Position numbers and translations under genes: made by a program
Source: Steroidobacteraceae bacterium
GTDB taxonomy: Bacteria; Pseudomonadota; Gammaproteobacteria; Steroidobacterales; Steroidobacteraceae
Direction: 5' to 3'
Assembly: GCA_019683695.1 (NCBI GenBank)
Contig: JADGHX010000007.1
Location: forward strand, 1-57,230
Length of the DNA: 57,230 nucleotides
The notes under the pieces: model-generated
Seen by the model: the letters and a program-made list of their open reading frames with translations, nothing else
The model's database searches: none
What the model was told of the DNA's origin: nothing
In this document: piece after piece, positions 1 to 57,230 of the stretch
Layout: each line of letters begins with the position of its first letter
Position numbering within the stretch: position 1 is the first letter of the stretch

Positions 1-1
1 G

Positions 2-1420
2 CGCGTACCAGACCCGCCGGGGCCCCAAACGCCAAACACCGGGCGCCCCGCGCGCGCCCTCGCCGAGGTCCGCACTCCACCGCATTCGATCGAAGCCGAG
101 CAGGCCGTGCTCGGCTCGCTCATGCTCGACACCAGCGCCTGGGATCAGGTGGCCGACATGGTGCGGGCGAAGGATTTCTACCGGCGCGACCACCGGCTCA
201 TCTTCGAGGCCATCGGCACGCTCGCGAGCAATGGCAAGCCGTGCGATGTCGTGATGGTGTCCGAGCAGCTCTCCCGAGTCGGGGAGCTCGAAAACGCCGG
301 CGGCCTCGCATACCTAAGCACGCTCGCGCGCGATACACCCACCGCGGCCAACGTGCGCGCGTATGCAGAGCTGGTGCGTGAGCGCTCGCTTCTGCGCCAG
401 CTCATCGAAGCCGGCACGGAGATCGCCAGCTCCGCCTTCAACACGGAAGGGCACAGCGCGCGCGAGCTGGTGGACCGGGCCGAGCAGAAGGTGTTCGAGA
501 TCGCCGAAGCGGGCTTCGGCGGGCGCGATGGCGCGGTCGCCGTGCGCACCATGCTGCCCGCGCTGATCGACAAGATCGACGAATGGCATTCGAACCCCGA
601 TGCGCTGCGCGGGCTGCCCACGGGCTTCACGGACTTCGACAAGATCACCGGCGGCTTGCGGCCGGGCGATCTCATCATCGTGGCGGGGCGGCCCTCCATG
701 GGCAAGACGACGCTCGCGATCAACATGGCCGAGTACGCGGCCGTGCATCCGGACCGCCGCGCGTCCGTGGCCATCTTCAGCATGGAAATGCCCTCCGAGC
801 AGCTGATGACACGCATGCTGTCCTCGCTCGGGAGCGTGCATCTCGCAAATCTTCGCAGCGGGCGCGTGTCGGATGACGACTGGGTGCGCATCACCAGCGC
901 GACCGCGCAGCTTTCCGACGCCAAGATCTTCATCGACGAGACACCAGGCCTCACCCCCACGGACTTGCGGGCACGTGCACGGCGCGTGAAGCGCGAGCAC
1001 GGTCTGGATCTCGTCGTCGTGGATTACCTGCAGCTCATGCAGGTGCCCGGCACGAAGGAAAACCGCGCGACGGAAATCTCTGAAATCTCCCGCGGCCTGA
1101 AAGCGCTCGCCAAGGAGCTTTCGATTCCCGTGATCGCGCTGTCGCAGCTCAATCGCAGCGTCGAGCAGCGCGAGCACAAGAAGCCCGTGATGTCGGACCT
1201 GCGCGAGTCGGGCGCCATTGAGCAGGACGCGGACATCATCCTGCTCATCTATCGCGAAGAGGTGTACGACAAGAACACGACCAAGAAGGGCATCGCCGAG
1301 ATCGACATCGCCAAGCATCGCAATGGCGAGATCGGCACCTTCCTGCTCACGTTCCAGGGCATGTACTCGCGCTTCGCGAACTACGCGCCGGACTCTTACG
1401 CGGAAGGCATTCTTCGGTGA
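2..1420 (+). CDS. dnaB: Replicative DNA helicase DnaB (5' end outside window)
   Basis: Hexameric 5'-3' helicase that unwinds DNA at the replication fork and interacts with primase and the clamp loader. The frame is open from the window edge, so the true start lies upstream. The visible N-terminal domain contains the typical stretch PPHSIEAEQAVLGSLMLD. The RecA-like domain has Walker A GRPSMGKTT, Walker B LDLVVVDYLQLM, and the conserved SDLRESGAIEQDAD loop near the end. About 472 residues are visible, close to the full family length. The TGA stop overlaps the GTG start of alr by four bases, which suggests translational coupling. The dnaB-alr order is common in this part of the Gammaproteobacteria. 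No intein or insertion is seen. Confidence 0.97.
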   Translation, partial: RVPDPPGPQTPNTGRPARALAEVRTPPHSIEAEQAVLGSLMLDTSAWDQVADMVRAKDFYRRDHRLIFEAIGTLASNGKPCDVVMVSEQLSRVGELENAGGLAYLSTLARDTPTAANVRAYAELVRERSLLRQLIEAGTEIASSAFNTEGHSARELVDRAEQKVFEIAEAGFGGRDGAVAVRTMLPALIDKIDEWHSNPDALRGLPTGFTDFDKITGGLRPGDLIIVAGRPSMGKTTLAINMAEYAAVHPDRRASVAIFSMEMPSEQLMTRMLSSLGSVHLANLRSGRVSDDDWVRITSATAQLSDAKIFIDETPGLTPTDLRARARRVKREHGLDLVVVDYLQLMQVPGTKENRATEISEISRGLKALAKELSIPVIALSQLNRSVEQREHKKPVMSDLRESGAIEQDADIILLIYREEVYDKNTTKKGIAEIDIAKHRNGEIGTFLLTFQGMYSRFANYAPDSYAEGILR

Positions 1421-2493
1421 ACAGGCTCATCCGGGCCGTGATTGACACGCGGGCCCTGCGAAGCAACCTGGCAGCGGTGCGCGCGCGTGCGCCGGGCGCA
1501 CAGGTGATGGCGGTCGTGAAGGCAAACGCGTACGGACACGGCCTCGTGCCCACGGCGCTCGCGCTCGCCGATGCGGATGCCTTCGCCGTTGCGCGGCTTG
1601 AAGAGGGGCTCGCACTGAGGGCCTCGGGCGTGACGAAGGCGATCGTGTTGCTCGAAGGCGTATTCAGCAGCGAGCAACTCATGGAAGCCGCACGGCACGG
1701 CTTCGATATCGTCGTGCACGACCCGATGCAGATCGATCTGCTCGAGGCGTTCTCGGGGCAGCACCGCTTTGTCGTGTGGCTGAAGATCGATACGGGCATG
1801 AACCGGCTCGGGTTCCGGCCCGCGGATTTCCCCATCGCGCTCGCGCGAGTGCGGGCCCTGATTCCCGCGCCGCTCGAGATTCGGGTGCTCACGCATCTGG
1901 CGCGCGCGGACGATCGCGACGAGGCGGGCAATCGCGAGCAGATTGCCCGGTTCAATGCCGCCGTGGGCACACTGGACTGCGCCACCAGCATTGCGAACTC
2001 CGCTGGCGTGCTGAGCGGTGCGGGCATTCATGCGGACTGGGTACGGCCGGGGCTTGCGTTGTACGGCGTATCGCCGTTCGCGGACCAGACCGCGCGGGAT
2101 CTGGGGTTGCAACCGGTGATGGCGCTGGAGAGCCGTGTGCTTACCGTCCGGCACGTGCCCAAGGGCGAGACGGTAGGGTACGGGGGCGTCTGGCGCGCAC
2201 CGAAGGATTCTTCGATCGCCATCGTTGCCGCCGGGTACGGCGATGGTCTGCCGCGTAACCTGCCAAGCGATACACCTGTGCTCATCGGCGGCAAGCGAGC
2301 GCCCGTCGCCGGCCGAGTCTCCATGGACATGATCGCGGTGGATGTCTCCGGTCTTCCGCCGGTGCGGGTGGGCGACCCGGTGACGCTCTGGGGCGAGGGC
2401 CTGCCCGTGGAGGAAATCGCGCGGCACGCCGGCACGATTCCTTACGAGCTGCTGTGCGGCGTGAGCCAGCGGGTGCCGCTGGAGCTGCGCTGA
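1417..2493 (+). CDS. alr: Alanine racemase
   Basis: PLP enzyme that interconverts L- and D-alanine for peptidoglycan. It has 358 residues, normal for the family. The PLP lysine is K35 in VMAVVKANAYGHG, and the opposing catalytic tyrosine is Y255 in GETVGYGG. The N-terminal TIM barrel is followed by the C-terminal beta domain with RVSMDMIAVDVS. The GTG start sits in a GTGA overlap with the dnaB stop. The 3' end is unusual: the last codons, the stop and the following hairpin are repeated in degraded tandem copies downstream (see repeat at 2431-2720). The gene itself looks intact and functional. Confidence 0.95.
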   Translation: MNRLIRAVIDTRALRSNLAAVRARAPGAQVMAVVKANAYGHGLVPTALALADADAFAVARLEEGLALRASGVTKAIVLLEGVFSSEQLMEAARHGFDIVVHDPMQIDLLEAFSGQHRFVVWLKIDTGMNRLGFRPADFPIALARVRALIPAPLEIRVLTHLARADDRDEAGNREQIARFNAAVGTLDCATSIANSAGVLSGAGIHADWVRPGLALYGVSPFADQTARDLGLQPVMALESRVLTVRHVPKGETVGYGGVWRAPKDSSIAIVAAGYGDGLPRNLPSDTPVLIGGKRAPVAGRVSMDMIAVDVSGLPPVRVGDPVTLWGEGLPVEEIARHAGTIPYELLCGVSQRVPLELR

Positions 2494-2720
2494 GTCGCTG
2501 ACCGGCTTCTTGGCCGGCGCCAGCAGGAGAACCCGCTCGCCTTGCTGGCACGATCCCTTATGAGCTGCTGGGCGGTGTGAGCCAGCGGGTGCTGTTGGAC
2601 CTGCACTGAGGCGCTAGCCGCCTTCCTGGCCGGTGCCGACAGGAGAACACCTGCCGTCTTGAGGGAACGATTCCTGACGAGCTGCCCGCGATGAGCCCGT
2701 GCGTGCCGCGCGAATGCGCG
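2431..2720 (+). repeat. Decaying tandem repeat of the alr 3' end
   Basis: Unit 1 (2431-2546) begins in the alr codons for GTIPYELLCGVSQRVPLELR and runs through the stop and about 55 bases of trailer. Unit 2 (2547-2663) repeats all of this at a spacing of 116 bp: read in frame it gives GTIPYELLGGVSQRVLLDLH and a stop, then a recognisable trailer. Unit 3 (from 2664, 117 bp further) is more degraded (GTIPDELPAMSPCVPREC) and fades near 2720. Only the first unit is attached to the functional gene. This is a partial gene duplication by tandem amplification, later mutated; the gradient of decay suggests the last copy is oldest or least constrained. Confidence 0.85.
2502..2517 (+). terminator. Short hairpin after alr
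   Basis: CCGGC, loop TTCTTG, GCCGG, eight bases after the alr stop. It has no U-tract. A weaker version recurs in the second repeat unit (around 2620-2640), so the duplication carried the hairpin along. It may aid termination between convergent alr and the FHA gene, but the stem is only five base pairs. Confidence 0.3.
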
Positions 2721-2742
2721 TCACGCCGCTGACGTCACGCCG

Positions 2743-3450
2743 TCAGCTCTCGAAGAATCCCATCTTCACGCCGGCGAGCTGGATCACGTCGTTGTCGGAG
2801 AGCTTGCGGGCGGTGGCTCCGATCGGCGAGCCGTTGAGCAGCGGAAAATCGTTCTCCTTGCCGCTGTCCACGTGCACGATGAAGTAGCCATCCGCGCGAC
2901 GCGTGATGGCTGCGACCTGCACGCCGGGGCGGCCGAGCGTGGTGAGCGCCTTGTTCAATTCCAGCTCGCGCCCGGCGAACGCACCCGACAACACCTGCAG
3001 CTTGGCCTTCTTGAGCGCCGCGGCGCCTTCGGAGAGCGCCTTGCGTGCCCCGGTAGCCGACAGGGAGTTGGCCGCCACGCTATCCGCCACGGCCCGGATC
3101 TTTTCCACCGGACGCGCGGAGGGCTGGATGACCATCGTTTTCTCGAACTCATCCTGCGCCTCGTCATCCTCCACGAAGCGCAACTGGTGATGACCCACGG
3201 TCACCACGTCCCCGTGCTGGAGCGCGTGCTTCTTGATCAGCTTGCCGTTGACGTATGTGCCATTGGTGCTGTTCAGATCCTCGAGGAACGAATCGTTCAG
3301 GATGTTGATGATGAGCGAGTGATGCCCGCTCACCGCCGGGTTGTCGATGCGGATGTCGTTATCCGGGAGGCGCCCGATGGTGTAGCGCTCCTTGTTCATG
3401 TTGTATTCCGCCAGAACCTGGCTATCCAGGCTCAAGACCAACCTTGCCAT
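2743..3450 (-). CDS. FHA-domain protein with a second, degenerate FHA domain
   Basis: Likely cytoplasmic phosphothreonine-binding adaptor. The 235 residues start at the ATG preceded by GAGG six bases upstream; an upstream in-frame start would overlap the phosphatase gene. The N-terminal FHA domain (about 24-92) has the full motif set: GR at 26-27, S41 and H44, and NSTNG at 60-64. A linker with FEKTM (T105) follows. Residues about 152-232 repeat the fold (LGRPG at 172-176, LLNG, final beta strands) but lack the S..H and NSTNG binding residues, so this copy probably does not bind phosphothreonine. It lies 13 bp behind the PP2C phosphatase, surely in the same operon. No Ser/Thr kinase is in the window. 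Confidence 0.85.
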   Translation of the reverse strand: MARLVLSLDSQVLAEYNMNKERYTIGRLPDNDIRIDNPAVSGHHSLIINILNDSFLEDLNSTNGTYVNGKLIKKHALQHGDVVTVGHHQLRFVEDDEAQDEFEKTMVIQPSARPVEKIRAVADSVAANSLSATGARKALSEGAAALKKAKLQVLSGAFAGRELELNKALTTLGRPGVQVAAITRRADGYFIVHVDSGKENDFPLLNGSPIGATARKLSDNDVIQLAGVKMGFFES

Positions 3451-3463
3451 TGCACGCCTCGCT

Positions 3464-4288
3464 TCAGCCGAACCAGCGGAAAATCCTGTCGAACACTCCC
3501 TTCTGGGCGGGGAATGCGTCCAGCACCTGTGCCATGACAGCCGAGACGTTGTCCCTCCCGCCGTTGTCATTGGCCAGCTGAATCAATTGTTTAGCGACTG
3601 TATCCAGATTAGCACCAAAGGTGGTGATGGTTAAGTGAATGTCGTCATCTTCCACCATGTCGGAGAGGCCATCCGAGCACAGCACGTACACGTCGCCCTT
3701 CTGGACCGGCTGCTCCTGCAGCTCCACTTCAACATTCGGCTCCACGCCGAGCGCGCGTGTGACGTAGTTCTTGTTCGCGGCCCGTTGCGCTTCCTCCGCG
3801 GAGTAGAAACCGCGGTCCACCAGCTCCTGCAGGAGCGAGTGGTCCATTGTCACCTGCTCGAACCGGCCCCCGCGCAGGCGGTACATGCGCGAATCGCCCA
3901 CGTGGGCCACTGAAACCTTGTTGTCGTAGAAGAGCGCGGCCACGATGGTCGTGCCCATGCCTTCACACTGCGGCTGGCTGCGCGCGGTCTGGTAGATGAT
4001 CTTGTTGGCGCGGTGAATGGCATCCCGCAGGATGATGCTCGGGCGGGACATGCCGGACTCGCGGTCGAGCACGCTCAGGTCCTCGCGTTCCACCTGCTCG
4101 CGGATGAGGTTCATCACCGTCTTCACGGCGATGCCGCTCGCCACCTCGCCTGCGTTGTAGCCTCCCATGCCGTCTGCCAGCACGAGCAGGCCGATGTCCG
4201 GGTCGGTGGCGATGGTGTCCTCGTTGTGCTCGCGCACCTTGCCGGTGTCGGTGACACCGACGCAGCGAATCTTGGAGCGCAACGTCAT
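3464..4288 (-). CDS. PP2C-family serine/threonine protein phosphatase
   Basis: Mn/Mg-dependent phosphatase that removes phosphate from Ser/Thr in proteins; cytoplasmic, with no membrane segment. The 274 residues carry the metal-binding and signature motifs in order: VREHNEDT (19-25), VLADGMGGYNAGEVAS (36-51), VAHVGDSRMYRLR, CSDGLSDMVEDDD and GGRDNVSAVM. The ATG at 4288 is chosen because GGGAGAG lies seven bases upstream. An in-frame ATG at 4318 would add ten residues but would put the CRP-type palindrome directly against the start codon with no room for a ribosome site. It is followed by the FHA gene; such PP2C/FHA pairs usually act with a Pkn-type kinase. Confidence 0.92.
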   Translation of the reverse strand: MTLRSKIRCVGVTDTGKVREHNEDTIATDPDIGLLVLADGMGGYNAGEVASGIAVKTVMNLIREQVEREDLSVLDRESGMSRPSIILRDAIHRANKIIYQTARSQPQCEGMGTTIVAALFYDNKVSVAHVGDSRMYRLRGGRFEQVTMDHSLLQELVDRGFYSAEEAQRAANKNYVTRALGVEPNVEVELQEQPVQKGDVYVLCSDGLSDMVEDDDIHLTITTFGANLDTVAKQLIQLANDNGGRDNVSAVMAQVLDAFPAQKGVFDRIFRWFG

Positions 4289-4606
4289 CCGGCGACTCTC
4301 CCCAGACGCATCCTGCAAAGTGTGAGACAGATCACACTGGCGTGCGAACGCAGGCCTGTATCGAGGCGCGGTTCACCCACGCAGACTGTGCCTTGAAATG
4401 TTCTCTCCAACACGGGCCGTGCTGCCTCCCCCGCCCCGAATTGCGATCCCGTACGCTAGCATTGCCCCGCGACAGGTCCGAGTGAGCGTTCACAAACCCC
4501 ACATCCGGACCTGCGCGCCGGCTGCGAATCCTAGCCCAAACGAAGGCAGGAAGGGGTGGGAGCGCAGGCGCTCCACTTTGAGACGTACGCACTCGCAAAG
4601 AGGCTC
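4289..4606. other. Divergent gap between PP2C and radA
   Basis: 318 bp without a gene. Besides the CRP-type site it holds a nested inverted repeat on the radA side: AGGTCCG (4474-4480) pairs with CGGACCT (4506-4512), enclosing GTGA-GCGT-TCAC (4482-4493). In RNA this would form a branched stem in the radA leader. No convincing -35/-10 pair for radA was found. Confidence 0.4.
4319..4338. promoter_or_regulatory. Perfect CRP/Vfr/Clp-type binding site
   Basis: AGTGTGA, six bases GACAGA, then TCACACT: a perfect 7-bp inverted repeat containing both TGTGA and TCACA half sites of the CRP consensus at exact spacing. Its centre lies about 40 bp upstream of the phosphatase start and 278 bp from radA, so the PP2C-FHA operon is the likely target. 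The regulator could be a cAMP-CRP/Vfr protein or a c-di-GMP-responsive Clp protein. Whether it activates or represses cannot be read here. Confidence 0.7.
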
Positions 4607-5974
4607 ATGGCTCGTACCAGCCCGGTTTTCGTCTGCTCCGAATGCTCGGGCGAGACGCTCAAATGGCAAGGGCAGTGCCCGCACTGCTCGGCGTGGAACT
4701 CGCTCGAGCAGCGTGCGCAAACGCGCCCGGCCGGCAAGGGTACACGTGCGGCCGCACCACGCAGCCTGCAACACGAGATCACAGCCGGCGCCGAGACGAG
4801 GCTTGGCAGCGGCGCGGCCGAGCTGGATCGCGTGCTGGGGGGTGGCATCGTTCCCGGGTCGGTCACGCTGCTTGGCGGCGATCCGGGCATCGGCAAGTCC
4901 ACACTGCTTCTGCAGGTGGCCGCGCATGTGGCGGCTTCCCAGCCGGTGCTGTACGCGAGTGGGGAAGAGTCCGTCGCCCAGGTGAGCGCGCGAGCGCGCC
5001 GCCTGAATGTCGCGTCCGTCAAGCTGGATCTCGTCACGGAGAACGATCTCGACGCCATTCTTCAGGTGGCCACCGAACGCAAGGCGGCCTTGGTCGTGGT
5101 GGACTCGATCCAGACGGTGCAGCTCGGCAGCATTTCGGCGAGCGCGGGTGCCGTTACGCAGCTCCGCGAGTGCACGGCTGCGCTGGTGCGGTTCGCAAAG
5201 GAGACGGGCACCGCGGTGATGCTCATCGGGCACGTGACGAAGGAGGGGGCGATCGCCGGGCCCCGCGTGCTGGAGCATCTCGTGGATACGGTGCTCTATT
5301 TCGAAAGCGAAGCGAGCAGCCGCTTCCGCATCGTGCGAGCGACGAAGAATCGCTTCGGGGCGGTGAACGAGCTGGCGTTCTTTGCCATGACGGAAGGCGG
5401 GCTGCGTGAGATCCGCAACCCTTCCGCGATCTTTCTGGCGCGTGCGCCGGAGCCTGCGCCCGGCAGCGTCGTCACGGTCACGCGTGAGGGTGGGCGGCCT
5501 CTGCTGATCGAATTGCAGGCGCTCGTGGACCGGATGCGCTTCGGCGCGCCCCGGCGCATCGCCCAGGGGCTCGATTCGAATCGCGTGGCCATGCTGCTGG
5601 CGGTGCTCAACCGGCATGGGGGTGTATCGCTTCAGGAGCACGACGTGTTCGTCAACGCCGTGGGGGGTATTCAGATCAGCGAAACGGCGTGGGACCTGCC
5701 GGTAGTGCTGGCGCTGGCCTCGAGCCTCAAGGATCGGGCGCTGGATCAGGGGATCGTGGCGTTCGGCGAGATCGGGCTCACGGGGGAAGTGCGGCCGGTG
5801 GCGTATGGCGAGGAGCGCATTCGGGAGGCGCAGAAGCAGGGGTTCCGGGTAGCGTTGGTTCCCCGGGAGAATGCGCCGCGCAAGCCTGTGGAGGGGTTGC
5901 GTGTTCTTGCGGTGTCCCGCGTGGATGAAGCCCTGAAGGCCGTGTTTGCGGCCGATGTGGAGCGCGGTGCGTAG
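4607..5974 (+). CDS. radA: DNA repair protein RadA
   Basis: RecA-like ATPase/helicase that drives branch migration during recombinational repair. It has 455 residues. The N-terminal zinc finger has C10, C13, C24 and C27. The ATPase domain has Walker A GGDPGIGKS near residue 90 and the RadA signature KNRFG near residue 247. The C-terminal third is the Lon-protease-like domain (GGVSLQEHDVFVNAVGGI). The ATG at 4607 is chosen because MARTSPVFVC matches the family N-terminus and AGAGG lies three bases upstream; an upstream GTG would add 17 atypical residues. A degraded copy of its last coding segment lies downstream. Confidence 0.95.
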   Translation: MARTSPVFVCSECSGETLKWQGQCPHCSAWNSLEQRAQTRPAGKGTRAAAPRSLQHEITAGAETRLGSGAAELDRVLGGGIVPGSVTLLGGDPGIGKSTLLLQVAAHVAASQPVLYASGEESVAQVSARARRLNVASVKLDLVTENDLDAILQVATERKAALVVVDSIQTVQLGSISASAGAVTQLRECTAALVRFAKETGTAVMLIGHVTKEGAIAGPRVLEHLVDTVLYFESEASSRFRIVRATKNRFGAVNELAFFAMTEGGLREIRNPSAIFLARAPEPAPGSVVTVTREGGRPLLIELQALVDRMRFGAPRRIAQGLDSNRVAMLLAVLNRHGGVSLQEHDVFVNAVGGIQISETAWDLPVVLALASSLKDRALDQGIVAFGEIGLTGEVRPVAYGEERIREAQKQGFRVALVPRENAPRKPVEGLRVLAVSRVDEALKAVFAADVERGA

Positions 5975-6130
5975 GAGCGCTTTTGCGTCTCGAAGGTGCT
6001 CCATTGGCGGTGAGTTCCCGTGGGATTCGGGAGTTGCCGGATCGTTCCGCACGTTCTTGTTGGTGCGGCGTTGAGGGCCGTGTTTGAGTTCGTGATTGAG
6101 CTTGGCGCGTAGGAGCGCGTCCGACTCGCG
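5850..6130 (+). repeat. Degraded duplication of the radA 3' end
   Basis: The last codons of radA, ending in GCG TAG GAGCGC (5972-5980), recur 138 bp downstream (6110-6118). The bases before it read, in frame, ALRAVFEFVIELGA and a stop, matching the authentic ALKAVFAADVERGA. Similarity continues past both stops (CTCGAAGGTGCT against CTCGCGAAAGAGCT). Upstream there are further matching patches (GTTCCCC-GGGA at 5858 and GTTCCC-GTGGGA at 6014; CGTTCTTG near 6052) separated by small deletions. This resembles the alr case but is more eroded. Confidence 0.65.
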
Positions 6131-6158
6131 AAAGAGCTGGGCGGGCGGCGCGTAGCGA

Positions 6159-7439
6159 TCAGGCGGCGGCGGTGTCGGCGATGGGGGTGACGCGCACGGT
6201 GCGGATCGTGTTGTCGCCGGTCTGGAGCACTTCGAACTGGTATTCGCCGACGCGCATGGTTGCGCCGGGTTCGGGGATCGTTTCGAGGCGCTCGAGCAGA
6301 AGGCCGTTCAGGGTCTTCGGGCCGTCGGTGGGGAGCTGCCACTGCAGCGCGCGGTTGATGGCGCGGATTGTGGCGCTGGCATTCACGATGTAAACGCCCG
6401 GCTTTTCGGTGTGGATGTCCTTGTGCGTGACGGTTGCGGGGTCGCTGGTGAACTCGCCCACGATCTCTTCGAGGATGTCCTCGAGTGTGACGAGCCCTTC
6501 GATATCGCCGTACTCGTTCACCACGAATGCGAGGCGGCGCCGATTGCGCTGGAAATTCGAGAGCTGCACGTTGAGCGGCGTGCCTTCCGGAACGAAGTAG
6601 GGCTCGCGGCTGCGCGCGATTTCAATCAGCCGCTCCCGGGTGAGGGTGCCGCGCGCCAGCTCGTGCGCCACGCGCTTCATGTGCAGGATGCCGAGGCAGT
6701 TGTCGAGCTCCGTGTCATACACCGGCAGGCGCGTGTGCGGCGTCTGTCGCAGCTGGTCGAGCAGCTCTTCCCAGTTCTCGCCGATGTCGATCCCGGCGAT
6801 CTCCTGACGGGGAATCATGATGTCGTTCACGGTGACGCTGCCCAGATCCAGAATCGACAGCAGCATTTGGCGGTGTCGCTGCGGAATCATCGGTCCGGCT
6901 TCGGCAACCACCGTGCGTAGCTCTTCCGTGCTCAGCGCCTGATCTGCACGCGTGGTCTTCACCACGCCGAACACGCGCAGCAGCGAGTACGCCATTTTGT
7001 TCGTCACCCACAGCAGCGGACGTGCAATGGCCACGAGCACCCGATAGATGTACGACGCGCTGAGCGCGACCGGCTCCGGATGAGTGGCCGCATAGATCTT
7101 CGGCGCCAGCTCGCAGAACACGATCATCACGACCGTGAGCACGAACCCCACGACCGGCACTGCATACGGGTGGCCCGTGCGCTGGGCAAGGATGGTTGCC
7201 ACGGCCGATGCGAAAACGCTCGCGGCGGCGAGGATCACGAGATTGGCGCCGAGCCAGTCATCCGGCTTCTGGAGCAGCTTCTCCAACACCTTCGCGGAGC
7301 GCAGCCCGCCCTGTGCGCGCGTGCGGATGCGATATCGGTTCACCGAGAGCATCGCCACCTCCGTGCCGGAGGAGAAGGCGATCACCACGAGCAGCACGAG
7401 CAGCGCAATGAGCAGTATCGCAGTTGGAGCATCGTTCAA
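6159..7439 (-). CDS. CNNM/HlyC-CorC family membrane protein (DUF21, CBS pair, CorC_HlyC)
   Basis: Inner-membrane protein of the CorB/CNNM type, implicated in Mg2+/Co2+ transport in relatives. The DUF21 domain begins with the hydrophobic stretch after LNDAP and continues through about residue 175. A CBS pair (about 195-320; starts VTVNDIMIPRQEIAGIDI) follows, and then the C-terminal CorC_HlyC domain (about 335-420). The TTG at 7439 is chosen because GAGGA lies eight bases upstream and transmembrane helix 1 starts directly after it. A longer frame to 7556 adds 39 Arg/Ser-rich residues unlike the family. With the TTG start the length is 426 residues, which is normal. It converges on radA. Confidence 0.85.
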   Translation of the reverse strand: MNDAPTAILLIALLVLLVVIAFSSGTEVAMLSVNRYRIRTRAQGGLRSAKVLEKLLQKPDDWLGANLVILAAASVFASAVATILAQRTGHPYAVPVVGFVLTVVMIVFCELAPKIYAATHPEPVALSASYIYRVLVAIARPLLWVTNKMAYSLLRVFGVVKTTRADQALSTEELRTVVAEAGPMIPQRHRQMLLSILDLGSVTVNDIMIPRQEIAGIDIGENWEELLDQLRQTPHTRLPVYDTELDNCLGILHMKRVAHELARGTLTRERLIEIARSREPYFVPEGTPLNVQLSNFQRNRRRLAFVVNEYGDIEGLVTLEDILEEIVGEFTSDPATVTHKDIHTEKPGVYIVNASATIRAINRALQWQLPTDGPKTLNGLLLERLETIPEPGATMRVGEYQFEVLQTGDNTIRTVRVTPIADTAAA

Positions 7440-7782
7440 GGCGGTTGTCCTCGAGTCTTCACACCGCCGTATTCGCGACGTGACTGCCCTCGATGGGCGC
7501 ACGGCCGGGGCGGTGAGCGGGTAACGGCCGCTCGGGCGGCTCTCTCCCGAAACCAAAGAGGCGGGCGGGCGGTTGAACGGCGCGACCGGCAGCCCAATGC
7601 ACCCGGAGCGGATGCGGCGGGCGGCCGCAACGGCAGTGTCCAGAAACCATCGCTGCCCGTGTGTCCAGTGAACCTAGCATAAGGGTGAGCGGGGCAGGGC
7701 CGGAAACCCTCGTTCTGCTCGCCCATGCCCCTATAATCGCGCCGCCTGATTCCGTGGGCGTGCTCGAGGCCAGTTTTCCAGG
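7440..7782. other. Divergent gap between the CorC-type gene and ffh
   Basis: 343 bp without a gene. It carries the ffh promoter candidate near its right end. On the minus strand a TATGCT around 7678-7683 could be the -10 of the CorC-type gene, which would give a leader of about 240 bases. The middle part is G+C-rich and shows no recognisable element. Confidence 0.35.
7733..7738 (+). promoter_or_regulatory. -10 box of ffh
   Basis: A perfect TATAAT in otherwise G+C-rich DNA, 45 bases before the ffh ATG, giving a leader of about 38 bases. The -35 region (CTCGTT-like, around 7710) is poor, so the strength must come from the -10. Confidence 0.6.
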
Positions 7783-9138
7783 ATGTTCGAGAATCTCACT
7801 GCCCGGCTCGCGCGCACCGTCGAAAGTCTTCGCGGGCGCGGCCGCATCACCGAAGAGAACGTGGGCGACGCCCTGCGCGAGGTGCGCATGGCCTTGCTCG
7901 AGGCAGACGTTGCGCTGCCCGTGGTCAAGTCGTTCATCGAGTCCGTCAAGGCCAAGGCGCTCGGTGCGGAGGTCGCCTCGAGCCTGACGCCGGGGCAGGT
8001 GTTTATCGGCATCCTGCATCGCGAGCTCGTGGAGCTGATGGGCGGTGCGCGCGAAGGCTTCAATCTGCGCGCGCAGCCTCCGATTGTCGTGTTGCTCGCG
8101 GGCCTGCAGGGCGCCGGCAAAACGACCACCGCAGCGAAACTCGCTCGCTGGCTCATAGAACGCCAGCGCAAGCGCGTGCTGCTCGTGAGCACGGACGTGC
8201 GGCGTCCCGCAGCCATCCTGCAGCTGGAGCGGCTGGCGCAGCAGGTGGGCTCCGAGTTCTGGCGTGCGCCGGATGGCGCGCCGCCGGCCGAGATCGCGCG
8301 TGCGGCGCTGGATCAGGCGAGGCGCTCGGTGGCGGACGTGCTCATCGTCGACACCGCCGGCCGGCTGCACGTCGATGAAGCGCTGATGCAGGAGGTGCGG
8401 GACATCGATGCCGCCGTGAATCCGGCAGAGCGCCTCTTCGTGGTGGATGCAATGGCGGGGCAGGACGCGGTGAATTCCGCTCGCGCCTTCGCTTCTGCGC
8501 TGGATCTGACGGGCATCGTGCTCACGAAGGCGGATGGTGATGCGCGCGGCGGCGCTGCGCTCTCGGTGCGCCAGATCACGGGCAAGCCCATCGTGTTCCT
8601 CGGCGTCGGCGAGAAGACCGAAGCGCTCGAGCCCTTTGATCCGGAGCGCATGGCCTCCCGCATCCTCGGCATGGGCGATGTGGTCAGCCTCGTCGAGCAG
8701 GTCCAGCGTCAGGTGGACGTGCAGGAAGCCGAGCGCCTGGCGAAGAAGGTCATCAAGGGCAAGGGCTTCGACATGAGCGACCTGAAGGCCCAGCTCGAGC
8801 AGCTTCAGCAGATGGGCGGGGTGAGCGCGCTGCTCGACAAGCTGCCCACCGCGGCCACCCAGAAGGCCATGCCGGCCGCGCAGGGCGACCGTGAGATCCG
8901 CCGGCAGATCGCCATCATCAATTCGATGACGCTCAAGGAGCGTCATACGCCCGCGATCATCGACGGCTCGCGCCGGCGGCGCATCGCCGCGGGCGCCGGC
9001 GTCCAGGTGCAGGACGTGAATCGCCTGCTCAAGCAGTTCATGGAAATGCAGCGGATGATGAAGAGCATGAAGGGCGGCAAGCTCCGCCGCATGCTGGGCG
9101 CGCTCAAGGGCGGGATGCCGCCGGGCTTCCCGCGTTAG
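7783..9138 (+). CDS. ffh: Signal recognition particle GTPase Ffh (SRP54)
   Basis: Protein part of the SRP; it binds signal sequences of nascent inner-membrane proteins and delivers them to FtsY. It has 451 residues. The N domain is residues 1-90. The G domain has GLQGAGKTTTAAKLA near 106-120, DTAGRLHVDE, and TKADGDARGG. The C-terminal M domain is methionine-rich (QFMEMQRMMKSMKGGK) and ends in GGMPPGFPR. Its RNA partner, ffs, lies in the same window at about 41.7 kb. The next genes are the rpsP operon, a common arrangement in Proteobacteria. Confidence 0.97.
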   Translation: MFENLTARLARTVESLRGRGRITEENVGDALREVRMALLEADVALPVVKSFIESVKAKALGAEVASSLTPGQVFIGILHRELVELMGGAREGFNLRAQPPIVVLLAGLQGAGKTTTAAKLARWLIERQRKRVLLVSTDVRRPAAILQLERLAQQVGSEFWRAPDGAPPAEIARAALDQARRSVADVLIVDTAGRLHVDEALMQEVRDIDAAVNPAERLFVVDAMAGQDAVNSARAFASALDLTGIVLTKADGDARGGAALSVRQITGKPIVFLGVGEKTEALEPFDPERMASRILGMGDVVSLVEQVQRQVDVQEAERLAKKVIKGKGFDMSDLKAQLEQLQQMGGVSALLDKLPTAATQKAMPAAQGDREIRRQIAIINSMTLKERHTPAIIDGSRRRRIAAGAGVQVQDVNRLLKQFMEMQRMMKSMKGGKLRRMLGALKGGMPPGFPR

Positions 9139-9555
9139 CCGCGGGGCAGGGGTCGCAGTAGCCCGTGCGCGCTCGGTGCAGCCCTCGCGAAATCAAGCGC
9201 TTCTGCAACGAACTTGCACGAGTCGTGAATAACATCATCGAAGCGTTTACCCGCACGTGGGCCGGCGGGAACGACTCCGGTGTCTGAAACGACCGGCTCT
9301 TGTGCATCAGGCGCTTCCGCGCGGGATTTTCATGGGATCGCAGCTTCGCCGAGGCGCTCGCCCCGCAGCCAGCGGGGCGGCCGGATGGGACGCCGGACCG
9401 GTCTTCCGCGCGGCCTATGGCCCCCGCGCCCATGGGGCCCAGAGAAACATCCTTCCGGCTCTTCCGCCGAATCAATCGTTTGCGTAGAATCCGCGCCTCT
9501 TTTTTGGGGGCCGGCTTTTTCCGCGCCCCGCATTTTTAACGGACTCGAAACACGC
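9139..9555. other. ffh-rpsP intergenic region with hairpins and a probable rpsP promoter
   Basis: 417 bp with no credible gene. Open frames across it have no family resemblance and only become protein-like inside rpsP. It contains a perfect 7-bp hairpin GCCCCGC-AGCCA-GCGGGGC (9360-9378), a 6-bp hairpin GGCCCC/GGGGCC (9419-9439), and TAGAAT at 9485-9490, a plausible -10 about 65 bases before rpsP. A T6 run followed by G5 sits at 9500-9510. The hairpins may terminate ffh transcription before the ribosomal operon starts. Confidence 0.45.
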
Positions 9556-9810
9556 ATGGTCACTATTCGCCTCACCCGGCGCGGGGCTACGAATCAGCCC
9601 TTCTATCACGTCGTCGTCACGGACAGCCGCAAGCGGCAGGGCGGCGCCAGTCTCGAGCAGGTGGGCTTCTTCAACCCCATCGCCCGCAAGGGCGAACCGA
9701 AGCTGAAGCTCGATCTCGCCCGCATCGATTACTGGGTGAGCAAGGGCGCGCAGCAGTCCGATCGCGTTCGCTCGCTGGTGCGCGACTATCGCAAGCAGGC
9801 CACGGCCTGA
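9556..9810 (+). CDS. rpsP: 30S ribosomal protein S16
   Basis: Small-subunit protein needed for 30S assembly. It has 84 residues, a typical length, beginning [20 protein letters not shown] with the conserved strands and the GFFNP motif. The ATG at 9556 matches the family N-terminus exactly; any upstream start would add unrelated sequence. It is the first gene of rpsP-rimM-trmD-rplS. The spacing to rimM is 43 bp. Confidence 0.97.
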
Positions 9811-9853
9811 AGACAAGCCTGCGAGCCGGCATGCCGGTCAGCGCTTCCTGCCC

Positions 9854-10516
9854 GTGGCGCCGAAGGACACGCTCGAGCTCGGACGCATTGGCAGCCCCTA
9901 CGGCATCAAGGGCTGGGTCCACGTTCGGTCGTTCACGGATCCGCCCGGCCGTTTGCTGAAGTGCCGGGAGTGGATTCTCGAGGGCGGGCGCCTGCGCGGC
10001 TTCACACCCGGCGCGGTGCCCACTGAGCAACCGCGCGGCTCGGGCAGAGAAGCGCAGCACCCGGGGCAGCGTGAGGGCGATGCGGTTGTCGAGAGAACGG
10101 CGGCCGGTGAGCGCCTGACGCTGAGGCTGGTTGAAGGTCGCCCGCAGGGTGCGGGGTTCGTCGCCCGCCTCGAAGGCATCACGGATCGGGATGCGGCACA
10201 GCGCCTCCAGGGCGCCCGCATCAGCGTATTGCGCAGCGCGCTGCCGAAGCTGCGCCGAAATCAGTTTTATCAGGCGGACCTGATCGGCCTGGGTGTGGCG
10301 AACGTTGAAGGTGCGGAGCTCGGCAGGGTGGCGCACTTTGTGGAGACGCCCGGCGGCTCCGTCATGGTGGTGCGCGGAGACTCGGGCCGCGAGCACTGGG
10401 TGCCGGCGACGAAGACGCACCTGGTGAAGGTGGATCTGGAGGCCGGCCGCATCACGGTGGACTGGCCCGCGGATCTGGAATCGTCCGGGTCCGAAGACAC
10501 GCCGGAAGGCGAGTAA
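9854..10516 (+). CDS. rimM: 16S rRNA processing protein RimM, with an insertion
   Basis: Assembly factor that binds S19 and matures the 3' domain of 16S rRNA. The N-terminal RimM barrel starts LELGRIGSPYGIKGWVHVRSF, and the C-terminal PRC-barrel contains FYQADLIGL and HWVPATKTHLV. At 220 residues it is about 40-50 longer than usual. The excess is a hydrophilic stretch around residues 53-90 (TPGAVPTEQPRGSGREAQHP and onward) within the first barrel. GTG start. It belongs to the rpsP operon, with 13 bp between its stop and trmD. Confidence 0.93.
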   Translation: MAPKDTLELGRIGSPYGIKGWVHVRSFTDPPGRLLKCREWILEGGRLRGFTPGAVPTEQPRGSGREAQHPGQREGDAVVERTAAGERLTLRLVEGRPQGAGFVARLEGITDRDAAQRLQGARISVLRSALPKLRRNQFYQADLIGLGVANVEGAELGRVAHFVETPGGSVMVVRGDSGREHWVPATKTHLVKVDLEAGRITVDWPADLESSGSEDTPEGE

Positions 10517-10529
10517 GGGAGCGGAAGGG

Positions 10530-11288
10530 GTGCACGTCGAAGTCGTCACGCTCTTCCCGGAGATGATTGAAGGCGCACTGCGCTTCGGCGTGGTGGGCCG
10601 TGCCGTCGAGCGGGGCGTGCTCACCGTCGGAACCGAGGATCCGCGGGCGCACACGCACGACGTGCACAAGACGGTGGACGACCGCCCGTATGGCGGCGGC
10701 CCCGGCATGGTGCTGAAGCCCGAGCCGATGCTCGCGGCCATTCGCGCGGCGCAGGCGCGCCTGCCCGGCGGATGCCCGAGGATCGGCCTGTCGGCGCAGG
10801 GTGAGGTGCTCGATCAGGCCCTCGTGCGGGAGCTCGCGGGGCTGCCGGGATTCCTGCTCGTAGCGGGTCGCTACGAGGGACTGGACGAGCGGGTGATCGA
10901 GCTGGGCGTGGATCGCGAGCTGTCCATCGGGGATTACATCCTCTCGGGCGGCGAGCTGGCCGCCCTGGTGGTGATCGATGCCGCCGCGCGGCTGCTGCCC
11001 GGCGTGCTGGGCGATGAGCGCTCGAGCGTGGAAGAGTCGTTCGCGGAAGGGCTGCTGGACTGGCCGCACTACACACGGCCCGAGGTGTTCGAGGGTCGCG
11101 GGGTGCCGCAAGTGCTATTGTCTGGCAACCACGCGGACATCCGCCGCTGGCGCCTGCAGCAGGCCGTTGCACGCACATGGCAGCGTCGGCCGGACCTGAT
11201 TGCGAAGCACGGGCTCTCCGCCGAAGCGAGCCGGCTGCTGAACGAATTTCTCGCAACGCGCGCGGCGCGCGGCGAAACGGACGAGTGA
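10530..11288 (+). CDS. trmD: tRNA (guanine-37-N1)-methyltransferase TrmD
   Basis: SAM-dependent enzyme that makes m1G37 in tRNAs and prevents +1 frameshifting. The 252 residues show the trefoil-knot SPOUT motifs: [23 protein letters not shown] and [14 protein letters not shown]. The N-terminus [11 protein letters not shown] is typical. GTG start with AGGGAG eight bases upstream. It ends ten bases before rplS, whose Shine-Dalgarno overlaps its stop. Confidence 0.97.
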
Positions 11289-11298
11289 GGTGACGAAC

Positions 11299-11643
11299 AT
11301 GGCCAACATCATTCAGGAAATCGAGAAGGCGCGCATGACGCGCAAGGTCCCGGACTTCAACCCGGGCGATACGGTCGTCGTGCAGGTGAAGGTGGTCGAG
11401 GGCGACCGCGAGCGCGTGCAGGCCTACGAGGGTGTGGTCATCGCGAAGAGCAACCGCGGCCTCAACTCCTCGTTCACCGTGCGCAAGATCTCCCACGGCG
11501 AAGGCGTGGAGCGCGTGTTCCAGACCTACAGCCCCGCCATCAGCGACATCTCCGTGAAGCGCCGCGGCAGCGTGCGTCGCGCGAAGCTGTACTACCTGCG
11601 CGACCTCTCCGGCAAGGCGGCCCGCATCGAAGAGAAGATCTGA
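11299..11643 (+). CDS. rplS: 50S ribosomal protein L19
   Basis: Large-subunit protein at the 30S-50S interface. It has 114 residues ([20 protein letters not shown]), a normal length. The ATG at 11299 follows GAGGTGA by six bases. A GTG nine bases earlier is in frame but would lie inside this ribosome site. It is the last ribosomal gene of the operon. Its stop overlaps the next ATG by one base, linking the sugar dehydrogenase gene to this operon. Confidence 0.97.
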
Positions 11644-12788
11644 TGCGCGCCCTGCACGCCGCCGCGCCACCCGCCGTGCGCCGAAGCTCACTCGCAAGAC
11701 TGGGTCTGGGTCTCGTGCTGGCGTTTGCGGCGTGCGCAGCATCCGCCGCGCCCTCGCTCGATGGCCTGACGCTCCCGGAGGGCTTCCACATCGAGGTGTG
11801 GCAGGACAACCTGCCGCTCGCACGCCAGATGGCCTTTGGGCCGAAGGGCACGCTGTTCGTCGGCACCATGCGTTTCGGCAACCCGGCGGACAAGGTGTAT
11901 GCCGTCCGCACGGTCAATGGCAAGCGCACCGTCACCACGCTGCTCTCGGGGCTCAACAACCCCAATGGTGTTGCGGTTTACGACGGCGACTTGTACGTGG
12001 CCGAAGTCAACCGCATCACGCGCTACGACGACATCGAGTCCCATCTCGACAAGCCGCCGAAGGGTGTGGAAGTGGCAAAGCTCCCTTCCGAGCAGCACCA
12101 CGGCTGGCGCTACATCGCCTTCGGGCCGGACGGCAAGCTGTACGTGCCCATCGGCGCGCCCTGCAACGTCTGCGATCGCGACAAGGAAGGCTTCGCGCAG
12201 ATCTGGCGCATGAATCGCGATGGCACCGGGCGTGAGGTGGTGGCGCGGGGTGTGCGCAACTCCGTGGGCTTCGACTGGCAGCCCGCCACCGGCAAGCTCT
12301 GGTTCACCGACAACGGCCGCGATCTGCTCGGCGACAACGTGCCCGATTGCGAGCTGAACCGCGTGGACAAGCCCGGCGCGCACTACGGCTTTCCGTTCTG
12401 CCATGCAGGCTCCGTGGCCGATCCGGAATTCGGCAAGCTCGGCTCCTGTGCTCAAGCCGTGGCTCCGGCGCTGAAGCTGGGTCCGCATGTTGCTCCGCTG
12501 GCGGTGCGTTTCTACACAGGGAGCCAGTTCCCGGCGGCGTATCGCAATCAGGCGTTCATCGCGCAGCACGGCTCGTGGAATCGCAGCGTGCCGATCGGCT
12601 ACCGCATCATGCTCGTGAAGTTCGAGGGCGAGAAGGTGAGCGGCTACGAGCCCTTCGTCACGGGCTGGCTGAAACCGAAGGGCGACGTGACGGGGCGACC
12701 CGTGGACCTGCAGCTGATGCAGGATGGCTCGATGCTGGTGTCCGACGATCAAGCGGGCGCCATCTATCGCATCTCGTACAAGAAGTAA
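11643..12788 (+). CDS. PQQ-dependent sugar dehydrogenase-like protein (beta-propeller), exported
   Basis: Resembles soluble aldose/sorbosone dehydrogenases of the GSDH family, which oxidise sugars in the periplasm with PQQ. It has 381 residues. The N-terminal signal peptide is RRSSLARLGLGLVLAFAACA with likely cleavage around residue 35. The six-bladed propeller contains LPEGFHIEVW, MAFGPKGTLFVGT, GVRNSVGFDW and WFTDNGRDLLGD. The last of these is a typical catalytic-region sequence. The substrate is unknown, and no PQQ biosynthesis genes are in the window. The ATG overlaps the rplS stop, an odd but clear link to a translation operon. Confidence 0.82.
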   Translation: MRALHAAAPPAVRRSSLARLGLGLVLAFAACAASAAPSLDGLTLPEGFHIEVWQDNLPLARQMAFGPKGTLFVGTMRFGNPADKVYAVRTVNGKRTVTTLLSGLNNPNGVAVYDGDLYVAEVNRITRYDDIESHLDKPPKGVEVAKLPSEQHHGWRYIAFGPDGKLYVPIGAPCNVCDRDKEGFAQIWRMNRDGTGREVVARGVRNSVGFDWQPATGKLWFTDNGRDLLGDNVPDCELNRVDKPGAHYGFPFCHAGSVADPEFGKLGSCAQAVAPALKLGPHVAPLAVRFYTGSQFPAAYRNQAFIAQHGSWNRSVPIGYRIMLVKFEGEKVSGYEPFVTGWLKPKGDVTGRPVDLQLMQDGSMLVSDDQAGAIYRISYKK

Positions 12789-12800
12789 CGGCTACGTTCA

Positions 12801-12832
12801 TCGGAAAAATGTCCTGCGGTCATTTTTTCGGA
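12801..12832 (+). terminator. A/T-rich inverted repeat after the sugar dehydrogenase
   Basis: GAAAAATG, nine bases, CATTTTTTC in the 122-bp gap before sppA. As RNA it forms an A-U stem followed by U residues, weak for an intrinsic terminator, but it stands out sharply in base composition. It might also be a regulatory palindrome for sppA. Confidence 0.35.
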
Positions 12833-12910
12833 CCACGCTTTCCTGATCGCCCGGCGCAGGTGCGAGCTGCCGGGCTGGGTGACACCGGCTCTTAGGGCCA
12901 AGGACGCAGC

Positions 12911-14749
12911 ATGCGCTCCATCGGCGCAGTTCTATTGGCGATCGGCCGCGGCCTCGATTGGCTGCGCAAGTTCCTCCACCTGATCCTGCTGCTGCTGATC
13001 TTCGGCTTCATTGCAGGGGCCTTGCGCGTTTCCATCCCCTCGGTGCCCCCGCGCGCGGCGCTGCTCGTCGCGCCGGAAGGCGAGATCGTGGACCAGCTCT
13101 CGGGGGATCCCATCGAGCGGGCCATCGCGCAGGCGCAAGGCGTGGGGCGCAGTGAGACGCTCGTGTGGGACCTCACGGATTCCATTCGCGCCGCCGCGAA
13201 GGATCCGCGCATCCCGGTGCTCGTCATCGACACCGAATATTTCACCGGCGCGGGGCAGCCCACGCTCGAAGAGCTCGCCCAGGCGATCCATGAGTTCCGC
13301 AACGCCGGCAAGAAGGTGATTGCGTACGGGAGGGCCTACGAACAGGCGCAGTACTACCTCGCCGCGCAGGCGGACGAGGTGTATGTCGATCCGTTCGGCG
13401 TGGTGCTGATCGACGGCTACGAGTCTTACCAGTGGTTCTGGAAAGAGCTGATCGACAAGGTGGGGCTCGAGATCAACGTGTTCCGTGCGGGCGTGTACAA
13501 GAGCGCCGTGGAGCCGTTCTCGCGCAAGGACATGTCGCCTGAAGCCCGGGAAGAGGCGTCGCAGTATCTGAACTCGCTGTGGACGAGCTACCAGACGGCG
13601 ATGGCGCGCGCCCGCAAGCTCGAGCCGAACGCCCTCTCCGGTTACGTGGCCACGCTCGCAAACCGCATGGCCGACTCGGGTGAGACGCCGGCGCAGATTG
13701 CCCTCAAGGCCGGGCTCGTCACGGGCGTGAAGACGCGCCTGGAGGTCGAGAAGCAGGTCATCGATCTCGTGGGTGAGGATGAGTCAACCGGATCCTTCAA
13801 GGCCGTGCCCGTGGAGGATTACATCCGCGTGGTGCGGGCCGAGAAGAAGCTTCATCCCGATGGCACGCCGAAGATCGGCGTGGTCGTCGCGGCGGGCGAG
13901 ATTCTCGATGGCGATCAGCCTCCGGGCACCATCGGCGGTTCCTCGACCGCGCGCCTCATTCGCGAGGCGCGTCTCGACGACGATGTGAAGGCCGTCGTGC
14001 TGCGCGTGGATAGCCCCGGCGGCAGCATGCTCGCCGCGGAAGAGATCTATCGCGAGATCCAGGCGCTTAAAGCCGCCGGCAAGCCACTGGTCGTGTCGAT
14101 GGGCGACCTGGCCGCATCCGGGGGTTACTACATCTCGGCGCCGGCCGATGAAATCTTCGCGAGCCCCGCCACGATCACCGGGTCCATCGGCATCTTCGCG
14201 ATCCTGCCCACGGCGGGAAAGACGCTCGGCAAGCTGGGCATCAATGTGGACGGGGTCGGGACGACGCCGCTTTCGGGCCAGCTACGGCTCGACCGCCCGC
14301 TCGGTGAGCCGGCGAAGAAGTTCCTGCAGGCGACCATTCAGCGCGCTTACGAGGAGTTCCTGGGGCGCGTGTCCGAAGGCCGCGGCAAGTCGCGGGACGA
14401 GGTGGATGCGGTGGCACAGGGCCGCGTGTGGTCCGGCGTCGAAGCGCGCCGGCTCGGGCTCGTGGACCAGCTCGGCTCGTTCGATGACGCCGTCAAGGCC
14501 GCCGCGGCACGCGCCAGCCTCGAGAACTATGTGGTCGACTTCATCGAGCCGAGCCTTTCCTGGGCGCAGGAGCTCGCCCTGCAGGTGCGCGTGATGGCGA
14601 TCAAGGCGTTCCTGCGATTCGATGGTCCGACCAAGCGCCTGCTGCGCATGGCGGAAACGCTCGATCCCCTGCAGAAGGAAGTGGAGCGCCTCGGGCGCAT
14701 GTCCGTGCCCAACAGGCTGTACGCGTACTGCTTCTGCAGCGTCCGCTGA
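12911..14749 (+). CDS. sppA: Signal peptide peptidase SppA (67K type)
   Basis: Membrane-anchored serine protease that degrades cleaved signal peptides at the periplasmic side of the inner membrane. It has 612 residues, the long two-domain form. One N-terminal transmembrane helix spans about residues 20-40. The Ser/Lys dyad is split between the halves, as in E. coli: K197 in GVYKSAVEPF and S403 in MGDLAASGGYY. ATG start with AAGGA seven bases upstream. It is followed by a strong hairpin and a 17-bp repeat array. Confidence 0.95.
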   Translation: MRSIGAVLLAIGRGLDWLRKFLHLILLLLIFGFIAGALRVSIPSVPPRAALLVAPEGEIVDQLSGDPIERAIAQAQGVGRSETLVWDLTDSIRAAAKDPRIPVLVIDTEYFTGAGQPTLEELAQAIHEFRNAGKKVIAYGRAYEQAQYYLAAQADEVYVDPFGVVLIDGYESYQWFWKELIDKVGLEINVFRAGVYKSAVEPFSRKDMSPEAREEASQYLNSLWTSYQTAMARARKLEPNALSGYVATLANRMADSGETPAQIALKAGLVTGVKTRLEVEKQVIDLVGEDESTGSFKAVPVEDYIRVVRAEKKLHPDGTPKIGVVVAAGEILDGDQPPGTIGGSSTARLIREARLDDDVKAVVLRVDSPGGSMLAAEEIYREIQALKAAGKPLVVSMGDLAASGGYYISAPADEIFASPATITGSIGIFAILPTAGKTLGKLGINVDGVGTTPLSGQLRLDRPLGEPAKKFLQATIQRAYEEFLGRVSEGRGKSRDEVDAVAQGRVWSGVEARRLGLVDQLGSFDDAVKAAAARASLENYVVDFIEPSLSWAQELALQVRVMAIKAFLRFDGPTKRLLRMAETLDPLQKEVERLGRMSVPNRLYAYCFCSVR

Positions 14750-14777
14750 AAGCGCGCGGATCACGCTCACTTTTCAA

Positions 14778-14799
14778 GCCGGCCCGTGTCCGGGCCGGC
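14778..14799 (+). terminator. Perfect 9-bp hairpin after sppA
   Basis: GCCGGCCCG, loop TGTC, CGGGCCGGC, 28 bases after the sppA stop. It is very stable but followed by ATTCATTCG rather than a U-tract. The right arm merges into the first unit of the 17-bp repeat array. It is probably a termination or RNA-protecting structure. Confidence 0.6.
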
Positions 14800-14945
14800 A
14801 TTCATTCGTGGACAGCACTCGTTCCGGAGCCGGTACTCATTTGGAGCCGGTACTCGTTCGGCGCCGATGGGCCGTCTGGAGCCGGCGCTGATTCGGGGTC
14901 AGGCGCTTGTTAGGATCCAGCGCTTGTGCGCAGCGCCGGTGGTCT
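14792..14945. repeat. 17-bp imperfect tandem repeat array
   Basis: About nine units of 16-18 bp between convergent sppA and tdh. The best-preserved are 14826-14842 (GGAGCCGGTACTCATTT), 14843-14859 (GGAGCCGGTACTCGTTC) and 14878-14894 (GGAGCCGGCGCTGATTC). Less regular units lie at 14792-14807, 14808-14825, 14860-14877 (18 bp), 14895-14911, 14912-14928 and 14929-14945. The period is not a codon multiple and the units encode nothing obvious. Confidence 0.7.
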
Positions 14946-14997
14946 CTCGCCGTAGACCCCCGTCGTCTGTGAGGCGAGCGCGTCGCGCGCCTCGACC

Positions 14998-16029
<1,032 letters not shown>

Positions 16030-16047
16030 CTCAACCCCTCCGGGCCT

Positions 16048-17238
16048 TCAGGATTTCAGGATGCCGAGCTCGCGACCGGCGGTGGTGAACGCTTCCAGGG
16101 CGCGATCCAGCTGCGCTCGGGTGACGGCGGCGGACATTTGCGTGCGGATGCGGGCCTGACCCTTCGGCACCACCGGGTAGGAGAAGCCGATCACATAGAT
16201 GCCCAGCTCGAGCAGCCGATTCGCCATGCGCGTGGCGAGGACGGCATCGCCGATCATGACGGGGATGATGGGGTGCTCGCCCGGCTTGAGATCGAAGCCG
16301 GCGCGCTCGAGGCCGGCGCGGAAGTACTGCGTGTTCTCGAAGAGCCGCTTGCGCAGGTCCGGCGAATGCTCCACCAGATCCAGCACGCGCAGGCTCACCG
16401 CCGCGACCAGCGGCGGGATGCTGTTCGAGAAAAGATACGGCCGCGATCGCTGCCGCAGCCACTCGATGATGGGCTTGCGCGCGGAGACATACCCGCCCGT
16501 ACCGCCGCCCAGCGCCTTGCCGAGCGTGCCGGTGAGGATATCCACGCGGCCCATGACGCCGCAGTGCTCGTGCGTGCCGCGGCCGTTCGCGCCCATGAAG
16601 CCCGTGGCATGGGAGTCGTCTACCATCACGAGCGCGTCGTACTTCGCGGCCAGGTCGCAGATGGCGGGCAGGTTGGCGACGAAGCCGTCCATCGAGAACA
16701 CGCCATCGGTTGCAATGAGCCGCGTACGGGCTCCGGCGGCCTGCTTGAGGCAGCTTTCGAGCTCGCCCATGTCGTTGTTGGCGTACCGGAAGCGCTGCGC
16801 CTTGCAGAGGCGGATGCCGTCGATGATGCTGGCGTGGTTGAGCGCATCGGAAATCACCGCATCCCGCTCATCCAGCAGCGTTTCGAACAGGCCGCCGTTC
16901 GCATCGAAGCACGAGGAGTACAGAATGGTGTCCTCCGTGCCGAGAAAGCGACTGAGCTGCTCTTCGAGCTGCTTGTGAACGCTCTGCGTGCCGCAGATGA
17001 AACGCACGGACGCCATGCCGTAGCCGAACCGGTCCAATGCGCGATGTGCGGCTTCCCGCACAGCGGGGTGGTTCGCGAGGCCGAGATAATTGTTGGCGCA
17101 GAGGTTGATGACATCCCGCTCGCCGGTGCGGACGAGGCCACCCTGTGGGGTGGTGAGCACGCGCTCGGTCTTGTAAAGGCCCTGTTCGCGAAGCCCGGCG
17201 AGCTCCGCATTCAGGCGATCGAGGAAGGAAGTGTTCAT
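16048..17238 (-). CDS. kbl: Glycine C-acetyltransferase (2-amino-3-ketobutyrate CoA ligase)
   Basis: PLP enzyme of the alpha-oxoamine synthase family that makes glycine and acetyl-CoA from the Tdh product. It has 396 residues. The PLP lysine lies in [14 protein letters not shown]; other signatures are [11 protein letters not shown] and [13 protein letters not shown] start. No Shine-Dalgarno is visible; instead a perfect TATAAT ends only six bases before the ATG (see promoter), so the message may start at or near the start codon. Confidence 0.95.
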
Positions 17239-17244
17239 TTGTAA

Positions 17245-17252
17245 ATTATACT
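17245..17252. promoter_or_regulatory. Overlapping divergent -10 boxes (kbl and yhhQ)
   Basis: ATTATACT: the minus strand reads TATAAT (17250-17245) for kbl-tdh, ending six bases before its ATG; the plus strand reads TATACT (17247-17252), facing the transporter. The two promoters would compete for the same DNA. The -35 regions are weak on both sides (CCCTTG at 17-bp spacing for kbl). The plus-strand leader carries a 7-bp hairpin CGCGCGG/CCGCGCG at 17277-17296. Confidence 0.5.
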
Positions 17253-17328
17253 CTCAGGTAGGTTTCCCAAGGGGGTCGCGCGGGCGATTCCGCGCGGGTG
17301 TGTAGCGACAGAGCATGAGAGGTCTCGT

Positions 17329-18093
17329 CTGAACATCATCGACCAGAAACCCACCCGGCTTTTCATCGCGCTCACCGGTTTCTTCCTGACGAATGCGCTC
17401 ATGGCCGAGTTCGTCGGAGTGAAGATCTTTTCCCTCGAAGCCACCCTGGGTGCCGACCCGGTGCACTGGAGCCTCTTCGGCATCGAGGGCACGCTCACAT
17501 TCACCGCGGGCGTGCTCACCTGGCCGTTCGTCTTCATTCTGACGGACGTCATCAACGAGTACTTCGGCATGCGCGGCGTCCGGTTCATCTCCTGGGTTGC
17601 CGTAGTCTTCATCGCGTTTGCCTTCTTCACAGCTTATGTCGCCATTGGGCTGGCGCCAGCAGATTTCTGGGTCAGCTCGAACGCGGCGTTGGGCGTACCG
17701 GATGTCCAGCGGGCCTATGCACTCATTTTCGGGCAGGGGCTCTGGACCATCGGGGGCTCGATCGTGGCTTTCCTCCTGGGGCAGTTGGTGGACGTGCTCG
17801 TGTTCCATCGCATCCGGCGGCTGACGGGAGAGCGGTTCGTCTGGCTGCGGGCGACCGGCTCCACGGCCGTGTCTCAGCTGCTGGATAGCTTCGTGGTGCT
17901 GTACATCGCGTTCGTCATCGGGCCTCAGCGCTGGCCTGTGGCGCAGTTCCTGGCCGTGGGAACCGTGAACTACACCTACAAGATGGCCGCGGCGGTGGCA
18001 CTCATTCCGTTGCTCTACCTCATGCGACGACTCATCCAGTCCTATCTTGGCGCACCCGTGGCCGCCGCGCTGCGCGAAGAGGCAGCGCGCTAA
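17329..18093 (+). CDS. yhhQ: Queuosine precursor transporter, YhhQ/VUT family (probable CTG start)
   Basis: Inner-membrane protein that imports queuosine precursors (preQ0/preQ1 in E. coli YhhQ). With a start at 17329 it has 254 residues and about six membrane segments; the conserved family start KPTRLFIALTGFFLTNALMA and EFVGVKIFSLE is intact. The frame is open back to a TAA at 17242, but no ATG, GTG or TTG occurs before the ATG at 17401. That ATG lies inside helix 1 and cannot be the true start. CTG at 17329 follows GAGAGG by six bases and gives MNIIDQKPTRLF. The function call is firm; the CTG start is inferred. Confidence 0.88.
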   Translation: MNIIDQKPTRLFIALTGFFLTNALMAEFVGVKIFSLEATLGADPVHWSLFGIEGTLTFTAGVLTWPFVFILTDVINEYFGMRGVRFISWVAVVFIAFAFFTAYVAIGLAPADFWVSSNAALGVPDVQRAYALIFGQGLWTIGGSIVAFLLGQLVDVLVFHRIRRLTGERFVWLRATGSTAVSQLLDSFVVLYIAFVIGPQRWPVAQFLAVGTVNYTYKMAAAVALIPLLYLMRRLIQSYLGAPVAAALREEAAR

Positions 18094-18189
18094 CCTTCAG
18101 GCGCGGCGGGCACTCGGCTCGTCGCGACCGGGTGTTGCGGTGGATCCTTCATCCGTGCCGGTTGCAAACACGGCAAGAGGGCGCACGCC

Positions 18190-18195
18190 TAGAAT
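18190..18195 (+). promoter_or_regulatory. -10 box of putA
   Basis: TAGAAT ending nine bases before the putA ATG. TTGCAA at 18162-18167 is the best -35-like element but at 22 bp is too far away. If this -10 is used, the leader is only about three bases, and there is no Shine-Dalgarno. Confidence 0.4.
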
Positions 18196-18204
18196 ACGCA
18201 GCCC

Positions 18205-21200
18205 ATGAACGCCGCAAGCCTGAACGCTGAATCTGCCGCGCGCTTCGTTGTCGCGGACGGTGCCACGCTGGTCACGCCAGTCGGGCGCGCCATCAATCAG
18301 CTCTATCTGGCTCCGGAAACAGGCGTCGTGCGCAGTCTCGCCGAGCGCGCTCGTCTTCCGCAGGAGCGGCGAGAAGCGGTGCAGCGGCGTGCGCTCGCAC
18401 TGGTGAACGCGGTTCGCCGTGCGAAGCCTTCCGGCAATGGCATCGATGCCTTCCTTCGCGAGTACCACCTGGGTTCGCGGGAAGGCGTGATTCTCATGTG
18501 TCTCGCCGAGGCGCTGCTGCGCATCCCGGACGCCGACACGGCCGATCGGCTCATCGCCGACAAGATCCCTTCCGGAGACTGGGAGGAGCATCTCGGGGAC
18601 AGCGATTCGCTCTTCGTGAATGCCTCGACGTGGGGACTGATGCTCACCGGGCGGATCGTGGACGTGGATCGTGACGCGATCGGCTCCATGCGTTCCTGGT
18701 TCGGCCGGCTCACGAGCCGCATCGGCGAGCCGGTTGCACGGGCGGCGTTGCGTCAGGCGATGCGCATTCTCGGGCATCAGTTTGTCATGGGCCGCACGAT
18801 CGAGGAGGCACTCGAGCGCACGACCGGCGCGCGCGAGCGGCTCTATCGCTACTCATTCGACATGCTGGGCGAATCCGCTCTCACTGCGGCCGATGCGGAG
18901 CGCTATTTCGAGAAGTATCGCTCTGCCATTCTTGCGGTAGGTGCGCACGCGCAGCCGCACGTGGACATCACCGCCCGTCACAGCATTTCGGTGAAGCTGT
19001 CGGCGCTGCATCCGCGTTATGAAGTCGCGCAGCGCGATCGCGTGATGCAGGAACTGGGGCCGAAGCTCCATGCGCTCGTGCGGCTCGCGCGTGACTGCGG
19101 CATCGGGCTCACCGTCGATGCCGAGGAGGCGGATCGGCTCGAGCTCTCTCTGATGCTCATCGATTCGGTGCTGGAAAGCGACGTGCTTGCCGGCTACGCG
19201 GGCTTTGGTCTCGCAGTGCAGGCGTATCAGCGGCGCGCCTACAGCGTGCTCGAATGGCTCGCCGATCGCGCGCGCTCGCTGGGCCGGCGAATCACGGTTC
19301 GGCTCGTCAAGGGCGCCTATTGGGACAGCGAGATCAAGCGTGCGCAGGAGCGTGGGCTCGCGAGCTATCCCGTGTTCACTCGCAAGGTAAACACTGACGT
19401 GTCGTATCTCGCTTGTGCCCGTTTCCTCGCGGGCACGAGAGACGTCATCTACCCGCAGTTCGCCACGCACAACGCGCACACCGCCGCATACGTTGCCGAG
19501 GTGTTCGGAAATGCCGCCGGCACGTTCGAGTACCAGCGTCTGCACGGAATGGGTGAGGAGCTGTACTCGCAGGTCATCAGTGCGGAGCAGGGCGGGCACG
19601 CGTGTCGCGTGTACGCGCCTGTGGGCCCGCATGAGGATTTGCTGCCGTATCTCGTTCGCCGTCTGCTCGAGAATGGCGCGAACACGTCGTTTGTGAATCG
19701 CATCGTGGATGCGCGGTTGCCCGCGGAAGCGGTCGTGCCGGATCCGGTTGCGCAGGTGGACAAGCTTACGGAGGTGCCGCATCCGAAGATCGTCGAGCCT
19801 CCTCATCTGTATGGGCACGAGCGCATCAATTCGCGCGGCGTGAATCTCGCAGATGGTGCGGAGCTGCAAGCGCTCAAGTCCCAGTGCGAAGCCGCGGCGG
19901 GGCGGCGCTGGGAGGCCAGCGCGCTCATCGATGGCCGGCCGGGTAGCGGCGAAGAGCTGCAGGTCGTCAATCCCGCAGATGAATCGCAGGTCGTTGGCTC
20001 GGTCAGGCAGGCCTCCGTTGCGGATGTGGAGCGGGCCATTGCCAGCGCGCATGCGGCCCAGCCGGACTGGGATGCGATGGGTGCTCGGGAGCGTGCTGAG
20101 ATTTTGCTGCGAGCGGCGGACGCGTTCGAAGCCCACCGTGGGGAGCTCATCGCGCGCTGCACGCTCGAAGCGGGCAAGACGCTGGCCGACGGCATTGCAG
20201 AAGTGCGCGAAGCCGTGGATTTCCTGCGGTACTACGCCGCGCAGGCGCAGGCGGAGTTCGGTGGGGAGAAGCTGCTCATCGGGCCCACGGGCGAGCGCAA
20301 CACGCTTCGCTTGCGTGGAAAGGGTGTGTTCGCGTGCATCAGCCCCTGGAACTTCCCCTTGGCGATCTTTACGGGGCAAGTGGCCGCGGCGCTCGCCGCC
20401 GGTAACGCAGTGATCGCCAAGCCCGCCGAGCAAACGCCGCTCACCGCCGCGCTGGCGGTGCGGTTGCTGCATCAAGCCGGCGTTCCAGAGCGCGTGCTGC
20501 AGTTTCTGCCGGGCGATGGCGGCACGGTGGGGGCCGCGCTCACGCGCGATCCTCGCATTGCCGGCGTGGCGTTCACGGGCTCGACGGATACGGCTCGCCT
20601 GATCGAGCGGAGTCTTGCCGCCCGCTCCGGCAGCATCGGCACACTCATCGCGGAGACGGGTGGCCTCAATGCCATGATCGTGGACAGCTCGGCTCTGCCG
20701 GAGCAGGTGGTGCTGGACGCCGTCACGTCGGGGTTCAACAGTGCCGGTCAGCGGTGCTCGGCGCTTCGGCTCCTGCTGCTCCAGCAGGACATCGCACCGC
20801 GAGTTCTGGAACTGCTCGCGGGATACATGGATGAGCTCCGCGTCGGCAACCCGGCGCTGCTCTCGACGGACGTGGGGCCCGTCATCGATCGGGACGCGCT
20901 CTCGATGCTCGAACAGCACGCCGCGCGCGTGACGGCCGGTGGCGCCTGGCATCATCGTGCGAAGCTGTCTGCCGACACACGGGGCGGGCGCTTCTTCGCG
21001 CCGCTGCTCGTGGAACTGCCCGGCATTCACTCACTTGAACGCGAGATATTCGGGCCCATCGTGCACGTCGTGCGCTATCGGGCTGGAGACCTCGACAAGG
21101 TGGTGGATGCGATTAATGCGCTCGGCTACGGACTCACCCTGGGCGTGCACACGCGCATCGACGCCGTGGCCGAACGCATCGCGGCACGCGCCCGCGTGGG

Positions 21201-21396
21201 CAATGTGTACGTGAATCGGAACATGATCGGCGCGGTCGTGGGTGTGCAGCCGTTCGGCGGAATGGGTCTGTCCGGCACGGGCCCCAAGGCAGGCGGGCCG
21301 TACTACCTCCATCGGTTCGCCACCGAGCAGACGCTCACAATCAACACGGCCGCCGTGGGCGGCAACGCGAGCCTGCTTGCGCTCGCGGCAGACTGA
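18205..21396 (+). CDS. putA: Bifunctional proline dehydrogenase / P5C dehydrogenase PutA
   Basis: Oxidises proline to glutamate in two steps, with FAD in the N-terminal half and NAD+ in the C-terminal half; associated with the inner face of the membrane. It has 1063 residues. The proline dehydrogenase barrel (about 75-420) contains [16 protein letters not shown] and [11 protein letters not shown]. The aldehyde dehydrogenase half (about 530-1010) has catalytic E817 and C851 ([12 protein letters not shown]). The N-terminus lacks the ribbon-helix-helix DNA-binding domain of E. coli PutA, so this is a short, non-regulatory form. sdaA follows after eight bases. Confidence 0.95.
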
Positions 21397-21404
21397 GAGC
21401 ACGA

Positions 21405-22874
21405 ATGACGCTCAGCGTTTTCGACATCTTCAAGATCGGCATCGGGCCGTCGAGCTCCCACACGATGGGGCCGATGCGCGCGGCGCGTGAGTTCGTGCTC
21501 GGGCTGAAACGGGATGGTCTGCTGGGCGCCACGCAGCACGTATACGTTCGCCTGTACGGCTCGTTGGCGCTCACCGGCGCAGGGCATGGCACGGACCGTG
21601 CCATTCTTGCGGGCCTCGAGGGGGCGGAGCCGGAAACGGTCGATCCGGATAGCATCGAGCCCACCGTGCAGCGTATCCGGCGCACGGGCCGCATCAATCT
21701 GCTGGGCGAGCACGAAACGGCATTCGATGAACCCATGCAGCTGCTGTTCATGCGCACGGAGCGGTTGCCGCAGCATTCGAATGGCATGCGGTTCACCGCG
21801 CTGGGCGCAAACGGCGAGCAGGTGCACGAGGAAAGCTACTACTCGATCGGGGGCGGCTTCATCACGCGGGAGGGTGAGCCGGTGCCGCTCAATGAGGGGG
21901 CAGCGCAGGCGGGCTCGGGCGCCGATGGAGCTGGCGGTCCATCGGGCCACGTCGGGCATGCCGCATCTTCGGGGCACGTCCAGCCTGCTGCACCTCCGTA
22001 TCCTTTCGGTTCTGCGGCGGAGTTGCTCGCGCTGTGTCGCGAGCACGGTCTGGAAATCTTCGAGCTGATGCTCGCCAACGAGCGCACGTGGCGCTCGGAC
22101 GCGGAGATTCGCGAAGGCTTGCTGCGCATCTGGAATGTGATGCAGGGCTGCGTCGAACGCGGCTTTCGCCAGAGCGGTGTTCTGCCTGGCGTGCTGAAGG
22201 TGCGACGTCGGGCGCCCAAGCTGTACCGCGTGCTCACGGAATCCGCGGCGGCCTCGGTCGCCGTCGCGGGTTCGCATCCCCTCGACGTCATGGACTGGGT
22301 GAATGCGTGGGCCCTCGCCGTGAACGAGGAAAACGCCGCCGGCGGTCGCGTGGTCACCGCGCCCACGAACGGCGCTGCCGGGATCATTCCCGCCGTCCTG
22401 CACTTCTACAAGCGCTTTCACCCTGGCGCGAACGACGAAGGCGTCATTCGCTTTCTGCTCACGGCGGGCGCCGTGGGTATCCTGTACAAGAAGAACGCGT
22501 CGATCTCCGGCGCGGAAATGGGCTGCCAGGGCGAGGTCGGCGTGGCGTGCTCGATGGCCGCCGCCGGGCTGGTGGCGGCTCTGCACGGCACGAACGAGCA
22601 GGTCGAGAATGCCGCGGAGATCGGCATGGAGCACAACCTGGGGCTCACTTGCGATCCCGTGGCGGGTCTCGTGCAGATTCCCTGCATCGAACGCAACGCC
22701 ATGGGTTCGGTGAAGGCGATCAACGCTGCGCGCCTCGCCATGCGGGGAGACGGCTCACACAAGGTCTCGCTGGATCAGGTGATCGCCACCATGCGCCAGA
22801 CGGGCGCGGATATGTCCGTCATCTACAAGGAAACCTCCCAGGGCGGGCTCGCGGTGAACGTGCCGGAGTGCTGA
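21405..22874 (+). CDS. sdaA: L-serine dehydratase (single-chain, 4Fe-4S)
   Basis: Converts L-serine to pyruvate and ammonia using a labile 4Fe-4S cluster. It has 489 residues. The N-terminal beta domain starts [20 protein letters not shown]; the alpha domain carries the cluster cysteines in [13 protein letters not shown] and [14 protein letters not shown]. It is about 35 residues longer than E. coli SdaA. The excess is a Gly/Ala/Ser/His-rich linker near residues 160-200 ([20 protein letters not shown]) between the two domains. It is coupled to putA. Confidence 0.94.
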
Positions 22875-22880
22875 TGTCAT

Positions 22881-22965
22881 GCGGCGGCTCGTCGCCGCTG
22901 TGCTTGTCGCCCCTGCGGAGTGTGATCTGTGTGCGCGAGCGCCGGCAGATCATGCCCGCGCTCGC
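22881..22965. terminator. Two hairpins between convergent sdaA and sixA
   Basis: The first (22881-22898, GCGGCG/CGCCGC) lies seven bases after the sdaA stop. The second (22935-22965) is strong: GCGAGCGC-C-GGC, loop AGATCAT, GCC-C-GCGCTCGC, eleven pairs with one C/C mismatch. Neither has a U-tract. The remainder of the 223-bp gap has no gene. Confidence 0.5.
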
Positions 22966-23097
22966 AAACGTGTCACGAGGAGCGACCATAGGCGAGCGGC
23001 GTGTCGCCCAGTCGCATCGTTCGCCGTCATGATTGGGCAGCTCCCGAGCTGATCTCTCTCCGGGCGCGACCCGCTCTCTTCGATCAAGCGGGATCGA

Positions 23098-23583
23098 TCA
23101 TCCGGGATAGCTGGCGTAGCCGGTTGCGGAGGAGCGCAGGTCGCTCCAGGAGCTGACCTCGAACGTCAACGTGCATGCACCCGCGGTGACGAGCTCGCCG
23201 ATCTCGACATCCTCCGGCAGGAGCGCGTGCATCAGATCGGAGACGCCCGGGTTGTGGGCCACGATCGCCAGGTGTGCCACGTCCGGCTGCACATCCCTCA
23301 CGGCGCGGAGCAGTACTTCGGCCGAGGCAACATACAGATGCTGTGCAGGCTGCACGCGTTGCGCGGGCAGCGCGAGCACCTGCGTGAGGATTTCTGCAGT
23401 CTGCTGCGTTCTGCGCGCAGTGCTGGCGATGAGCAGGTCCGGGACGAGGGCCCGATCGAGCAGATACCTGGCAAGTGCTCCGGCTTCACGCAGCCCGCGC
23501 GTGCTCAAGGGCCGATCGAAATCCGAGCCCCCGGGCGGCTTGTCGTCTGCGTGCGCATGCCGGATGAGCGTGAGGCGTTTCAT
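23098..23583 (-). CDS. sixA: Phosphohistidine phosphatase SixA
   Basis: Small histidine-phosphatase-superfamily enzyme; in E. coli it dephosphorylates histidine phosphotransfer proteins such as ArcB and PTS-Ntr. It has 161 residues with the catalytic RHG-type motif LIRHAHAD (R8, H9) and the second histidine in VAHNPGVSDL. The ATG at 23583 is preferred over the adjacent TTG. It is the last gene of the SUF transcription unit, 55 bp after the Rieske gene; a link to Fe-S assembly is positional only. Confidence 0.85.
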   Translation of the reverse strand: MKRLTLIRHAHADDKPPGGSDFDRPLSTRGLREAGALARYLLDRALVPDLLIASTARRTQQTAEILTQVLALPAQRVQPAQHLYVASAEVLLRAVRDVQPDVAHLAIVAHNPGVSDLMHALLPEDVEIGELVTAGACTLTFEVSSWSDLRSSATGYASYPG

Positions 23584-23638
23584 CAAGCACTCTGCGCAAG
23601 GGCTCCGGAACAGCCCGGAACACCTTGCATGTCACGCA

Positions 23639-23956
23639 TCAGTCGGGCTTCTCGACGAGAATGCGCCCATCCTGCTCGCGTACGTTGAAGGTCTTGATGG
23701 GCTCGTACGCCGGAGGGGTGAGCGCTTCACCCGTGCGCAGGTCGAATCGGGCGAAATGCCGCGGGCAGATGATTTCGCAATCCTCGACTTCTGCCCCTGA
23801 GAGGCTTTCACCATCGTGCGTGCAGCGATTCTCCACGGCGTGCAGCTGCCCGCCACAACGCACGATGACGATCTCATAGCCATCCACTTCCGCCGTCAGA
23901 GAGGCGGTTTGGGTCACCGCGCTTGCGGGCCCCACATCGATCCACTCGTTCGCCAT
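23639..23956 (-). CDS. Rieske [2Fe-2S] ferredoxin-type protein
   Basis: 105-residue single-domain Rieske protein resembling the ferredoxin subunit of non-heme-iron oxygenases. Cluster ligands are C45-x-H47 (CTHDG) and C64-x2-H67 (CPRHFARFD). There is no signal peptide or membrane anchor, so it is cytosolic. It sits nine bases after sufT in the SUF operon. It may donate electrons to SUF assembly or be an early client; no oxygenase component is nearby. Confidence 0.88.
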   Translation of the reverse strand: MANEWIDVGPASAVTQTASLTAEVDGYEIVIVRCGGQLHAVENRCTHDGESLSGAEVEDCEIICPRHFARFDLRTGEALTPPAYEPIKTFNVREQDGRILVEKPD

Positions 23957-23965
23957 CGCGGTCCT

Positions 23966-24517
23966 CTAGAGCATGCCGGTCTGCAGCCGCGCGGCGTCGG
24001 ACATCATCGACTGGTTCCACGGCGGATCGAACACGAGCTGTACATCGGCGACGCGGACGGTGGGGATGCGCTCCACCTTGTCCTTCACGTCCTGCACGAG
24101 GATTTCGCCCATGCCGCAGCCGGGCGCGGTCAGCGTCATTTTCACGCTGACGGTGCGCGTGCCGTCCCCGTTCGGCGTGACTTCGCATTCGTAGACGAGG
24201 CCGAGATCCACGATATTGATTGGAATCTCCGGGTCGTAGCACGTGCGCATCTGGTCCCACGCGAGTTTGCGCACATCCTCCTCCGTGGCGTTCGGGGGGA
24301 GCTCGGGCGGCTTGACCACTTCCTTGCCGATGGCATCCGCATCCTCGCCAGCGATGCGGAACAGGTTGCCCTCCATGTACACGGTAAAGCTGCCGCCGAG
24401 CGCCTGCGTGATATAGCCGGCCATTCCCGGATGCAGGGTGACCTCGGCACCCGCGGGCACCATGACGGCGCGCACCTCGCGATTCACGACGAAGGGCTCG
24501 TTCTCGTAAGACCTCAC
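23966..24517 (-). CDS. sufT: Fe-S assembly protein SufT (DUF59/MIP18 family)
   Basis: Accessory factor that helps maturation of Fe-S proteins. It has 183 residues. The N-terminal part (PFVVNREVRAVMVPAG and onward) is specific to SufT; the C-terminal MIP18-type domain contains YDPEIPINIVDLGLVY and the cysteine motif TAPGCGMGE, ending FDPPWNQSMMSD. Start: GTG at 24517 has GGAG five bases upstream. A GTG at 24523, overlapping the sufU stop as GTGA, is the alternative and would add two residues. Confidence 0.9.
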   Translation of the reverse strand: MRSYENEPFVVNREVRAVMVPAGAEVTLHPGMAGYITQALGGSFTVYMEGNLFRIAGEDADAIGKEVVKPPELPPNATEEDVRKLAWDQMRTCYDPEIPINIVDLGLVYECEVTPNGDGTRTVSVKMTLTAPGCGMGEILVQDVKDKVERIPTVRVADVQLVFDPPWNQSMMSDAARLQTGML

Positions 24518-24519
24518 AG

Positions 24520-24963
24520 TCACTCCGTAGAAACAGTAGCGGCGCTGCGTGCGAGCGCCGCATTGAGCGTATGCCAGCACAGGCTCGCGCACTTCACGCG
24601 TGCCGGGAATTCACGCACGCCGGACAGAGCGGCGAGCTTGCCCAGATCGGGCGAGGGCAACGCGCCCGGGTCCGTGAGCAGCGTGTGCACGCGCGTGAAC
24701 AGATCGTGGATCGCCGCGCGGTCCTTGCCCTTGATGGCCTCGGTCATGAGCGATGCGGAGGCGGTGGAGATCGCGCAACCCTCGCCCTGGAAGCGCACGT
24801 CCTCGATGCGGTCGCCGTTCAGGCGGAGCGAGACGGTGAGGCGGTCGCCGCAGAGGGGATTGTGCCCGTCCGCATGGGCATCGGCGTTCTCGATGACACC
24901 GAAGTTCCGCGGCTGGCGCTTGTGGTCGAGGATGACGTCGCGATACAGGTCCTTCAGGTCCAT
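24520..24963 (-). CDS. sufU: Fe-S scaffold / sulfur-transfer protein SufU
   Basis: IscU-like zinc protein that accepts persulfide sulfur from SufS. It has 147 residues. C38, D40, C63 and C125 correspond to the zinc and active-site ligands of SufU, and the region around 70-105 carries the insertion that distinguishes SufU from IscU. Its ATG overlaps the sufS stop by one base. SufU in place of SufE is typical of Gram-positives but also found in this branch of Gammaproteobacteria. Confidence 0.93.
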   Translation of the reverse strand: MDLKDLYRDVILDHKRQPRNFGVIENADAHADGHNPLCGDRLTVSLRLNGDRIEDVRFQGEGCAISTASASLMTEAIKGKDRAAIHDLFTRVHTLLTDPGALPSPDLGKLAALSGVREFPARVKCASLCWHTLNAALARSAATVSTE

Positions 24964-26216
24964 CAGCCAAACACCTCACGCACTTTGCGGAGCGCCGCCA
25001 CCAGTTGCCCGATCTCGTCCTCCGTGTTGTAGCAGGCGAACGAGGCGCGTGCCGTGGCCGGCACCCGGAAGAAGTCCATCACCGGCATGGCGCAGTGGTG
25101 GCCGGTGCGCACGGCCACGCCTTCGGCATCGAGCACCGTGCCGATGTCGTGGGGATGCACGCCGTCCAGGGTGAACGAAATCACCGACGCCTTGTGAGCG
25201 GCCGTTCCGATGAACTGGAGGCCGGGAACGCGAGCCAGCGCTTCGGTGGCCACCTGCAGCAGCCGCTGCTCGTGCGCGGCGATGTTCTCGATGCCGAGCT
25301 CGTCCACGTAGTCCATGGCGGCCGCAAGGCCCACGGCGCCGGAAATGTTCGGCGTGCCCGCCTCGAACTTCCAGGGCAGATCGTTGTACGTGGTGCGCTC
25401 GAACGTCACGGCCTTGATCATGTCGCCGCCGCCCTGCCACGGCGGCATTTCGGCGAGCAGGGACTCACGCCCGTACAGAACGCCCACGCCGGTGGGCCCG
25501 TACAGCTTGTGAGCCGAAAAGGCGTAGAAGTCTGCACCGAGCGCGCGCACATCGACGCGCGCATGGGGGATGGCTTGTGCGCCATCCACGACAACCACCG
25601 CGCCCTGCGCATGAGCGGCATCGATGATGCGTTTCACCGGAAGGATGGTGCCGAGCGCATTCGACACGTGCGCAACTGCGACCACCTTCGTGCGCGGCGA
25701 GAGCAGCTTCTCGAGCTCCTCGTGGATCAGTTCGCCACGATGATCGATCGGCGCCACCTTCAGCGTCGCACCGGTCTGCTCGCAGACAAGCTGCCAGGGC
25801 ACGATGTTCGCGTGATGCTCGAGCGCGGTGATGAGAATCTCGTCACCCTTGCCAAGGCGAGAACGCGCGTACGACTGGGCCACGAGGTTGATGCCCTCGG
25901 TCGTTCCGCGCACGAAGATGATCTCGCGCGTGGAGCTTGCGTTGATGAACCGGCGCACGCGGTCGCGCGCGCCTTCGAACGCCTCGGTGGCTTCCTGGCT
26001 CAGGGCGTGCACGCCGCGATGGACATTCGCGTGCGAGTGCGTCTCGTATTGATCAACGGCCTCGATCACGCGTCTCGGGCGCTGAGCGGAGGCGGCGCTG
26101 TCCAGGTACACGAGGGGCTTGCCGTTCACCATGCGCGTGAGGATCGGGAAGTCCCGTCGCACACGCTCCACGTCGTACACCGGAGCGGGGGTGGAATGCA
26201 GAACCTGGGCGGACAT
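24963..26216 (-). CDS. sufS: Cysteine desulfurase SufS
   Basis: PLP enzyme that releases sulfur from cysteine as an enzyme-bound persulfide. It has 417 residues from the ATG at 26216, which overlaps the sufD stop (TGATG). The PLP lysine lies in FSAHKLYGPTGVG and the active-site cysteine in RTGHHCAMPVMDF, the group II type that needs SufU or SufE. A longer reading frame into sufD has 39 extra Arg-rich residues and is not supported. Confidence 0.95.
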   Translation of the reverse strand: MSAQVLHSTPAPVYDVERVRRDFPILTRMVNGKPLVYLDSAASAQRPRRVIEAVDQYETHSHANVHRGVHALSQEATEAFEGARDRVRRFINASSTREIIFVRGTTEGINLVAQSYARSRLGKGDEILITALEHHANIVPWQLVCEQTGATLKVAPIDHRGELIHEELEKLLSPRTKVVAVAHVSNALGTILPVKRIIDAAHAQGAVVVVDGAQAIPHARVDVRALGADFYAFSAHKLYGPTGVGVLYGRESLLAEMPPWQGGGDMIKAVTFERTTYNDLPWKFEAGTPNISGAVGLAAAMDYVDELGIENIAAHEQRLLQVATEALARVPGLQFIGTAAHKASVISFTLDGVHPHDIGTVLDAEGVAVRTGHHCAMPVMDFFRVPATARASFACYNTEDEIGQLVAALRKVREVFG

Positions 26217-27571
26217 CAGACCAATTCCTTCACTGCAGCCGTCTCCTTCATCTGCCCGGCGAGGCTGGCTTCGATATGCCGGCGCAGCTCGGGCACTGTG
26301 ATGCGCGCGACCACGTCCTCGAGAAAGGCCCACTTGAGGAGCTGTTGTGCCATATCCCGCTCGATGCCGCGCGAAAGCAGATAAAACAACATGTTGTCGT
26401 CCAGCTTGCCGGCGGTGGCGCCGTGGTTGCAGCGAACGTCGTCCGTGTAGATCTCAAGCTGCGGACGCACGTCGATCTCCGCCTGGGGCCCGGCCAGCAG
26501 CCCGCGAAGGGACTGCCGCGAGTCCGTGCCACGGGCGTGCTCCCGAACGACAACCTTGCTGTTGAACGCAACGCGCGCACGGCCGCCGGCGATGCCACGC
26601 ACGTTCTGCTCGGATTTCGAATACGGCGCGATGTGCTCCACCAGCGCAAACCCGTCGTGGACCTGCAGGTTGTCCGCGAGCGAGACGACGTGAAGGCCGA
26701 GCTCCGCTCGCTCACCCACGAGCGCAACGTGGAATGTTGAGCGCGCCGACAGCGAGCCGAGATTGACGACGTACAGATCGTACCGCGCGTCCTTCTCGAC
26801 AGCGGCGGAAAGTGTGTCGAACCACGTGGCGCGAGCGCCGGCCTGCTGCAGCCGGTAGTGCGAGACCTGCGCCCCCGCGCTCACGTTCACGTGAACCGCC
26901 GCATTCACAAAGTTCGCGTCGTCCAGCGCGGTTACGTGCCGCTCGATCAGCCCCAGCCGGGCGTTCGCTCCGACGTTGATCTCGAGCCGTGGATAGGATG
27001 CTGCCGTCTGGGCGGGCTCGGTGGCGACGAACAGCACCTCGATGCATGCCGGGCAGTCCACACCTTCGCCAACGTCCACGCGCGCGCTATCCGTGGCAAA
27101 CACCTCATTCAGCCACGCCAGCCGGTCATCGGAGCGCGCGGCCGGGACAGCACCGGATTCGACAGCCCGCAACGCGGCAGCCATACGCGTCGCGACGGAT
27201 GCGCTTCGACCGTGCGCTCCGGACGAACGCGGGGACGTCACCGAAACGCCCCGCACATCCACCACGCTCGAAAGCTCCGGAGCGAACACGCCATCGACAA
27301 ACGTGTATCGCGCATAGCCTTCGATGCGGGCCGGCAGAGCGGCCTCAGGGATATCCGTGCGCGGGCGAGGCGAAGAGGGCGCAAAGTGCACGCGCTCGAG
27401 CGAACGCAGGTTTGCGTACTTCCAGTTTTCGTCGCGCGTGGTGGGTAGCCCGGCGGCGGCCAGCGCACGCAAGGCACGCTGGCGCTGATCCGGCGTCACG
27501 ACCGCCGGCGCGAGACTGTCCCGCACAGCCGCGTGCGCTTCGGAAATCTTCTCTGCCAATGCCGCAGTCAT
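26216..27571 (-). CDS. sufD: Fe-S assembly scaffold subunit SufD
   Basis: Partner of SufB in the SufBC2D scaffold. It has 451 residues, with the beta-helix core and the conserved C-terminal part DDVRCNHGATAGKLDDNMLFYLLSRGI containing the essential Cys-x-His. Sequence is variable in the N-terminal half, as usual. The start (MTAALAEKISEAHAAV) lies ten bases after sufC. It is part of the continuous sufBCDSUT block. Confidence 0.94.
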   Translation of the reverse strand: MTAALAEKISEAHAAVRDSLAPAVVTPDQRQRALRALAAAGLPTTRDENWKYANLRSLERVHFAPSSPRPRTDIPEAALPARIEGYARYTFVDGVFAPELSSVVDVRGVSVTSPRSSGAHGRSASVATRMAAALRAVESGAVPAARSDDRLAWLNEVFATDSARVDVGEGVDCPACIEVLFVATEPAQTAASYPRLEINVGANARLGLIERHVTALDDANFVNAAVHVNVSAGAQVSHYRLQQAGARATWFDTLSAAVEKDARYDLYVVNLGSLSARSTFHVALVGERAELGLHVVSLADNLQVHDGFALVEHIAPYSKSEQNVRGIAGGRARVAFNSKVVVREHARGTDSRQSLRGLLAGPQAEIDVRPQLEIYTDDVRCNHGATAGKLDDNMLFYLLSRGIERDMAQQLLKWAFLEDVVARITVPELRRHIEASLAGQMKETAAVKELV

Positions 27572-27580
27572 TTCAACGCC

Positions 27581-28330
<750 letters not shown>

Positions 28331-28374
28331 CAACTTTCTCCGGCTGGCTCCAGGCTGGCCTGCATTCCACTGTC

Positions 28375-29823
28375 TCAGCCGACGGCGCCTTCCAGGCTCA
28401 CCGCCAGCAGGTTCTGCGCTTCCACCGCAAACTCCATGGGCAGCTCCTTGAACACGGATTTGCAGAAGCCGCTCACGATCATGTTGACGGCGTCCTCTTC
28501 CGAGATGCCCCGCTGCAGGCAGTAGAAGAGCTGCTCGTCGCTGATCCTGGAAGTGCTCGCCTCGTGCTCCACGGTGGCCGTCGGATTCTTCACTTCCACG
28601 TAAGGGAACGTGTGCGCGCCGCAGTTGCCGCCCATGAGCAGCGAATCGCACTGGGTGAAGTTGCGCGCGCCATGCGCGCTCGGCAGCACCTTCACGAGGC
28701 CGCGGTACGTGTTCTGCCCGTGCCCCGCGGAGATTCCCTTCGAAACGATGGTGCTGCGGGTGTCCGGCCCGATGTGGATCATCTTCGTGCCCGTATCCGC
28801 CTGCTGCCGGTTGTTCACCGTCGCCACGGAATAGAACTCCCCGATCGACCCGGCGCCGCGCAGCACGCAACTCGGATACTTCCAGGTAATGGCAGAGCCT
28901 GTCTCGACTTGCGTCCAGGAGATGCGCGAGTTGCGACCACGGCACTCGCCGCGCTTGGTCACGAAGTTGTAGATGCCACCGACACCTTCTGCATCGCCCG
29001 GGTACCAGTTCTGCACGGTGGAGTACTTGATGTAGGCATCGTCCAGGGCGATGAGCTCCACCACCGCTGCGTGAAGCTGGTTCTCGTCACGCATGGGCGC
29101 GGTGCAGCCTTCCAGGTAGCTCACGTAAGAACCGGCATCCGCAATGATGAGCGTGCGCTCGAACTGGCCCGTCTTCGCCGCGTTGATGCGGAAGTACGTG
29201 GAGAGCTCCATGGGGCAGCGCACGCCCTTCGGCACGTACACGAACGAGCCGTCGGAAAACACCGCCGAATTGAGCGCGGCGAAGAAGTTGTCGGAGTAGG
29301 GCACCACGGTGCCCAGGTACTGCTCGATCAGCTCGGGATGCGTCTGCACGGCTTCGGAGAAGGGGCAGAAGATCACTCCGGCTGCGGCCAGACGCTCCTT
29401 GAACGTGGTGGCCACGGACACGCTGTCGAACACCGCATCCACCGCGACGCCCGCAAGCCGCGCCCGCTCATGCAGCGGGACACCCAGCTTCTCGTAGGTC
29501 TCGAGGAGCTTCGGATCGACCTCGTCCAGACTCTTCGGCCCGTCCTTCTTCGCCTTCGGGGCCGAGTAGTAGGAGATGGCCTGGTAATCGATCGGGTTGA
29601 ACTTCACGTGCGCCCAGCGGGGCTCGCGCATGCCGAACCAGTGGCGCAGCGCCTTCAGGCGCCACTCCGTGAGAAAAGCGGGTTCCTTCTTCTTGCGCGA
29701 GATCAGGCGGACGACATCCTCGTCCAGCCCGGGCGGCACCGTGTCGGATTCGATATCGGTGACGAAGCCGTGCTCGTAGGCCCGCGCGATGAGCTTTTCC
29801 AGGTTGTCGGCAGTTTCACTCAT
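28375..29823 (-). CDS. sufB: Fe-S assembly scaffold SufB
   Basis: Main scaffold on which the Fe-S cluster is built. It has 482 residues. The conserved C-terminal region includes [40 protein letters not shown] and [19 protein letters not shown]. The likely sulfur-relay and cluster-site residues (C in QCDSLL, E in EHEASTS) are present. It is preceded by the regulator at 40 bp spacing; no strong ribosome site is seen before its ATG. Confidence 0.96.
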
Positions 29824-29863
29824 GGTCGTCGATATGGGGTCGTCGAAAGGGATTGCGAGGCGC

Positions 29864-30343
29864 TCACGGTGTGCGGGAGGCCGGCTTGGCGGCGGCCGCC
29901 TTCATGTCGCGCTCGAGCGCCAGCACGCGCGTGTGACCGAGGTCCATGCCGGCCAGCTGGGCCAGCGACACTTCCTGCAGGGAACGCCGAATGCTGAGGT
30001 TGAGCCGCTGCCACGCATGGCCCACGCGGCACGTGCGCTCAAGGTCGCAGTGCCCGTGGCCCGATGAGCAGTCCGTGAGCGCGACCGGGCCCTCGAGCGC
30101 ATCGAGGATGTCTCCGGCCGTGATCTTCGTTGCAGGGCGCGCGAGCTGATAGCCGCCGCGCAGGCCTCGCGTCGAGGACACGAGCCCCGCGCGCTGCAAC
30201 TGTTTGAGCAGTTTGCTCACTGTCGGTAACGACAGCTGGGTCTGCTCCGCGAGCGCGGCCGCTGTCTGGAGCCTGTCCGGTGCTTCTGCAAGCACCGCCA
30301 GGATGACGGTGGCGTAGTCGGTCAGCCGGCTGATCCGCAGCAT
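29864..30343 (-). CDS. sufR: Rrf2-family SUF operon regulator (IscR-like Fe-S sensor)
   Basis: 159-residue winged-helix repressor. The N-terminal HTH ([19 protein letters not shown]) and the Rrf2 wing RGGYQLARP are followed by three cysteines, C92, C99 and C105, plus H109, which match the 2Fe-2S-binding C-x6-C-x5-C motif of IscR-type proteins. Being first in the suf operon suggests autoregulation by Fe-S status. The symbol is used in the sense of the gammaproteobacterial SUF regulator, not the cyanobacterial SufR. Confidence 0.9.
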
Positions 30344-30382
30344 GTAAAAAAGGAACGCTCCGGGAAGCTTTGAGATAGGACT

Positions 30383-30411
30383 AGTTTAGTACTGATTAGA
30401 TGTCCGGCCAA
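30383..30411 (-). promoter_or_regulatory. Promoter and possible operator of the suf operon
   Basis: On the minus strand: TTGGCC (30411-30406), 17-bp spacer, TAAACT (30388-30383), each four of six matches to consensus. An inverted repeat ACTA-AAC-TAGT overlaps the -10, within an A/T-rich patch. A repressor bound there would block RNA polymerase, as with IscR sites. Confidence 0.45.
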
Positions 30412-30431
30412 GCCTGATTTGGTATTCTTCG

Positions 30432-30449
30432 CGCCCGCCACCGCGGGCG
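30432..30449 (+). other. Perfect hairpin in the fba leader
   Basis: CGCCCGC, loop CACC, GCGGGCG, 43 bases upstream of the aldolase ATG, just after TATTCT (30423-30428), a possible -10. It may form at the 5' end of the mRNA and stabilise it, or shield suf from read-through. Confidence 0.4.
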
Positions 30450-30491
30450 TGCTGTAGCTCGCAGGTACGTACTTCGAGAGGTCCAAAGACG

Positions 30492-31508
30492 ATGAATCGC
30501 AACGAGCTTGCGCGCATCGCGCGCGCCATGGTGGTCAAGGGAAAGGGCATTCTGGCGGCGGACGAGAGCACCGGCACCATCAAGAAGCGGTTCGACAGCA
30601 TCAAGCTGGAGTCGACCGAGGAATATCGCCGGAGCTACCGCGAGATGCTGTTCACGACCCCCGGGGTCGCCGAGACCATCAGCGGCGTCATCCTCTACGA
30701 CGAAACCATCCGGCAGAAGACGAAGGACGGCGTTCCCTTCCCGGAATACCTCACGAAGCTCGGCATCATTCCGGGCATCAAGGTCGACACGGGCGCCAAG
30801 CCCCTGGCGGGGTATCCGGGCGAGACGATCACCGAAGGGCTCGACGGGCTGCGCGAGCGGCTCGTGGAGTACTCCAGGCTCGGCGCTCGCTTCGCGAAAT
30901 GGCGCGCCGTCATCGACATTGCGGATGGCATTCCCACGCAGTTCGCCATCGATGCCAATGCGCATGCCCTGGCGCGCTACGCGGCGCTCTGCCAGGAAAA
31001 CGACGTTGTCCCGATCGTGGAGCCCGAAGTGCTCATGGATGGGGGCCACAGCATCGAGCGCTGCGAGGAGGTCACCGAGGCCGTCCTGCAGTCCGTCTTC
31101 AATCAGCTCGCGGCCCATCGCATTTATCTCGAGGGCATGGTGCTGAAGCCGAACATGATCATCTCCGGCAAGAAGGCCGCGAACCGTGCGCCGCCCGAGG
31201 TGGTCGCCGAATCCACGGTGCGCGTGCTCAAGCGCCGCGTGCCCGCGGCGGTGCCGGGTATCGCGTTCCTCTCCGGCGGCCAGTCCTCCGAAGAGGCCAC
31301 GTTGCACCTGTCCCTCATGAACAAGCTCGGCCCGCTGCCGTGGGCACTGACGTTCAGCTACGGCCGCGCGCTGCAGGATGCGGCACTGAAAGCCTGGGGC
31401 GGCAAGAACTTCGCCGAGGGCCAGAAGGCGTTCGCAAAACGCGCCCGACTCAACGGTCTTGCGACCACCGGCCAATACACGGCCGACATGGAGCGCCAGG
31501 CCGCCTGA
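30492..31508 (+). CDS. fba: Class I fructose-bisphosphate aldolase
   Basis: Schiff-base aldolase of glycolysis/gluconeogenesis. It has 338 residues and the eukaryote-like class I signature: KGKGILAADESTGTIKKRF near the start, the Schiff-base lysine K219 in MVLKPNMI, and FLSGGQSSEEAT. The C-terminus ends QYTADMERQAA, lacking the terminal tyrosine of animal enzymes. GAGAGG precedes the ATG by ten bases. Class I enzymes are less usual in Proteobacteria, which mostly use the zinc-dependent class II. It diverges from the suf operon and is followed closely by mlaF. Confidence 0.95.
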   Translation: MNRNELARIARAMVVKGKGILAADESTGTIKKRFDSIKLESTEEYRRSYREMLFTTPGVAETISGVILYDETIRQKTKDGVPFPEYLTKLGIIPGIKVDTGAKPLAGYPGETITEGLDGLRERLVEYSRLGARFAKWRAVIDIADGIPTQFAIDANAHALARYAALCQENDVVPIVEPEVLMDGGHSIERCEEVTEAVLQSVFNQLAAHRIYLEGMVLKPNMIISGKKAANRAPPEVVAESTVRVLKRRVPAAVPGIAFLSGGQSSEEATLHLSLMNKLGPLPWALTFSYGRALQDAALKAWGGKNFAEGQKAFAKRARLNGLATTGQYTADMERQAA

Positions 31509-31512
31509 ACAG

Positions 31513-32382
31513 GTGACGAGCCCAGCAACGTTGCAGCGCCCTGCAGCGGCAGGGAGCCTGGGGCCTGACAACGACATCATCGTGGACGTGCGTGACGTGC
31601 ACTATGCCGTCAACGCACGTCCGATCTTCAACGGCATCAGCCTCACGGTCCGGCGGGGCCGCATCACGGCCATCATGGGCCCGAGCGGCACCGGCAAATC
31701 GACGCTGCTGCGGCTCATCACCGCGCAGATCCAGCCGGACCGGGGCAGCATCGTCGTGTGGGGTAACGATCTCAGCACGCTGAAGCCGGGTGAGATCTAC
31801 GGCATGCGCAAACGCATGGGCATGCTGTTCCAGCAGGGCGCGTTGCTCACGGACCTGAATGTGTTCGAGAACGTGGCTTTCCCGCTGCGCGAGCACACGA
31901 AGCTGCCGGAGCCGGTGATTCGCGCGCTCGTGCTCACGAAGCTCCATGCGGTGGGGCTGCGCGGCGCGGCGGAGCTCATGCCCGCCGAGCTGTCCGGTGG
32001 CATGGCGCGCCGTGTGGCGCTGGCGCGTGCCATCGTGATGGACCCGGACGTGCTCATCTACGACGAGCCTTTCGTGGGGCTCGATCCGATCTCGATGGGC
32101 GTGATCCTGCGGCTCATCCGTTCGATGAACGAGGGGCTCGGCATCACGAGCATCGTGGTCTCGCACGATGTGCAGGAGCTCTCGACCATCGCGCACGACA
32201 GCTACCTCCTTTCCGGTGGGCGGGTCGTCGCCGCCGGCACGCCGCAGGAGCTCGCGGCGAGCACCTCGGGCGAAGTGCGGCAGTTCATGACGGGCAGTGA
32301 CGATGGCCCGGTGCCGTTTCACTATCCCGCGCCGGATTACGCGCAGCAGTTGTTCGGAGACTCGCGTGGAGGGCGCAGGTGA
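31513..32382 (+). CDS. mlaF: Phospholipid-transport ABC ATPase MlaF
   Basis: ATPase of the Mla system, which keeps phospholipids out of the outer leaflet of the outer membrane. From the GTG at 31513 it has 289 residues. Walker A is GPSGTGKS, the signature LSGGMARR, and Walker B VLIYDEPFVGLDP; the C-terminal extension is typical of MlaF. The start is uncertain: the frame is open into fba, the first 20 residues look non-conserved, and a TTG at 31531 is an alternative. The stop overlaps mlaE as GTGA. Confidence 0.92.
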   Translation: MTSPATLQRPAAAGSLGPDNDIIVDVRDVHYAVNARPIFNGISLTVRRGRITAIMGPSGTGKSTLLRLITAQIQPDRGSIVVWGNDLSTLKPGEIYGMRKRMGMLFQQGALLTDLNVFENVAFPLREHTKLPEPVIRALVLTKLHAVGLRGAAELMPAELSGGMARRVALARAIVMDPDVLIYDEPFVGLDPISMGVILRLIRSMNEGLGITSIVVSHDVQELSTIAHDSYLLSGGRVVAAGTPQELAASTSGEVRQFMTGSDDGPVPFHYPAPDYAQQLFGDSRGGRR

Positions 32383-33143
32383 GCGCGGCCACCGACACGA
32401 ATCTGATCGTGCGCTTCGTGCGCACGGTAGGACAGTCGGCGCTGTTCTTTCTCAGCCTGCTCCGGCATGTCATTCCGGCGCTGGCGCGGCCCCGGCTCGT
32501 CGTGCACCAGATCTACAACGCTGGCGCACGCTCGCTGATCGTGATCATGCTGTCGGGGTTTTTCGTCGGGGCGGTGCTGGGCCTGCAGGGCTTTGATCTG
32601 CTGCAACGGTTCGGGTCGGAGGAGGCGCTCGGCGTGGCCGCCGCGCTCGGCCTGCTGAAGGAGCTGAGCCCGGTCGTCACGGCGCTGCTCTTCGCCGGGC
32701 GCGCGGGCACCTCGCTCACCTCCGAAATCGGGCTGATGCGCGCGACGGAACAGCTGCAGGCCATGGAAGTGATGGCGGTGGACCCGATGCGCTACGTGGC
32801 CGCGCCCCGATTCATCGGCGGTATCGTGGCCATGCCCCTGCTCGCGGCCGTCTTCAGCATCGTGGGCCTGTACGGTGCGCAGCTCGTGGGCGTGCAGCTC
32901 ATGGGCGTGGATCCCGGCTCGTTCTGGTCCCAGATGCAATCCGCTGTGGAATTGAACGACGTCACTGAAGGCGTGATCAAAAGCCTGGTTTTCGGTGTGG
33001 CCTGCAGCCTGATCGCCGTGTTCGAGGGCTATCACGCCACGCCCACGGCCGAAGGCGTGGGGCTCGCGACGACGCGCACGGTGGTGGCCTCGTCGGTGCT
33101 CACGTTGCTGCTCGATCTCATGATGACGGCCACGTTCCTGTAG
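32379..33143 (+). CDS. mlaE: Phospholipid-transport permease MlaE
   Basis: Inner-membrane permease of the MlaFEDB complex. It has 254 residues and about five to six membrane segments, with the conserved cytoplasmic loop KELSPVVTALLFAGRAGTSLTSEIG and EQLQAMEVMAVDP that contacts MlaF. GTG start, overlapping the mlaF stop by four bases. It is followed by mlaD after 77 bp. Confidence 0.95.
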   Translation: MSAATDTNLIVRFVRTVGQSALFFLSLLRHVIPALARPRLVVHQIYNAGARSLIVIMLSGFFVGAVLGLQGFDLLQRFGSEEALGVAAALGLLKELSPVVTALLFAGRAGTSLTSEIGLMRATEQLQAMEVMAVDPMRYVAAPRFIGGIVAMPLLAAVFSIVGLYGAQLVGVQLMGVDPGSFWSQMQSAVELNDVTEGVIKSLVFGVACSLIAVFEGYHATPTAEGVGLATTRTVVASSVLTLLLDLMMTATFL

Positions 33144-33220
33144 TCGGCAGGCGCTTGCGGGCAATCGGCTGGCAACGTCGCGCCTTGCCGGCAAAAAAGA
33201 AGACAAGAGAGGTTTTTGGG

Positions 33221-33742
33221 ATGCGTGCGAATCACACTATGGAAGTCGGCACCGGGCTGTTCGTGCTGCTGGGCTTCGCAGCGCTGTTGTTCCTCACGAT
33301 GCAGCTGCCCGGCAGTGGCCTCAAGCTGGGCAGCGCGAAGGCCGGGTATCACGTCACCGCCAAGTTCGACAATATCGGGGACCTCAAGGTCGGCGCGCCC
33401 GTTTCGATGGCGGGTGTGCGCATCGGGGATGTCGAGAGCATCCGTTTCGATCCGGCCGATTACAAGGCGGCCGTGACCCTGCGCATCGATCCGCAGTTCA
33501 ACCAGATTCCGGACGACAGCGATGCGAGCATCCAGACACAGGGCCTGCTCGGCGGGAAGTACGTCGGCATCAGCCCGGGTGGCTCGGAGGACTACCTGAA
33601 GGATGGCAGCCAGATTGTCTTCACCCAGTCCGCCATCGTGCTCGAGAACCTCGTGAACAAGTTCTTTGCGAACATGGCGAGCCGCGAGGATTCGGGCGGC
33701 AGCAGCGATTCCGGCAGCGACGCCGAAAAGGAGACGAAGTGA
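33221..33742 (+). CDS. mlaD: MCE-domain phospholipid-binding protein MlaD
   Basis: Single-pass inner-membrane protein whose MCE domains form a hexameric ring that channels lipids between MlaC and MlaE. It has 173 residues. The membrane helix is GLFVLLGFAALLFLTMQL (about 12-29); the MCE domain (about 38-115) contains KFDNIGDLKVGAPVSMAGV and GLLGGKYVGISPGG. The Ser/Asp-rich C-terminal tail is probably disordered. ATG at 33221 with AGAGAGG upstream; an earlier in-frame start is not supported by the family. Confidence 0.94.
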   Translation: MRANHTMEVGTGLFVLLGFAALLFLTMQLPGSGLKLGSAKAGYHVTAKFDNIGDLKVGAPVSMAGVRIGDVESIRFDPADYKAAVTLRIDPQFNQIPDDSDASIQTQGLLGGKYVGISPGGSEDYLKDGSQIVFTQSAIVLENLVNKFFANMASREDSGGSSDSGSDAEKETK

Positions 33743-34404
33743 TGAAAGTGCTCTACACGCTCGTTGCGAGCGGCCTGCTCGTGTTCAGCGCGGCACATGC
33801 CGCGGATGTGCCGAAGCCCACCGCGCCGCCTCCCGCGGCCGCGAAGAGCAACGACCCGAGCGAGCTGGTGAAGACTGTGGCGGACGCCATGCTGAAGGAC
33901 CTGGACGCCGATCGCGAGGGCTACCGGAAGAACCCGGAGAAGATCTCGGCGCTCGTCGAGAAGCACCTGCTGCCGGTGTTCGATACGCAGTACGCAGCGC
34001 GGCTGGTGCTCGGAAAACACTGGCGCACGGCCACTCCGGAGCAGCGTGACCGCTTCGTCACCGCGTTCTATCACTCGATGCTGCGGAACTACGGAAGCGC
34101 GCTTGCGGATTTCACCAGCGATCGGCTGAAGGTCCTGCCCTCGCAGATCGACCCGAACGGCAAGGACGCCACCGTGCGCACGGAGGTGAAGCGCAGCAAC
34201 GGGCAGACCATTCCCGTCATCTACCGGCTGCGCAAGACGGATGAAGGCTGGAAGGCGTGGGATGTCGTCGTGGAGGGAATCAGCTACGTGAAGAGCTTCC
34301 GCGAGGATTTCGGTGCGGAGATCGATGCGCGCGGGCTCGATGCCGTGATCGAGCGCATCGAGAAGGGCGGGAAGCCGGCCGCGCTCGAGAAGAAGGCCGC
34401 CTGA
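33742..34404 (+). CDS. mlaC: Periplasmic phospholipid shuttle MlaC
   Basis: Soluble carrier that ferries phospholipids between MlaA at the outer membrane and MlaFEDB at the inner membrane. It has 220 residues with a signal peptide cleaved after AHA (residue 20). The mature part contains HLLPVFDTQYAARLVLGKHW and YVKSFREDF, typical of the Ttg2D/MlaC family. The ATG overlaps the mlaD stop by one base, with GGAG eight bases upstream. Confidence 0.94.
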   Translation: MKVLYTLVASGLLVFSAAHAADVPKPTAPPPAAAKSNDPSELVKTVADAMLKDLDADREGYRKNPEKISALVEKHLLPVFDTQYAARLVLGKHWRTATPEQRDRFVTAFYHSMLRNYGSALADFTSDRLKVLPSQIDPNGKDATVRTEVKRSNGQTIPVIYRLRKTDEGWKAWDVVVEGISYVKSFREDFGAEIDARGLDAVIERIEKGGKPAALEKKAA

Positions 34405-34412
34405 AGGTTGGT

Positions 34413-34757
34413 ATGGCGTTCGTCCATCGACCTTCGGCAACCCACACCGTCGAGGTGAGCCACCCGTCGGCGGATCGCATCGTCGTCAAAGGCGCGCTCA
34501 CATTCGAAACCGCGCGTCAGGCGTACGAGGCGGGAATGCGCGTACTTCGTGATGCGGCATCACCCGGAGGGGAGTTGCAGGTGGATCTCGGCGGAGTCAC
34601 GGAGTCGGACAGCGCCGGGCTCGCCGTGCTGATCGAGTGGGTCGCGGCCGCGCGGCGCGGAGGGCGCGCAGTGCGGGTGCTGAACGTGCCGGGTGGCATC
34701 GGCGCGTCGGCGCGGATTGCGGAGGTGGATGAGATCCTGGGGTTTGCGCCGGCGTAG
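34413..34757 (+). CDS. mlaB: STAS-domain protein MlaB
   Basis: Small cytoplasmic STAS protein that binds MlaF and supports activity of the complex. It has 114 residues; the STAS core includes ADRIVVKGALTFETA and VDLGGVTESDSAGLAVLIEW, with the conserved serine/threonine of the family in SDSAG. ATG with GAAGG six bases upstream, eight bases after mlaC. It is the last gene of mlaFEDCB. Confidence 0.9.
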   Translation: MAFVHRPSATHTVEVSHPSADRIVVKGALTFETARQAYEAGMRVLRDAASPGGELQVDLGGVTESDSAGLAVLIEWVAAARRGGRAVRVLNVPGGIGASARIAEVDEILGFAPA

Positions 34758-34765
34758 GGCGAGCC

Positions 34766-35008
34766 CGAACGCGGCGGCCGCAGTTCGCGTGGGCCGTGAA
34801 GTAGCCGGATGCGGTGGCAGGCGCGCCTGCGCGGGAAAGGCTCCAGCGATGTGCGACTCCACAGTGAAGGTTCTGCGGCCTCGCCCGCGCGATGCGTTCA
34901 TGCGAGCGAGCTGAAGAGGCGCGCTCAGGCCGTCGTGCGGGGGCGGGTGCGCACGCATTGCGTGCGCGTAAAGTGGATCGGGCGCGCGCCACGTCGTGTG
35001 GTGGCGCG
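34766..35008. terminator. Three hairpins between convergent mlaB and mlaA
   Basis: 34766-34786 (CGAAC-GCGG/CCGC-A-GTTCG, one bulge), 34949-34967 (GCGCACGC-ATT-GCGTGCGC, perfect) and 34985-35008 (CGCGCCAC/GTGGCGCG, 8-base loop). The gap (34758-35019) has no gene. The last two probably terminate both strands; none has a U-tract. Confidence 0.5.
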
Positions 35009-35019
35009 GCGGGCCGAGG

Positions 35020-35775
35020 TCACTTCGCGTCGGCGTCGGGCTCGGGATCTTCGAGCTCGGGGTCCTGGAGCTCTTCGTCCAGCGTCGGCGCAATGGCACC
35101 GTCGGTGACGAGATAGTCGCGCCGCTGCAGATACGCGTTGCGCACGAAGGAATAGGGGTCGAAGGCTTCGCGGAGCGCCTGATCGGCGTCCAGGAGGCTT
35201 TCGCGGGTTTCCACCACGTCCAGGGCGCGCAGGCCGTAGCGGACGCCATCGCTGTCGATGTAGTGCACCGGGTTGGTGTAGATCTCGCCGACGGAGCCGA
35301 TCGCGTCGCGCACCGTGTAAGGACCGAAGAACGGCACGACGAGGTACGGGCCGCTGCGGATGCCCCACCGACCGAATGCCTGCCCGAGGTCCTCGTCATT
35401 CTTGGGCAGGCCGGCTGCAGTGGCGGGGTCCAGAATGCCGCCGAGGCCGACCACCGTGTTCAGCACGAAACGCCCGGTATCCGCGAGCGCCATCTGGAAT
35501 TTCGCCTGCAGCAGCTCGCTGATGATGATGGTGGGCTGCTCGAGGTTCGAGAAGAAATTCGAAACGCCCGTGCGCACCACTGGCGGCGTGACGGTGCGGT
35601 AGCCCTTGGCTACGGGGCGCAGCACGGCACGATCGAGCGCGTCATTGAACGCATACGTGCCGCGGTTCACGCGTTCGAACGGGTCCCGCGGATCCCGCTT
35701 CGTGCCGGGCGGCGTGGCACATCCCACGCACAGGAGTGTGAGCAGTACAAGGACGGTGCTGGCGAGTCGGCGCAT
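35020..35775 (-). CDS. mlaA: Outer-membrane lipoprotein MlaA (VacJ)
   Basis: Ring-shaped outer-membrane lipoprotein that removes mislocalised phospholipids and passes them to MlaC. It has 251 residues. The lipobox LCVGC places the lipidated cysteine at 19; the conserved DPFERVNRGTYAFNDALDR and RWGIRSGPYLVVPFFGP follow. The acidic C-terminal tail (LDEELQDPELEDPEPDADAK) is probably disordered. The ATG is at the signal peptide start; the longer frame adds 17 non-hydrophobic residues. It lies convergent to mlaFEDCB, not in that operon. Confidence 0.95.
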   Translation of the reverse strand: MRRLASTVLVLLTLLCVGCATPPGTKRDPRDPFERVNRGTYAFNDALDRAVLRPVAKGYRTVTPPVVRTGVSNFFSNLEQPTIIISELLQAKFQMALADTGRFVLNTVVGLGGILDPATAAGLPKNDEDLGQAFGRWGIRSGPYLVVPFFGPYTVRDAIGSVGEIYTNPVHYIDSDGVRYGLRALDVVETRESLLDADQALREAFDPYSFVRNAYLQRRDYLVTDGAIAPTLDEELQDPELEDPEPDADAK

Positions 35776-35824
35776 ACGGCTGGCTTGTTCGGTCGGATGC
35801 CGGCGGGAAACGCACGGGCCGCGC

Positions 35825-35830
35825 ATTGTA
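35825..35830 (-). promoter_or_regulatory. -10 box of mlaA
   Basis: TACAAT on the minus strand, 49 bases before the mlaA ATG, five of six matches to consensus; TGAAGA at 17-bp spacing is a weak -35. It suggests mlaA has its own promoter within the 265-bp gap to bepA; nothing else was recognised there. Confidence 0.45.
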
Positions 35831-36040
35831 GCAGCGGCACCACGAAATCTTCATAACGTGGCAAATCTGCGACGTGTTTGTAGCCGATCCGGCGCGTCTG
35901 TCACCATCCCTCGGGCGAGGGACGAACACATGCGCCCTTACGGTGTAGCTGGCGAGGATCGCAGGCGAGCAACAGCTCGGGCGCACGCGCGTGCCGCATG
36001 CTTGTCGGACTGAGCGGCAGACGATTCGCGAGACTCAGGG

Positions 36041-37573
36041 CTACGAGCCGTCGCGTTCGCGATTCACTTTACGCACGCGGACGGTGGCGAGGTAATCGCG
36101 AATTTCATCCAGCCGCGCCTGGAAGCGCTGGCGCTGCACGGAAGTGAGGTTCGGTGCGGCGAGCGCCAGCTCGAGCTGCTGGACCGCAAGCGGCAAGTCT
36201 CCGCTCGCGATGTGATACTCGCTCATGTAGTAGTACGCATCGCCGGTGTCGCCCGCCGCGCTCGCCGCCAGCGCGATGAGCTGAATCTGCTCGGGCGTGG
36301 GTGCGACGTTATTGAACACATCCAGCAGCAGCGCGTGAGCTTCCTTCGCTTTGCCCGCGGCCATGAGCGCTTCGGCATAGCGCACGCTGAGCGCCACATT
36401 GCGCGGGAAGAGCACGATAGCCCTTGCGTAGGTGGCGAGCCCGTCATTCTGCATGCCGGCGTCCACCTGTGCCTGCGCGAGCGCGGAATACAGCAGCGTG
36501 AGGTTCTCGTGCTTTTCAACGAGGTCGTAGAGAATCTTGGCTGCTTCCTGATTGCGTCCGCTCGTCATGAGGGCCAGTGCCAGGCCGTACTGGTAGCCCA
36601 GTGAGCCCTTCGGCGCAGGCGTTTCCTTCTTGAAGCGCTCGACGATATTCCCGTCCTTCGGATACGTGAGCACCCGCAGTCGCTCGCGAATGCACTCGTA
36701 GGTGGCGGACTCGCTGACGTTCTTGCGCCCGAGCTGCGCTGCGCGTGCGCGCGCCTCGGCAATGCGGTTCGCGTTCACCGGGTGCGTCTGGATCATCTCG
36801 GGCACGTACTGCCCGGCAAGGCCGGTGCGCCGGGACATGGTCTCGAAAAACGTGGCGGTGGCGTTCGGATCGAAGCCGGCGGCGGCGGTGAAGCCGATGC
36901 CAACGCGGTCGGCCTCGTATTCGTTCGCGCGAGTGAAATTCACCTGCTGCTGGGCGGCCGCGCCCTGCGCGATGGCGATGGCGCCCTGCATCGCATCCGC
37001 ACCGCCCGCGATGGCGCCAATGAGAATGGCGGCGAGGATCGCAGCGGTCTGCGCAATGCCCTGCTGGCCCTGCGCGCGAATGGTGCGCGCGATGTGACGC
37101 TGCGTGACGTGCGCAATTTCGTGGCCCACGACGCCGGCGAGCTCTGATTCGTTCTGGCTCGCGAGCACGGTGCCGTAGTTCACGCCGATGAAGCCGCCGG
37201 GCAGCGCGAACGCATTGATCGTGGCCTCGTTCACCGGGAAGAACGTGAACCGCCGGTTGCCTTCCGGTGCCTGCGCGGCGATGCGCATGCCGAGCGACTG
37301 CAGGTATTCCGTGACCTCCGGGTCGTTCATGATGGCCTTCTGGTCACGCAGGGTTCTCACGATCTGCGCGCCGAGGCGGTATTCGTCGCTTTCGGTCACC
37401 AGCGCGCCGGCGGGGCTGCCGATATCGGGCAGGTCGTTGCCGCTCGATTGGGCCGTGGCAGGTGACGTGACGGCCAACGCGAGCAGCAGCGTGCCCACGG
37501 CGCTCACGCACAGGGCCGCAAGACCCGAACGGATGTGTGGGGCGCGCGGAGCAGTCGTCGTTTCTCTCACCAT
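36041..37573 (-). CDS. bepA: Periplasmic M48 metalloprotease with TPR repeats (BepA-like)
   Basis: Resembles BepA, a protease/chaperone that assists LptD and BAM assembly at the outer membrane. It has 510 residues: N-terminal signal peptide (about 15-41), the zinc motif HEIAH at 151-155, the third-ligand region NEYEAD at 217-222, and C-terminal tetratricopeptide-like repeats (about 320-490). GAGG lies five bases before the ATG. It follows phoH by 60 bp on the same strand. Confidence 0.9.
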   Translation of the reverse strand: MVRETTTAPRAPHIRSGLAALCVSAVGTLLLALAVTSPATAQSSGNDLPDIGSPAGALVTESDEYRLGAQIVRTLRDQKAIMNDPEVTEYLQSLGMRIAAQAPEGNRRFTFFPVNEATINAFALPGGFIGVNYGTVLASQNESELAGVVGHEIAHVTQRHIARTIRAQGQQGIAQTAAILAAILIGAIAGGADAMQGAIAIAQGAAAQQQVNFTRANEYEADRVGIGFTAAAGFDPNATATFFETMSRRTGLAGQYVPEMIQTHPVNANRIAEARARAAQLGRKNVSESATYECIRERLRVLTYPKDGNIVERFKKETPAPKGSLGYQYGLALALMTSGRNQEAAKILYDLVEKHENLTLLYSALAQAQVDAGMQNDGLATYARAIVLFPRNVALSVRYAEALMAAGKAKEAHALLLDVFNNVAPTPEQIQLIALAASAAGDTGDAYYYMSEYHIASGDLPLAVQQLELALAAPNLTSVQRQRFQARLDEIRDYLATVRVRKVNRERDGS

Positions 37574-37633
37574 GCTGGCCTCAGGCGTGACTGCGGTTCG
37601 ACCTGACCCGGCCCCCGTGAGTTTCCTGCCCGC

Positions 37634-39094
37634 TCAGAGCATATCCGAGGCGAAATCGGCAAGACGCGAGCGTTCGCCACGGGTGAGCGTGATGTGGCCG
37701 GAGTGCGGCCAGCCGCGGAACCGGTTAACGGAGTAGGTGAGGCCCGAGCTCATCTCCGTGAGATAGGGCGTATCGATCTGCGCGATGTTGCCGAGGCACG
37801 CGAGTTTCGTGCCGGGCCCTGCGCGCGTGATGAGCGCCTTCATCTGCTTGGGCGTGAGGTTCTGTGCCTCGTCCAGGATGATGTAGCGATTGAGGAACGT
37901 GCGACCGCGCATGAAGTTCAGCGAGCGGATCTTGATCCGGTTGCGCAGCAGGTCGTTGGTGGCCGCGCGCCCCCAGTTGCCGCCTTCCTGGCTCTGCGTG
38001 AGCACCTCGAGGTTGTCCATGAGCGCGCCCATCCAGGGCTCCATCTTTTCCTCCTCCGTGCCGGGCAGGAAGCCGATGTCCTCGCCGAGCGGGATCGTCA
38101 CGCGCGTCATGATGATCTCGACGAACCGGTTCGTCTCGAGCGTCTGCATGAGCCCCGCGGCGAGCGCAAGCAACGTCTTGCCGGTGCCGGCCGGGCCGAG
38201 CACCGTGACGATGTCGATTTCGGGGTCCATGAGCAGGTTGAGCGCGAAGTTCTGCTCGCGGTTGCGCGCCGTGATGCCCCAGACGCTGTGGCGATCGCTG
38301 CGATAGTCGCGAGTGAGCTCGAGGGTGGCGCGGTCGCCTTCCACCTTGCGCACGATGGCTTCGATGCCCTCGGGACTGTCCTCGTACACGCACTGGTTCG
38401 TCTGCCATTCGCGCACGGACGGACCCGTGACTTCGTAGTACGTGCGGTCGCCTTCCTTCCACGAGCGCATGTCCTTGCCGTGGCTCTCCCAGAAGTTCGC
38501 AGGGAGCGCGGTCATGCCGCTGTAGAGAACGTCCGTGTCTTCGAGGGTCTTGTCGCTGTAGTAATCCTCCGCGTGCACGCCGAGCACGGCGGCCTTGATG
38601 CGCAGGTTGATGTCCTTGGACACGAGCACGACCCGGGCATCCGGGTTCTCCCGCTGGAGCGCGAGTGTCTGGCCGAGAATGGCGTTGTCCGAGCCGCCGG
38701 GCAGGCCGTGAGGCAGGGCGCTCGAGAGCTCGCGGGTCTGGAAGAAGAGCCGACCGGTGGAAGGCTTCTTGCCGTGGTTCCCGGTGTAGCCCGAGGGCAG
38801 GGGCAGGCCGCGGTCGATCTGCTCCTTGTCCACGCCGCGCATCATGTCATCCAGGAACCGGCTCACCTGACGCACGTTGCGGGACTGCTCGGAGAGGCCC
38901 TTCTTGTGGGCATCCAGCTCCTCCAGCACCACCATCGGGAGAAACACGTCGTGTTCCTCGAAGCGGAAGATGGCGGTGGGGTCATGCATGAGCACGTTCG
39001 TGTCGAGCACGAACAGGCGCCGCGCGGCGCGTGTCTTGGGGGAGGCGCTCGCGGCGCCGGAGGATGAGGGATCAGAGAGACTTCGCCGCTTCAA
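37634..39094 (-). CDS. PhoH-family ATPase with N-terminal PIN domain (PhoH2)
   Basis: Fusion of a PIN-type ribonuclease domain and a PhoH ATPase, a pair reported to unwind and cut RNA in mycobacterial PhoH2. It has 486 residues. The PIN domain (about 25-190) starts RLFVLDTNVLMHDP (D31, N33) and contains acidic clusters. The ATPase domain has GPAGTGKT and YIILDEAQNLTPKQMK. The TTG start is backed by GGAGG six bases upstream, inside the end of bcp, which it overlaps by 23 bp. Confidence 0.9.
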   Translation of the reverse strand: MKRRSLSDPSSSGAASASPKTRAARRLFVLDTNVLMHDPTAIFRFEEHDVFLPMVVLEELDAHKKGLSEQSRNVRQVSRFLDDMMRGVDKEQIDRGLPLPSGYTGNHGKKPSTGRLFFQTRELSSALPHGLPGGSDNAILGQTLALQRENPDARVVLVSKDINLRIKAAVLGVHAEDYYSDKTLEDTDVLYSGMTALPANFWESHGKDMRSWKEGDRTYYEVTGPSVREWQTNQCVYEDSPEGIEAIVRKVEGDRATLELTRDYRSDRHSVWGITARNREQNFALNLLMDPEIDIVTVLGPAGTGKTLLALAAGLMQTLETNRFVEIIMTRVTIPLGEDIGFLPGTEEEKMEPWMGALMDNLEVLTQSQEGGNWGRAATNDLLRNRIKIRSLNFMRGRTFLNRYIILDEAQNLTPKQMKALITRAGPGTKLACLGNIAQIDTPYLTEMSSGLTYSVNRFRGWPHSGHITLTRGERSRLADFASDML

Positions 39095-39536
39095 GAACTT
39101 CCTCCGCGTGGCCCGGCACCTTCACTCCGCGCCATTCCCGCCGCAACACGCCCCTGGCATCGATGAGAAAAGTGCTCCGGTCGACACCCAGGTACCTGCG
39201 GCCGTAGAGGCTCTTTTCCCGGATGACATCGAACAGCTTGCAGACCTTCTCGTCCTCGTCCGACAGCAGATCGAACGGGAGCCGTTCCTTCTCCCGGAAC
39301 TTGTCATGGGACTTCAGGCTGTCGCGCGAGATCCCGAGCACGCGCACGCCGGCCTTGCGAAAGGCCGGGTGCAGGTCGCGGAAATCCTGGCTTTCGCGGG
39401 TGCAGCCGGTGGTCATGTCCTTCGGATAGAAATACAGCACGAGCGGTTGACCGAGCGCCTCGGAGAGCCGGAACGTGCCGCCGCCCGTGACCGGCACCTT
39501 GAAGTCCGGCACTTTCTTTCCCACCGCAACCGTCAC
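39072..39536 (-). CDS. bcp: Thioredoxin-dependent peroxiredoxin, Bcp/PrxQ type
   Basis: Reduces hydroperoxides in the cytoplasm. It has 154 residues. The peroxidatic cysteine is C45 in YPKDMTTGCTRES. The resolving cysteine five residues later, found in E. coli Bcp, is absent (glutamine at 50); another cysteine in EKVCKLF could serve, or it works as a 1-Cys enzyme. GTG start overlapping the gcvR stop as GTGA. Confidence 0.92.
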   Translation of the reverse strand: MTVAVGKKVPDFKVPVTGGGTFRLSEALGQPLVLYFYPKDMTTGCTRESQDFRDLHPAFRKAGVRVLGISRDSLKSHDKFREKERLPFDLLSDEDEKVCKLFDVIREKSLYGRRYLGVDRSTFLIDARGVLRREWRGVKVPGHAEEVLEAAKSL

Positions 39537-40090
39537 GACTTCACCGGCTCGAGAATCGCATCGAGGTTGAGGGAGTCGCAGAACTCCATGAACTCCTCCC
39601 TCAGGTGAGCCACGTGGATGCGACTGGGCACATTCACGATCATTTGCACCGAGAACATCGGCGCGCCCGTGTGGGCCGCGGGATAGCTGCGCGTGGACAC
39701 CTCGGCGATGTCGATGCCGCGCGTGGCGAAAAAGCCGGAGAGCCCCGAGACGATGCCGCTCTGGTCGAGACACACCACATCGATGGAGTACGGCAGCATG
39801 TCCGTGCGGGCGGCGCGCGGCTCGGTGCGCTTCAGGTGGATGCTGAGACTCGTGCCTTCGGCCAGGCGCTTGAGCTCCGTTTCGAGCTTCGCGAGCGCGT
39901 GCCAGTTGCCCGAGACGAGCAGCAGCATCGCGAACTCGGACCCGAGGTTGGCCATGCGGCTCTCGCTGATGTTGCCGCCGCACTCGCTGATCACGCGCGT
40001 CAACTCGTGAACCATCCCGGTGCGGTCGCTGCCGATCGCCGAAACGGCCAGGTGCTGCTTCATCTTGGGGGAGGTGTCGGAAGGGGTCAT
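39533..40090 (-). CDS. gcvR: Glycine cleavage system regulator GcvR-like, tandem ACT domains
   Basis: Two-ACT-domain protein related to E. coli GcvR, which binds GcvA in response to glycine. It has 185 residues; ACT 1 covers about 12-85 (AVSAIGSDRTGMVHELTRVI) and ACT 2 about 103-180 (DVVCLDQSGIVSGLSGFFAT). No DNA-binding domain. ATG at 40090; MKQHL at 40063 is an alternative. It is first gene of gcvR-bcp-phoH-bepA and divergent from dapA. The regulatory target is not known here, and no gcv genes are in the window. Confidence 0.85.
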   Translation of the reverse strand: MTPSDTSPKMKQHLAVSAIGSDRTGMVHELTRVISECGGNISESRMANLGSEFAMLLLVSGNWHALAKLETELKRLAEGTSLSIHLKRTEPRAARTDMLPYSIDVVCLDQSGIVSGLSGFFATRGIDIAEVSTRSYPAAHTGAPMFSVQMIVNVPSRIHVAHLREEFMEFCDSLNLDAILEPVKS

Positions 40091-40140
40091 TATGCGGCCG
40101 GCAGTGTACCACCGGGCGGGATAAGGGTAGTGACATCGGC

Positions 40141-40147
40141 TAATATA
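40141..40147. promoter_or_regulatory. Overlapping divergent -10 boxes (dapA and gcvR)
   Basis: TAATATA: plus strand TAATAT (40141-40146) facing dapA, minus strand TATATT (40147-40142) facing gcvR. A second minus-strand -10-like TACACT (40108-40103) lies closer to gcvR. The -35 regions are unclear. The layout matches the kbl/yhhQ gap. Confidence 0.45.
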
Positions 40148-40209
40148 CCGCCCGCCGCCGGGCCTCTACGCGGGGTCGGGCAACCCCCTGTACAGGTTCT
40201 GGTAACACA

Positions 40210-41088
40210 ATGTTCGATGGCAGTCTGGTCGCCATTGTCACGCCCATGCGGCGCGATGGCAGCATTGATTTCGACGCCTGGTCGCGTCTGCTCGAGTTCC
40301 ACCTTGAAAACGGCACGAGCGGCATTGTCGTAGGGGGCACCACCGGCGAATCCCCGACGATCAGCGAAGCTGAGCTGCGTGAGCTGACGGAGCGCGCCTG
40401 CGCGCAGGTGAAGCGCCGCATCCCGGTGATTGTCGGCGTGGGCACCAGCAGCACGGCGGCCACGGTCGCACGCACGCGCTGGGCATCGGAGCTCCCGATC
40501 GATGGCCTGCTCGTGGTCACACCCGCATACAACCGGCCGCCGCAGGAAGGGTTGTATCGTCACTATGCGGCGGTGGCGGAAGCGTCGCGAGTTCCCGTCA
40601 TCCTGTACAACATCCCGAGCCGCACGGCGGTGGATCTGTTGCCGTCCACCGTGGCCCGGCTCATGCAATTCCCGCAGATCGTTGCAGTGAAAGAGGGCGT
40701 CGCCAGCATCGAGCGTGTGCGTGAGCTGGCGGCCGTTTCGCGGGCGGGTTTCACCATTCTGAGCGGGGATGACGCCTCCGCATGCGAGACCATGCTGGCG
40801 GGCGCCCGGGGCGTGATCTCGGTCACCGCGAACGTGGCGCCGCGAGCCATGTCAGACATGGTCGCTGCCGCGGTGAAGGGCGACCGTGAGCGTGCCAAGG
40901 CGCTCGATGAGCACCTCGCGTCACTCCACCGCGACCTCTTTCTCGAAGCGAACCCGATTCCGGCGAAGTGGGCGCTCGAGCGCATGGGGCTCATCGAAGG
41001 GGGCATCCGGCTGCCGCTGACGCCGCTGTCGGCGAGTCATCATGCAGCGGTTGAGGCCGCGCTTCGCAAGGCTGGAGTGCTGAAATGA
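40210..41088 (+). CDS. dapA: 4-hydroxy-tetrahydrodipicolinate synthase
   Basis: First committed enzyme of the lysine/diaminopimelate pathway; condenses pyruvate with aspartate semialdehyde. It has 292 residues. The Schiff-base lysine is K161 (IVAVKEG) and Y133 is in ILYNIPSRT; GGTTGESPT carries the conserved threonines. These positions match E. coli DapA exactly. Its stop overlaps the next ATG as ATGA, coupling it to a short lipoprotein, the position where bamC sits in E. coli. Confidence 0.97.
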   Translation: MFDGSLVAIVTPMRRDGSIDFDAWSRLLEFHLENGTSGIVVGGTTGESPTISEAELRELTERACAQVKRRIPVIVGVGTSSTAATVARTRWASELPIDGLLVVTPAYNRPPQEGLYRHYAAVAEASRVPVILYNIPSRTAVDLLPSTVARLMQFPQIVAVKEGVASIERVRELAAVSRAGFTILSGDDASACETMLAGARGVISVTANVAPRAMSDMVAAAVKGDRERAKALDEHLASLHRDLFLEANPIPAKWALERMGLIEGGIRLPLTPLSASHHAAVEAALRKAGVLK

Positions 41089-41438
41089 TCAGAACCCCCG
41101 TGGCGCTTACGCGCGAGACCCTCCTGGGCCGCAGCGCGTGGCTCGCCAAAATGGTTGCTCTGATGCTGCTCGCCGCAGCCGTGCTCGTCACGGCAGGCTG
41201 CAACCCGTTTCGCAGGTCCTCCGACGCTGCGCTGTGCCCGCAAGATGAGGCGCTGGCCAACGCCCGGAGCGTGCCTCCGCTGAAGATTCCGCCGGGCCTC
41301 GAATCGCCCGACACGAGCAATGCATTGCGCATTCCGGAACTGAACACGCCCGCGCCGCCGCCACGGACCGTGGCGCAGGGTTGTCTGGATGAGCCGCCGC
41401 CGTTCGCGGTCAAGAAGCCCACACCGCCTGAGGCCTGA
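41085..41438 (+). CDS. Short lipoprotein resembling the N-terminal part of BamC
   Basis: 117 residues: signal sequence with lipobox LVTAGC (lipidated C39), then about 78 residues rich in proline and probably unstructured. The stretch SVPPLKIPPGLESPDTSNAL followed by RIPEL recalls the BamC N-terminal segment that lies along BamD (leucine/proline pattern, then IP). In E. coli bamC directly follows dapA, as this gene does. The two helix-grip domains of BamC are entirely absent, with no trace downstream. Two extra cysteines lie in the mature part (LCPQD, GCLDE). Assignment to BamC is inferred from motif and position. Confidence 0.75.
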   Translation: MIRTPVALTRETLLGRSAWLAKMVALMLLAAAVLVTAGCNPFRRSSDAALCPQDEALANARSVPPLKIPPGLESPDTSNALRIPELNTPAPPPRTVAQGCLDEPPPFAVKKPTPPEA

Positions 41439-41498
41439 CGCGTTCGTGTTCGGGTCTGCTCTGCGGCGGGGCAAGGGTAAGGCCTGCGGCGGATCACG

Positions 41499-41515
41499 AG
41501 CCCGGTGCCCGGGCT
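41499..41515 (+). terminator. Hairpin after the dapA operon
   Basis: AGCCCGG, loop TGC, CCGGGCT: perfect 7-bp stem, 60 bases after the lipoprotein stop and directly before the tRNA promoter. No U-tract. Confidence 0.5.
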
Positions 41516-41519
41516 GGTG

Positions 41520-41525
41520 TATCAT
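41520..41525 (+). promoter_or_regulatory. -10 box of tRNA-Ser
   Basis: TATCAT, 12 bases before the mature 5' end of the tRNA, so the precursor leader would be about six bases. The -35 position falls within the preceding hairpin and is not recognisable. Confidence 0.5.
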
Positions 41526-41537
41526 CCGCGCCCCTGT

Positions 41538-41631
<94 letters not shown>

Positions 41632-41680
41632 ATGTCCGCCCGCCGGGGTCCCTGAGGACGCGAGGCGCATGAGACGTGCC

Positions 41681-41807
41681 GGTGGGCTCCCCTATGGTGG
41701 CTCGCATCGGTTTCTCCGCGACGACCAGTCGCAAATCCCGTCAGGCCCGGAAGGGAGCAGCGGTAGCGGCGATGTCGGGTGCCGGAGGTGAGCTGGTGCG
41801 GGCCATC
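41681..41807 (+). ncRNA. ffs: Signal recognition particle RNA (4.5S RNA)
   Basis: RNA part of the SRP. The invariant domain IV is clear: GTCAGGCCCGGAAGGGAGCA with the GGAA tetraloop and the asymmetric A/C loops that bind Ffh. The flanks pair: GGCTCGC (41699-41705) with GTGAGCT (41788-41794), and the outer GGTGGGCT with GGGCCATC. The right part (GATGTCGGGTGCCGGAGGTGAGC) resembles E. coli 4.5S RNA. The ends are estimated from pairing and may be off by several bases. Position before dnaX is common. It may share the tRNA-Ser promoter, as no separate one is evident. Confidence 0.9.
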
Positions 41808-41926
41808 TCCCTCGCCTGGGGCCGGGAAGCGGCCGAGGCAGAGCGTGGCGCGGCGATGCTGCGCCGGGAGCGGAGGCGGCGGGTCGAGCGGCTAGACTTG
41901 CATCGGGACCAGAGACGATCTCACCA

Positions 41927-43672
41927 ATGGCCTATACCGCGCTGGCGCGCAAGTATCGTTCGAAGACCTTTGCTGAGCTGGTAGGCCAGGAGCACGTGGT
42001 GCGTGCGCTCAGCAACGCGCTGGAAAGCGGCCGTGTGCACCACGCATTCCTCTTCACCGGTACGCGCGGCGTGGGCAAGACGACCATTGCCCGCATCTTC
42101 GCGAAGTGCCTGAACTGCGAGAAGGCCGCCGCCTCGCCCCAGGGCGTGACCGCGGAACCGTGCGGCGTGTGCACGGCCTGCCAGGAGATCGATGCCGGCC
42201 GGTTCGTGGACCTCATCGAGGTCGACGCGGCGTCCCGCACCAAGGTGGACGACACCCGGGAACTGCTGGACAACGTGCAGTACGCGCCCACGCGTGCGCG
42301 CTACAAGGTGTACCTCATCGACGAGGTGCACATGCTCTCCACGCATTCCTTCAACGCGCTGCTGAAGACGCTCGAGGAGCCGCCGCCGCACGTCAAGTTC
42401 CTGCTTGCGACTACAGATCCGCAGAAGCTGCCCGTCACGGTGCTCTCGCGCTGTCTGCAGTTCAATCTGAAGCGCCTTTCGGTGTCGCAGATTTCCGAGC
42501 ACATGCGTCACATCCTGCAGGCGGAGGGTGTTCCGTTCGACGCGGGCGGCATTCGTCTCGTGGCGCTCGCGGCAGATGGCAGCATGCGGGATGGGCTTTC
42601 GCTGCTCGACCAGCTCATCGCATTCGGCGGCGGCAAGGTCGACGAGGAATCCGCGCGGGCCATGCTCGGCACCATCGCGCGGGATCACGTTGTGAAGCTC
42701 GCAGAACACCTTGCAGCAGGCGACCCGAGCGCGCTCGTGCGCTACGCGCAATCGCTGGACCAGTGGTCGCCGGATTACGCGCAGGTGCTCGACGAGCTCG
42801 CCTCGTTGCTCGTGCGTGTGGGCCTGAAGCAAGTTGTGAGCGACTACGAAGGCGACGACGTCTATGCCCCCGAGTTGCTCGCGAAGCTGGCCAGCGCCTT
42901 CACGCCCGAAGACGTCCAGCTCTACTACCAGACGGCCATCATCGGCCGACGCGACCTGCACCTTGCACCGGAGCCGCGTGCCGGCTTCGAGATGACGCTG
43001 CTTCGCATGCTGGCGTTTCGTCCGGCGGGCGATTCGGGTGCGGTGGCGGGTTCGCCTGCCGCAGCGCGCGGTGCGGCGGCGGGTTCGCGCGTTTCGGGCC
43101 GGTCCACTGCGGCAGGCGGCGGAGAGGCTCATGGTGCGGGTGCAGCGGCGCAACCCGCGCAGACCTCTTCTGCGCAGGCGGAAGCCGGGGCGCGGTCCGC
43201 AGCGAGCGCCGCGCGTGCGGTGGCGGGAGGGGTGACGTCGGCTGGAGGCGGAGGTGCGGTGTCTGCCACAGGCGCGGCCTCGGGGGATGTGGACCCGAGC
43301 TCCTGGGCCGTCATCGTCAGCCAGCTCGATATCTCCGGCGCGGCACGCATGCTGGCGAACCACTGCGTACTGATTGGCCGCCGCGGCGGCGTGGTGCGGC
43401 TCGGGCTCGATCCGCGCAATGCCTACGTGCGCACGCAGGGGCAGGTGGACAAGCTCGCGCAGGCGCTGTCGCGGCACTTCGGTGAGCCTGTCCGCATCGA
43501 ATTCGAAACGCCCCCGGCGGGCCTGGAAACGCCGGCGCAGGCCGAGCAGCGCGCCGAGGTGGAGCAGCTCGATGCCGCGCGTCAGTCGCTCGAGGCGGAC
43601 CCGGCGGTGCAGGCCTTGCGCGAGACGTTCGGCGCGACGCTGGTGCCCGAGAGCGTCCGGCCCGTCAAATAG
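41927..43672 (+). CDS. dnaX: DNA polymerase III subunit gamma/tau
   Basis: Clamp-loader ATPase that also links polymerase cores and DnaB. It has 581 residues. Walker A is GTRGVGKT (45-52), the zinc module has CLNCEK and PCGVCTAC, and the DEAD-like box is YLIDEVHML. Domain III ends near 365. A Gly/Ala/Ser linker of about 90 residues (about 367-455) follows, then the tau-specific C-terminus (SSWAVIVSQLDISGAARMLA). No A-AAA-AAG slippery sequence of the E. coli type is seen, so a frameshifted gamma form is not predicted. Confidence 0.96.
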   Translation: MAYTALARKYRSKTFAELVGQEHVVRALSNALESGRVHHAFLFTGTRGVGKTTIARIFAKCLNCEKAAASPQGVTAEPCGVCTACQEIDAGRFVDLIEVDAASRTKVDDTRELLDNVQYAPTRARYKVYLIDEVHMLSTHSFNALLKTLEEPPPHVKFLLATTDPQKLPVTVLSRCLQFNLKRLSVSQISEHMRHILQAEGVPFDAGGIRLVALAADGSMRDGLSLLDQLIAFGGGKVDEESARAMLGTIARDHVVKLAEHLAAGDPSALVRYAQSLDQWSPDYAQVLDELASLLVRVGLKQVVSDYEGDDVYAPELLAKLASAFTPEDVQLYYQTAIIGRRDLHLAPEPRAGFEMTLLRMLAFRPAGDSGAVAGSPAAARGAAAGSRVSGRSTAAGGGEAHGAGAAAQPAQTSSAQAEAGARSAASAARAVAGGVTSAGGGGAVSATGAASGDVDPSSWAVIVSQLDISGAARMLANHCVLIGRRGGVVRLGLDPRNAYVRTQGQVDKLAQALSRHFGEPVRIEFETPPAGLETPAQAEQRAEVEQLDAARQSLEADPAVQALRETFGATLVPESVRPVK

Positions 43673-43711
43673 GACGGTTCATCTCTTTTCCACCCCGAGG
43701 GAATTGCACGC

Positions 43712-44035
43712 ATGCGCGGAAACTTCAACAACATGATGAAGCAGGCCCAGGCCATGCAGGCGAACCTGCAGAAGGCGCAGGCCGAGATCGCGAGCATCGA
43801 GGTGGTCGGAGAGTCCGGTGGCGGCATGGTGAAGGTCACCATGAACGGGCAGCACAACGTCAAGCGCGTGCAGCTCGAGCCCGCCATCGTCTCGGAAGAT
43901 CGCGAGATGCTCGAGGACCTGATCGCGGCGGCGACCAACGACGCCGTGAAGAAAGTGGAGGCTCGCATCCAGGAGAAGATGGCGAGCGTGATGGGCGGCC
44001 TCAATCTGCCGCCGGGCTTCAAGCTGCCGTTCTGA
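43712..44035 (+). CDS. ybaB: Nucleoid-associated protein YbaB/EbfC
   Basis: Small dimeric DNA-binding protein. It has 107 residues starting MRGNFNNMMKQAQAMQANLQ, with the N-terminal helix, the conserved GESGGGMVKVTMNGQ strand-turn, and the C-terminal PPGFKLPF tail. It sits 39 bp after dnaX and nine bases before recR, the standard order in most Gammaproteobacteria. Confidence 0.96.
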   Translation: MRGNFNNMMKQAQAMQANLQKAQAEIASIEVVGESGGGMVKVTMNGQHNVKRVQLEPAIVSEDREMLEDLIAAATNDAVKKVEARIQEKMASVMGGLNLPPGFKLPF

Positions 44036-44044
44036 CGGAGCCGG

Positions 44045-44644
44045 ATGAAACACTCCCCGCAACTCGCACGGCTCATCGATGCGTTGCGCGCCCTGCCGGG
44101 TGTGGGGCCGAAGACAGCGCAGCGCATGGCTTTTCACCTGCTGCAGGAAGGGCGGGCGGGCGCGCGTGCACTGGCGGACGCTCTGAATGCATCACTCGAT
44201 ACCGTCGGGCGCTGCCGCCGGTGTCGCATGCTCACTGAAGGCGAGCTCTGTCAGATCTGCCTCTCGCCCCAGCGCGATGCTTCGCTCCTGTGCGTCGTCG
44301 AATCGCCTGCGGACGTGGTGGCCGTGGAGCAGTCCGGCAGCTTTCGGGGTTACTACTTCGTGCTCATGGGGCATCTCTCGCCGCTCGATGGCATCGGGCC
44401 CGACCAGCTCGGCGTGCGCGAGCTGGAGGCGATCCTCGCGGAAGGGCAGGTGCGGGAGCTGATTCTGGCCACCAATCCGACGGTGGAAGGGGAAGCCACG
44501 GCGCACTTTCTGGGTGAGCTCGCGATCAAGCGCGGGATCCGGGCGAGCCGGATCGCGCACGGGGTGCCAGTCGGTGGCGAGCTCGAGTACGTGGACGGAG
44601 GCACCCTCGCGCACGCGTTCAGCGGGCGACAGTCGTTCGGCTGA
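44045..44644 (+). CDS. recR: Recombination protein RecR
   Basis: Ring-forming protein of the RecFOR pathway that helps load RecA at gaps. It has 199 residues. HhH motif [20 protein letters not shown], zinc finger with C57, C60, C69 and C72, and a Toprim domain beginning [18 protein letters not shown] at 44045. It is followed by a short tandem repeat and converges on rsgA. Confidence 0.96.
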
Positions 44645-44653
44645 AAGCCCGCG

Positions 44654-44707
44654 CAAGCCTTTTCGCCAGGTCTGATCCGCCAAGCCTTTTCGCAAGGCCC
44701 TTTCCGC
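44654..44707. repeat. 13-14 bp tandem repeat after recR
   Basis: CAAGCCTTTTCGC at 44654-44666 and again, identically, at 44681-44693. Between and after them are related units: CAGGTCTGATCCGC (44667-44680) and AAGGCCCTTTCCGC (44694-44707). Four units in total, beginning ten bases after the recR stop. The rest of the 285-bp gap to rsgA has no supported gene. Confidence 0.6.
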
Positions 44708-44929
44708 AAGAGTCGATGCGCGATGTCGGGCCGGGGACATTCCTTCGGTACCCGACGGGCGTGAAGGCGGCTGCACGTTTGGCGCTGAGTCGGCGCCCGA
44801 GTCAGCCGCGCTCCTGCATCTTCAGCGCGATGCAGGCATCGATCACGTCGTGGGTGGCACACCGCCGCGCGTGACGAGGCGTTGCCGAATTCGAGCGCGC
44901 GTGCTGCCACAGGGGCGCGCACGTGGGAG

Positions 44930-45850
44930 TCAGACGGGCGGGCGGTATTTCGGGCCGCGGGCCTTGATGAGGTCTTCGTAGAGGCGACGCAGGCGGCGAT
45001 AGCTTTCGTAGCGGCGCGGATGGAGGGTGCCGGCTTCGGCGGCTGCACGGACGGCGCAGTGCGGCTCACGCAAGTGCTGGCAGTCCTGGAAGCGGCACTG
45101 CGGCGCGAGGCGGGCGACTTCCGTGAAGCCGAGCGTGCGCGGGTCCAGCACATCGATGGCCGGCGCAAAATCGCGCACGCCGGGCGAGTCGATGAGCTGG
45201 CCGCCATGGGGCAGGGGGAACATGCGTGACGCCGTCGTGGTGTGGCGGCCCTCTTCGTCGCGCATGAGCTCACCGACTTCCACTTCCGCGCCCGGCACCA
45301 GCCGCCGAATCAGCGAGGATTTCCCCACGCCCGACTGACCCGCGAGCGCCGCGATGGTGTTTGCGGCGGCGTCGATCAGTGCCTCCGTGCCCTCGCCGGA
45401 GCGCGCGGAGCAGGTGAGGGCTGCAACATCCGCTGTGGCGTACGCGTTCAACTCGGCCTGCAGCTCGCTCCCGATGCCCAGATCCTTCTTGTTCAGCACC
45501 AGCGTGGGTGCGATGCCCGCGGAAGTGGCCGCCGAGATATAGCGGTCGACGACAAAAAAATCCGGCACGGGCACCGGTGCAAGCACGACGAACAGGCGTG
45601 ACAGGTTCGCGAGCACCGGCTCGGCTTCCCCGCGCAGATTGGAACGGTAGAGCGCGGTGCGGCGCGGACGCGCCTCGGTGACGTGGACTTCGCCATGGGT
45701 GGCGTCCCGCTCGCACACGACCTCGTCGCCGCACACGACGGCAAGACGCCGGCCGCGCACACGCGCGCGATGTTCCTCGCCGGCACGGTCCCGAACCAGC
45801 AGATTGCGACCGAATACGGCGGTGACTTGGGCGTCGAACGGCACGTTCAT
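44930..45850 (-). CDS. rsgA: Ribosome small-subunit-dependent GTPase RsgA
   Basis: Circularly permuted GTPase for late 30S maturation. It has 306 residues. An N-terminal OB fold is followed by permuted G motifs: NKKD (G4), GQSGVGKSS (G1), HTTT (G2), DSPGVRDF (G3), and the C-terminal zinc motif [14 protein letters not shown]. The ATG at 45850 fits the OB fold start; 33 more upstream residues in frame are Arg/Pro-rich and unlikely. Divergent from orn. Confidence 0.95.
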
Positions 45851-45934
45851 GGCTTCAGGGGCTTTCCCCGACCGGCGACGGCCCGGGGGCCCGGACCGGC
45901 GACCGGCTGCGGGCGGCGCGAGGTTAGCCTCTGC

Positions 45935-45940
45935 TACACT
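45935..45940 (+). promoter_or_regulatory. -10 box of orn
   Basis: TACACT in the divergent rsgA/orn gap, giving a leader of about 127 bases. The -35 region is G+C-rich and unconvincing. Confidence 0.35.
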
Positions 45941-46073
45941 CGGCCTCAACTTGCGGGCGAGGTCATATGGCCAACGCCCTCGGGTTCAACGCCGGAACGC
46001 GCCGTGCGCATCCGGGCGCAGCACAGCCGCGAAATACCGCGCCAGCCAACCCACGACGGAAGAAGCAGTCCGC

Positions 46074-46634
46074 ATGCCGAGCGCCGACCACCTCGTCTGG
46101 ATCGATCTGGAGATGACGGGTCTCAACCCCGATACGGACGTGATCATCGAGATCGCGACGGTGGTCACGGACAAGGACCTCAACGTCATCGCCGAGGGTC
46201 CGAATCTCGCCATTCACCAGCCGGAATCCGTGCTGGCGGGAATGGACGAGTGGAACCAGAAGCAGCACAACGCCTCGGGCCTGCTGGCGCGCGTGCGCAC
46301 GAGCGGCGTCACCACCGCGCAGGCGGAAGCGCGAACGCTCGCCTTCCTGGAGCCGCTCGCCGCGCCGGGCTCCTCACCGATGTGCGGCAACAGCATCTGC
46401 CAGGACCGGCGCTTTCTCGCGCGCCAGATGCCGGAGCTGGAGAAGTTCTTCCACTACCGGAACCTGGATGTGAGCACCCTCAAGGAGCTGGCGCGACGCT
46501 GGGCGCCCGCCACGCTCGAGAACTTCACGAAGGCCAGCGCGCACCTGGCGCTTGCGGACATTCACGAGTCCATCCGCGAGCTGCGCCACTATCGCGCCAC
46601 GCTCTTCGCTCCGCAGTATTCGGGTCGCTTCTGA
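46074..46634 (+). CDS. orn: Oligoribonuclease
   Basis: DEDDh 3'-5' exonuclease that degrades RNA dinucleotides, including pGpG from c-di-GMP turnover. It has 186 residues. Exo [10 protein letters not shown] (D11, E13), Exo II region [12 protein letters not shown], Exo [14 protein letters not shown] with catalytic H and D. GGAAGAAG lies eight bases before the ATG. The frame is open further upstream but those residues do not belong to the family. Confidence 0.96.
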
Positions 46635-46664
46635 TCCACCCGCGCCCGGTGGTGCCGTGCGCTC

Positions 46665-49028
46665 TCAGCTCGTGCCGCCGGCGAGGAACAGCCAGGTTTC
46701 CACCACCGTGTCCGGATTGAGCGAGAGGCTCTCGATGCCCTGATCGAGCAGCCAGCGCGCGAAATCGGGGTGGTCCGAGGGGCCCTGCCCGCAGATGCCG
46801 ATGTACTTGCCCTGCTTGCGGCAGGCGGAGATGGCCATCGACAGCAGCGCCTTCACCGCGGCGTCGCGCTCGTCGAAGCCTTTCGCGACGATCGCCGAAT
46901 CGCGGTCGATGCCCAGAGTGAGCTGGGTCATGTCGTTCGAGCCGATGGACATGCCATCGAAGTACTCGAGATAGCGTTCCGCGAGCAGCGCATTGGTGGG
47001 CAGCTCGCACATCATGATGACCTTCAGCCCGTTTGTGCCGCGCGCGAGCCCGTTGCGGGCAAGCAGCTCCGTCACCTCGCGGGCCTCCTTCAGCGTGCGC
47101 ACGAAGGGCACCATCACCTGCACGTTCGTGAGCCCCATGTCCTCGCGCACGCGGCGCAGCGCGCGGCACTCGAGCTCGAAGCAGGGCCGGAAGCTCTCAT
47201 CCACGTAGCGCGATGCGCCGCGGAAGCCGAGCATGGGATTTTCCTCGTGTGGCTCGTAGTCGCGGCCGCCGATGAGATTCGCGTATTCGTTGGACTTGAA
47301 ATCCGACAGCCGCACGATGACGGGCTCGGGCGCGAATGCCGCGGCGATCTGCGCCACGCCTTCGGCGAGCTTTTCAACGAAGAAGGTCACCGGGTCGGGG
47401 TAGCCGGCGAACTGCGCACGGATCTGGTCCTGCAGATCGCCATCGAGCCGGTCGAACTCGAGCAACGCGCGCGGGTGCACGCCGATCATGCGGTTGATGA
47501 TGAACTCGAGCCGCGCAAGGCCGACGCCCCTGTGCGGAATGCTTGCGAAATCGAACGCGCGGTCCGGGTTGCCGACGTTCATCATGATCTTCACGGGAAT
47601 GCGGGGCAGGGAGTCGAGCTCGATCTGCTTGCGCTCGAACTCGAGCTGACCTTCGTATACGTATCCCGTGTCGCCTTCCGCGCAGGAGACCGTGACAGGC
47701 GCGCCTTCGCGGATGGTTTCCGTGGCATCGCCGCAGCCCACCACGGCCGGAATGCCGAGCTCGCGCGCGATGATGGCCGCATGGCACGTGCGGCCGCCGC
47801 GATTCGTGACGATGGCCGAGGCGCGCTTCATGACCGGCTCCCAGTCCGGATCCGTCATGTCGGCCACGAGCACATCGCCCGCCTGGACGCGCGCCATCTC
47901 TTTCACATCCCGAATGACGCGCGCCGGACCCGCGCCGATGCGCTGGCCGATGCTGCGGCCGGTGGCGAGCACACGGGAGCGCTTCTTCAGCGCGAAACGC
48001 TGAATGGTGCGCCCGGCACGGCTCTGCACGGTTTCCGGGCGCGCCTGCAGGATGTACAGCTCACCGGTGGCGCCGTCCTTGCCCCACTCGATGTCCATCG
48101 GCTGCTTGTAGTGCTCCTCGATGATGAGTGCCTGCCGTGCGAGCGCAACGATGTCCTCGTCAGTGAGCGAGAAGCGCTGCCGATCCGCCGCGGGCACCTC
48201 GACGGTGGACACGCGCTCGCCCGAGCCGGGTGCGGCATAGACCATCTTGATGGCCTTGCCGCCGAGATTGCGGCGCAGGATGGCGTGCTTGCCTGCGCGC
48301 AGCGCAGGCTTGTACACGTAGAACTCATCCGGGTTCACGGCTCCTTGCACCACGGTTTCGCCCAGACCGTACGATGCCGTGATGAACACCACATCCCGGA
48401 AACCCGAGTCGGTATCCAGCGTGAACATGACGCCGCTCGAGCCCAGGTCGCTGCGCACCATGTGCTGCACGCCCGCGGAGAGCGCAACGGCGCTATGGTC
48501 GAAGCCGTGGTGCACGCGGTAGGCGATCGCCCTGTCATTGAACAGCGACGCAAACACTTCATGCATCGCTTTCAATACAGCCGGCGCGCCTCGCACGTTG
48601 AGGAAGGTTTCCTGCTGCCCGGCGAAGGAGGCCTCCGGCAGATCCTCCGCAGTGGCGGAGGAGCGCACCGCGACAGCGATCTCCGCGCCCTTGCTCATGC
48701 GGGCGAGCTCATCCAGCACGGCCTGCTCGAGCTGCGGCGGGAACGGCGTGGAGAGAATCCACTGCCGGATCTGCGCGCCGGTGGACGCGAGCTTCGTGAC
48801 ATCCTCCACATCCAGGTCCGCCAGCGCGGCCCGGATGCGCTCATCGAGACCGCCTTGCGTGAGGAAATCCCGATAAGCCTGGGCCGTGGTGGCGAAGCCG
48901 CCCGGCACCCGCACGCCGAGGCTGGCGAGCGAACTGATCATTTCGCCGAGCGAAGCGTTCTTGCCGCCGACGCGCTCGACGTCGCTCATGCGAAGATTCT
49001 CGAACCCGATGACGTACGCGTTCTTCAA
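46665..49028 (-). CDS. ppsA: Phosphoenolpyruvate synthase
   Basis: Makes PEP from pyruvate, ATP and water for gluconeogenesis. It has 787 residues. The N-terminal ATP-grasp domain contains [20 protein letters not shown]; the swivelling phosphohistidine is H416 in [21 protein letters not shown]; the C-terminal PEP-binding barrel contains [12 protein letters not shown] and [21 protein letters not shown] start ([13 protein letters not shown]) with AAGGG seven bases upstream. It is divergent from its regulator gene ppsR. Confidence 0.96.
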
Positions 49029-49124
49029 GTTGAACCCTTAAGGTTGCGCGCCCCTTGCTGGAGGACGCGAGCGATGAAACACTCGCCGCTGGCGCGGGCG
49101 AAAGCCCGGTGAAAGCGTGATTCC

Positions 49125-49946
49125 GTGAGCCGACGAACCGTATTTTTCGTATCTGATCAAACCGGCGTGACTGCGGAGACGCTCGGCCACAGCCTGCTGA
49201 CGCAGTTTGGCGGACTGGAATTTCGGCCGGTGACTTTGCCATTTGTGTCGACGGTTGACAAGGCAGAGGAGGCCGTGCGCCGGATCAACCGCGCAGCCGC
49301 CGAAGACGGCGTGCGGCCGATCGTGTTCAGCACGCTCGTGCAGGACGATGTGCGGGATATCGTGCTCGGCAGTCAGGGTCTGTTCCTCGATTTCTTCGCG
49401 GCCTTTCTCGGCCCGCTCGAGCGCGAGCTGAACGTGCGCTCCGCGCATCTCGCGGGCCGCGCACACGGCATGGCCGACGTGGCCGCGTATACCACGCGCA
49501 TCAACGCCACCAACTTCGCCCTCGCGAACGATGACGGCAACGGGCAGGACTACGCGCATGCCGACGTGATCCTCATCGGAGTCTCCCGCTCGGGCAAGAC
49601 GCCCACCTGCCTCTACATGGCGCTTCAATACGGAGTGTTTGCCGCGAACTATCCGCTCACCGAGGACGACCTCGAATCCGGCAAGCTCCCCGCGCGCCTC
49701 GAGGCACACCGTCGCAAGCTCTATGCCCTCACCATCAAGCCCGAGCGTCTTCACCAGATCCGCAACGAGCGCCGGCCCGAGAGCCGCTATGCCTCGCGTC
49801 AGCAGGTGACGTACGAGTTGCGGGCCGCGGAGGCCGTGTTCAGCCGTTATTCCATCCCCGTCATCGATACGACGGAATGCTCGATCGAGGAAATCGCGAG
49901 CCGCATCCTCAACAACACCGGCATCGAGCGGCGCCTGCGGCCCTGA
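49125..49946 (+). CDS. ppsR: PEP synthase regulatory protein (bifunctional kinase/phosphorylase)
   Basis: Phosphorylates and inactivates PEP synthase using ADP, and reactivates it by phosphorolysis. It has 273 residues. The N-terminus FFVSDQTGVTAETLGHSLL is typical of the DUF299 family; the P-loop is GVSRSGKTPT near residues 152-161. GTG start. The 96-bp gap to ppsA must hold both divergent promoters, but none is obvious. Confidence 0.95.
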   Translation: MSRRTVFFVSDQTGVTAETLGHSLLTQFGGLEFRPVTLPFVSTVDKAEEAVRRINRAAAEDGVRPIVFSTLVQDDVRDIVLGSQGLFLDFFAAFLGPLERELNVRSAHLAGRAHGMADVAAYTTRINATNFALANDDGNGQDYAHADVILIGVSRSGKTPTCLYMALQYGVFAANYPLTEDDLESGKLPARLEAHRRKLYALTIKPERLHQIRNERRPESRYASRQQVTYELRAAEAVFSRYSIPVIDTTECSIEEIASRILNNTGIERRLRP

Positions 49947-50019
49947 AGGACACCACATGCCGCTCGCACGAAAGTTGCTGTGAGCGGCACCCGCGCGGCA
50001 AATTTGCTTCGCGCATGGC

Positions 50020-50047
50020 TTGCGAAGCCATCGACCTGCGATATAGT
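50020..50047 (+). promoter_or_regulatory. Promoter of the DUF1249 gene
   Basis: TTGCGA (50020-50025), 16-bp spacer, TATAGT (50042-50047). The expected transcription start coincides with the ATG at 50054, and no Shine-Dalgarno is present: a good candidate for leaderless mRNA. Confidence 0.55.
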
Positions 50048-50053
50048 CGGGCC

Positions 50054-50554
50054 ATGCTCGATGACGCCATCACACTCGTTTCCTGGCGCTCCCGCCCGCG
50101 CAGCTTCGTTGCGCTCATGGCGTTGTACGAGAGCAATTTCCTTCGGCTGAGCTGGCTTGCCGGAAATCTCGCAACGCTCGGCGGCCGCCATCGGTCCGTG
50201 GTTCCGGGGGACTGTGATCTTCTTCTCACGGTGACGGAACGCAGCCCGTACACCACGACCTTGCAGCTCACCTATCAGCTCGGTTCGCTCGGCGAGCTCG
50301 CGGTCCCCGGCGCCGCGCAGGCGGACCCGGCCCAATATCCAGACATGTCCGTGCGCATCTACCACGATGCGCATCTCGTGGAAGCGCAGGAGTGGGCGGG
50401 CTCGCATCCGCACTCGGTCCTGCAGGCCCTGCGTCGGCGTGTGGAGCGTGAACTGGATCAGCGCTGGGCGCGCAACGTGATGTTAAACAAGTGGCTGGAA
50501 TATTGCCTGGAGCGAGGCCATCGCTTCTCGCCAGCCACCTTGATTGCGGCGTGA
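50054..50554 (+). CDS. DUF1249 family protein (YqiB-like)
   Basis: 166 residues, cytoplasmic, function unknown. It starts MLDDAITLVSWRSRPRSF, followed by LMALYESNFLRLSWL and PDMSVRIYHDAHLVEAQEW, motifs of the YqiB/DUF1249 family. The C-terminus (LNKWLEYCLERGHRF) is also typical. The ATG at 50054 lies in the right place for the family; longer frames reach into ppsR. E. coli yqiB lies near nudF and cpdA, neither of which is here. Confidence 0.85.
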   Translation: MLDDAITLVSWRSRPRSFVALMALYESNFLRLSWLAGNLATLGGRHRSVVPGDCDLLLTVTERSPYTTTLQLTYQLGSLGELAVPGAAQADPAQYPDMSVRIYHDAHLVEAQEWAGSHPHSVLQALRRRVERELDQRWARNVMLNKWLEYCLERGHRFSPATLIAA

Positions 50555-50652
50555 AAGGGCCTGTTCCGCGCCATGACCCTCGCGCGTGGGTGCGGTGATC
50601 GTGGCAGGAACGCCGGTCTGCACGATGTGGCGGGCCATTCCGCCCATCACCG

Positions 50653-51714
50653 ATGAAATCGCTACGACAGCTCGGGTTCCTGAAGCTTCCGTTCCTGCAA
50701 CCCGAGCGCGAGTCCGAGGACGACGACCGTGTCCTGATGCTGTTCCGCAATCGCGCGGAACTGAAGAAGGCTTACGCCTCCCTGCAGGATGAGATCTACC
50801 GGCTGAAGGACCGCATCAAGCAGCAGGAAGGCGCGACCCAGCGCGTGCAGGAAATGCTCTCCGCTCTCGAGCAGCGCCTGAGTGCGCAGGAGAGCGGCTA
50901 TCCCGCACTGGTGTTCTATCAGCTGCGAGGCCTCTGGCAGCTCGGGCGCGAGTTGCTCGAGCAGTTCGCTGCGGATCTCTCCAGGCAACTGGAAGAGCGT
51001 GAGCGCCGCGCACATTTCGCTGAACACAATCGCAGACAGTTCGCGCGCCGTCAGGCCGTGCAGAGCCAGCTGAGAGCTGCGGAGACGGAACTCGCGCACG
51101 CCAACGAGCTGGTGGTTGCCTTGCAGGCGCAGCGCGCGCGGCTCACCCGGTTCTGGCACTACTTCAAGCGGCAGCGTGTGGACGAGCTCCTCGTCGCGGC
51201 CCGGGCCACCTCCGCCGGCGTGGAAGCGCGCCTCGTGGACGCGCGTGCCGCAGCTGAAGCGCTGGAGCGGGAAGCGGCACCGGAGTTCCGCGGGCTGTCT
51301 CTGGAGGGCCGCCGCGCCATCAATCTCGCGGTCATCGCGTATGCCGAGGTGCTGTGCCTGCGGCTCGTGAAAACGGATCTGGTGTCGCTCGCACGTGACG
51401 CGGTGGCGCGCCGTGAAGTGGCGGACGAATACGGCTCGCGGCAGGAATGCGAAGTGATCATGGCGAACATCGCGCGTGCCCGCGCCATCCTGCAGGCTCG
51501 CACGAACATCGCGCAGGAAGTGAAGGCGCGCACGGAACGCCTGAAGCAGATTGCGCGCTATCGCGGGCTGAACGACACGACGCCTACGGCGGAGTCGATC
51601 GGCATTGCAGAGGGCGATGTGCTCGCCGGCCAGACGGTCGGCGCAAGCGCGGCGCGCCTGCCGAACGTGCTGGCCGAGGATACGTGGGACTTGTTCCGCG
51701 TGCTGCTGCGCTGA
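50653..51714 (+). CDS. Coiled-coil protein of unknown function
   Basis: 353 residues not recognised as any characterised family. After a short basic start (MKSLRQLGFLKLP) come two long charged helical regions, about 27-75 and 92-225, rich in Gln, Glu, Arg and Leu with heptad-like spacing (RLKDRIKQQEGATQRVQEML). A less charged segment, about 228-260 (GRRAINLAVIAYAEVLCLRL), could pack as a helical hairpin, and more helices follow up to about 310. There is no signal peptide or membrane helix. Base and codon use match neighbours. It may be a structural or filament-associated protein; that is a guess from the coiled coil alone. Confidence 0.8.
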   Translation: MKSLRQLGFLKLPFLQPERESEDDDRVLMLFRNRAELKKAYASLQDEIYRLKDRIKQQEGATQRVQEMLSALEQRLSAQESGYPALVFYQLRGLWQLGRELLEQFAADLSRQLEERERRAHFAEHNRRQFARRQAVQSQLRAAETELAHANELVVALQAQRARLTRFWHYFKRQRVDELLVAARATSAGVEARLVDARAAAEALEREAAPEFRGLSLEGRRAINLAVIAYAEVLCLRLVKTDLVSLARDAVARREVADEYGSRQECEVIMANIARARAILQARTNIAQEVKARTERLKQIARYRGLNDTTPTAESIGIAEGDVLAGQTVGASAARLPNVLAEDTWDLFRVLLR

Positions 51715-51723
51715 CCGCCGCCC

Positions 51724-51741
51724 GCGCCCGTCACAGGGCGC
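51724..51741. terminator. Bidirectional hairpin between convergent genes
   Basis: GCGCCC, loop GTCACA, GGGCGC, filling the 30-bp gap between the coiled-coil gene and prc. Short T-rich runs on neither side are strong. Confidence 0.5.
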
Positions 51742-51744
51742 TCG

Positions 51745-53865
51745 TCAATTCACTTCCTCAGGCAAGGGCCGGCGCGAGGCGGTGGTCGTGGGCGGGCGTG
51801 AGCCGACCACCATGTCGCCCATGATCTCGGTGGCCTGAGCCAGGAGGATGTCGGGCTCCTCGGCCTTCTCGAGCTCCTCGAGCGACTTCAGGGGCGGCTC
51901 GCCTTTGGCGGCCCGGCGGCTGTTCTCGCGCGCGAGGCGCTGCTGATCGAGCTGCTCGCGCTCCGCCTTGCGCTTCGCGAGATTCAGCGACACGGACTTC
52001 TGCTCGCGCAGCGCGTCGCTCTCGGCGATGTCCGCGACGAGCCAGCGATAGTCCGGATCGCGCTCCGCACGCTCCGTCTCTTCGGTCGTCAGCAGCGGGA
52101 TGGGCGGAAGGTTGCGCCGATTCGCATGGAAGGGGACGCCCGGGATACGATCCCACGGCAGGGCGGCATCGAGCGCGCTCTCGCCGACTTTCTTCATGTC
52201 GATGCGCGAGGGCAGGGGGACATCGGGCTCGACGCCACGATGCTGCGTGCTCTCACCGGTGACGCGATAGAACTTGCCGATGGTGACGGTGAGCTGGCCG
52301 TTGACAGGCCGCTGCGCCCAGCGATCGAGCGGCACGAGGTTCTGCACCGTGCCCTTGCCGAACGTGCGCTGGCCCAGCACGATGCCGCGGCCATAGTCCT
52401 GGATCGCACCGGCGAAGATTTCCGATGCGGAGGCGCTGAAGCGGTTCACGAGCACCGCGAGCGGGCCGTCGTACTCGACGCCCGGTTCGGGATCGTCCAG
52501 CACCTCCAGGCGGCCGGTCGTGTCCTTGAGCTGCACGACCGGGCCCTTGTCGATGAAGAGGCCGGTGAGGGCGGTGGCCTCCGGAAGATAGCCGCCGCCG
52601 TTGTCGCGCAAATCGATGACGAGGCCATCGATCTTCTCGGCCTTGAGCTCCTTCAGCAGACGACGAACGTCGCGCGTGGTGCTGCGGTAGTTCTCGTCTC
52701 CGGCGCTTTGCGCGGCAATGTCCTGGTAGAACCCCGGAATGGTGATCACGCCCACCTTGAGGGGCTTGCCGTTGCGCATGATGGTCCTCACTTCCTTGTG
52801 CGCGGCCTGCGCTTCGAGCGTCACCTTGTTACGCACGAACTCCAGTGTCTTCTCCGGAGAGCCGGGTGCCGCTCCGGCGGGCAGGATCTGCAGACGCACG
52901 CTCGTTCCCGCCTTGCCACGAATGAGCTGGACCACATCGTCGAGGCGCCAGCCGATGACATCGGTCGGGGGGCCGTCTTTTCCCTGTGCGACCGCGGTGA
53001 TGCGATCGTTCGGCGAGAGCGTGCCCGCGACGGCTGCCGGCCCGCCCTCGATCACGTTCAGAATGGTGACGTAGTCGTCGACCAGCTGCAGCGAGGCGCC
53101 GATGCCCTCGTAGTTGAGGCTCATCTGGATGCGGTATTCCTCGGAGCTGCGCGGGGAGAAGTAGCTGGAGTGCGGGTCGAACGTGCGCGCGTAGGCGTTC
53201 ATGAGATTTTCGAACACGTCGTCCTGCGTCACCTGATCCACGCGCTTGAGTACGCGCTGATAGCGCTTCCTCAGGAGCTCGGAGGCTTCCTTCCAGTCTT
53301 TGCCGGTGAGGAGCAGGGACACGGCATCGTTCTTCACGCGCTTGCGCCAGAGCTCATTCATCTCGGCCGTGTTGGCCGGCCACGGCGCATCCTCACGGTC
53401 GAACTCGAAGCTCTCGTCGATGGTGAAATCCGGCTCGGTGTTCAGCAGCTCGAGCGCGTAGTTCATACGCTCCCGGTTGCGCTGCTGGAAGCGCGCGAAG
53501 ATGATGTAGGCCGGCTCGAGGTCGCCGGTGCGGATCATGTCGTCGAACTTGAGCCGCCAGGCCGCGAAGTCCGCGATGTCGCTTGCGAGGAAGTAGCTTC
53601 GCTGGCCATCGAGCAGCTCGAGGTAGCGCTCGAACACCTGCGAAGACATCTTGTCGTCGATCGGGGCGCGCCGGAAATGCGCCTCTTCGAGGATGCCGCC
53701 GACGCGGCGAGCGATGGCTCGCTGACGGTCGGTGGGTGCGATGGCACCCGGTGGCAGGGTGGTCGTGTTCGCGGGCGCCGGCGCGGAGCTCGCAAGCACG
53801 AGGACGATGACGGTGAGGACCGAAGCGGCGATGAGGCCGGACGGGCGTCGCAGGTGTTTGGGCAT
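51745..53865 (-). CDS. prc: Tail-specific protease Prc (Tsp)
   Basis: Periplasmic PDZ serine protease that degrades proteins by their C-termini and, in E. coli, processes FtsI and MepS. It has 706 residues. N-terminal signal/anchor LIAASVLTVIVLVLASSAPA, N-terminal helical domain (about 40-235), PDZ domain (about 240-330), protease core with the Ser/Lys dyad in NRFSASASEIFAG and RTFGKGTVQ, and a C-terminal DUF3340-like region with charged helices. ATG at 53865; the much longer open frame upstream is Arg/His-rich and not protein-like. A GTG 12 bases earlier is possible. Confidence 0.94.
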   Translation of the reverse strand: MPKHLRRPSGLIAASVLTVIVLVLASSAPAPANTTTLPPGAIAPTDRQRAIARRVGGILEEAHFRRAPIDDKMSSQVFERYLELLDGQRSYFLASDIADFAAWRLKFDDMIRTGDLEPAYIIFARFQQRNRERMNYALELLNTEPDFTIDESFEFDREDAPWPANTAEMNELWRKRVKNDAVSLLLTGKDWKEASELLRKRYQRVLKRVDQVTQDDVFENLMNAYARTFDPHSSYFSPRSSEEYRIQMSLNYEGIGASLQLVDDYVTILNVIEGGPAAVAGTLSPNDRITAVAQGKDGPPTDVIGWRLDDVVQLIRGKAGTSVRLQILPAGAAPGSPEKTLEFVRNKVTLEAQAAHKEVRTIMRNGKPLKVGVITIPGFYQDIAAQSAGDENYRSTTRDVRRLLKELKAEKIDGLVIDLRDNGGGYLPEATALTGLFIDKGPVVQLKDTTGRLEVLDDPEPGVEYDGPLAVLVNRFSASASEIFAGAIQDYGRGIVLGQRTFGKGTVQNLVPLDRWAQRPVNGQLTVTIGKFYRVTGESTQHRGVEPDVPLPSRIDMKKVGESALDAALPWDRIPGVPFHANRRNLPPIPLLTTEETERAERDPDYRWLVADIAESDALREQKSVSLNLAKRKAEREQLDQQRLARENSRRAAKGEPPLKSLEELEKAEEPDILLAQATEIMGDMVVGSRPPTTTASRRPLPEEVN

Positions 53866-53964
53866 TCGGACGCTCACATCTCTGGAAAATTGCAATGGTG
53901 CCAATCTAGAGGGCACAGTCCTGGGCATCAAGTACCCCGTTCCTGGCATTCCGAGGCGCTTCTC

Positions 53965-54252
53965 ATGAAACCACTCGCCGTCCTCATCGGCATCGTGATG
54001 GGCTCGGCAGTTTCCCTGGCGGTGGGGCTGCTGCTCACCTGGGTCGTGTTTCTCTTCATGCCGGAACACGCCGACCGCCTTGCGGGCGAGCGAGAGCCGC
54101 TGCTGCAGGCGATCGCGCTCTTCACGCTGCTGGCGGTGGCGGCCGCCAGCAGCTTCTACGGCGAAATCCGTGAGCGGCGGTGGCGGCTGCCTGCGCATGT
54201 GGCCATGCTCCTGATGCTTGGCTTGGCCGTATGGGTGTACTGGCCGCGCTGA
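53965..54252 (+). CDS. Small membrane protein with three predicted helices
   Basis: 95 residues, not assigned to a family. Hydrophobic segments at about 4-30, 48-66 and 76-93 (HVAMLLMLGLAVWVYWP), separated by a charged loop (PEHADRLAGEREPL) and a basic loop (GEIRERRWRLP). CGAGGCG lies eight bases before the ATG. Divergent from prc and followed by a strong hairpin. Probably an inner-membrane protein; no function can be given. Confidence 0.75.
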   Translation: MKPLAVLIGIVMGSAVSLAVGLLLTWVVFLFMPEHADRLAGEREPLLQAIALFTLLAVAAASSFYGEIRERRWRLPAHVAMLLMLGLAVWVYWPR

Positions 54253-54253
54253 G

Positions 54254-54278
54254 CGCGGCCGTGCGCGGGCAGGCCGCG
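54254..54278 (+). terminator. Hairpin after the small membrane protein
   Basis: CGCGGCC, 11-base loop, GGCCGCG, starting one base after the TGA stop. No U-tract. Confidence 0.45.
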
Positions 54279-54429
54279 TGGCAAGCCGCTCTGCCGCACC
54301 GACGCACACCCTTCCGCTGGCGCCCGTAGCCCGGCTGGACACAAACGGCACGAGATCACGCGGTCGATGCGTTCGATACGCAGGCCAGCGGCGGGGCATG
54401 CGGCGACTGCCAACCGCCCTGCCTGATCT

Positions 54430-54651
54430 TCAGAGCTTGCGTCGGCTGGCGGCCCTGCGCGGGGCGCTTGCCTGCTTGTTGTAAGGGTCGTAGCCCCGAG
54501 TTCCGCTATCGATCGAGTATTCGTCGAGCAGTGCCAGGGTAATGGCACTCAGCTTCGGGGTTTCGGCTCTGGATTCGGTGTGTTTCTCGCGGCTGGCGTC
54601 AGTTGTTGTAGCCGGTGCAGGCCATTGCGGCCCGCGCGCGGTGCCCTTCAT
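54430..54651 (-). CDS. Small hypothetical protein ending in a GYDPYNK-type motif
   Basis: 73 residues from the ATG at 54651, which follows GGGGA by four bases; the frame extends to 54714. Low complexity at the start, then LSAITLALLDEYSIDSG and TRGYDPYNKQ and a basic tail. Short proteins with a conserved G-x-x-P-Y-(N/D) ending occur widely in Proteobacteria, and the amino-acid choice here is unlike the Arg/Ala/Pro-rich shadows around it. No start of transcription was found. Function unknown; moderately likely to be real. Confidence 0.5.
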   Translation of the reverse strand: MKGTARGPQWPAPATTTDASREKHTESRAETPKLSAITLALLDEYSIDSGTRGYDPYNKQASAPRRAASRRKL

Positions 54652-54772
54652 CTCGTCCCCGTTCTCATCGTTTGTTCTGGCGATGAGAAGCATGTCACAG
54701 CCTGAGCGTGACAATTGCGACGTGCATCACATTTGAGGCCCGGCAACGCCACGGACCTCGCTCGCAGAGCGC

Positions 54773-55102
54773 TCAGCCGGCGGTAGCCCGCTCGCGACGC
54801 GCGAGATACCAGACCCCCCGCAGCAGCATGACGAACACGTAGGGGCCGAAGACCACGGCCCAGTACACGGGCGAGCCGGTACGCAGACCCGCGAAGAAAT
54901 CCACGAGCAGGGCGAAGGGGCCGCCGTTCGTGTACGGACCCAGGATGCCGCGACCCACCAGCCAGATGAGGAGCGGCATCACGAAGAGGCCGCAGGCGAG
55001 CAGGACCAGGAAGAGCAGCAGCTCCCGCTGTCTGCGCGGGGCAGCCTGGGTGTCCGCCTCGTGCGTGAGCGGACCGCGGGCGGTGTGGGGCAGGTCGGGC
55101 AG
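54773..55102 (-). CDS. Two-helix membrane protein of unknown function (probable CTG start)
   Basis: About 109 residues. A polar N-terminus (HTARGPLTHEADTQAAPRRQ) precedes two membrane segments, about 29-53 (ELLLFLVLLACGLFVMPLLI) and about 74-100 (PVYWAVVFGPYVFVMLLRGV). No ATG, GTG or TTG lies between the ribosome site and helix 1. A perfect AGGAGG (55114-55109) stands six bases upstream of CTG (55102-55100). The only conventional start, TTG at 55117, lies before that site and has none of its own. No family recognised. Confidence 0.7.
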   Translation of the reverse strand: MPDLPHTARGPLTHEADTQAAPRRQRELLLFLVLLACGLFVMPLLIWLVGRGILGPYTNGGPFALLVDFFAGLRTGSPVYWAVVFGPYVFVMLLRGVWYLARRERATAG

Positions 55103-55155
55103 GGGCGGCCTCCTCAAAATGTGTCTCGGGCGGACAGGCCGGCCCGGCGGGCGGG

Positions 55156-55161
55156 CATAAT
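55156..55161 (+). promoter_or_regulatory. -10 box of the Gfo/Idh/MocA gene
   Basis: CATAAT ending nine bases before the ATG, with no Shine-Dalgarno between; CGGACA at 55131-55136 is a weak -35 at 19 bp. A near-leaderless message is possible. Confidence 0.4.
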
Positions 55162-55170
55162 AGCCGCAAC

Positions 55171-56121
55171 ATGCAAAAAATCAGAGCAGCAGTCGTCGGT
55201 GTCGGGTATCTCGGACGGTTCCACGCTCAGAAGTACGCTCAGGCGGAAGGTTGTGAGCTGGTCGGTGTGGTCGATGCGCGCGCCGAAGCGCGCGAGTCGG
55301 TGGCGAAGGAGCTGCGCACCGAGCCGCTGGCGGACCATCGGCCACTGATCGGTCGGGTGGACGCGGTCAGTGTGGTGACGCCCACACCCGCGCATTTCCC
55401 CATCGCAAGGGATTTCCTCGACGCCGGCGTGCACGTGCTGGTGGAGAAACCCATCACCGAGACCGCCGAGGAAGCGCGCCAGCTCATCGAGCTTGCCCGG
55501 GCGCGGAACTGCATCCTTCAGGTCGGCCACCTCGAGCGCTTCAACGCCGCCATTCTCGCGGCGGAGCCCTATCTCGCCGCACCCCGATTCATCGAGTGTC
55601 ACCGGCTCGCTCCCTACAAGGAGCGCGGCACGGACGTGAACGTGGTGCTCGATCTGATGATTCACGACATCGACATCGTGCAAACCGTCGTGGGTTCACC
55701 CATCGCCACCATCGATGCCATCGGCACGCCGGTCTTCTCGGACGAGATCGATATTGCCAACGCGCGGATCCGTTTCGAGAACGGTTGCGTGGCCAATGCC
55801 ACCGCAAGTCGCGTGAGCATGAAGACGGAGCGCAAGCTCCGGGTGTTCGAGGACGACGCCTATCTCTCGATCGACCTGCAGCAGAAGATCCTCACGCTCA
55901 TCCGCAAACGGCCCGCGCCGATCGCGGCCGGGCAGCTACCCGTCACGATCGAAGAGCAGAGCTTCGATCACGGCGATGCGCTCAGAGCGGAGATCGAATC
56001 CTTCCTCGACTGCATTCGCAGCGGCCGGCCACCGGTTGTGGGTGGGGAAGCGGGGCTTCGCGCACTGGAGACCGCAATGCGTATCACGGAGCAGGTGCAC
56101 GCAGGCGTGCGCAAGCGGTGA
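55171..56121 (+). CDS. Gfo/Idh/MocA family oxidoreductase
   Basis: NAD(P)-dependent sugar dehydrogenase family. It has 316 residues. The Rossmann start is AAVVGVGYLGRFHAQKY; the conserved VEKPI lies near residue 92, and the catalytic-site region LDLMIHDIDIV carries the D and H typical of the family. The segment HRLAPYKERGTDVNVV resembles UDP-GlcNAc 3-dehydrogenase (GnnA) relatives found near lpx genes, but no lpx gene is here, so the substrate stays open. Confidence 0.88.
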   Translation: MQKIRAAVVGVGYLGRFHAQKYAQAEGCELVGVVDARAEARESVAKELRTEPLADHRPLIGRVDAVSVVTPTPAHFPIARDFLDAGVHVLVEKPITETAEEARQLIELARARNCILQVGHLERFNAAILAAEPYLAAPRFIECHRLAPYKERGTDVNVVLDLMIHDIDIVQTVVGSPIATIDAIGTPVFSDEIDIANARIRFENGCVANATASRVSMKTERKLRVFEDDAYLSIDLQQKILTLIRKRPAPIAAGQLPVTIEEQSFDHGDALRAEIESFLDCIRSGRPPVVGGEAGLRALETAMRITEQVHAGVRKR

Positions 56122-56427
56122 AGGTGAACAGGGCGGCCGGCTCGCGACACATGCTGCCGGTAAGTGCTTCGCCGATCCCGCAGCACCGGTCTCATCAAGG
56201 GCGCGGAGCAACGTTTCGCAGCGCCGTTTGTTCCCTTCGGTGTGCCACGGTCGTGCGTTCTGGAGTGGCCAGACCGGCTCCCGCTCGGTTCGCAGTGAGC
56301 TCAGGCGGACAATCCGCCTTCCGCCGCGCATGCCGATCGAACCAACCTCACCCGCCGCGGCCCAAGCAAGAGGCGCGCCGTCCGCCGTCGGCTTGAATCC
56401 GACAAGGTGCGCTCCAGATAGCGCCAC
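56122..56427. other. Gap between the oxidoreductase and the DsbA-family gene
   Basis: 306 bp without a gene. It contains one perfect hairpin, AGGCGGA-CAA-TCCGCCT (56303-56319). No promoter or remnant gene was recognised; TCCAGATAGCG just before the next ATG offers no good ribosome site. Confidence 0.4.
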
Positions 56428-57147
56428 ATGGATACTCAAATCGTCAGTGCCACACCGATCCGCCCGATCCTCGAGATGGATCTGATCGCGGACTTCGCCT
56501 GCCCCTGGTCCTTCCTCGGCAAGCGCAGCCTCGAACGCGCGCTCGGAAACCTTTACGGTCTGCCCGTCCGTGCCTTGCGATGGCATGGCTTCCGCACGCA
56601 GGTCGAGCTGGCGCTGCCTCGCGGCGAGGGTCGCCGTTCCTGGCGGGACCACCTCGCCACCCGGCTTCCGCCCGGGGTATCGGTGGAGTTTGCGCAGAAG
56701 AGCCTGGCCGAGGCGGGTCAGGAGCTGGGGATCCGGTTCGACTTCAGTCGCGTCCCGGGCGTACCGGATACGCTCGAGGCGCACCGGCTCGTGGCGCTCG
56801 CCGCCCGCGAGGAGAAGCACAGCGAAGTCGCCGACGCGCTGTTCCGGGCCTTCTTCGAGCAGGGGCGGGACATCGGTGACCCCGCGGTCGTGCGCGCCGT
56901 GGGTGAGGAAAGCGGTCTGAGCGCCGAAACGCTCGCCGCGTTCGCCAACCCGGCTGAGGGGCGCGACGAGATCGCCGCGGACGAAAAGCGGCTGCGCGGT
57001 TTCGGCGTGGTGACCACGCCCAATCTGCTCATCAACGGCCGAGTGCTGGTGCCCGGCCCGGCGGATGTCTCCACGTACGTGCAGGCGCTCGATCAGGCAC
57101 TGTTCCCCCAGCTGCCGGCACCCACGAGCCGCAAGCAGCTCAACTGA
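56428..57147 (+). CDS. DsbA/FrnE-family thioredoxin-fold protein with single cysteine
   Basis: 239 residues, no signal peptide, so cytoplasmic. The thioredoxin fold with helical insertion is marked by DLIADFACPWSFLGKRSLER near the start and the cis-proline region VVTTPNLLINGRVLVPGP near the end. The usual FrnE active site CPWC reads CPWS here (C25, S28), so it cannot form an internal disulfide and may act as an isomerase, a glutathione-dependent enzyme, or a 2-hydroxychromene-carboxylate isomerase relative. Confidence 0.82.
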   Translation: MDTQIVSATPIRPILEMDLIADFACPWSFLGKRSLERALGNLYGLPVRALRWHGFRTQVELALPRGEGRRSWRDHLATRLPPGVSVEFAQKSLAEAGQELGIRFDFSRVPGVPDTLEAHRLVALAAREEKHSEVADALFRAFFEQGRDIGDPAVVRAVGEESGLSAETLAAFANPAEGRDEIAADEKRLRGFGVVTTPNLLINGRVLVPGPADVSTYVQALDQALFPQLPAPTSRKQLN

Positions 57148-57230
57148 TTCATCGGGACGACCGGCCCGCGCGAGCTGAAGACGACGGACAACGCTCGTTA
57201 CCGCCGGCAGGTATCAGGACGCTTGCCGGC

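Follow-up and report, generated by a model that had tools for sequence, protein, structure and literature searches.

Tandem duplication of gene ends at convergent gaps in a Steroidobacteraceae genome, with radA and alr as decayed examples

Introduction

Short tandem duplications that arise by misalignment during replication are a general class of bacterial mutation. Bacterial intergenic minisatellites (VNTR/MIRU type) consist for the most part of dispersed families or polymorphic arrays. De novo structural variants can be observed directly in E. coli mutation-accumulation lines; in the available portion of that report, short reads gave no true-positive tandem duplication in the wild type and one in the mutS-deletion lines, and long reads gave none in either (PMC10292909). 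A literature search found no account of duplicated gene ends at convergent genes in bacteria in the portions of the sources available, and this absence is weak evidence of novelty.

In our study, the window (the whole analysed stretch of DNA, 57,230 nucleotides) was one contig of a 5.18-Mb genome of a Steroidobacteraceae bacterium, which was assembled in 312 contigs. Two genes of the window, radA and alr, were found to be followed by copies of their own 3' ends, and both were compared with the gaps of the same genome and with related loci.

Materials and Methods

The sample of the own genome contained 1,253,711 bases in 94 stretches (24% of the genome), with seven small contigs reading as N omitted. 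Genes were called with a home-made hexamer caller, not a standard program, and the coding fraction was 85%. Gaps of 60–1,500 bp were scanned for repeats together with 150 bp flanks. Repeats that matched elsewhere in the sample were excluded by hand; these were members of a dispersed family of about 350 bp, tRNA paralogues and other matched repeats. The gap L160 was also excluded because of a family copy in it, though no other match was found for the copy under test. The gap L154 was relabelled from co-directional to convergent, since the gene first called there ran antisense to a genuine FAD oxidoreductase gene. The other samples were G009, G021, the relatives' loci and betaproteobacterial loci. 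The relatives were 53 related loci (L032–L084, among the matches listed), none of the same genus, which precluded close polarisation.

Results

The 3' end of radA and its duplicate

The radA region of the window contained the following features.
4556..5974, + strand: radA (sms), an open reading frame with Pfam AAA_25, ChlI and Zn_ribbon; the source copy is formed by its final ~90 bases
5885..6000, + strand: radA repeat copy 1 (3' end with the stop codon and the next 26 bases), aligned with gaps to 6017–6138
6017..6138, + strand: radA repeat copy 2, the decayed duplicate, with a core (6068–6118) at the exact 138-bp spacing
6159..7439, − strand: CNNM/CBS/CorC_HlyC-domain gene (Pfam), the convergent neighbour of radA, with its stop at 6159–6161

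The stop codon of radA (TAG) was located at 5972–5974, and the gap of 184 bp between radA and the CorC_HlyC-type gene contained a second, decayed radA 3' end. The word GCCGTGTTTG at 5939–5948 was found again at 6077–6086, and GCGTAGGAGCGC at 5969–5980 was found again at 6107–6118; the spacing was 138 bp in both cases, equal to 46 codons, and the alignment was ungapped between the two words. The core was identical at 38 of 51 positions (5930–5980 against 6068–6118), the ungapped repeat over 5920–6000 at 55 of 81, and the gapped alignment of 5885–6000 with 6017–6138 at 84 of 112 aligned columns, with 14 gap columns. The match score of 26 was reached by none of 2,000 dinucleotide shuffles (mean 12.8, sd 2.1, maximum 24.5) and by none of 2,884 other intergenic chunks of the same genome (both strands, overlapping), the best of which scored 22. 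The gapped score of 34 was likewise above all of 500 simple shuffles (maximum 30). The preliminary description had stated that the radA ending recurs 138 bp downstream, and had named a match at background level as the result that would speak against it. The exact spacing, the core identity and the scores unmatched by either null confirmed that the radA 3'-end duplication is real. The in-frame pseudo-C-terminus with a stop was also present as described, but another stop intervenes after radA: the frame continued past the gene reads ERFCVSKVLHWR and a stop, followed by VPVGFGSCRIVPHVLVGAALRAVFEFVIELGA and a stop, so that the extra stop separates radA from the pseudo-C-terminus.

The radA repeat was the weakest among the clear gene-end duplication cases, and the pair was absent from the 20 largest of the 29 families given by a general repeat finder over 12 kb. 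No copy of the 3' end of the corC-type gene, comparable to that seen in L170 (below), was found within the first radA unit (score 12.5 against a null of 11.9; 199 of 500 as high).

The alr repeat array

The alr region, with its repeat unit of 116 bp, lies 3.5 kb upstream of the radA repeat and contained two good copies and a weak third.
1417..2493, + strand: alr, alanine racemase (Pfam Ala_racemase_N and _C)
2413..2530, + strand: alr repeat copy A, the gene 3' end and 37 bases past the stop
2529..2646, + strand: alr repeat copy B, the former frame of which reads GTIPYELLGGVSQRVLLDLH and a stop
2649..2744, + strand: alr repeat copy C, weak, with its surest part at 2664–2685
2743..3435, − strand: FHA-domain gene (Pfam FHA), the convergent neighbour of alr

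Copies A and B were identical at 95 of 118 positions at a spacing of 116, which bears out the earlier claim that the end of alr is tandemly duplicated as well and makes it a clearer case than radA. The third copy was marginal: its 22-nt core was 91% identical, the longer alignment was identical at 65 of 90 positions, and its score of 24 was matched by 1 of 500 shuffles. The own C-terminus of alr resembled that of the relatives (GTIPYELLCGVSQRVPLELR), whereas conserved residues were lost in the copy. In both genes the copies were adjacent and direct with a constant spacing (138 bp in radA and 116 bp in alr), as expected of tandem duplication. Both genes were also found to precede a convergent neighbour, as had been claimed, namely the FHA-domain gene for alr and the CNNM/CBS/CorC_HlyC gene for radA.

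Gap lengths in related loci

The convergent pair of radA and the corC-type gene was placed within 2 kb in 48 of the 49 related loci that have both genes, and the alr/FHA pair in 31 of 32. The radA/corC-type gap did not exceed 37 bp in 47 of the 48 loci, many of them overlapping, and 527 bp in one; here it was 184 bp. The alr/FHA gap was 135 bp or less in 29 of the 31 loci, with two exceptions of 750 and 913 bp; here it was 249 bp. The subtraction of one radA unit (184 minus 138) leaves 46 bp and that of two alr units (249 minus 2 × 116) leaves 17 bp, in or near the range of the relatives. Therefore, the two gaps are longer than those of the relatives by about one and two units, respectively, which is about one unit for each extra copy. 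The 17 convergent gaps scanned in the L032–L084 loci contained no match with a score of at least 22.

In many of these relatives the 3' ends of radA and the corC-type gene overlap, the largest plausible overlap being 74 bases. Two of the loci, L065 and L077, come from records titled Klebsiella pneumoniae MAG; their radA is just 65–67% identical to that of the window, their alr/radA surroundings are like those of the relatives of the window, and the titles look wrong.

Other gene-end duplications in the genome

The curated unique gene-end repeats comprised alr and radA of the window and the four cases below.
L170, convergent: gspN-like/UvrD-like, spacing 166, 145/163 identical
L154, convergent: FAD oxidoreductase/CysNC-like, spacing 128, 111/138 identical
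L148, convergent: end of a SnoaL-like gene, spacing 150, 110/137 identical
L157, co-directional: gamma-glutamyltranspeptidase (GGT), spacing 141, 126/145 identical

The units of all six had no match elsewhere in the 1.25-Mb sample. In L170 (2905–3241), the junction between the T2SS protein N-like gene and the UvrD-like helicase/nuclease gene was duplicated entire, with the gap and both gene ends, as a unit longer than the gap should be. L148 was a weak gene-end case; its repeat took in just the final 34 bases of the gene, and the gene end by itself fell short of significance (9 of the 2,882 chunks scored as high).

The units ranged between 116 and 166 bp, and the aligned identities between 75 and 89%. 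The differing units and identities show that the events did not take place in one burst. The differences between gene and copy were nearly equal over the three codon positions (21:19:27, five cases summed, L148 excluded). The orthologous alr ends differed in the ratio 263:210:686 (39 loci; p = 0.009 against the copies) and the orthologous radA ends in the ratio 492:305:1001 (53 loci; p = 0.019 against the copies). The second copies are thus free of coding constraint and drift as non-coding DNA; they are non-coding debris from separate events.

Orientation of the duplications

The first, uncurated scan found repeats in 9/68 convergent, 5/124 divergent and 6/311 co-directional gaps. These counts inflated the effect, much of which was due to the repeats excluded on curation. 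After curation, unique repeats with a score of at least 26 in gaps of at least 60 bp were found in 6/69 convergent, 3/124 divergent and 1/310 co-directional gaps; convergent against divergent gaps alone were not significantly different (p = 0.07). Over all called gaps of the 24% sample, 5 of the 135 convergent ones had a gene-end duplication, compared with 1 of the 821 others (Fisher p = 0.00028). The two window cases had prompted the search; without them the counts were 3/133 against 1/821 (p = 0.0095), without the weak L148 they were 4/134 against 1/821 (p = 0.0017), and without L148 and both window cases they were 2/132 against 1/821 (p = 0.05). Counted per 3' end, the duplications were 6/138 at convergent ends against 1/310 (p = 0.004), and without the window pair 3/134 against 1/310, which was not significant (p = 0.08).

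In the other samples, a gene-end copy was found in none of 223 convergent gaps, 66 of which were long enough for the scan (p = 0.007 against the own genome, all gaps). Among convergent gaps of at least 60 bp the comparison was 5/69 against 0/66 (p = 0.058). The repeats in all gaps pooled, 10/503 in the own genome (curated) and 5/535 in the others (uncurated), were not significantly different (p = 0.20). The repeat found in a convergent gap of the betaproteobacterial L110 was wholly internal to the gap. All convergent gaps of the own genome had a median of 66 bp and a 75th percentile of 259 bp against 75th percentiles of 39–100 bp in the other samples, and gaps of every class were longer in the own genome than in the majority of the other samples. 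The convergent 3' ends showed no underlying set of older, fainter copies, 10 of 138 being at p ≤ 0.05 and 17 of 138 at p ≤ 0.10 in a test the comparison pool of which included some of the tested gaps, costing alr and L157 one rank.

The preliminary description had argued for a recurrent mechanism, such as collision or slippage, rather than one accident, and had named the lack of a genome-wide excess as grounds against it. In the 24% sample, recurrence at convergent ends beyond one accident is supported, although the events are few and the excess weakens on the removal of the window cases and L148; the excess does not establish collision or slippage at convergent ends as its cause.

The scan also brought to light other repeats of the sample. 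The dispersed family is non-coding, up to about 350 bp long and present in seven gaps of the 1.25-Mb sample (L114, L153, L160, L165, L188, L191 and L200); the best matches among its members were 82–93% identical, and a scan of L114, L165 and L200 against Rfam gave no match. L192 contained two CRISPR-like arrays (9725–11229 and 15224–17532) with a period of ~73 bp, the second of which matched CRISPR-DR16 of Rfam, whereas the first has a different 36-bp repeat. Unique tandem repeats with spacings of 157 and 119 were found entirely within the divergent gaps of L165 (11140–11370) and L204 (10790–10990), respectively.

Discussion

The gene-end copies are probably ordinary short tandem duplications, formed by misalignment and retained at convergent ends, where they are harmless. 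In radA, a tandem duplication of ~138 bp would have spanned the gene end, the stop codon and the gap to the convergent neighbour, which was very short at that time. The first copy would have been kept intact by radA and the neighbour left undamaged, while the second, untranslated, may have drifted to about 70–75% identity. Similar independent accidents would have occurred elsewhere in the genome, with units of 116 to 166 bp, presumably through misaligned replication or repair. A unit that exceeds a short gap would necessarily include gene ends; only at convergent ends would this leave both genes intact, with no second promoter, ribosome site or start. We infer that survival, rather than more frequent formation, underlies the bias, because a duplication that exceeds the gap adds no damage at convergent ends.

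Tandem duplications of 116–166 bp in short promoter-free gaps fit the pattern at least as well as collision does. Duplications were also found outside convergent gaps and were rarest in co-directional gaps, where a downstream promoter is expected; for this reason the distribution of the curated repeats over the three classes of gap agrees with survival, and it is compatible with formation too. Simply frequent duplication might be expected to give more in-frame duplications within genes, but the repeats whose two copies both fell in genes numbered 48 over 1.27 Mb of the own genome against 70 over 0.90 Mb of the others (uncurated). No repair defect was found among four genes; mutS, mutL, mfd and recJ were all present above the cut-off, so we found no reason for a raised rate of duplication.

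Convergent ends might instead be mutational hotspots, where opposing transcription or its encounter with a replication fork causes stalling or breakage, and the repair leaves a short tandem duplication of the 3' end. We consider this unlikely, although the predicted excess at convergent ends was found (p = 0.0003), weaker after the removal of the window cases and L148, and the L170 duplication covers the whole junction with both gene ends. Survival alone predicts the same bias; unique repeats internal to the gap were found in three divergent gaps, and the GGT case is co-directional. The other genomes sampled share the gene orientations, yet none of their 223 convergent gaps contained a gene-end copy. 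No terminator-like site was found in either window gap, which would permit readthrough, and Rfam gave no known RNA there; the terminator scan used a crude consensus that gave no excess anywhere. A process of this lineage that repeatedly copies 115–165 bp of 3' ends at convergent junctions, is tied to the meeting of transcription and slowly lengthens the gaps is, if anything, slightly harder to credit. Such a process, if real, would provide material from which new gene tails and 3' RNAs could arise.

It is very improbable that the genes were replaced by those of a related strain or species, or that the assembly joined two strains, with the downstream copy as the former 3' end. The 312-contig assembly makes chimeras possible, and the copies differ by 11–25% in aligned columns. 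However, these differences are not mainly at third codon positions, unlike those of orthologues, and L170 has intergenic DNA and the end of the other gene duplicated too; codon positions and L170 thus disfavour both a chimera and a replaced gene. The alr array, moreover, has a third copy, and the relative-like end belongs to alr itself while conserved residues are missing from the copy.

Chance likeness of the radA end to GC-rich spacer DNA is more improbable still. One of the 2,000 shuffles came near (24.5 against 26) for this weakest of the clear cases; against this, no real intergenic chunk reached the score, the gapped match extends to ~115 bases and the enlargement of the gap is close to that expected.

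Least credible of all is a small dispersed REP-like element with the head GTAGGAGCG, overlapping the radA stop and present once more downstream: the head, the letters of which we take to resemble REP heads of other gammaproteobacteria, was found in the window only twice, at both radA copies, but it occurred just 5 times in 1.25 Mb against a mean of 11.2 for 40 permuted 9-mers, and the many copies expected of such an element were not found, the radA and alr copies having no other match in that sample at E 1e-4 and none in Rfam.

Duplication by misalignment with survival at convergent gaps therefore remains our preferred reading, and the repeats are, overall, a real but modest quirk of a known kind, for which a plainer mechanism than collision suffices. 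The genome allows the fate of short tandem duplications to be read by gene orientation and offers a countable test of whether convergent junctions produce more of them or merely tolerate more. If formation is biased, this would be direct genomic evidence for a transcription-linked duplication process; if survival alone is biased, it would give a simple account of long convergent gaps and of gene-tail debris.

Comparison with the described systems places the repeats nearest to misalignment duplications. Like these, the copies are head-to-tail with units of about 100–170 bp, the first is intact and the second free to decay, and the number of copies reaches two to three in alr. They differ in that the original junctions, with their flanking microhomology, are hidden by divergence, and in their concentration at convergent gene ends. 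Unlike the recurrent cases here, few tandem duplications arose in the E. coli mutation-accumulation lines, in the portion of the report available (PMC10292909). The VNTR/MIRU minisatellites share with them tandem units beside or across gene ends, whereas the units of radA, alr, L148, L154, L157 and L170 belong to no dispersed family within the sample.
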